From Candidatus Pacearchaeota archaeon (GTDB lineage Archaea > Nanobdellota > Nanobdellia > Pacearchaeales > GW2011-AR1), in contig JAGVXB010000003.1 in the NCBI GenBank assembly GCA_018303995.1, forward strand, positions 1-33,321: a DNA stretch of 33,321 nucleotides. Direction: 5' to 3'. The position numbers and the translations under genes were made by a program. Shown here one piece after another: positions 1-33,321 of this stretch; within the stretch, counting starts at the first letter, position 1; every line of letters begins with the position of its first letter. The notes below the pieces were generated by a model, which was given only the letters and a program-made list of their open reading frames with translations, was not told the origin of the DNA and did not search any database.

Positions 1-42
1 AAGGCAACGAGGGGTTTAGTGTACAACTACTAATAGCCTCAA
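1..42 (+). rRNA. 3' terminal fragment of 23S rRNA (partial, truncated by window start)
   Basis: The first ~40 nt, AAGGCAACGAGGGGTTTAGTGTACAACTACTAATAGCCTCA, resemble the conserved 3' end of archaeal 23S rRNA (..CGAGGTGTTCAG...TACTAAnnGgcC..). They are followed by an AT-rich non-coding stretch. Confidence 0.6.
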
Positions 43-178
43 ATGAAATTTTTTAGAAAAATTTATTTTTCTTAAAGTTTCTAATCAGAATTTGGTTTAT
101 ACATTATATATAATCAAGGCTCACAAATTTAGATTTGCTTGCAATAATTTTTTCCTGCGTACGCGCGTCTATGATTTA

Positions 179-937
179 TCAGAAGTTTAAAGTTACAAAG
201 TTTTCTAATGCCTTAATCCCTCGTTTTGGGCTTTCTTCTAATCCTTCAACATATTCTGCCCATGTCGGATAATTTGAATTAATTTCTCTAGTTAATAGTC
301 CTTTAATTGGTTGAACATGATTTGCACCGAAAATAACCCCTTTTTGACCTTGAAGTTCTGACCTTAATTTGACAATTTCAGGAAAATATATCTTATAGTC
401 TCTTAATCGGTTTAAGTAAAAACTAAATTTTTTGACACCCTCACCTAAATCTACTATTGATTTATCAGAAGAAAAAGAATCTAATAATTGAGGAAATAAT
501 TCGATTATTCTGTATATTGGAACTTTATCAAATCCGTAATACCATAACTGCCCTAATTCTAGATAATCTCTTAAGTCCTTTTTCCTGCCTTGATGAGATT
601 CTAAACTCCGTAGAGCCTTAAATATGCCAAATAATTCCAAGGACACTCCTTGTTCAAGAAGATGGCTAGCGTAATCTGCACATTCATCTAGAAAATATTT
701 TTCTCCATTAAATGAGTTCATAGCGCGAGATTCATAACTATCCACTCTTGATTTTATGTTTTCAAGCAACACTTTTTCTCTTCCTTCAAAAATTAAGTGG
801 TCTAAACCAGTCAAAGTTTTTTCAAACTTTTGAATTTTTCTGGGTCTTATATACTCAATTGTGTGATGTACTCCGATAAGAACTAGGTCTGGAAAGACCT
901 GTTCATATATTGGAGATTTATCCCTTGAGGAGACCAT
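179..937 (-). CDS. hypothetical protein, possibly TraB/GumN-like
   Basis: 252 aa ORF. 'LIFEGRE' and 'GVIFGANHVQPIKGLL' weakly resemble TraB/PrgY-type motifs. Confidence 0.55.
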   Translation of the reverse strand: MVSSRDKSPIYEQVFPDLVLIGVHHTIEYIRPRKIQKFEKTLTGLDHLIFEGREKVLLENIKSRVDSYESRAMNSFNGEKYFLDECADYASHLLEQGVSLELFGIFKALRSLESHQGRKKDLRDYLELGQLWYYGFDKVPIYRIIELFPQLLDSFSSDKSIVDLGEGVKKFSFYLNRLRDYKIYFPEIVKLRSELQGQKGVIFGANHVQPIKGLLTREINSNYPTWAEYVEGLEESPKRGIKALENFVTLNF

Positions 938-1034
938 ATTTTTTGATAAATTATATTTATTTAAAGATATTGGATAATTGGTTATTAACCTATAAACTAA
1001 TTAATTTTAAATAAGGCAATTTTGTACCTCTTAT

Positions 1035-1277
1035 ATGAATTACAGCATTAGCCATTTTTTTCAAAATGTAAGAAAGTATGGATTTGTTGATGCTATGAAA
1101 GAAGACTTTAGACAGACAAAAAAAGATTATCTTCAAGATGCCATGGATTCTATGAATAATGGGAGATTAGGCGGTTTTGTTATGATGCTTCCAGTATGGT
1201 ATGCAGATGATTTCAAAGATTGGATGCAAAATAGAAGAGATAGAAAAAATAAGCAAAGTGGCTTGGAATCGATTTAA
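1035..1277 (+). CDS. hypothetical protein (80 aa)
   Basis: ORF with coding-like composition; its stop codon abuts the convergent stop at 1278. Confidence 0.5.
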   Translation: MNYSISHFFQNVRKYGFVDAMKEDFRQTKKDYLQDAMDSMNNGRLGGFVMMLPVWYADDFKDWMQNRRDRKNKQSGLESI

Positions 1278-1682
1278 TTATTTCTTATTCGCCTGAACGA
1301 ATTGAATGACTGTATAACCTAAGATTAATATTGCTCCAATTATTGCAAATATCGTCGTGTAAGTGCCTTGATATTTTCTTGTTAGGGCGTAATACATTGC
1401 AACTGTTCCTACTAGGCTTATGAATAACCCCATATATTTGTCGCTGAACATAATCCATCTAATCCATAGAAGAAATAAAGTGATTACTATCGCGAGCATT
1501 AATGCAAAGACCATTTGAGTCAATCCGAACGGCGAGCCTGTTTTAGAACTTAAGAGGTAGAAAAATGCTTCTGAAAGTATAATTAAGATTACGCCTACTA
1601 AAATTGTTGGAAAAGTTAATATCTGGTTTGTGTCTGAATCTTCCTCATCGTCCTCGAAATTGTCATCTCTTTTTATTGCCAT
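1278..1682 (-). CDS. hypothetical multi-pass membrane protein
   Basis: 134 aa, acidic N-terminus followed by about four hydrophobic segments. Confidence 0.65.
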   Translation of the reverse strand: MAIKRDDNFEDDEEDSDTNQILTFPTILVGVILIILSEAFFYLLSSKTGSPFGLTQMVFALMLAIVITLFLLWIRWIMFSDKYMGLFISLVGTVAMYYALTRKYQGTYTTIFAIIGAILILGYTVIQFVQANKK

Positions 1683-1794
1683 AATATTCTTTGAAGATGT
1701 TGATTTATATAGTTTTACTAGGCTTTAAACTAATTAGTTCTGATTAAACACTTAATATATAAATGTTTAAAAAGATTTTTTATTTTAGTAAGTT

Positions 1795-2052
1795 ATGAGT
1801 AACTATAGAATTCTAAAGTGCGAACATTTAAGTGGAGATAATGGGCAGAAAGATTATCTTGTCGAGGTTGTTCGTGAATCTCCTCGTTGTTGTGGTTTAT
1901 TTGGAACTAGAATAGAGGAGATAAAGTACTCTGGAAATCATGGAGATTGGCGTGAACTACCATCTGATAGAAAAGTTAATGGTCAAGTAGAACGCATTCT
2001 TAATCATGCTTTAAGTCAATTTATAAGGGCAGAAAAATCTAGAAAAAATTAA
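1795..2052 (+). CDS. hypothetical protein (85 aa)
   Basis: Intact ORF preceded by an AT-rich TATA-like stretch (AATATATAAATGTTTAAAAAG). Confidence 0.5.
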   Translation: MSNYRILKCEHLSGDNGQKDYLVEVVRESPRCCGLFGTRIEEIKYSGNHGDWRELPSDRKVNGQVERILNHALSQFIRAEKSRKN

Positions 2053-2057
2053 GTTAT

Positions 2058-2705
2058 TTATTTGTGTTTTTTATATTTAATCCAGGCGTAAACTGCATAT
2101 ATTGAAGAACCTAAAAGGCCGAATGACATGTCGGCCATTGTGTCATCTAAGGGGTTTAAAATTAGATGAAATTTTTCAAGACCCTTTAAGTCCCTTAAAT
2201 AAACTCCTTGAAGTTTTAAATTGAAAAATAAGTCTAATATGTATTCCCCTATTTCAAATATCCCTAGGATTCCTGCAACTGAGAATACTGTGAATGTTAT
2301 TTTCCATTTCAATGCTATATTTAATTTGTTAATCATAAAAAACATAATTGAACATAAGAGCATTGGCAGAATAAAGTGCTGTGCCTTGTCATATTGAGGA
2401 TATGTAAAATACAGATAACTGAGAAATAATGCGGATGTTCCTATTATTATAATAAATAAATAATGTTTTAATTTGAATCTAATATCAAATAAGTGGTCTA
2501 CGATATAGAATGCTATTATTAACCCTATAAATGTTGAATATCTTAGAGTTACATAGGGCGAATCTTTAAACAAATATATTGTAACTAAAACTAAAAAAGA
2601 GATTATTCCTACAATCAGGCGTTTGTGTCTGTAAGCCTTGCTTATTTCTTCCCTGATTTTTCTTTTTATTCTTTCTTTTCTTGATTCTCTTTTTTCTATT
2701 TTCAT
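2058..2705 (-). CDS. integral membrane protein, possibly YjdF/DUF2238-like
   Basis: 215 aa, basic N-terminus, multiple TM segments, 'YDKAQHFILPMLL' and 'DTMADMSFGLLGSSIYA'. Confidence 0.6.
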   Translation of the reverse strand: MKIEKRESRKERIKRKIREEISKAYRHKRLIVGIISFLVLVTIYLFKDSPYVTLRYSTFIGLIIAFYIVDHLFDIRFKLKHYLFIIIIGTSALFLSYLYFTYPQYDKAQHFILPMLLCSIMFFMINKLNIALKWKITFTVFSVAGILGIFEIGEYILDLFFNLKLQGVYLRDLKGLEKFHLILNPLDDTMADMSFGLLGSSIYAVYAWIKYKKHK

Positions 2706-2757
2706 CTTATTATTAGAAAGAGCATAGTTTTAAATATGGCTATTTTTCATATATTTT

Positions 2758-3072
2758 GTGAGTCGGGTAGCTAACTCCGAAGGTGTCTTTCAATAGACAA
2801 GGATTTTAATGAATTCTCCTTTGAGGAAGGTCCGGACATCGATTAAAGCGACCACTTGAAAGGGTGGCTGTCGCGAGATAGAGCTCCGCAACAGAAACGA
2901 CACCGCTCTTCCGGAGCAATGAACTTTGCAGGAAGCTAAGAAGGAAGAGATAGGATGAAACGGGCGACTTCGCTGATGCAACCGCTACAACCGCGGGCTT
3001 AGAAAGATGTTAGCACGCAGCGTTCGTCTGCAAAGACGAGCTTCGACAAAATCTGGCCTATGCCTGACTCAC
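2758..3072 (+). ncRNA. rnpB: RNase P RNA (archaeal)
   Basis: P1 helix GTGAGTCGGG (2758) with CCTGACTCAC (ends 3072). CR-I-like GAGGAAGGTCCGGAC, CR-II ACAGAAAC, CR-III GGATGAAACGGGCG, CR-IV AGATGTTAGCACG, CR-V ACAAAATCTGGCCTATG, all in the expected order. Confidence 0.93.
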
Positions 3073-3123
3073 ACTTTTATTTTTATTAGAAATATTTATT
3101 TAGTCATTTTATTTATTGTTTTT

Positions 3124-3408
3124 ATGGTCAATTATTCTTCGGCTGAAAAGAAGATAATAGATTTTGCCAGAAATTATCCTGCAATAACTGGATTGTCTTT
3201 AGGATGTTGTCCGGAGGAATCTAAATATAGAGTTTACTATTTTCTTATTGATGGTGAAATTCTAGATAGAGATAGAAGTGATGCTATATCTAGATTGGAG
3301 ATTGATTTGACGCAGAGGAAAAAACCGTCTGAAAATTTTGCACTTGCTGAGTGGCCTGCGGACGCTTTTAACCGGACCTTTTTGGGAGAAGTTATTTGGA
3401 GAAGATAA
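3124..3408 (+). CDS. hypothetical protein (start trimmed out of RNase P RNA)
   Basis: The track ORF 3007-3408 starts inside RNase P RNA. The internal ATG at 3124 (MVNYSSAEKK...) lies after the RNA. Confidence 0.55.
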   Translation: MVNYSSAEKKIIDFARNYPAITGLSLGCCPEESKYRVYYFLIDGEILDRDRSDAISRLEIDLTQRKKPSENFALAEWPADAFNRTFLGEVIWRR

Positions 3409-3429
3409 AATTTATAGGCTTTAAAAACA

Positions 3430-3437
3430 TTTAAAAG
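3430..3437 (+). promoter_or_regulatory. TATA-box-like element for the tRNA-half gene
   Basis: TTTAAAAG centred about 27 nt upstream of GGTCCCG at 3461. Confidence 0.5.
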
Positions 3438-3460
3438 TGGTTTTTCTATACACTTCTGTT

Positions 3461-3535
3461 GGTCCCGTAGCTCAATGGGAGAGCACACGATTATCTTGCA
3501 TGAGTAAGATGATGTGAAACTGAAGGCTGCAAGAG
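3461..3535 (+). tRNA. orphan tRNA 5'-half-like gene (acceptor strand + intact D-arm, no T-arm or 3' acceptor); candidate trans-split tRNA 5' half
   Basis: GGTCCCG-TA-GCTC-AATGGGA-GAGC-A matches tRNA positions 1-26 with consensus A14, R15, G18, G19 and A21. It is followed by hairpin-forming sequence (CACGATTATCTT/AAGATGATGTG; alternative TCTTGCA/TGCAAGA). No GGTTCRANTCC or CGGGACC seen downstream before the CDS at 3601. 3' end is uncertain. Confidence 0.5.
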
Positions 3536-3600
3536 AGTTGAAAATTATGTTTATTTTCTAAGCCATAAATCTTAATAAATCCTTAATTCTTGACTTTGTT

Positions 3601-4074
3601 ATGAAAAGAGGGCTGAAACCATTGCCTGAACAAACGGCGATGGATTTAACATTTAAGACAATCCCATCAGGAAGAACGGTAGATATTTCACTGCAACTTC
3701 CCGTTGATACGGTATGGCAAATATCTAGAAGAAAAGATGGAATTTATTTAGCCCAAGATATTCATGAAACTGGGACTCTTGCTAATATCCATAGATTATC
3801 TACTCAATTAAGTAATGGAATATCTAATGTAAGCCCATTAAAGATAAGGGCTGGAGAGAATCATTTTGTTATTCCTTATAATAGTCACCATTATGTTGAA
3901 TGCTCGCCTGATGGACATACCTACTTTCCACTTGGAACTGCTGGAGATTTTATAGGCCCTAAGGAGTATTACTTTTGTTTAGGAAGAAGTTTATATTTTA
4001 TTCTTTCCCTAAAAGAAAGACCTCAAAAACCTAGGTTTTCTCAGTTAGAACTTTTTCCTGACCAAAGAGCTTAA
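3601..4074 (+). CDS. hypothetical protein
   Basis: 157 aa ORF; TATA-like TTAATAAAT about 25 nt upstream. Confidence 0.55.
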   Translation: MKRGLKPLPEQTAMDLTFKTIPSGRTVDISLQLPVDTVWQISRRKDGIYLAQDIHETGTLANIHRLSTQLSNGISNVSPLKIRAGENHFVIPYNSHHYVECSPDGHTYFPLGTAGDFIGPKEYYFCLGRSLYFILSLKERPQKPRFSQLELFPDQRA

Positions 4075-4523
4075 ACAAGAGGAATTTCTATCTCATTTAT
4101 TAAATTAATTTTTTTAGCAGTTCTGAAATCACAAGCCATTGCTTCACCTTTGATATTATTTGTTATCGGAACGATACTTAATTCTCTATTTTGAATATTA
4201 TTTTTTATATCAATTAATTGTGAAATAGATTGTCCTGCTTTAACTTTAATATTAATTTTTTCAAGATTTTTTTCTCCTTTTGACTCGTCTGAAATTATAA
4301 AATTAAATCCTTCTATGTCTATATTTCCGGCGTTATCGATTTCTAATATATAACCTTTGATGGTTTCGTATATTCCTGCCTTATAGATTACCTCACTGCA
4401 ATCTGGAGCAGGGGAAAGCTGGGTAATAAATTTATTTCCGAATGAAAATATTAGGAAAGCAATGCTTACAGTAATTGCTATTAGAAGTACTGTTGCAATT
4501 ATTGGAGAAACCCCTTTTCTCAT
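4071..4523 (-). CDS. archaeal type IV pilin-like protein
   Basis: N-terminus MRKGVSPIIATVLLIAITVSIAFLIFSFG is a typical archaeal class III signal/pilin N-domain. Overlaps the convergent gene by 4 nt. Confidence 0.85.
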   Translation of the reverse strand: MRKGVSPIIATVLLIAITVSIAFLIFSFGNKFITQLSPAPDCSEVIYKAGIYETIKGYILEIDNAGNIDIEGFNFIISDESKGEKNLEKINIKVKAGQSISQLIDIKNNIQNRELSIVPITNNIKGEAMACDFRTAKKINLINEIEIPLV

Positions 4524-4599
4524 TTAAGTTGTAAATTATTAATACTAATAAATGTGATGTTTTAGTAATATTTATAAACACTTATGAGTTTGACGTAGT

Positions 4600-4878
4600 A
4601 TGAAACAAGAGGTTGTTGATAAACATAGAGATAATAGTGCTGGGGTTGTCGGAATTATATTTGGAATTATGGCTATTGTCTCTGGGGTTGCGGGTGTTTT
4701 ATTTGGATTTATTGGATTTTGGTTTGCGCTATATCAGTATAGACATTCTAAAAATAAATGGGCAGTCTGGGGACTTATACTGACTATAATAGGATTTATT
4801 TTAGGAATTGTTTTTGTAGTTTACTTATACTATTTTGTAGGGAGCACTCTTTCTAACTTGCAGGGAACTGCGGGATAA
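4600..4878 (+). CDS. small membrane protein, DUF4190-like
   Basis: 92 aa; 'GIIFGIMAIVSGVAGVLFGFIGFWFALYQYRHSKNKWAVWGLILTIIGFILG'. Confidence 0.6.
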   Translation: MKQEVVDKHRDNSAGVVGIIFGIMAIVSGVAGVLFGFIGFWFALYQYRHSKNKWAVWGLILTIIGFILGIVFVVYLYYFVGSTLSNLQGTAG

Positions 4879-4884
4879 ATAGTT

Positions 4885-5481
4885 ATGATGCGAAAAAATA
4901 GAGATGGAGCTCTTGAACTTTCTATAGGGACTATTGTTGTGATTGTTATTGGGATGAGTATGCTTGTTCTTGGATTGGTTTTGGTGAGGACTATTTTTAC
5001 TGGTTCGACTGAAAGCGTTAAGGTTCTAAATGAAGGAGTTTTGAATGAAATTACCACGTTATTTGATGATACTGAGGGGAATATTCTGGTTAAATTAGGA
5101 TCTACAAATATGGCTAGAATTAAACCAGGGACTGATAGCTTTGGAATTGCTATTGGAGCACAACATCCTGGAGGCGAGAAAATTACGAGAGATACTTTGA
5201 ATTATGGAATTGAATTAAGTAAAGAAGGAGGAGATAACTGTGTTAAAGTTCTTGGTCAAAGAAAGACCGAAGATTTGTTTAGAACTCCTCTTAATACAAA
5301 AACTAATGAATTTGGAAAAGTAATAGGATCTACTGCTGGCGCCATTATTGAAATAAGTGTTCCTAGTGGAACAGCGGCATGTACACAGAAAGTTAATGTG
5401 GACCTTTATGCCGATGGTTCAACTATTTCTAATGATGGAGATTTCTTTATTCTTGAGATTGTAAAGAAAGGAATATTTTAA
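4885..5481 (+). CDS. pilin-like / N-terminally anchored secreted protein
   Basis: N-terminus MRKNRDGALELSIGTIVVIVIGMSMLVLGLVLVR: a single hydrophobic helix following a basic stretch. Confidence 0.6.
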   Translation: MMRKNRDGALELSIGTIVVIVIGMSMLVLGLVLVRTIFTGSTESVKVLNEGVLNEITTLFDDTEGNILVKLGSTNMARIKPGTDSFGIAIGAQHPGGEKITRDTLNYGIELSKEGGDNCVKVLGQRKTEDLFRTPLNTKTNEFGKVIGSTAGAIIEISVPSGTAACTQKVNVDLYADGSTISNDGDFFILEIVKKGIF

Positions 5482-5567
5482 TTCTTTTAAAAAATTAATA
5501 GCAGATTAACTTAAAGAAATTTCAATAATTGACATAGATTTATAAATTAAAAGAGTCTTTTTGCGTC

Positions 5568-6866
5568 ATGCAAAAGAAGGTTGAGTGGTATTTAGATTTT
5601 GTAGATTCTTCTTACAAGCCTGCTAAGGATGAATTGCTTGCATTATTTTATTTTGAACCTGCTTCTGGCATCTCAGTAAATGAAGCAATGGGAAGAATTG
5701 CGTCTGAAAGTTCTACTGGAACCTGGACGACTTTATTTAAGATGCCTCCAAGAATGAATAAGCTGAAGGCGCATGCTTATTCTCATTCTGGAAATATTGT
5801 AAAAGTTGCTTATCCTTTAGATTTGTGGGAAAAGGGAAACTGTCCGCAATTGCTTAGTGGAATTGGTGGAAATATTTTTGGAATGAAAGCCCTTGATAAT
5901 TTACGCCTGTTAGATATTCATTTTCCTAAATCTTACTTGAGGAGTTTTCCCGGACCTAGACATGGAATGCAAGGAATAAGAAAAATGATGAATGTTTACA
6001 ACAGACCGATGTTGGGAGCCGTGCCTAAGCCGAAGATAGGATTTACTGATCTCGAACATGCAGAGATAGGATTTGAAACGTGGATGGGAGGTTTTGACTT
6101 CGTTAAGGATGATGAAAATTTGACTTCGACTAATTTTAATAATTTTGATAAACGCGTTAAGTTAATTGCTAAGTTGCGCGATAAAGCAGAGCACGCTACT
6201 GGAGATAATAAAGATGCTTACATCAATATTACTGCTGAAACTCACGAGATGGAAAGACGCGCTAAACTTCTTCATGATTATGGTTTTAAGCATGCGATGA
6301 TTGATGTCGTTGTAACTGGATATTCTGGAGTTCAGACCTTACGCAATACTCTTGGAGATTATGGGATGGCGATTCATGCTCACCGCGCTATGCACGCTAT
6401 GTTTGATAGAAATCCTAAACATGGAATGTCTATGTATATGCTTGCGAAATTAATGAGGATGATTGGAGTAGACCAAATACATGCCGGGACTGCTGTTGGA
6501 AAGCTTACTGGAACTGCTGGGGAAGTAAAAAATATTAGCGATACTTTGCGCGATAAAAAAGTTACAGAGATTAAAAATGTTAGATTTGCTCAAGACTGGT
6601 TTGGGTTAAAACAAGCGTTTCCAGTTACGTCTGGAGGATTGCATCCTGGATTAGTACCTGATTTGCTTAAGATTTTCGGGGATGAGTGCGTCATGCTTGT
6701 TTCAGGAGGAATACATGGACATCCTAAAGGGACTAGAGCGGGGGCAATGGCTACACGTCAAGCTATTGACGCAATTCACGAGGGTGAGACATTGGAAGAA
6801 CATGCAAAATACAATTTAGAATTGAGAGAGGCGTTAGAAAAGTGGAGCCACTTGAGGCCTGTTTAG
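5568..6866 (+). CDS. rbcL: ribulose-1,5-bisphosphate carboxylase, large subunit, form III-type
   Basis: 432 aa with VPKPKIG, GGFDFVKDDENLTS (carbamylated Lys, Asp, Glu), HAHRAMHA, HAGTAVGKLTG (loop 6 Lys), VTSGGLHPG, SGGIHGHP; TGTW and GNIFG in the N-domain. Confidence 0.95.
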   Translation: MQKKVEWYLDFVDSSYKPAKDELLALFYFEPASGISVNEAMGRIASESSTGTWTTLFKMPPRMNKLKAHAYSHSGNIVKVAYPLDLWEKGNCPQLLSGIGGNIFGMKALDNLRLLDIHFPKSYLRSFPGPRHGMQGIRKMMNVYNRPMLGAVPKPKIGFTDLEHAEIGFETWMGGFDFVKDDENLTSTNFNNFDKRVKLIAKLRDKAEHATGDNKDAYINITAETHEMERRAKLLHDYGFKHAMIDVVVTGYSGVQTLRNTLGDYGMAIHAHRAMHAMFDRNPKHGMSMYMLAKLMRMIGVDQIHAGTAVGKLTGTAGEVKNISDTLRDKKVTEIKNVRFAQDWFGLKQAFPVTSGGLHPGLVPDLLKIFGDECVMLVSGGIHGHPKGTRAGAMATRQAIDAIHEGETLEEHAKYNLELREALEKWSHLRPV

Positions 6867-6877
6867 AAAGTTTTAAA

Positions 6878-6893
6878 TAAGTGAACTCACTTA
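6878..6893. promoter_or_regulatory. palindromic operator overlapping the toxin-antitoxin promoter
   Basis: TAAGTGA-AC-TCACTTA: 7-nt arms, 2-nt spacer, directly next to TATA-like TTTTAAATA and 8 nt before the antitoxin ATG. Confidence 0.6.
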
Positions 6894-6900
6894 ACAGTAC

Positions 6901-7131
6901 ATGACTAATATCACTCTTTCAATTGATGATTCAGTATATTCTAGGATGAGACATTACTCTGAAATAAAGTGGAGTGAATTTGTGAGAAAAGTTATTGAAA
7001 AGCGATTAGTAGAACTTGATAGTATAAATAAAAATGTTGATGCTGAAGGAATATTCACTATGTTGGCCTCTGAAGACACTTTGAAAAAAGACTGGCTGAA
7101 TGAAGCTGATGAGGCTTGGAATGAATTATAA
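6901..7131 (+). CDS. ribbon-helix-helix antitoxin
   Basis: 'MTNITLSIDDSVYSRMRHYSEIKWSEFVRKVIEKRL' is a typical archaeal RHH antitoxin N-terminus, followed by an acidic C-terminus. Confidence 0.8.
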   Translation: MTNITLSIDDSVYSRMRHYSEIKWSEFVRKVIEKRLVELDSINKNVDAEGIFTMLASEDTLKKDWLNEADEAWNEL

Positions 7132-7456
7132 ACAATGTGATATAGTTCTTATTCCTTTTCCTTACTCTGATTTAAGTAGTTTTAGACAACGTCCTGCTTT
7201 AATTATCTCGAATAGCATTTTGAACTCCACTCAAGATGTAATATGCTGTTTGGTTACTAGAAATAGCGACTATAACTGTTTGCTTATGCCTGAAGACTGT
7301 TTTGCAGATGGAAAACTCCCATTCAAAAGCTGGATTAAACCATATAGAATATTTACAGTTCATAAGAACATAATTAAAAAGAAAATTTGTTCTGTGAAAG
7401 GTAAATTTTATGATAAACTTCTTATTGAAATTCAAAAATATATTTCTCGAGATTGA
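7121..7456 (+). CDS. MazF/PemK-family toxin
   Basis: 'YKQCDIVLIPFPYSDLSSFRQRPALIISN' is a MazF/PemK signature. ATG at 7121 overlaps the antitoxin by 11 nt; the track start at 7100 is upstream. Confidence 0.85.
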   Translation: MNYKQCDIVLIPFPYSDLSSFRQRPALIISNSILNSTQDVICCLVTRNSDYNCLLMPEDCFADGKLPFKSWIKPYRIFTVHKNIIKKKICSVKGKFYDKLLIEIQKYISRD

Positions 7457-7497
7457 GTTTTAGGAACCTTAATATACTGACTTTTTGTTCTTATTTT

Positions 7498-8070
7498 ATG
7501 ATTGAATACAAAAAGTATAGGTGGTTTTTTACTTCTGGCGGGAAGCTTGTTGTTGGAGGCAAGAGTGCTGAAAGCAATGATGCTTTGCTTGGCGAGTTAA
7601 AGAGTATGCGAAAAGAGTTAGTTGTAATGCATACTAAATCTCCTGGCTCACCTTTTTGTGCTATTCTTGCGCCTGTAAATGCTGTTACTAGTGATGACTT
7701 GAATGAATGCGCAGTTTTTACTGGATGTTTTTCTAGGGCATGGAAAGAGGGACAAAAATCTACTTCTGTGCATATGTTTAAATTATCTCAGCTTAACAAG
7801 ACAGGAGATATGAAATCAGGGAGTTGGAATGTTAAAGGCAAGATTAAAGATTTTAATGTTAATTTGGAGCTCGTTATAACTTTACAAAATGATATTGTTC
7901 GTGCTGTGCCTAAAAACTCAGTTAATTCTAGTGAGATAATTGCTTTTGTTTGTCCTGGAAAAATAGATAAGACTAAAGCAGTTATTAATATTAAGATGCC
8001 TGCTGTTAAAAAATTAAATCGTGAACAATTGCTTTCTGCTTTGCCTGCCGGAGGAGTTGAGTTCTCATGA
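7498..8070 (+). CDS. standalone NFACT-R (DUF814) RNA-binding domain protein
   Basis: 'YKKYRWFFTSGGKLVVGGKSAESNDALL' is the NFACT-R hallmark. ATG at 7498 preferred over 7453. Confidence 0.8.
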   Translation: MIEYKKYRWFFTSGGKLVVGGKSAESNDALLGELKSMRKELVVMHTKSPGSPFCAILAPVNAVTSDDLNECAVFTGCFSRAWKEGQKSTSVHMFKLSQLNKTGDMKSGSWNVKGKIKDFNVNLELVITLQNDIVRAVPKNSVNSSEIIAFVCPGKIDKTKAVINIKMPAVKKLNREQLLSALPAGGVEFS

Positions 8071-8327
8071 GATTTGGAACACTTTCTTTTCAAATAGGAA
8101 AAAATGGTTTGACTAAAACAGGGATAGAACATTTGGCTAGCGCTTTTAAAACTCGCAAAGTGATTAAGGTTCAGTTGTTGAAGAGCGCTACTAATGACCG
8201 CGCGCGTATGGAAGAAGTTGCTCAAGAAATTATTAAAGGACTTCCAGGAAAATATAATTACAGAATTATAGGTTTTACAATTATTCTTATGAAGAGAATG
8301 ACTCCTATGAAAGAGTTTGCTAAATGA
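8067..8327 (+). CDS. CRM-domain (CRS1/YhbY-like) RNA-binding protein
   Basis: 'IGKNGLTKTGIEHLASAFKTRKVIKVQLLKSA' matches the CRM GxxG core. ATGA overlap with the preceding stop indicates coupling. Confidence 0.8.
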   Translation: MRFGTLSFQIGKNGLTKTGIEHLASAFKTRKVIKVQLLKSATNDRARMEEVAQEIIKGLPGKYNYRIIGFTIILMKRMTPMKEFAK

Positions 8328-8335
8328 GATTGAAT

Positions 8336-8908
8336 TTAATCAGCTTTTAAAACCAAAATATAATCTATATATAAACTGGAAGGGTTCCACTCTGGATTTA
8401 CCAATTTGACAAATTCTACCATTGTCCCATTGCAATTTATTATGCGTTTGTCCTTTCCTCTGATACTATCTACATTTCCACAAAAGACCCACTCATCTGG
8501 AAGATTGTCATTGTTTTTATCTTCGGCTATAAGTATTTGTAATGCTAAATAATTATTTTCATAATTAATCGGAGTTACTGTAACTTGAATTGTTCCCGTA
8601 TGGCTTAAAAAAGATTGGTCGTGCTGTTTAAAAGCAAATTGCATATCTGATTTTGGAGGCATCTCACATTCATCAATTAGCCCGTTGGCATTCCACCAAT
8701 TATCTACATAACTCTTAGTAGTTTCATTGCTTGGTTCTATAATTTTCTCTACCGAAACCATATTGCAGTTATTATTATCATCGCAAATTTCATACTCATA
8801 ATTATCTCCTTTCAAAATATTGTTCTTAAAATAAAGACTAAAAAGAGCAAGACATACCATTAAGACTGCAAAGAATGATAAAACTAGAGGTATTTTTCTT
8901 TTTATCAT
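8336..8908 (-). CDS. hypothetical membrane-anchored or secreted protein
   Basis: 190 aa with N-terminal hydrophobic segment. Confidence 0.6.
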   Translation of the reverse strand: MIKRKIPLVLSFFAVLMVCLALFSLYFKNNILKGDNYEYEICDDNNNCNMVSVEKIIEPSNETTKSYVDNWWNANGLIDECEMPPKSDMQFAFKQHDQSFLSHTGTIQVTVTPINYENNYLALQILIAEDKNNDNLPDEWVFCGNVDSIRGKDKRIINCNGTMVEFVKLVNPEWNPSSLYIDYILVLKAD

Positions 8909-9024
8909 TTTTAATTAATGTGGTGCTGAGTTTATTAAATCTTTGAAATTGCAAAATTAAAATTGGTTTGCTAATTTCTTATTATTATGGGAAATGTTTA
9001 AAATCTCTCGAAATATATGTTGTT

Positions 9025-9234
9025 ATGGTTCATAAAGAAAGACCATATCAGTCTACCCATAGAAGAGCCTATAATTTTTATCCAAAACATGATCCATCTA
9101 AAAGTGTCGGGCTACGAGTAAATCCTGATGAAGAAGACAGAAGGGCCGCAGAAGAAGTAGAAAATTATCTTTTACACCACACTTTGTCAGATAGAGTAAT
9201 ATATGCAGATAGAGAGAATGCCTTATTTGATTAA
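9025..9234 (+). CDS. hypothetical protein (about 69 aa)
   Basis: Internal ATG at 9025 (MVHKERPYQS...) preferred over 8968; TATA-like sequence upstream. Confidence 0.45.
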   Translation: MVHKERPYQSTHRRAYNFYPKHDPSKSVGLRVNPDEEDRRAAEEVENYLLHHTLSDRVIYADRENALFD

Positions 9235-9240
9235 TATTTA

Positions 9241-9267
9241 ATAAAACTTACTTTTGGTAAGTTTTAT
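9241..9267. repeat. perfect inverted repeat at the ribosomal operon promoter
   Basis: ATAAAACTTAC-TTTTG-GTAAGTTTTAT, 11-nt perfect arms, right arm overlapping the TATA-like TTTTATAAA, about 25 nt before the S19e ATG. Confidence 0.7.
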
Positions 9268-9291
9268 AAAGCGTCTTTTTTAGTAGTCTTT

Positions 9292-9711
9292 ATGAATGGC
9301 ATTAGAACGATTCAAGCTGGAAAATATAATTCTTTGTTAGCTTCAGCTTTGAAAGAGTATAAAGAATTTAAGGCACCTGAATGGGTTTTGTTTGTTAAGA
9401 GTGGACATGGTAAACAACGTCCTATTGATGATGAGAATTTTTGGCATAATAGAACTGCAAGTATTCTTAGACAAATTTATTTACGTGGAAATGCTGGAGT
9501 GGGTGTTGAAAGATTGCGCACTAGATATGGAAATCGTCAGGATAGAGGAAAACAGCCACCACATTTTGCTAAAGCAAGCGGAAAGATATTGAGATTAATT
9601 TTACAGCAAGGAGAGTCTGCTGAGCTTTTAGCTAAGGCAACAGATGGAAAGGCTAAGGGTAGAATATTAACTGAAAAGGGTAAGAAATTACTTGAAGGAA
9701 TAAAGGAATAA
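9292..9711 (+). CDS. rps19e: ribosomal protein S19e (eS19)
   Basis: 'EWVLFVKSGHGKQRPIDDENFWHNRTASILRQIYLRGNAGVGVERLRTRYGNRQDRGKQPPHF'. Confidence 0.95.
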   Translation: MNGIRTIQAGKYNSLLASALKEYKEFKAPEWVLFVKSGHGKQRPIDDENFWHNRTASILRQIYLRGNAGVGVERLRTRYGNRQDRGKQPPHFAKASGKILRLILQQGESAELLAKATDGKAKGRILTEKGKKLLEGIKE

Positions 9712-9712
9712 A

Positions 9713-9913
9713 ATGACTGAAAGTTATCATAAGAAAGTTGTATTAGCAGTTCACGCTAGAAGAACTAAGTGGGCTCCTGCTTGGGCTGTTGTTCGCAGGT
9801 TTGGAAAAGGAAAACGCGTTCATCCTTCTGCTATGACTGCTGTAAGAAGAAGCTGGAGAAGAACTAAATTGAAAATCAAACCTCGTAGAACAGGTAAGAA
9901 ACATCTAGGATAA
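9713..9913 (+). CDS. rpl39e: ribosomal protein L39e (eL39)
   Basis: 'PAWAVVRRFGKGKRVHP...RRSWRRTKLKI' resembles the L39e PVWVIVKT..RRVLTHPKRRHWRRTKLKE core; carries N- and C-terminal extensions. Confidence 0.8.
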   Translation: MTESYHKKVVLAVHARRTKWAPAWAVVRRFGKGKRVHPSAMTAVRRSWRRTKLKIKPRRTGKKHLG

Positions 9914-9916
9914 AAT

Positions 9917-10201
9917 ATGAAACAAATATTTAGAGCATTATCTTCTACTCCAGGAACTCGTTACCATAGCCATACTATTCGCACAAAGATTGAACAAGAG
10001 TTAGAAAATAATAAAAATTATGAAAGAATCCCGGATTCTATGTCTTATAATGTTTTTCACTATTTGCCTGCTGGAGTAACTGTGGCGCTTGATGGAGAAA
10101 TCGTTTCTTTATTTGGTGAAAGAATTAGAATAGGGAGAGCAGTTAAAGTTTTGAGAAGAATATCTAAAAAGATAGATCTTAGATTGGAGGAGATTAACTA
10201 A
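9917..10201 (+). CDS. unknown 94-aa protein within the S19e-L39e-L31e operon
   Basis: Intact ORF 3 nt after L39e and 4 nt before L31e; no family recognised. Confidence 0.75.
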   Translation: MKQIFRALSSTPGTRYHSHTIRTKIEQELENNKNYERIPDSMSYNVFHYLPAGVTVALDGEIVSLFGERIRIGRAVKVLRRISKKIDLRLEEIN

Positions 10202-10205
10202 TAAA

Positions 10206-10757
10206 ATGGTTGAAACAAAAACAACAAACACTCTTGAAAGAGAATATACAATCCCTCTTAGAAAAGAATGGACTAAAGTTCCTTCTTACAAAAGAACTTC
10301 TAAGGCCGTAAAAGCAATAAAAGAATTTATTGCAAAGCATATGAAAGTTCCCAATAGAGATTTAGATAATGTTAAAATTGATTCCTATTTAAATAATGAA
10401 GTTTGGCATAGAGGTGGCGGAACTCCTCCTGCAAATGTTACTGTAAAAGCAACTAAGAAAGGAGACATTGTTCATGTTACTTTTGTTAATGATCCTGAAA
10501 GAGTTAAGTTTGCTCGTGAGCGTCATGCTAGAAGACATGTTAAATCAGATAAGAAAGCAACTGCTCCTGAAGCGAAAAAGGAAGAAGCTAAAACTGAAGA
10601 TGAGAAAAAAACTGAAGATGAGAAAGAGAAATCTAATGCAATTACAAATGAGAAGTTAGCGGAACAACAAGCTAATGTTCAGAAACATGTTCCTATAGAT
10701 AAAATGGCAAATAAGAAGGCGCCTATTGAAAGAAGAAGGACTATTGCTTCTAGTTAG
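10206..10757 (+). CDS. rpl31e: ribosomal protein L31e (eL31) with long charged C-terminal extension
   Basis: 'EREYTIPLRKEWTKVPSYKRTSKAVKAIKEFIAKHMK...VKIDSYLNNEVWHRGGGTPP' is the L31e core; about 80 extra Lys/Glu-rich residues follow. Confidence 0.92.
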   Translation: MVETKTTNTLEREYTIPLRKEWTKVPSYKRTSKAVKAIKEFIAKHMKVPNRDLDNVKIDSYLNNEVWHRGGGTPPANVTVKATKKGDIVHVTFVNDPERVKFARERHARRHVKSDKKATAPEAKKEEAKTEDEKKTEDEKEKSNAITNEKLAEQQANVQKHVPIDKMANKKAPIERRRTIASS

Positions 10758-10787
10758 TTAAATTTTTATCATAATAAAATTAAATAA

Positions 10788-10988
10788 TTACAAATCTCTG
10801 GCTTGAAGAGTTCTTCTACCATTTGCCTTTGCCCTTTCTGACGCGTCTTGGAGCATTTTGAGAACTTTTTTGTTTAAGGCGTCTGGGACTTCTCCTGCTA
10901 CGCTAAGCTCGGGTACTGCGGATTTTATTTTGCTTTTTATTATGAGATCTATTTGATTTTCTATTTCTTTATTTATTTCGTTGCTCAT
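10788..10988 (-). CDS. small histone-fold-like protein
   Basis: 66 aa; 'LNKKVLKMLQDASERAKANGRRTLQARDL' resembles the alpha2-loop-alpha3 part of archaeal/DUF1931-type histone folds. Confidence 0.6.
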   Translation of the reverse strand: MSNEINKEIENQIDLIIKSKIKSAVPELSVAGEVPDALNKKVLKMLQDASERAKANGRRTLQARDL

Positions 10989-10989
10989 T

Positions 10990-12474
10990 TTATTTTTTAT
11001 CCTCGGATTTTGATGGTTTCATTAGAGGGAAAATAACTGTTTCTCTGATTGGTTTACCTTCTAAGAAAGCAAAGAGTCTTTCTGAAACTCCGAAACCACA
11101 GGTTGGAGGCATTCCATACTTGAGTGCTTCAACAAAATCATAATCATGTTCTTGGGCTTCTTTATCTCCTGCATCTTTCATTTTTTGTTGTTCTATGAAT
11201 CGCTCTTCCTGGTCTATTGAGTCATTGAGCTCTGAATAACCGTTGCCCACTTCACTTCCCCCCAATAATACTTGAAAACGTTCTACTTTTCTTTCGTCTT
11301 TTGGATCTCTTTTTGCTAATGGAGAGACTTCTACTGGGTGCCCTATTAAAAATGCGGGTCCGCTGATTTTCTTTCGGCAATATTTCCATAATGAATCAAT
11401 TAAATTTTGTTTTGATTGATTTGGCTCTATCACTCCGTTTAATTCTTTTATTTTTTTCTCCATCTCATTATTTGATGCTTTGAATATGTCTATACCGGTC
11501 TCTTTTTTGATTGTTTCTGAATAATCTATTTTTTTCCATGCTTTGGAAAGGTCAAAGGTATGTTCGCCTATTGTGAATTTTGTCTTGCCATAAACTTCTT
11601 TGGCTATTTTTTTGTACATTTCCTCTACGAGCTGCATGCCGTTTTCATAATTAGCATATGCCCAGTAAAATTCCATTTGGGAATAGTCTTGCAAATGTTC
11701 TGCATCCATACCTTCGTTTCTAAATTGACGGCCTATTTCAAAAGTTTTCTCAAATCCTGCAACCATTAACTTTTTTTGCCATAACTCTCCCATTGAAATT
11801 CTTAGAAATACATCTACATTTAGAGCATTGTGATGTGTTTTGAACGGTGTGGCTGCAGCTCCTCCTGCCGAGGTCTCTAGAACAGGAGTTTCTACTTCAA
11901 TGAACCCTTTTTCTATAAGAAAATTTCGCATAGTATTCCAAAATTTAAATTTACGAATGAATATCTCTTTTGTTTCTCTAGACATTAAAATATCTAAGTA
12001 TCTTTTTCTTAGACGTTCTTCGTCGTCTTTTAGGCCGTGCCATTTTTCTGGTAGAGGTAATATAGATTTTGTAAGAAGAGTTATGCCTTTTGCTAAAACT
12101 GAAAGTTCTCCTCGTTCAGTTCTTATTACTGTTCCTTCTACGCCTATGAAGTCTCCAACATCTATAAATTTAGTGAACAACGTCCTAGTTTTTTCTGGAG
12201 TTTCATCTTTTTGAATATTTATTTGAATTTTTGCAGAATCGTCTTGAACTACTGCAAAGGCTATTTTACCAAAGTCTCTTATGCTCATTACTCGGCCAGC
12301 TACTTTCACCTTTTGCTGAGTTTTTGAACCTGCTTTTAGTGAAGAGTTTTTTTCAATAATTTCATTTGTTAGATGTGTTCTTTCAAATTTATTAGGGTAT
12401 GGATTTATACCGCTGGCTCGAATATCTTTTATTTTTTTTATTCTCTCTTCGATGATAATATCTTCTCGACCCAT
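10990..12474 (-). CDS. lysS: lysyl-tRNA synthetase, class II
   Basis: 494 aa with 'RFRNEGMDAEHLQDYSQMEFYWAY', 'GGSEVGNGYSELNDSIDQEERF', 'YGMPPTCGFGVSERLFAFLEG'. Confidence 0.95.
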   Translation of the reverse strand: MGREDIIIEERIKKIKDIRASGINPYPNKFERTHLTNEIIEKNSSLKAGSKTQQKVKVAGRVMSIRDFGKIAFAVVQDDSAKIQINIQKDETPEKTRTLFTKFIDVGDFIGVEGTVIRTERGELSVLAKGITLLTKSILPLPEKWHGLKDDEERLRKRYLDILMSRETKEIFIRKFKFWNTMRNFLIEKGFIEVETPVLETSAGGAAATPFKTHHNALNVDVFLRISMGELWQKKLMVAGFEKTFEIGRQFRNEGMDAEHLQDYSQMEFYWAYANYENGMQLVEEMYKKIAKEVYGKTKFTIGEHTFDLSKAWKKIDYSETIKKETGIDIFKASNNEMEKKIKELNGVIEPNQSKQNLIDSLWKYCRKKISGPAFLIGHPVEVSPLAKRDPKDERKVERFQVLLGGSEVGNGYSELNDSIDQEERFIEQQKMKDAGDKEAQEHDYDFVEALKYGMPPTCGFGVSERLFAFLEGKPIRETVIFPLMKPSKSEDKK

Positions 12475-12559
12475 GCTGAACTAGGGAAAATGTGATTTAT
12501 AGATATTTGCAATTTCAAATATTCGCAAAATTTAAATAGTAGTTGGATGAAATTAAAGC

Positions 12560-12646
12560 ATGGTCGATAATTTAGATGACGAGAGAGATGCTCGTGTCGA
12601 GGACGAAGACGATGAAGAGGCAGAAGAGGAAGAGGAAGAGTTTTAA
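12560..12646 (+). CDS. 28-aa highly acidic microprotein (not in the ORF track)
   Basis: ATG..TAA encodes MVDNLDDERDARVEDEDDEEAEEEEEEF. TATA-like TTTAAATA ends about 21 nt before the ATG (leaderless arrangement). Confidence 0.5.
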   Translation: MVDNLDDERDARVEDEDDEEAEEEEEEF

Positions 12647-12655
12647 CCTAATTTA

Positions 12656-12931
12656 TTAAAAGTCCATTACTCTAAAATCTTTGAAACCTTGAAATCTTTC
12701 TTCTCTTTCTTCGATATTTCGAATCATTGAATGTTGTGGTCCAGTTTTGCAGGCTAGAATCATTTCATTTACTTCATTCATGTTTCCTTCGATAAAGACT
12801 TCTACTTTGCCGTCTCCTTGATTCCTTACGAAACCCCTTACTCCGAATTTATCTGCGTTTTCCTTAATAAAACGGTTAAAGAATACTGGTTGAATTGCTC
12901 CTTGAATTATTACTCTAATGCTCTTTTTCAT
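12656..12931 (-). CDS. acyP: acylphosphatase-like protein
   Basis: 'VIIQGAIQPVFFNRFIKENADKFGVRGFVRNQGDGKVEVFIEG' matches the acylphosphatase fold signature. Confidence 0.85.
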   Translation of the reverse strand: MKKSIRVIIQGAIQPVFFNRFIKENADKFGVRGFVRNQGDGKVEVFIEGNMNEVNEMILACKTGPQHSMIRNIEEREERFQGFKDFRVMDF

Positions 12932-13026
12932 GTAAGTTAATTTATTAATAGCTTAATAAGAATTGTGGTGCAGAGAATTCTGAATTTAGTATTATAAAAT
13001 AAACGGAATATCTATACTTTAATTAA

Positions 13027-13680
13027 TTATGTTCTCGTTAAGGGCACTAGGATTGCATCTAGTTCATCTAATTGGCTTTCGTTAAAATGTCTAACTCTTG
13101 GCTTTATTTGACCTCTATGATTTCCGCTTAGACTATAACTTGCCCATAAAGTAATATTGCCAGAAAATTCATTACATATTTGTTTTTGAGTAATATCCCA
13201 GGAAACCACTTGTAAACAGTTTTCCCTATTTCTTAAAATAAGGTCTAACTCACTTTCTGGAATATCTTCTTTAAACTCGGCAGGATCTCTGGTAATTTCT
13301 GTTGCTATTTGGGGAATTCTCTGGGCTCCATAAATAGCAAACTGTTTGAAATCCTCAAAATCTGCTAGATTCATTGGTCTGCTAATTTGATGTATTGCAT
13401 CATAATCTCCAATAGCCCCTTTATTCATAGGGCTAAGCGAAACTCGCTTCAATTCTTCCCGTCTGCCTGTTTTCAATTGATATTGTCTTTCTTGACCAGG
13501 CGCAAGATAAAATACTGGTCTTAAAATACCATTACCTCTAATTATTGAAGTATTATCTTTTGATGATGGTTCTATGCTCTTTATATCCTCTGTTGCTTCA
13601 ATTATACTTTTCCACTTCTTCCCTACCCAGTCCACCAAGTAAGGATGCTTAGGATAATATTCTGTGTATGTCCAAACCAT
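13027..13680 (-). CDS. hypothetical protein
   Basis: 217 aa intact ORF, no recognised family. Confidence 0.6.
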   Translation of the reverse strand: MVWTYTEYYPKHPYLVDWVGKKWKSIIEATEDIKSIEPSSKDNTSIIRGNGILRPVFYLAPGQERQYQLKTGRREELKRVSLSPMNKGAIGDYDAIHQISRPMNLADFEDFKQFAIYGAQRIPQIATEITRDPAEFKEDIPESELDLILRNRENCLQVVSWDITQKQICNEFSGNITLWASYSLSGNHRGQIKPRVRHFNESQLDELDAILVPLTRT

Positions 13681-13710
13681 AAAAAAAGGGTAAAAAGACT
13701 GTTTATAATA

Positions 13711-14498
13711 CTATTTGTTTGTGTTTTCAGGCATCTTGCCAATTAAATTGTCTATGCCTTCTTCTTTTTTCACTTGGGAGAAACTTTCATCTACGAGTCT
13801 GATGTGAGGAACGTTATTCCAATCCAATCCTAGGACTTTTGATGCTTGTTTGTCCATGTCTAAAGGTTTTCCTGTGATTATGTATCCTTTATCTCCTGCG
13901 TCTATTACTGCTAAATCAGGCATTTTGCATTTTAATATGTCGTGAATTTGGTATTTTAGAGGGTGTTCTTTAAGTTTGTTTTTTGTTCTTGAGAAGAATC
14001 CGCGGTATTTGTATCCAGGAAATGCTCCAATCATTGTGTCCAGAGATGCAGACATTCCTAGTTCTTCGTTAGCTCTTACTGGTGTTGCAGTTATCACGAA
14101 GCTGTTTAGTAATAATTCTGGATAATGGATAGATTGAAATCTTAAAAACTCCGGATTTTGAACTTCTACTGATGAGGACTCGTTTAAGTCTATTAATCCT
14201 AAACTGTATTTTTCTGCTAACTTTGTGAAACCAAATTCGTCGAATAAGTCGCGTGTTTCTGCTCCATTAACGCCTTCGGCTATGATTATATCTGAGCCTG
14301 GATTTTTGTTAGTAACGCAGAATTGAATTATTGGTTCTAGAAATTCTATTTTAGTTGAGTTTTCAGGCTGTCCTGGAATTAGATGGACTTTTAAGACGAT
14401 GTTCTTGTGTTTTTTTAGCTCTTCGCCTAGTTTTATTAGTGAAAATACTTTAGGAATTGTTTCATCATAAGACTTTCTTATCTGGAGTTTTTAATCAT
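13711..14498 (-). pseudogene. DUF362-like protein with apparent 1-nt frameshift near the start codon
   Basis: The track ORF 13711-14097 (GTG start) continues upstream in frame without stop: KLQIRKSYDETIPKVFSLIKLGEELKKHKNIVLKVHLIPGQPENSTKIEFLEPIIQFCVTNKNPGSDIIIAEGVNGAETRDLFDEFGF.... Adding one A to the A5 run at 14488-14492 joins it to the ATG at 14498 (MIKKLQIRKSYDE...). Confidence 0.65.
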
Positions 14499-14569
14499 TG
14501 TTGTGGTTTGATGTAGTTGTTAACTAGAACAATGGTTAAGGCTTTATGATTTTTATAAGAATTTGAGGA

Positions 14570-14905
14570 TTAATTTTTACGATAAAACTGTATTGCGCAG
14601 TGACGAAGAAGGTCGTGTGCCTGATGAGAGTCTCGATTAACATCTAAATGACTTACGTCTCCTCTTGAATATGCCGTGGCCATTTCAGGCACCAACCAGT
14701 CTCCACCCCTATCGAATGCAAATTGCACTTCTTCGTAATTCTCTGGTATATGTCGAATTTCAGGTAGATAAAAAAATAATGTAAATGGATTCCCCATTGG
14801 TTGTAAAGACTTAGGTAAATTCTCTTTATCTAAATCAATTCTCTCAAGTCCTCCAAGTGATTTTTTAATCAATTCAGGGCTTTTCTGTGAACTGTCTCTA
14901 TTCAT
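14570..14905 (-). CDS. hypothetical protein
   Basis: 111 aa ORF. Confidence 0.5.
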   Translation of the reverse strand: MNRDSSQKSPELIKKSLGGLERIDLDKENLPKSLQPMGNPFTLFFYLPEIRHIPENYEEVQFAFDRGGDWLVPEMATAYSRGDVSHLDVNRDSHQAHDLLRHCAIQFYRKN

Positions 14906-14995
14906 ATGCTTTAACCCAAGTAACTGTTTTTAATTATTATTGTAGTAAAATGCTGTTGTTTACTTTATGAATAGAGGATTATCTAATTATTAATT

Positions 14996-15109
14996 CTAAT
15001 CTTCTTTGGATTCATCTTTAAGCTCCTGAGCAGTCTTTTTTGTTTTCCATTTTCCGAATAAGTCTTTTAGATTTGTTTCTTTTTCTGGATTAATCTCTGC
15101 TTTATCCAT
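14996..15109 (-). CDS. 37-aa charged microprotein (not in the ORF track)
   Basis: Encodes MDKAEINPEKETNLKDLFGKWKTKKTAQELKDESKED; TATA-like TAAATATTG about 25 nt upstream on the minus strand. Confidence 0.4.
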   Translation of the reverse strand: MDKAEINPEKETNLKDLFGKWKTKKTAQELKDESKED

Positions 15110-15140
15110 TAGAATAATTAGAGCTATCAATATTTAGACT

Positions 15141-15416
15141 TTATTCTAGCCCGCGAAGTAAAGCTGGTAGTTCACTAGATCTTCCTCTTTTTATTAATGA
15201 TGCTTTAACTTTTTCATAGAATTCCTGTCTGTAAGGCAGTTTATTCTTTGCACGTTTTGATACACATAAATAAGTAATTAATGCTTGGTCAGTCATGTGC
15301 TCTAAATCCATATTTCTTAACAGGCTATTTACTTCGTCAAATCTTCCTTGATGATACATACCATCTATTTTTACCATAATCTGATAAGCCTCTTGAATTC
15401 TCTCTTCACTTGCCAT
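15141..15416 (-). CDS. hypothetical small helical protein
   Basis: 91 aa; 'MYHQGRFDEVNSLLRNMDLEHMTDQALITYLCVSKRAKNKL'. Confidence 0.55.
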   Translation of the reverse strand: MASEERIQEAYQIMVKIDGMYHQGRFDEVNSLLRNMDLEHMTDQALITYLCVSKRAKNKLPYRQEFYEKVKASLIKRGRSSELPALLRGLE

Positions 15417-15449
15417 AGAACTTGAGAGTTTGTTTAGTTTTAAATTTAA

Positions 15450-16052
15450 TTATATTCCGCGTCTGTCCAATTCGTTTTGAACTATCATTAAAGTATGCGA
15501 GGCAAAATAAGTTTTGGGCCCTATTGTTACAGGTTTGCATATTTTTAGAAGACGTTTGTACTCTTTTGGAGGAAGGCCTTTATGGTCTCCTAAAATGAAA
15601 ACTGGATTGTCTTCTAATTCTATTTTTCTTATGTCTTCTCCGTCTGGGTCTAGAACATAAAGTTTTTTTCCTTGGCCAGAAAGTTCTTCGACTAATTCTA
15701 CGAAGTTCTTTTTTTCTACCCAATATCCAGGGAAAACTTCATTTTTTATTCCTGCCTTGTATTTGAAAAGCATTTTTCTTAGTATTCCTGAAACGTCTTT
15801 TTTTCCAAGATATATTTTATCTATCCCTACTTTTCCATCTGTTTTTGGAAAAAGTTCTAAATGCTTTACAGGGTCTGGAGGACCTGCAAAAATTAAATGT
15901 AGTCTAGTATCTGTTCTTATTTTATGACTTAAGAAAAATGATGCTATCACGCTGTGAACGGCAATATCGATACGTCCTGATTCTTGTAAGTCTTCTTTTA
16001 TGTAATATCCTGCTGTGGGGGCTGTTCTACTGTAGTAGATGAATTCTCTCAT
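15450..16052 (-). CDS. trmY: tRNA (pseudouridine54-N1)-methyltransferase TrmY
   Basis: 'MREFIYYSRTAPTAG', 'IAVHSVIASFFLSHKIRTDTRLHLIFAGPPDP', 'FILGDHKGLPPKE', 'VTIGPKTYFASHTLMIVQNELDR' are SPOUT/TrmY hallmarks. Confidence 0.93.
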   Translation of the reverse strand: MREFIYYSRTAPTAGYYIKEDLQESGRIDIAVHSVIASFFLSHKIRTDTRLHLIFAGPPDPVKHLELFPKTDGKVGIDKIYLGKKDVSGILRKMLFKYKAGIKNEVFPGYWVEKKNFVELVEELSGQGKKLYVLDPDGEDIRKIELEDNPVFILGDHKGLPPKEYKRLLKICKPVTIGPKTYFASHTLMIVQNELDRRGI

Positions 16053-16088
16053 GAGCTAATTATTGGATTGTGGGGTTTTATAGTTTGC

Positions 16089-16934
16089 TTAGTTCGAAAT
16101 AAACTCTGACTTTGCTACTAAGTCGTCTTTGTTTATGAAATTATAACAACCCATGAACCGAGTTTCTGCGAAGACACATACTTTGTCTCCTTCTTTTATT
16201 TCTTTATCTGGTTCTTCTGCTAGGAATGATTTGAATATTGGGCTTCCTGTTAAAACTTTTTTTACAACGTCTTTTCTTATTTTAATTACTGGCAAAAGAG
16301 TTGAGACTATCTCACCTGAAACTATCATTTTTCTTAACGGCTCTTCGTTTCCTTTTTTGTACTGTTCGACTAGTTCATCAAATTGATAAAGAGTTATTGC
16401 CGTGTCTTCTTTGAAAATGCCTGCTTGAACTCTTCTGAGTTCTAACATGTGTGCGCCAGTTATCTTTTTTCCTAAGTCGTCACATAATTTTCTAATGTAA
16501 GTTCCTGCTTGCACTTGCGAACTAAATAAGAAGTCATTTCTTTTTTTCTCTAATATTTTGAATGTTTTAATTTCACGGACTCGTTCGGCTCGCTTTACAC
16601 TTGAGCGCACTGGAGGCATTTGAGTTATTTTACCTATAAAACTATCTGCTAATTTTTGCAAGTCTTCTAAAGATATTTCTTCGTGGACTCTGATTATCCC
16701 TATGTAGGTTTTATCTCGATGCATTAAGTACTCGTTTAATCTGCATGCTCTGTTTAGAGCTACTGGTAAAACTCCTGTTACCATTGGGTCTAAGGTGCCT
16801 AGATGAGATGTTTTACTTAGACCTAAGGCGTTTTTTACATATTGAGAAACCCAGAAGCTTGTTGGTCCCGATGGCTTATCTATATTTATTATTCCGAATT
16901 CTAGTAACTCTTGAATTGTTTTTTGAGATTTCAT
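16089..16934 (-). CDS. cbf5: Cbf5/TruB-family tRNA/rRNA pseudouridine synthase
   Basis: 'GIINIDKPSGPTSFWVSQYVK', 'SHLGTLDPMVTGVLPVAL' (catalytic Asp), 'AGTYIRKLCDDLG', 'GAHMLELRRVQAG', PUA-like C-terminus. Confidence 0.93.
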   Translation of the reverse strand: MKSQKTIQELLEFGIINIDKPSGPTSFWVSQYVKNALGLSKTSHLGTLDPMVTGVLPVALNRACRLNEYLMHRDKTYIGIIRVHEEISLEDLQKLADSFIGKITQMPPVRSSVKRAERVREIKTFKILEKKRNDFLFSSQVQAGTYIRKLCDDLGKKITGAHMLELRRVQAGIFKEDTAITLYQFDELVEQYKKGNEEPLRKMIVSGEIVSTLLPVIKIRKDVVKKVLTGSPIFKSFLAEEPDKEIKEGDKVCVFAETRFMGCYNFINKDDLVAKSEFISN

Positions 16935-17052
16935 ATTTTTAGTATATTATGGGATGTTTTAAGCCTTAAGGTTCTAATTCATTTGAAGCTATCACAAGGC
17001 TATTAAATACCTATTATCTTGGGAAAATATGAATTATATGAAAGGAGGTATT

Positions 17053-18216
17053 ATGAAAAACACAAATATCAAAAAAACTTTGAGTTTGAAAAGGAGTTTT
17101 TTGGATGATCAAAGTGTAACTACTAAATCCAAACACTTTGACATAGTATTTACAGTTCTTCTTGCATCTATTCTTTTAGTATCTGCATTTGCTGGCGCAC
17201 TTGAAGTAGGAGATGTACTTGGTACAAGCACTGCTGTTTCTGGCGCTGCTTCAGTTGCTGGTTCAATAAGCGTTGCTGATGCTTTAGAAACGGAGGTTGA
17301 GATTGAAAATGAATTTGAGACTTCAACGAAAAATACTGTTTCAAAAGGACAGGGATGGATAGTAACTGGCGGAAAGGGCGCGTTGCTTGAAATATTGTTT
17401 GTAAGCAAAGAAGGAACAACTTCTGATGGTTCTGTTGATAGTGTTTCAAGAGGTTGGCTTAGAGCTGGAAATTTAAAGCTCAAACTTGAGTCAACTGTAA
17501 GCACTTCAACAAGCAAGGTTTTTGCGGTAACTGCAGGAGACGGTTCTGTCAGGGGAATATTGGCTCTTACAAAAACATCTCAGGCATATCAGGAAGGATT
17601 TGCCGTATGGAACGGAGACCTCAAACTAATATTAAAGAATGGGGAATCTTTTGATTCTAAAGTGACTCTTGCGATAGAAGAAAAACAGTCTTCTGGAAAA
17701 GGAGTAAGCAATAGAGGAAGTGGAAATGGTGGAGGAGTTAATTCGGCTACTACCGGAATATTAGAACTTGGAGGCAATAGTTTCACATTAGTTGGAGAAT
17801 CTAACAAGCCTCAGAAACTTGAATTCAAACTTAAATCTTCTAGTGGAGCTGTTGGAGAATTAAAGCTGGAAAGCGGAGATTTGAAGACATATACTGGAAA
17901 AATTGAAATTGAAGGCGGTTCTGACAGCGAGGAGATAAAAGGAAAAGTTTCTGCAACACTAAATCGTGAAGGAAACACTTTATATGGACCTATTAGAGTT
18001 GAACTTGATGGCTCATCTGCTACAGATTTAGCAGTTTTAGAAGGAACTATTAAGATAGCTCTTTCTTCTGAGAAAGCTAAAATTAGTAAAGATGATTCAA
18101 TAGATAGCGATGACTCTGACGATTCTGAGGACTCTAATGATGACTCTAAGAATGAAAAATCAATTTCTAAAGATAAAGGATTCTGGAAGAAATTTAAATC
18201 ATTTTTCGGGAACTAA
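17053..18216 (+). CDS. secreted/surface protein with Asp/Ser-rich C-terminus
   Basis: Start reassigned to ATG 17053, preceded by AAAGGAGGT (Shine-Dalgarno-like). Hydrophobic signal 'IVFTVLLASILLVSAFAGA', C-terminal 'DDSIDSDDSDDSEDSNDDSK'. Confidence 0.75.
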   Translation: MKNTNIKKTLSLKRSFLDDQSVTTKSKHFDIVFTVLLASILLVSAFAGALEVGDVLGTSTAVSGAASVAGSISVADALETEVEIENEFETSTKNTVSKGQGWIVTGGKGALLEILFVSKEGTTSDGSVDSVSRGWLRAGNLKLKLESTVSTSTSKVFAVTAGDGSVRGILALTKTSQAYQEGFAVWNGDLKLILKNGESFDSKVTLAIEEKQSSGKGVSNRGSGNGGGVNSATTGILELGGNSFTLVGESNKPQKLEFKLKSSSGAVGELKLESGDLKTYTGKIEIEGGSDSEEIKGKVSATLNREGNTLYGPIRVELDGSSATDLAVLEGTIKIALSSEKAKISKDDSIDSDDSDDSEDSNDDSKNEKSISKDKGFWKKFKSFFGN

Positions 18217-18285
18217 ATTTTTCTTTTTTTTCTTTTTTATTTTTTATTTAGGAGGGCTTAAAAAGATAAGCTCTGTTTAATTTGT

Positions 18286-18702
18286 ATGTCTAACAAAGCA
18301 AAGGGGTCTAAGAATGAACGCGAGTTATTACAGTTGCTTACAGACCATGGATGGAAGGCCGCTCGCGTGGCTGGAAGTGGAATGAATGACAATACTTTTT
18401 GTGATTTGATTGCTGGAAAGATTAATTGCAAGCCTTATGCTGTCGAAGCTAAATCTTCTAAGAGCCCTAGGATTTATATTACTAAGCAACAGATTGATGA
18501 TTTTATGCAATTCTCTTATTTGATGGGTTTAAATCCTGTGATTGCTGTTCGTTTCAATAGGGAGGGTTGGTTATTTTTAGAGCCTAAACAACTTGAAGAT
18601 TCTGGAGTTAATTGGGTAGTTAATTTGAAGAATGCTAAAGTTGTCGGGAAAAGGTTTAGTCAGTTTTTTGAACCTGTGGTTGATGAAGGGAATGTTATTT
18701 GA
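18286..18702 (+). CDS. hjc: archaeal Holliday junction resolvase Hjc
   Basis: 'KGSKNERELLQLL...AARVAGSG...DLIAG...YAVEAKSSK...IYITKQQIDDFMQFS' with the Glu/Asp/ExK catalytic set. Confidence 0.93.
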   Translation: MSNKAKGSKNERELLQLLTDHGWKAARVAGSGMNDNTFCDLIAGKINCKPYAVEAKSSKSPRIYITKQQIDDFMQFSYLMGLNPVIAVRFNREGWLFLEPKQLEDSGVNWVVNLKNAKVVGKRFSQFFEPVVDEGNVI

Positions 18703-18961
18703 TGTATGTAGACAATGGTCTTGAACCATATTTGTAATGTAAGTCTTCATCAATCATTTCTACTTTTACTTTTGAAGTATGTGAATATATAGACTTATTT
18801 CCTAATTTGATAACATTAACAAATTTTTCTTTAATTAATCGATTAACAATCTTTCTTACATCTTTTAAATTTATACATAATATTTCTGAGGTTATCTGGG
18901 GAAAAGTTTTAACCTCTGAGCAATCTATTAAAGTTAATACCTTTTTAATTAATAAATCCAT
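18695..18961 (-). CDS. small winged-helix-like regulator
   Basis: 88 aa; 'TFPQITSEILCINLKDVRKIVNRLIKEKFVNVIKLGNKSIYSH' resembles a wHTH. Confidence 0.55.
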   Translation of the reverse strand: MDLLIKKVLTLIDCSEVKTFPQITSEILCINLKDVRKIVNRLIKEKFVNVIKLGNKSIYSHTSKVKVEMIDEDLHYKYGSRPLSTYIK

Positions 18962-18964
18962 TTT

Positions 18965-19915
18965 TTATTTGAGATTATTCTTACTAATATATTCATAAGC
19001 CGAGAATGCTGCTGTGCAACCGTCTGCTACGCCCGTAATTAATTGCTTGAATGGTTTGTCTGTGACGTCTCCGGCTGCGAAAGCGCCTTGGATGTTTGTT
19101 TCGCTGGTTTTATGGTCTAGAATTATCTCGCCTTTTTCGTTTGTTTTTATTCCAATGGTTTTTGCCAAGTCTGAAATTATTATATGCCCTATTGCGATGA
19201 ACACGCCTTGTAGTTCTAACTCTTTATTTCCATTGTAAGGTTTGTCTAAGACTACTCGTTCTACAAACTGCTTGCCTTTAATCTCTGTAATGTTAGTATT
19301 ATTTATTATTTCTATTTTTTTATTTTTCGTGACTCGGTCATAATTTATTGGTTCAGGCCTTATTTTTTCTCCTCTGTAAATTATGTAAACTTTTTTTGCA
19401 TGTTCTGCTACGACCATTGCATCTTTTACTGCTGAATCGCTTCCACCTACTACTGCCACGGTTTTATTTTTGTAAAATGGCGCGTCGCATAAGGCGCAGT
19501 AAGCTACTCCTTTATTTTCAAATTCTTTTGAACCTGGAACGTCTAATTTTCTCCACTTAGTTCCCGTCGCAAAGAGGATTGTCTTTCCTTTGTACTCGGT
19601 TTCGCTTGTTTTTACTACAAAGTCTGATTTGTCTTTTTTTACTTCATCTACTTTTTCTTCTTTTAATGTGACTAAGTCGTAAGATTTTGCATGTTCTATC
19701 AGTTTATCTGCTAATTCTGTTCCGGTAAGCCGAATAAAACCTGGGTAGTTCTCTACTACGTTTGTTGTAGTTATGACGCCGCCTAAAGGCATTTCAGAGC
19801 CATGAGAATGTCCTAGACATAGAGTTTTTAGACCTAGACGGGCACCGTACATTGCTGCTGCAAGACCTGCTCCGCCTGCGCCTATTATTATGAAATCGAA
19901 TTCATTATTTTTCAT
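18965..19915 (-). CDS. trxB: thioredoxin reductase-like flavoprotein
   Basis: 'GAGGAGLAAAMYGARLGL', redox-active 'YCALCDAPFYKNK', 'GGSDSAVKDAMVVAEHAKKVYIIYRG', 'GAFAAGDVTD'. Confidence 0.92.
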   Translation of the reverse strand: MKNNEFDFIIIGAGGAGLAAAMYGARLGLKTLCLGHSHGSEMPLGGVITTTNVVENYPGFIRLTGTELADKLIEHAKSYDLVTLKEEKVDEVKKDKSDFVVKTSETEYKGKTILFATGTKWRKLDVPGSKEFENKGVAYCALCDAPFYKNKTVAVVGGSDSAVKDAMVVAEHAKKVYIIYRGEKIRPEPINYDRVTKNKKIEIINNTNITEIKGKQFVERVVLDKPYNGNKELELQGVFIAIGHIIISDLAKTIGIKTNEKGEIILDHKTSETNIQGAFAAGDVTDKPFKQLITGVADGCTAAFSAYEYISKNNLK

Positions 19916-19968
19916 TATGTCTATGATTTGACTAAAAGTTATATAAACTTATCTTTGCTTTGATTGTA

Positions 19969-20427
19969 ATGAAGAAGTCATGGACTATAATAATTGTTAT
20001 TATAATTTTAATAGGGTTTTTTATATGGTCTGAACGAGAACAGCCACAAATACTGACCGATGGCCCTAAAGTGTGTTTTGGAGAGACTTGTTTTAATGTT
20101 GAGATTGTAGATACTCCTGCCGAAAGAGAAATTGGGTTGATGAATCGCGTTGAGCTTGATTCCGATTCTGGAATGCTTTTCGTCTTCGAAAATGAGGGAT
20201 ACTATCCTTTTTGGATGAAGAATACTTTAATTCCTCTTGATATGATTTGGATTGATAAAAATAATTCTATAATTGATATTAGGACTGCTTTGCCTTGTGA
20301 AGCCGATCCTTGTGAGGTTATAAGCCCTTCAGGAGATGCTTTGTATGTTCTTGAAATTAATGCTGATATTGCGTCTGAAAAGAGAATTATTACTGGAATG
20401 CAGGCAGAGTTTATTAATTTAAACTAA
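19969..20427 (+). CDS. DUF192 family exported protein
   Basis: 'ETPAERE.GLMNR'-like 'VDTPAEREIGLMNRVELDSDSGMLFVFENEGYYPFWMKNTLIPLDMIWID'. TATA-like TTATATAAAC about 25 nt upstream of ATG 19969. Confidence 0.9.
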   Translation: MKKSWTIIIVIIILIGFFIWSEREQPQILTDGPKVCFGETCFNVEIVDTPAEREIGLMNRVELDSDSGMLFVFENEGYYPFWMKNTLIPLDMIWIDKNNSIIDIRTALPCEADPCEVISPSGDALYVLEINADIASEKRIITGMQAEFINLN

Positions 20428-20429
20428 AA

Positions 20430-21155
20430 ATGGATAGAAAACATGCTTTAATTTTATCTTTTTTTATTACTTCTATTATTGCAGGAAACTTCTTATTTTT
20501 TACAGATGAAGGAATTGTTCGCGAGAATGTTGAAATTGCTCGTGTTTTAGATGGAGATACTGTCGAGTTATCTGATGGTAGGAAAATACGGCTTCTAAAT
20601 ATAAACACTCCTGAAAAAGGGCTTCCTTACTCGAATTTGGCAAAAGAATTTCTATCTAACTTCACTTTTGTCGGACTTGAGACTAGTGGGCTGGATAAAT
20701 ATGATAGAACTCTAGGCAGGCTGTATAATAATAATGAATATCTTAATTTAGAGATAGTTAGAAATGGAATGGCTCACAGTTATCTTGTTTTAGATGATGA
20801 GTCTTCTTTATTTGAGAAGGCGGAGAATTCTGCTCGAAAAAATGGGAAAAATATGTGGGAAAAATCCCCTTTTGCTGAATGTCTTGATGTAGAAATAAAT
20901 AAATATGATGAGTATGTTGATATTGAAGATTCATGTGATGTAGACTTTACAGGCTGGAATGTCAAAGATGAAAGCACAAAAATGTATAAGTTCAAAAAAG
21001 ATTTTGATAAATCAATTAGATTACACTCTACGAAGGGAAGGGATACCGAGTCAGACATTTATTGGGGCAGGGACAAAATATGGAATGACGACCATGACGA
21101 GATTTTTGTTCGTGATGTTGACGGTTTGCTTGTTTATTATTATTCTTACGGCTGA
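20430..21155 (+). CDS. secreted SNase-like nuclease with C-terminal lamin-tail-like (LTD) domain
   Basis: 'VARVLDGDTVEL.DGRKIRLLNINTPE'-type thermonuclease motif, 'DKYDRTLGRLY', then 'VDFTGWNVKDEST..YKFKKDF...IYWGRDKIWNDDHDEIFVRDVDGLLVYYYSYG' (LTD). Confidence 0.87.
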   Translation: MDRKHALILSFFITSIIAGNFLFFTDEGIVRENVEIARVLDGDTVELSDGRKIRLLNINTPEKGLPYSNLAKEFLSNFTFVGLETSGLDKYDRTLGRLYNNNEYLNLEIVRNGMAHSYLVLDDESSLFEKAENSARKNGKNMWEKSPFAECLDVEINKYDEYVDIEDSCDVDFTGWNVKDESTKMYKFKKDFDKSIRLHSTKGRDTESDIYWGRDKIWNDDHDEIFVRDVDGLLVYYYSYG

Positions 21156-21840
21156 GGCTTATGCTTTACGCCTGAACGAGATTGAGGCAAATCCTGAAGG
21201 TGATGACTCTGGATTTGAGTGGGTTGAGTTGTATTCTGCTGAGAGTGTTAGTCTCGAGGGGTATGTGTTGGACCATAATAGCAGTGGAGGACCTGTAAAT
21301 TTAAGTGGAAGTTTTCAGGGACTTTTTATTATTACATTTCCAAGTCAGTGGCTTAGAAATACGAATGAAGTTATTTATCTTAAGTTGAATGAAAATGTCA
21401 TAGATACTGCCGGTCCATTTACAGATAATAAGAAGAATAAAACATATAGTTTTTGCAATACTTGGATTTTTATTGCTGATAGCAGAAATGCTGAGAATGC
21501 TTGTTCTAGTTCTTCTGGTTCTGGAGGAACTCAAACGCAGACACAGATACAAAATCAGAGTCGACAAAGCTCAAATACTGAAGAGCGGGAGGAAGAAATT
21601 CCTAGAACAACTATTGAACAAAACAACAATCTTGAGGATAATAATCAAAATAACATAATCAATCTTGCTGATGATATTCCTATTCAGAAACCTAAGAAGA
21701 TATTCTTGAATGGCAAGACTACGGATAAAAATATTGATGTTGAAGTTACTAAAACATATAAGACTCGTGTTGGAGTAATTTATTTCTTTATAGCTTTGTG
21801 CGTTTTGTTAGTTGTGTTGATTGCGTCGAGAAAATTATGA
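21085..21840 (+). CDS. LTD (lamin tail)-like surface protein with C-terminal TM
   Basis: Start reassigned to ATG 21085 (MTTMTRFLFVMLTVCLFIIILTAEAYA signal peptide). 'LNEIEANPEGDDSGFEWVELYSAESVSLEGYVL' is LTD-like; C-terminal TM. Confidence 0.75.
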   Translation: MTTMTRFLFVMLTVCLFIIILTAEAYALRLNEIEANPEGDDSGFEWVELYSAESVSLEGYVLDHNSSGGPVNLSGSFQGLFIITFPSQWLRNTNEVIYLKLNENVIDTAGPFTDNKKNKTYSFCNTWIFIADSRNAENACSSSSGSGGTQTQTQIQNQSRQSSNTEEREEEIPRTTIEQNNNLEDNNQNNIINLADDIPIQKPKKIFLNGKTTDKNIDVEVTKTYKTRVGVIYFFIALCVLLVVLIASRKL

Positions 21841-22278
21841 TTATGCGCATGAACTAAGAATAACTTCTTTTGGAGCACAATTATTAATGTTTACTATTAA
21901 TGAATTTCCTGCTGATGCTGTATTTTTTGGTTCTAAATAAATTATTCTTTTACCTTCTATATCTTCAAAAGTGCATGATTCACATAAATATTTGCCACAT
22001 GAAAAATATTCTTGATCCAGTCTGAAACTTGTATCATATATTTTCTCATCTAGGGCAATATTAAAATTTACTTCTACTGTCCCGTCTGCATTTACACATG
22101 CACTTCGGACTTCTGAATTTTGAATAAAACAATCAACTGCTGGAGATAGAGTCTTTTCAAAATCTCCTGTAAAATCTTTTACATAACTCCATAGGGTGAA
22201 TATTGCAGATACACTAAGCAATATAAGAAGAGATATCTGAATTACTGAAGAAAAGCCTTTTTTATTTAAACTCTGCAT
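21841..22278 (-). CDS. pilin-like protein
   Basis: N-terminus MQSLNKKGFSSVIQISLLILLSVSAIFTLW. Confidence 0.65.
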   Translation of the reverse strand: MQSLNKKGFSSVIQISLLILLSVSAIFTLWSYVKDFTGDFEKTLSPAVDCFIQNSEVRSACVNADGTVEVNFNIALDEKIYDTSFRLDQEYFSCGKYLCESCTFEDIEGKRIIYLEPKNTASAGNSLIVNINNCAPKEVILSSCA

Positions 22279-23360
22279 GCTTTTGCTCCTACTTGTCTTG
22301 TATCTATTAATTTAATTAAATCCCCATTATGAGTTACTTCTACTAGAGGATCTTCTATGTCTTTTTTGACATAAAATGTTGTATCCTCTTGATAAGATAT
22401 TGTCTCTCCAGATAATGTATCCTCTTTGTCCGTATCTTGAGAATCTGTAAATATTGAATCTGGGTAACAGATATCTTCGTTAAAACATATCTCTCCAGTG
22501 CCTACCTCCTTTGGAGCGCAACCTTTTTCAAAGATATTTTCTGTTTTGGCAATTAAGTCATTTGAATTTGGTGTTATTTTTATGTTTACTAGTTCATCAT
22601 TGCATTGTTCTTCTTGACTTTCTATAATGCTTCCCGTAACCGTTACGTCTTGGGGTTTGTTTTTTTCTAGAAGTTTTGTTATTAAGACATTGTTGTATTT
22701 CCCATAATTACTTGTGGCTAAAGTTCTCATAACTCCTGCTGATATTGAGCGATAATATGTTGATTCTGAGCATTCTAACTCGCATGAGTCTATTTCTCCT
22801 TGGAATTTATCACATGAGGAAACGCAATTCTTTGCGCCTGAAGGTATTTTTGCTCCACCATATTCTTCTGCAAGATTTCCGAATGCGTGGCCGAACTCAT
22901 GAATTAAGACAGAGTCTTCATGCACTTTGTTTATGCTTAGCACGTTGCCGTAAGCTGAACTGCGTATATTTTTGGGCTCTTCTTTTATTACGGCTATATA
23001 ATCATGAGGGCATTGTTTTGCTAATTCTTGTATTTCTTTAGTATTACATAAAATAGCAATGCCTTTGTAATCCTTGCACTCTACTTCTTGTTCAATAACG
23101 CGAGTGTTGAAGTAATTTCTTTTGCCTTTGTAAGGTTCTGTGCTTAGTAAGACGTCAGTGTAATGCTGCGCATCCTCGACTGAAGAGATAAATAAGACGT
23201 CTATTCTGTCTTCGCCGTTATATTCTATGATCTTGCATAAATCTGTAGCTACTGGTTCTTGTGTGCTTGAAATTGACTCTTGCTGAATATTGAGATATCC
23301 GAAAATAGCTATTATTGCTATAATAGGTATAGACGTAAAAAGAAAACTCTTTGATTCCAT
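22266..23360 (-). CDS. membrane-anchored M64 (IgA peptidase)-like metallopeptidase
   Basis: 'DSVLIHEFGHAFGNLAEEYGG' with HExxH, N-terminal TM; overlaps the downstream pilin-like gene by 13 nt. Confidence 0.8.
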   Translation of the reverse strand: MESKSFLFTSIPIIAIIAIFGYLNIQQESISSTQEPVATDLCKIIEYNGEDRIDVLFISSVEDAQHYTDVLLSTEPYKGKRNYFNTRVIEQEVECKDYKGIAILCNTKEIQELAKQCPHDYIAVIKEEPKNIRSSAYGNVLSINKVHEDSVLIHEFGHAFGNLAEEYGGAKIPSGAKNCVSSCDKFQGEIDSCELECSESTYYRSISAGVMRTLATSNYGKYNNVLITKLLEKNKPQDVTVTGSIIESQEEQCNDELVNIKITPNSNDLIAKTENIFEKGCAPKEVGTGEICFNEDICYPDSIFTDSQDTDKEDTLSGETISYQEDTTFYVKKDIEDPLVEVTHNGDLIKLIDTRQVGAKACRV

Positions 23361-23391
23361 TGTTTAATGAGATTATATTCGCTTAAATAAG

Positions 23392-23691
23392 TTACTGACC
23401 ATAATTTCTTCTTCTTTCTTCTTCGGACCATGAGTCTACTTCATCTTTAACTTTTTTAGCATGTTCCCAAAAAGCTCTTCTTTTCGTTTCTGCTTCTTCG
23501 TCTCTTAATTTAGTTTCTGATTTAGTTAATACTTTGGGAGGTGTGTTAAAATTATATAGGCATTCGTTACTTGAACGGTTCACATAGAAACTGTCCCCTG
23601 CTAAATCTTCAAGAAGATTGCATAACCCTATTTTAGGATCTCCTGTTGGCCTGTAGTGTTCGCAAGTATAGCATGATATTTTAGAACCCAT
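23392..23691 (-). CDS. small cysteine-containing protein
   Basis: 99 aa; 'CYTCEHYRPTGDPKIGLCNLLEDLAGDSFYVNRSSNECLYN' four-Cys motif. Confidence 0.55.
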   Translation of the reverse strand: MGSKISCYTCEHYRPTGDPKIGLCNLLEDLAGDSFYVNRSSNECLYNFNTPPKVLTKSETKLRDEEAETKRRAFWEHAKKVKDEVDSWSEEERRRNYGQ

Positions 23692-23767
23692 TACTCTTTA
23701 TTTTAATTGGAGTTTATAATAATTTATGTGTCGGAAGATTTAAAATAGCAGTTATTTTTTACATGAT

Positions 23768-24283
23768 ATGACTGCTTTAACTGCTAAATTTATAATTGAG
23801 ATTCTTGGTAGGCCTGCTGAACATTTGAAAGCTGCTCTTACTGAGTTAGTTGATAAATTAGGCTCTGAAAAGGGTGTTGCTGTTCTTAATAAAGAGATTC
23901 ATGAACCTAAAAAAGTTGAAAAAACTGAGAATTTATGGACTACATTTGCCGACGTAGAGATGAGATTTGAATCACTACCGTTATTTTTTAATGCCATAAT
24001 GACTTATTTGCCTGCACATATAGAAGTTTATGAGCCAGATAGTTTCAAGCTTAATACTTTTGAAGTTAATGAATTTGCTAATTTTATTGTTAATAAATTG
24101 CATAATTATGATGCTCTTGCTAAAAGAATGATGGGTGAGAGAGACATATTGATTAGTAAATTAGAGTATCTTAGAAATGGTGGAGATATGAAAAAAGTTT
24201 TTGAGGTTCCTGAAATTAAAAAAGAAACTCCTAAGATAGAGAGCAAGATTGAAAAGAGAAAGAAAAGCAAGAAGAAAAAATAA
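23768..24283 (+). CDS. hypothetical protein with Lys-rich C-terminus
   Basis: 171 aa intact ORF. Confidence 0.65.
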   Translation: MTALTAKFIIEILGRPAEHLKAALTELVDKLGSEKGVAVLNKEIHEPKKVEKTENLWTTFADVEMRFESLPLFFNAIMTYLPAHIEVYEPDSFKLNTFEVNEFANFIVNKLHNYDALAKRMMGERDILISKLEYLRNGGDMKKVFEVPEIKKETPKIESKIEKRKKSKKKK

Positions 24284-24285
24284 TT

Positions 24286-25482
24286 TTATATTTGTTTTCT
24301 TAGAGGCGGGCTTATTGGAGAAGGTTTGTTAATTTTTGGAATCTTATTATTTTTGTAGCTTCTGTATATAAAGAATAATATAATTAATATTAAAATTATT
24401 GATAAATATGTAATCCAAGAGTTGCTTGATTTTTTCTCTTCTTGACAGACGCCTGTGCAACATGATGAGCCATCTAATGATTGAATTGTCTGTATTGAAC
24501 ATGTTTCTGTGGCAGAACAGAATTTTCCATTTAATTCAGAGCAATAATATTGGTTATTTCCTGAATTATTAGTAGTCTGACTTTCGTTATTTGTAAATGA
24601 GATGTTTAAAGTTATATTTGCTAAAATTTTATCATTTCTTGCAACAAAGATACTTTCTAGTATTGGATTATTTGTTCTTTTTAGAGTTAAATTAAATTCT
24701 TGTGAATTGCCTGGCTGAATTGAATTTATTATTGAAGGAGTTATGTTAAAAATATTTTGATTAAATGAAAAATATAGATTATCTGCTTTTGTTGAACCGG
24801 TATTTGTTATGCTAAATTTATAGTATTTTTGTTGGTTTGTTAAAATGGTTTGTTTAATACTTGAAGGAGATATACTAATTAGAATTTCTTGAGCCTGATT
24901 TGACTCTGTCTTAGTTACTTGTATTGGAACTATATACTTGCCAATTGTTGCTGAATATATTCCTTGATTTACTGAAGAGATTTGCATTTGTATATTGTTT
25001 ACTCCGGGTTGTAAAGTGACTGTTCTTTCATCTGGAAAATTAAGATTTATTGTTGTTGGTAAGTCTAATTTTGAATTTATCGTTAAAACAAAATTCTTGT
25101 CTGAAATAATAAATCCAGGACTTATTGAATAGTCACTCATATTCCCCTGTACTTTGAAAGTTTGATTGTAATCTATTTCTTGATTTTGACCGTTAACTGT
25201 TGTTGCTAAGTTATTTATAAATAAAGTATAATTATTTTGATTTAATGGCATTTGTGCATAAAGGTAATATTTATCGCCTATTCTTTTGACGTCGTAATCT
25301 ACTGCTATTGCGACGTGTGCTCTTCTAAATACAATGTCTTGAGATTTTATGGGTTCAAGAATGTTGCCTTGAATTTCGATAATCATTGTTTCTCCAGGCT
25401 GATATGTTGGGAGCATTGTTGTGCTTATTGACGAAGCTAATGGAATTATTAGAATTAAGATTAAAAATAATATACGCCTCAT
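24286..25482 (-). CDS. type I membrane surface protein with Ig-like/NEW3-type ectodomain and cysteine microdomain
   Basis: Signal peptide, repeated beta-type segments, 'CSELNGKFCSATETCSIQTIQSLDGSSCCTGVC', TM, short Pro-rich basic tail. Confidence 0.75.
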   Translation of the reverse strand: MRRILFLILILIIPLASSISTTMLPTYQPGETMIIEIQGNILEPIKSQDIVFRRAHVAIAVDYDVKRIGDKYYLYAQMPLNQNNYTLFINNLATTVNGQNQEIDYNQTFKVQGNMSDYSISPGFIISDKNFVLTINSKLDLPTTINLNFPDERTVTLQPGVNNIQMQISSVNQGIYSATIGKYIVPIQVTKTESNQAQEILISISPSSIKQTILTNQQKYYKFSITNTGSTKADNLYFSFNQNIFNITPSIINSIQPGNSQEFNLTLKRTNNPILESIFVARNDKILANITLNISFTNNESQTTNNSGNNQYYCSELNGKFCSATETCSIQTIQSLDGSSCCTGVCQEEKKSSNSWITYLSIILILIILFFIYRSYKNNKIPKINKPSPISPPLRKQI

Positions 25483-25523
25483 TACATTATTGAGGAATTG
25501 GTTTATATAAAGATTAGTAAACG

Positions 25524-27377
25524 TTATTTGCCCATTTCTCTCAGCTTGCGCATGGTTTCTTCCATTTCATTGTCTTTACTAGGGGTAGGCATAGGTCTTC
25601 TTACTGGTTGATTTGAAGGATTAATTATTCTTGGTTGTGCTCTTGGATATGGAACAGGGCCTCGGAATGGAGGGAATGGAGGTCTTCCAGGCCCTGGAGG
25701 AGGGCTTGTTGATTGGCCTGGGCCTTTAGTGCTTGGTTTGTTTCGTAATTTGAAGAGCATCATTTTAAGTTTATCTTTGAATATTATTCCTACAACTACT
25801 AATGCTATTAAGATTATTAACAAAGTTATCCATAAACCCCAGTTTGTGTCGCTTTCTGGTTCGCTACCTGTAGATTTACAACAAACTTTGCCGACGTCAT
25901 CGCCACTGCAAGTATCTGTAGTTTGTATTTCGCTAGAATCGCATGTAGAATAACATTTTCCACCTGCTTGAGTGCACTGGTCTGCTTGAGGGATTGGGTC
26001 GCAAGTTCCTAGACAACATGAACCATCCGAAGAAGAAACTGAAGATCCCGAACAAGATTCAACTGATGAACAAACATTTCCACTTTGTTCTGCGCAAGAT
26101 TGTTCTATAGGAGATTTTGAACAACAAATACCTGTATTAGGGCAAACATAGTCAGATATTTTGTTTCCCCCTAAGCCATTACAAACTGTTAAAGAGATAC
26201 AACTATAACCTGCGGATGCACAACTTTGCGATGGGCTAGGTCCTCCGCCACCAGTCGATATTAATCTTGGCCAGCCCGCATAAAGAAGAAATGCTGTGTC
26301 TCGAATGTTATTATTATTCCAACAACCTTCTGCAGTTGTTATACTTTCGAAATAAGTTTTTGAGCTGGTTTCTTCTGCTGAATTTGAACCTTGTAATGCA
26401 AGTAATGCAAGGGCAGAATCATAATACCTGCTGTAAAGAGTATTTGGAGCTTGCCAATATTTATTTTCTTTTTGTGATTGAACGAGTTGAGAGTATTGAT
26501 CTTGACCATCTGTTAAAATGAATAAGAAGCTACTTGGTAAAAATCTTTGGTTGGATTCTGAAAGGGCTAAAAGATATGGAAGATAATCACTTATGTCTTT
26601 ACCTGATTTGTCTAGTGCAATTGTTGCCCATAGAGTTCCTTCGTAATCGCAACCTGTTGTTGTCGTTGAGAAACACTTTGAATTTACACTTTCAGTTGTT
26701 GTTCCCAATGCCGATGTTGAATGCGCTACTGGAGAAACAAAAACTGTAGATGAACCTGTTCTTTGATATAATGTAGAGGTTGTAAAATCTTTGTCACATG
26801 AAACTGTAAAATTGTTATCTATACAGGTATTGCTTATTCTTAACCAGAAACCTCCTGTAGAAGGAGTTAAACATGAACCTGCATTTCCTGATAAAGTCAT
26901 GTCTTCACGAATATTTACTGTCTTAGGCTCATTGTTGTAAGTTACTTTACATGAAGAAGATTCGTGGTTATCTATGTCTATTTCTAAGTACCATGTTAAA
27001 TCCGTTGCTGTTCTTTTATTGCTTAAGAGCCATGTTTCAATCTTCTCTGTGTTTTTGCTGATTCTGTTGTAAGCTAATAATGCTTGTGATGTGTCTTTTA
27101 TTTGGTTTACAGATTCTTCCCAATGATTTTCGTTTTTTATTTTACCGTCCATAACTGCATTTAGTTTTGAGTTTGAACCTAGCGCTAAAGTTCCGAATAT
27201 TGCTTCTTGAAGAGAAACAATAGTTGATTCTTTCTCGATTTGATTTTTTAGACATTGATATGCTTTATCTATGACGTTTGCATTTGATTGTGGACTTGTG
27301 CTGTTTGTAGCATTTTGTGCAATTGCTAAACTGCTCAATAATAGTACTAGAAAAACCAAAATGCTCTTTTTTAACAT
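25524..27377 (-). CDS. surface protein with alpha/alpha-toroid-like ectodomain, three cysteine microdomains, TM and Pro-rich cytoplasmic tail
   Basis: 'DTSQALLAYNRIS', 'LWATIALDKSG', 'YDSALALLALQGS', 'GCWNNNNIRDTAFLLYA' resemble prenyltransferase/squalene cyclase-type repeats. Three Cys-rich units, then TM and a Pro-rich tail. Confidence 0.75.
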   Translation of the reverse strand: MLKKSILVFLVLLLSSLAIAQNATNSTSPQSNANVIDKAYQCLKNQIEKESTIVSLQEAIFGTLALGSNSKLNAVMDGKIKNENHWEESVNQIKDTSQALLAYNRISKNTEKIETWLLSNKRTATDLTWYLEIDIDNHESSSCKVTYNNEPKTVNIREDMTLSGNAGSCLTPSTGGFWLRISNTCIDNNFTVSCDKDFTTSTLYQRTGSSTVFVSPVAHSTSALGTTTESVNSKCFSTTTTGCDYEGTLWATIALDKSGKDISDYLPYLLALSESNQRFLPSSFLFILTDGQDQYSQLVQSQKENKYWQAPNTLYSRYYDSALALLALQGSNSAEETSSKTYFESITTAEGCWNNNNIRDTAFLLYAGWPRLISTGGGGPSPSQSCASAGYSCISLTVCNGLGGNKISDYVCPNTGICCSKSPIEQSCAEQSGNVCSSVESCSGSSVSSSDGSCCLGTCDPIPQADQCTQAGGKCYSTCDSSEIQTTDTCSGDDVGKVCCKSTGSEPESDTNWGLWITLLIILIALVVVGIIFKDKLKMMLFKLRNKPSTKGPGQSTSPPPGPGRPPFPPFRGPVPYPRAQPRIINPSNQPVRRPMPTPSKDNEMEETMRKLREMGK

Positions 27378-27459
27378 AGTCGATTGAAGAGTTATAACTT
27401 TATAAAGATTTAGCAGACAAGCAAAGAGTAATGTTTAAAATTGGGCGTTGCTTATATTT

Positions 27460-30279
27460 ATGATGTATTTGCGAAAGAAGGTGTTGTGTATAGCGTTAGT
27501 TCTAGGTATAATATTTATGGGCTTGTCTGGAGTAAGGGCTTTATCGACAGATATTGTGCCTAGAACAGGACATTGTTTTACACCCCTTACTGCAGGACCA
27601 TATTCTGGAGATTATGTGTGCACTAATAACATCACGACGTATGATGGAATAATGGCGAGAATTAAAATAGATTCTACTGGACCTGGATGGATAAATTCTA
27701 CATGGGCTACTAATATAAGTAATACTTCGGTGATTAGTTCTGCTATTGTTAATACTAGTGTTCAAGTTACTGCTATGGCAAATGTAATTTTACAAACACA
27801 AATTTTTAATGCTTCTTCTAGTGGCTGGATTAATGTTTCTGGATGCAATTATACATTTACTAGCAGTAATAATATAGAAAATAAATTATGTGATATTAGC
27901 GCTTATGTTTCTAGAGGAATTGATATCAGCTCTTTGATTGTCCGTTCGTTTGCATATCGCACTTCTGGGGGTGGCGCTGAAGAACAATTTGATATGCAAG
28001 TTTTGTCTCTAACGTATGATCCTGAATCTCCTCCTGCAGTTTTTTTGAATTCTCCTGTGAATGGCACAGTTTCTTCTACTATGGCCGTTGCATTTAATGC
28101 AACATTTACGGATGATAATGCCCTGAGAAATGCTACTCTGTATATATGGAATTCTACTAATTCACTAATTAACATGACGACTAGGACGTTAAATGGAACT
28201 CAAAATCAAACTTCTATTACTGTAATGTTGCCTTATGATGGAATATTTTTGTGGAACTACTTGGCAGGCGATAGCGGAGGCAATAATGCATTTAATGCAA
28301 CTAACTTTACTATTACTCTTGACCAAACGGCTCCTGGAGTTAGCTTTGTAAATCCATTGTCTGCAAATTACAGCACCACAAATATTTTAGTGAATATAAG
28401 TGCAAATGGATCTTCTAATATTTGGTTTTTCAATGGCACTACAAATGTAACTTATATTTCTCCTGAATTCTTTAATTTTTCAGAAGGAAGTCATACTCTT
28501 ATTGCATATGCTAATGATAGTGTCGGAAATTTAAATTCAACACAAGTTATGTTTTCTGTAGATACTATTTTTCCAATAGTAACAGTTTTATCTCCAATTA
28601 ATGGTTCTACTTTAGGAAATAATCAGAGTATTCCATTTAATTTTTCAGTTATAGAAAATAATCTTTTAAATTGTTGGTACAATTTAGATGGAAGTGCTAA
28701 TGTTACTGTGCCTGGATGTATTAACACAAGTTTAAACACATCTAATGGCAATCATGTTGTTCGTTTGTATGCTAATGATAGTGCTGGAAATATTGGTTCA
28801 AGTAGCACATCATTTTCAGTACAGGTTGGAGCACCAAGCATCTCGCTTATTTCTCCAATTAATACTTATTTGAATTATGGAGAAGGCGTTTCGCTGGTCT
28901 ACGTTCCTGAGGATATTGATCTTCTTAGTTGCAGTTTGTGGGGAAATTTTAATGGAACATTTAGTATAAACCAGACCTCTTTAACTCCTGTCTCTTCTGT
29001 GCAAAATTCGTTTTCTGTTGATTTGAATGATGGAATGTATTCATGGGCAATTTCTTGTAATGATAGTATTGGAAACAATGCAATGAGTGGAAACCAAACA
29101 TTTTTTGTTGATACTACATTACCTAATGTTTCACTAAGCGCTCCTAGCGGAACTTACGCCAGTCTTTCTAATATTCCAATTACTCTGAGTGTTTCTGATG
29201 CTAGCCCCGTTAGGTGCAGATATAATATTACGTTTGCCGCGACTGGAAATGTCGTTGTAGGAGATTCTGAACTTTTAAATTGCGCATCGACTACATTTAC
29301 TTTAGATACTGAATCAAGTTATTTCTTTAATTTAGCAGTTAATGATTCTGCCGGAAATACTAATATTACTAGGAAGAGTTTTACTGTGTCTATTCCTTCT
29401 GGGGGAGGAAATCCTGGGGGAAGTTCTAGTGGAGGAAGTAGTAGCGGAGGAAGTAGTGGTGGAATAATAAGCGGGGTAAATTCTTTTAATTTGAATTTTG
29501 GTGTCCTTGACACTTTGAAAATTAATCGTGGAGAGTCTGAAGCTATAGAATTACCTGTGACTAATAAAGGTCTAAGATTTTTGAATAATTGTCATTTCTT
29601 TGCAAAGGGAGGGGTTTCCAATTGGATTTCTGGAGAGGATGTTCAGTCGCTAAGTCCCGGACAGACAACAAAATATATATTTAATGTAAATGTTCCTATT
29701 GATGCAGAAGTGGGAGATTATTTTGTAACTATTGGAGCTAATTGTGCCGAGACTAATGCTACATTTACTTATGGAATTGAAGTAACTGGAGGGGAATTTG
29801 AAGTTACAATATTAAATTCTGAACGCATTGGAACAAAATTAAGAGTTGAGTACGCTATCGAAAATTTTGGAAATAATCCTAAAAATATTATTGTAAATTA
29901 TAAATTGATTGGAAAAGAAAATAATATAATTGTTGATGGGTCTGTTGAGCCTGTTGAAGTTTTGGCTGGAGAACGTTTTGAAGGAACTGCTGAGTTTGAA
30001 CTTCCTAAAAATTCAATCGGGGATTATTCTTTAGTCCTTGAAGCTACCGACGGATTGGATAAGGAACAGAAAGAACAGGAAGTTAGATTTACAACTGGAG
30101 GAATTTCTGGTTTTGCAATTTCAGACAGCAATTCGAAAGCTCTGAGTTGGGGAGGACTTGTAATTTTATTATCTTTTGGAATATATCTTGTTCTTAAAAC
30201 TATAAGACATCAACTTGCTTTAAGACGTGCTAATTCTGAGTTGAACAGGCAGTTTATTGCTATTGATTTGAATCATTAA
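27460..30279 (+). CDS. large secreted adhesin/S-layer-like protein with Ig-like repeats and C-terminal TM
   Basis: Start reassigned to ATG 27460. Repeats ending in '..ANDSVGN', 'YANDSAGN', 'CNDSIGN', 'VNDSAGN', many NxS/T sequons, Gly/Ser linker, C-terminal TM + basic tail. Confidence 0.85.
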   Translation: MMYLRKKVLCIALVLGIIFMGLSGVRALSTDIVPRTGHCFTPLTAGPYSGDYVCTNNITTYDGIMARIKIDSTGPGWINSTWATNISNTSVISSAIVNTSVQVTAMANVILQTQIFNASSSGWINVSGCNYTFTSSNNIENKLCDISAYVSRGIDISSLIVRSFAYRTSGGGAEEQFDMQVLSLTYDPESPPAVFLNSPVNGTVSSTMAVAFNATFTDDNALRNATLYIWNSTNSLINMTTRTLNGTQNQTSITVMLPYDGIFLWNYLAGDSGGNNAFNATNFTITLDQTAPGVSFVNPLSANYSTTNILVNISANGSSNIWFFNGTTNVTYISPEFFNFSEGSHTLIAYANDSVGNLNSTQVMFSVDTIFPIVTVLSPINGSTLGNNQSIPFNFSVIENNLLNCWYNLDGSANVTVPGCINTSLNTSNGNHVVRLYANDSAGNIGSSSTSFSVQVGAPSISLISPINTYLNYGEGVSLVYVPEDIDLLSCSLWGNFNGTFSINQTSLTPVSSVQNSFSVDLNDGMYSWAISCNDSIGNNAMSGNQTFFVDTTLPNVSLSAPSGTYASLSNIPITLSVSDASPVRCRYNITFAATGNVVVGDSELLNCASTTFTLDTESSYFFNLAVNDSAGNTNITRKSFTVSIPSGGGNPGGSSSGGSSSGGSSGGIISGVNSFNLNFGVLDTLKINRGESEAIELPVTNKGLRFLNNCHFFAKGGVSNWISGEDVQSLSPGQTTKYIFNVNVPIDAEVGDYFVTIGANCAETNATFTYGIEVTGGEFEVTILNSERIGTKLRVEYAIENFGNNPKNIIVNYKLIGKENNIIVDGSVEPVEVLAGERFEGTAEFELPKNSIGDYSLVLEATDGLDKEQKEQEVRFTTGGISGFAISDSNSKALSWGGLVILLSFGIYLVLKTIRHQLALRRANSELNRQFIAIDLNH

Positions 30280-30280
30280 A

Positions 30281-31912
30281 TTATTCGAAATTACCTTTGG
30301 ATTTTCTTAGTTTTCTCATTACTTCCACTAAAGGATTCTTATCTGAGGGTTTTTGGTCTATTAATTTTAGGTCTTTGTAGAAACTGTCGTTGTTGTAATT
30401 TGGAGGAAGTATCTTCTTTTTTTGTTTGAAGTGCCAGTCTAATTGACTCTTGACGTAACCGTCTTTTAGTGGAGGATCGTTCTTTTTATTCCAATCATTT
30501 ATTTTTTGAGAAATGTAGTCATTAGGATAGTCTAAGGATTTTAAGAAAGTCAGTAGAATAAATAAACCTCTTTTTCTTCCTTCTTGAAGTCCTTTGAGTA
30601 ATTTTTTTATTGCTTGGGGAAACATTTCTTCGGTAACGCCTGTGAAGTCTGCTATAAATTCTTCTGAAATTCTTTTCTCTGTTTCTTGAGGTTCATTCTG
30701 TAATTTCCATTTTAATGCTTCTGTTAATAGATTTGTTGCTTCTGGTTCACTTGGCTCAATATAGAATGGTTTTATATTGACTTTAAGAGGGTCTGCAGAT
30801 TTAGGAGTGAATGAGATTAATTCTTCCTTATTCAGAACTATACTTGCTAAAGCCGTTTTTTCGTGCAATGAATAAGGCATTCTGAATAAATGCCTTGGAG
30901 CAACTAAAACTAAATCTAATGGTGCTATTTCTTCGGTTTTTAGATTTTCTTTGAATTCATTTGCAACCAGATTGCCTCTTGATTCTCTGGATTCTTGAAT
31001 TTTATTTCTTGTATTTGACTGAATGTCATTATTCAAACTCAATTTTGTTTTACAATTATTGCAAAAAAGATATTCTTCATTCACTTTTCTGATTTCCAAA
31101 AATCCCGAACAGCTTTCATCAGTACATCTTAACCTTTTTTTAGTTATTTTGAAATCTGGCCTGCTATAAGGGTTACCACATTTATCACAAGCAAACTCTA
31201 CAAAATTAGTTTTATTTACAGCCTTACTACAATTAGGACATTGAATAGATAGTAAATCTTCTTCAGATAGATTCATTCTTTCCTTAACTGCTTCAAAATT
31301 TATCTCTTGTTCTTTCAGTTTTAGACTAAATTTGGGTTTTATTTTAATCATTAAATATTGAACGATTGCTCTAGGCCATTCAGGGAACATTTTTCTTGTT
31401 TCAATTCCGTTGAAATTCTCTGGGAATGCTTTTGCAGGCACGATTAAATGGAAACCTTTACTTCCTGAATATTTTGTGCGATAACTTTTTATTCCATGTT
31501 TTTCCAGTTCTTCTATTAAAAGGATTGCTGCGATTTTAGAATAATCTATAAACGGACTATCTATATCAATTAATAAATCCCAAGATTTTCTCATATTTTC
31601 TAACTCTTTTGAGCTCATATCTGAGTTTATCTCTAAAGGGTTGTGCCAAATTTCTTCTGATGCGTGGAAAGAAGTTGCTCCTTTATTGACTAAACCCATT
31701 ATGTCCGAGGTGTATTGCAATGTGTCTGGGCGTTTTCCAAATGATTCGAAGTATCTTGGAACAACTTCGCGATTTTTTGAAAATTCTAGTAAGACTTCTT
31801 GAACTTTAGGGTTTGAGTAGTATAACTTAGTTATTGCCCTCACTCTTTTCTCTTTTTCGGAGATTTCTTTTACTTCTTGTGTTTCTTTTTTAGAGTTTTC
31901 TTTTTCTGACAT
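30281..31912 (-). CDS. priS: archaeo-eukaryotic primase: PriS catalytic domain fused to a PriL C-terminal-like domain
   Basis: 'DLLIDIDSPF' (DxD), 'YSGSKGFHLIVP', 'LVLVAPRHLFRMPYSLHEKTAL'; two CxxC-type Zn ribbons; C-terminus 'MFPQAIKKLLKGLQEGRKRGLFILLTFLKSLDYPNDYISQKINDW...ILPPNY' resembles PriL-CTD. Confidence 0.9.
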   Translation of the reverse strand: MSEKENSKKETQEVKEISEKEKRVRAITKLYYSNPKVQEVLLEFSKNREVVPRYFESFGKRPDTLQYTSDIMGLVNKGATSFHASEEIWHNPLEINSDMSSKELENMRKSWDLLIDIDSPFIDYSKIAAILLIEELEKHGIKSYRTKYSGSKGFHLIVPAKAFPENFNGIETRKMFPEWPRAIVQYLMIKIKPKFSLKLKEQEINFEAVKERMNLSEEDLLSIQCPNCSKAVNKTNFVEFACDKCGNPYSRPDFKITKKRLRCTDESCSGFLEIRKVNEEYLFCNNCKTKLSLNNDIQSNTRNKIQESRESRGNLVANEFKENLKTEEIAPLDLVLVAPRHLFRMPYSLHEKTALASIVLNKEELISFTPKSADPLKVNIKPFYIEPSEPEATNLLTEALKWKLQNEPQETEKRISEEFIADFTGVTEEMFPQAIKKLLKGLQEGRKRGLFILLTFLKSLDYPNDYISQKINDWNKKNDPPLKDGYVKSQLDWHFKQKKKILPPNYNNDSFYKDLKLIDQKPSDKNPLVEVMRKLRKSKGNFE

Positions 31913-31999
31913 GATTATTTTGAACTTACTAGATTTATATGAATTGTTATAATTGATTTTTTCTTATTTTTATATATACCCTAAAATATTATATTTGTT

Positions 32000-32296
32000 A
32001 TGAGTAAGTTGGTGATTGGGATTGTTGTTGTTGCTGTTATCGTTGGTATTTTTATGTTTTCTTCTCGTGATGAGCCGGCTTTAGCTCCTAGGAATATACC
32101 TGCACCTGTTGCTGAAGTTCAACAAAGGGTTGCTGAGGCTGTTGGTGCTAACAGCGTTTTTGCTGGTGCTTCTCAGTCTACTACTACTGCCAATCAATTG
32201 ATTTTTTTAGCACAAGCTACTGGATATAATGGAATTCCAGCTTCTCAGCAAGGTAAGAGGTTTTCTTCATACTTAAATAGATTATCAAATTCTTGA
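32000..32296 (+). CDS. small membrane-anchored/secreted hypothetical protein
   Basis: 98 aa with N-terminal hydrophobic segment MSKLVIGIVVVAVIVGIFMF. Confidence 0.6.
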   Translation: MSKLVIGIVVVAVIVGIFMFSSRDEPALAPRNIPAPVAEVQQRVAEAVGANSVFAGASQSTTTANQLIFLAQATGYNGIPASQQGKRFSSYLNRLSNS

Positions 32297-32307
32297 AAGG
32301 AGGTTTT

Positions 32308-33138
32308 ATGAATAAAACAATTTTATCTTTTTTTGTTATTTCTGCTGTGTTTTTGGGAGTTTTTGCGTTTGCTCAAACGATTACAGGTAGTTTTTTAGTG
32401 AATGCAAATAGCTGTTCTGAGACAGATGGAGGTCTTAATTATGCAACATATGGAAGTGTTACAGGGTCGTTTTGGTGGCCTACAGGTAACTTTTCAAATG
32501 GTACTTACATAGGTACTTTTACAGATGTTTGTGTGAGCAATACTACTCTTCTTGAAGGAGTCTGTGGCTCTTCAATATCTGCAAATTATAGCAATCTTGC
32601 TGGGGCTGTTTATGTTGATTGTAGCACGCTTAGCAATTCCTCGACTAGTTGGGGTTGTCAGAATGGAAGATGCCTAATCATAGGAGGTGGTGGTAGTGGT
32701 GGTGGAGGAAACTCTACTAATAGCACCAACTCAACTGGTGGTGGAGGAAACTCTACTAATAGCACACTTCGTCCTGATTTGATTGTAAGCAATTTGATGT
32801 ATACTTATGTTGCTAATGGAACGATTAGCCTCAATAATACGAATTTTACATCTTATAGAGTGTTTGTGAATGCTACTATTAGAAATAGTGGTAATGCTGT
32901 TGCAGGAGCTTCTAGTACTCGTATGATGCTTAGCCAAATTATTAATGGGGCATCTAGGATATCTACTCAAAGTTTTAGTACTCCTGCTTTAAGTGTAGGA
33001 CAAAGCACGATTGTTTCTGGAATACTTAGTGGTTTATCTGGATTTAGTAACCTTCAAGCAGATGCTGATTCTGCAAATGTTATTGTTGAATCAAATGAAG
33101 CTAATAATGTAATGGTTGTTAATGCAACTTTGCCTTAA
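32308..33138 (+). CDS. secreted protein with C-terminal CARDB-like domain
   Basis: Start reassigned to ATG 32308, preceded by GAAAGGAGGT. Signal peptide, Gly/Asn-Ser-Thr linker, 'RPDLIVSNLMYTY...VFVNATIRNSGNAVAGASSTRMML...VIVESNEANN' CARDB-like. Confidence 0.8.
   Translation: MNKTILSFFVISAVFLGVFAFAQTITGSFLVNANSCSETDGGLNYATYGSVTGSFWWPTGNFSNGTYIGTFTDVCVSNTTLLEGVCGSSISANYSNLAGAVYVDCSTLSNSSTSWGCQNGRCLIIGGGGSGGGGNSTNSTNSTGGGGNSTNSTLRPDLIVSNLMYTYVANGTISLNNTNFTSYRVFVNATIRNSGNAVAGASSTRMMLSQIINGASRISTQSFSTPALSVGQSTIVSGILSGLSGFSNLQADADSANVIVESNEANNVMVVNATLP
32698..32765 (+). repeat. intragenic direct repeat, 29-nt identical copies with 39-nt period
   Basis: GGTGGTGGAGGAAACTCTACTAATAGCAC at 32698-32726 and 32737-32765, encoding GGGGNSTNST. 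Confidence 0.9.
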
Positions 33139-33222
33139 GTAGATCTTTTTCTTTTTTTCTTATTTTTTATTCTTATTTAAGCACCATAATGCTTAAAAGT
33201 AAAGTATCGTCTTAAATAGACC

Positions 33223-33321
33223 ATGAGATTAAAACTTGAAGACCCGCGAATTTTAGCACTCCTTATAGGGATAATTTCTGAGTTAGTTACGGAAGTTCGA
33301 CTGAAGATTACTAAGGAAGGA
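33223..33321 (+). CDS. pcn: DNA polymerase sliding clamp PCNA (5' part, truncated by window end)
   Basis: ATG at 33223 opens a frame to the window end: MRLKLEDPRILALLIGIISELVTEVRLKITKEG, typical of a PCNA N-terminus. TATA-like CTTAAAAGTA about 25 nt upstream. Confidence 0.8.
   Translation, partial: MRLKLEDPRILALLIGIISELVTEVRLKITKEG

What the first reader, a model, noticed from the sequence alone, without database searches (positions are those of the whole stretch)
3430..3535. Orphan tRNA 5' half with its own promoter and no adjacent 3' half: candidate trans-split tRNA
Seen: GGTCCCG-TA-GCTC-AATGGGA-GAGC-A reproduces tRNA positions 1-26 with an intact D-arm and D-loop invariants. A TATA-like box sits about 27 nt upstream. 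The sequence then diverges: no T-arm (GGTTCRANTCC) and no CGGGACC acceptor complement appear before the next CDS at 3601, nor did I see them elsewhere in the window. Established: Nanoarchaeum equitans and some Crenarchaeota encode tRNAs as separate halves joined through paired intervening sequences. Inference: this could be a split-tRNA 5' half in another DPANN-type lineage. The split position is unclear because the bases after position 26 do not give a convincing anticodon loop.
Basis: partly seen in the sequence, partly recalled or inferred. Interest (0 to 1): 0.75.

Follow-up and report, generated by a model that had tools for sequence, protein, structure and literature searches.

The report
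Broken tRNA-Phe gene, 3' half missing
The finding is the front half (positions 1-37, anticodon included) of the phenylalanine tRNA gene of an uncultured Pacearchaeota-type archaeon, still at its ancestral site and carrying a removable mini-intron; its back half is nowhere in the assembly, so it is either a rearranged, broken gene or a trans-split tRNA whose partner was not sequenced.

Summary
Window 3461-3489 plus 3519-3525 is the 5' part of tRNA-Phe(GAA), positions 1-37. The apparent divergence after position 26-30 is a 29-nt cis intron (3490-3518) at position 30/31 with a bulge-helix-bulge (BHB) core. Once spliced, the element matches relatives' tRNA-Phe at 28 of 29 bases over positions 8-37. 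It sits at the orthologous locus: RNase P RNA lies just upstream, and all three other same-genus genomes carry an intact, intronless tRNA-Phe there. Homology stops exactly after position 37. No 3' half was found in the window or the 887-kb assembly by acceptor, T-arm, leader-complement or covariance-model searches. The assembly has only 26 RF00005 tRNA matches, against 40 in a one-contig relative, and lacks recognisable tRNA-Asn and tRNA-Asp. Absence of the 3' half is therefore weak evidence. What follows position 37 resembles the 3' end of a repeated, covarying hairpin element found beside this genome's tRNAs. That suggests a local microhomology deletion, which I put first (about 0.5). A trans-split tRNA-Phe with an unassembled partner remains open (about 0.3). 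The hairpin element may be the more novel lead.

The parts
2758..3072 (+). archaeal RNase P RNA gene; upstream syntenic anchor of the tRNA-Phe locus
   Evidence: Rfam RF00373, 123 bits; also beside tRNA-Phe in G058, G103 and G123
3122..3408 (+). small ORF between RNase P RNA and tRNA-Phe; a similar ORF lies at the same place in G123
   Evidence: read by eye in the G123 sequence
3430..3437 (+). TATA-like box TTTAAAAG, about 24-31 nt upstream of tRNA position 1; same motif upstream of tRNA-Phe in many relatives
3461..3489 (+). tRNA-Phe exon 1: positions 1-30 (acceptor 5' strand, D arm, first 4 nt of the anticodon stem)
3490..3518 (+). 29-nt intron at 30/31; BHB core CACA(3484-3487)/TGTG(3513-3516), bulges CG^A and AA^A, inner 7-bp helix 3491-3497/3506-3512
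   Evidence: coordinates, shuffles; fold; same-position intron in G100
3519..3525 (+). tRNA-Phe positions 31-37, ACTGAAG, anticodon GAA at 3522-3524
3526..3549 (+). post-37 sequence resembling the 3' end of the tRNA-associated hairpin element (GAAGG..GCAAGAGAGT.TGAAAAT; the match begins inside the exon at GAAG)
3601..4074 (+). 157-aa ORF with no relative in 143 family genomes and no Pfam family; lies where relatives have only a short gap after tRNA-Phe
4071..4523 (-). weak pilin-like ORF where synteny with G058 and G103 resumes downstream
   Evidence: tblastn; PF07790, E 0.007, below the Pfam cut-off

Best explanation
The element is the genome's own tRNA-Phe(GAA) gene at its ancestral site downstream of RNase P RNA. 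It gained a 29-nt BHB intron at 30/31 and then lost everything 3' of position 37 in a local rearrangement. Most likely this was a deletion joining GAAG of the anticodon loop to a GAAGG of a hairpin element that had been sitting directly 3' of the tRNA. Shown: tRNA identity, synteny, intron geometry, break at 37/38, and no 3' part in the assembly. Inferred: that a downstream hairpin element was the other breakpoint; that the 5' remnant can still be transcribed and its intron cut by the tRNA splicing endonuclease; and that the working tRNA-Phe comes from a gene in the unassembled part.
For: Intact, intronless tRNA-Phe lies next to RNase P RNA in G058, G103 and G123. Synteny resumes at the pilin-like ORF and the 4600 and 4885 ORFs. 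The spliced 5' part matches relatives' consensus at 28 of 29 positions of 8-37. No second tRNA-Phe 5' part and no 3' part occur in the assembly. The post-37 sequence aligns to 3' ends of the tRNA-flanking element (GAAGG-GCAAGAGAGT-TGAAAAT), and this site scores best in the whole window for two of nine copies. That element lies directly or closely 3' of tRNAs in this genome and directly 3' of tRNA-Phe in G125. Partial tRNA copies are common here: duplicate tails after Lys, Val, Ser and Ala. Two different tRNA-Phe genes occur in at least one relative, G006.
Against: No intact tRNA-Phe is in the assembly. tRNA-Phe is usually single-copy in relatives, so losing it would be lethal without an unseen copy. 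The break coincides exactly with the canonical split site, and promoter, D arm, anticodon and BHB are all undecayed. The match to the element's end is short and rests on a few copies: for seven of nine copies other window sites score as high or higher, and the covariance model did not report the site.
Confidence: 0.5

Rival explanations
1. Trans-split tRNA-Phe. The 5' half (3461-3525, with its own cis intron at 30/31) is transcribed from its promoter with a leader starting at 3526. A 3' half encoded elsewhere pairs with that leader (CUGA of the anticodon loop with UCAG, then CUGCAAGAGAGUUG with its complement), and the splicing endonuclease and ligase join them at 37/38.
For: Ends exactly at 37/38, the commonest join site of known split tRNAs (PMC3218864, Table 1). 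Promoter, D arm, anticodon and BHB are intact. The leader start GGCTGCAAGAGAG is richer in G+C than the surrounding intergenic DNA. It is the only tRNA-Phe 5' part in the assembly. Relatives have unsplit tRNA-Phe with canonical introns at 37/38 (G022, G080, G057, G116), a plausible precursor state. Synteny breaking inside the tRNA is also what was described for split tRNA-Asp of Thermosphaera (PMC3218864).
Against: No 3' half or leader complement in 887 kb. No split form among the listed family members (list truncated). The putative leader resembles part of a repeat element.
Confidence: 0.3
2. Assembly or strain-mixture artefact: the contig joins tRNA-Phe 5' sequence to a different place, or represents a minor strain, and the true locus is intact.
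For: Draft metagenome-type assembly in 38 contigs. Several contigs end at or near tRNA genes (C2, C16, C8, C1, C4), and tRNA flanks carry repeats.
Against: The junction sequence is unique in the genome: the only other hit, on C14, is coding and 88% identical. Flanking synteny is continuous on both sides. The shared microhomology is only 4-5 nt, too short for a usual k-mer misjoin (inference).
Confidence: 0.13
3. One cis gene with a second, very long intron at 37/38 and the 3' exon further downstream on the contig.
For: Long canonical introns exist in tRNA-Phe of G022 and G080 and in Leu and Ser tRNAs of this genome.
Against: No T arm or acceptor complement on either strand of the whole 33-kb contig. 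Known archaeal tRNA introns are 11-129 nt (PMC3218864).
Confidence: 0.03

Closest known systems
Split tRNAs of Nanoarchaeum equitans, Aeropyrum pernix, Thermosphaera aggregans and Staphylothermus (PMC3218864)
   Same: Promoter-bearing 5' half at an ancestral locus, ending at 37/38, with synteny broken inside the tRNA (as in T. aggregans tRNA-Asp).
   Different: No 3' half or complementary leader found; the 5' half also holds a cis intron; a Pacearchaeota-type lineage rather than a Desulfurococcales species, a Thermoproteales species or N. equitans.
Intron-containing tRNA-Phe of Candidatus Pacearchaeota archaeon Meg19_1012_Bin_278 (JAFCDB010000034.1; L053/L107)
   Same: Intron at the same 30/31 position with the same BHB strands (CACA/TGTG, AA bulge).
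   Different: That gene is intact, with its T arm and acceptor 3' strand in place; its intron is 34 nt.
Partial tRNA fragments left by rearrangement or element integration (six in A. pernix and one in T. aggregans, PMC3218864)
   Same: A truncated tRNA next to DNA absent from relatives, in a genome with several tRNA tail copies.
   Different: Integration usually leaves an orphan 3' end and restores the 5' half (general knowledge); here the 5' half is the orphan.

Membership tests
tRNA-Phe(GAA) gene | 5' half identity: acceptor strand, U8, D arm, anticodon GAA with Y32 U33 and purine 37 | tested here: met
tRNA-Phe(GAA) gene | T arm and acceptor 3' strand completing the cloverleaf | tested here: not met
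   absent in window and assembly
archaeal BHB intron | 4-bp central helix with two 3-nt bulges whose excision restores the tRNA | tested here: met
   CACA/TGTG, CG^A and AA^A; exact restoration; same-position intron in G100
archaeal BHB intron | strict outer helix h' | tested here: inconclusive
   only two outer pairs possible (G3483-C3520, A3482-T3521), read from the sequence; a relaxed motif
archaeal trans-split tRNA | separate 5' half with its own promoter ending at an intron position | tested here: met
   (promoter by motif and conservation only)
archaeal trans-split tRNA | partner 3' half elsewhere with matching acceptor | tested here: not met
   not in the assembly, which is visibly incomplete in tRNAs
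archaeal trans-split tRNA | complementary leaders forming the junction BHB | tested here: not met
   no complement of 3527-3540 followed by tRNA sequence among the 30 contexts read of 112 pattern hits, nor with a combined leader-exon pattern
archaeal trans-split tRNA | mature joined tRNA detected | not testable with these tools
   needs RNA

The most novel reading that the evidence does not exclude
A recently formed trans-split tRNA-Phe in a Pacearchaeota-type DPANN archaeon, whose 5' half also contains a cis BHB intron, so that one tRNA needs both cis- and trans-splicing, and whose splitting was caused by a tRNA-flanking hairpin element.
Probability: 0.28. Interest if true: 0.75.

Novelty: new variant of a known kind. 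Interest (0 to 1): 0.45.

Why it matters
If the partner exists, it would be a recent tRNA split with three intact same-genus genomes for comparison, in a lineage outside those listed in PMC3218864, and it would let one ask what causes splitting. If it is only a broken gene, it still shows a tRNA locus being rearranged beside a small tRNA-associated hairpin element. The covarying hairpin element has no Rfam match and is a separate lead.

Tried and rejected
C/D-box sRNA reading of ATGATGT..CTGA: box spacing too short, and the CTGA is the tRNA anticodon loop (sequence inspection). Rfam below-threshold hits at 3491-3608: nematode or plant families, chance. Group I or other catalytic intron: no Rfam match in the window. 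3' half in the window: scored scan of both strands, nothing. Orphan tails on C6 and C35 as partners: their acceptors can pair with GGTCCCG using G-U pairs, but they are copies of the Val-type and Lys tails beside them. C6:75639 TGGGATC hit: lies in DNA that reads as coding, no tRNA context. C14 junction-like hit: inside a coding frame. Viral contigs: no tRNA-Phe with this acceptor, no copy of the hairpin element, no relative of ORF 3601.

Full report
What is there. The window is a whole contig (C36) of an 886,667-base, 38-contig draft genome with 82.75% estimated completeness. Relatives that share its tRNA-Phe belong to one family; one of them, G100, matches a genome titled Candidatus Pacearchaeota. 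At 3461 a tRNA 5' half begins, preceded by TTTAAAAG at 3430-3437. BLAST of 3425-3560 against the family hits tRNA loci, several across promoter plus 5' half. In all 19 relatives' loci read out, ARAGORN calls tRNA-Phe.

The missed intron. Comparing with those genes shows that the window reads ..GAGCACACG-[ATTATCTTGCATGAGTAAGATGATGTGAA]-ACTGAAG. Removing 3490-3518 restores positions 8-37 with 28 of 29 bases equal to the relatives' consensus. The intron has the core of an archaeal splicing substrate: CACA (3484-3487) pairs with TGTG (3513-3516), bulges CG^A and AA^A flank it, and there is a 7-bp inner helix. The outer helix is weak (two pairs). A BHB-compatible restoration occurred in 48 of 100,000 shuffles and at no other site in the window. 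G100 has an intron at the same 30/31 position, ending GTGATGTGAA|ACTGAAG, in an otherwise intact tRNA-Phe. Among the listed matches of the family-wide pattern search only G100 shows it (list truncated).

The break. Homology ends at 3525, after position 37. In G058, G103 and G123, all of the same genus, an intact intronless tRNA-Phe lies next to RNase P RNA, inverted in G103. Neighbouring genes are shared on both sides. In G058 the pilin-like gene starts about 110 nt after tRNA-Phe. Here about 545 bp intervene, with an ORF (3601-4074) that has no relative in 143 family genomes and no Pfam family. So this is the orthologous gene, interrupted.

Search for the 3' half. None was found by: an acceptor plus T-arm pattern with up to 3 mismatches; a wobble-tolerant version; predicted leader plus exon; every YGGGRYCA in the genome, contexts read by eye; a T-arm covariance model, which recovered the known tRNA genes apart from one Met tRNA, plus duplicate tails and a Tyr 3' exon; or the leader complement with G-U pairs (30 of 112 contexts read). 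A scored exon-2 scan of the contig gave nothing. The absence is weak evidence: only 26 tRNAs reach the Rfam cut-off against 40 in a one-contig relative and 27-40 in the same genus, and no Asn or Asp tRNA is recognisable.

What follows position 37. Next to several tRNAs this genome carries a roughly 60-nt hairpin element with strong covariation: 10 of 17 pairs have compensatory changes and 0 of 500 shuffles reach the observed covariation score. It matches no Rfam family. In 260 kb of own-genome loci all model hits lie in loci fetched for tRNAs, apart from L128, which overlaps the L022 region. In G125 a copy lies directly after tRNA-Phe. The window's GAAGG-CT-GCAAGAGAGT-TGAAAAT aligns to the 3' ends of such elements and is the window's best site for two of nine copies, while other sites score as high or higher for the other seven. 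A deletion using the GAAG shared by the anticodon loop and the element would produce this junction, including its position at 37/38.

Judgement. A truncated tRNA-Phe gene is my first choice (0.5), because the sequence after the break looks like a piece of an element that commonly sits 3' of tRNAs here. A trans-split tRNA is the main rival (0.3): the break is exactly canonical, nothing in the 5' half has decayed, and no intact tRNA-Phe is visible. Known split tRNAs are mostly joined at 37/38, some at 30/31 and 32/33 (PMC3218864, Table 1). An artefact is possible (0.13). Only reads, a closed genome or RNA can decide.

Noticed in passing
L001:295-354 (+), L024:403-461 (-), L026:1662-1721 (+), L002:1414-1472 (-), L013:1272-1331 (-), L003:1825-1883 (+), L006:1255-1364 (-); G125: L056:1568-1608: A repeated ~60-nt hairpin element beside tRNA genes, with conserved loops (CCGCAGCGAGT..CGAGCCTGT..GAGCAAGAG) and outer and inner stems that covary strongly between copies. 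No Rfam match; a possible new structured RNA or tRNA-targeting mini-element.
   Followed up: partly
L131 (C16, rc 1-220), L008/L167 (C30), L141 (C35:23400-23670): After Lys(ctt), Ser(cga) and Lys(ttt): an inverted copy of part of the T arm (for example CAGGGATTTGAAC), then two small hairpins (GAAGTGA..CAAGTCACTTC; CTCCAACTTT..AAGTTGAAG), then a direct copy of the tRNA tail (AATCCCTTCGGGGCCA). Looks like insertion of a small element that duplicates tRNA tails.
   Followed up: partly
L027 (G000:C29:4769-4837, minus): tRNA-like gene GAGCCCATAGCTC.. with a TAT-like anticodon whose T-loop region is interrupted by about 140 nt including the same hairpin, before ..CCTGGTGGGCTCA, which pairs with its acceptor.
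   Followed up: partly
L010/L126 (C6:92818-92842) and L003 (C35:23430-23454): Orphan tRNA 3' tails: a Val-type tail 43 nt downstream of tRNA-Val(gac), and a 32-nt tandem copy of the tRNA-Lys(ttt) tail.
   Followed up: partly
L201/L169 (G000:C30, around 5341, minus): tRNA-Tyr that appears to be interrupted by more than one intron, missed by the Rfam tRNA search; similar Tyr intron starts (CTGTAGA..GCGCAGACATTC..ATGAAGCG) appear in several relatives.
   Followed up: no
L024 (C8:464-637): tRNA-Leu(taa) intron of 90 nt that contains an internal tandem repeat of about 48 nt.
   Followed up: no
window 5568-6866: RuBisCO large-chain gene (Pfam), syntenic with over 80% identical copies in G058 and G103.
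   Followed up: no
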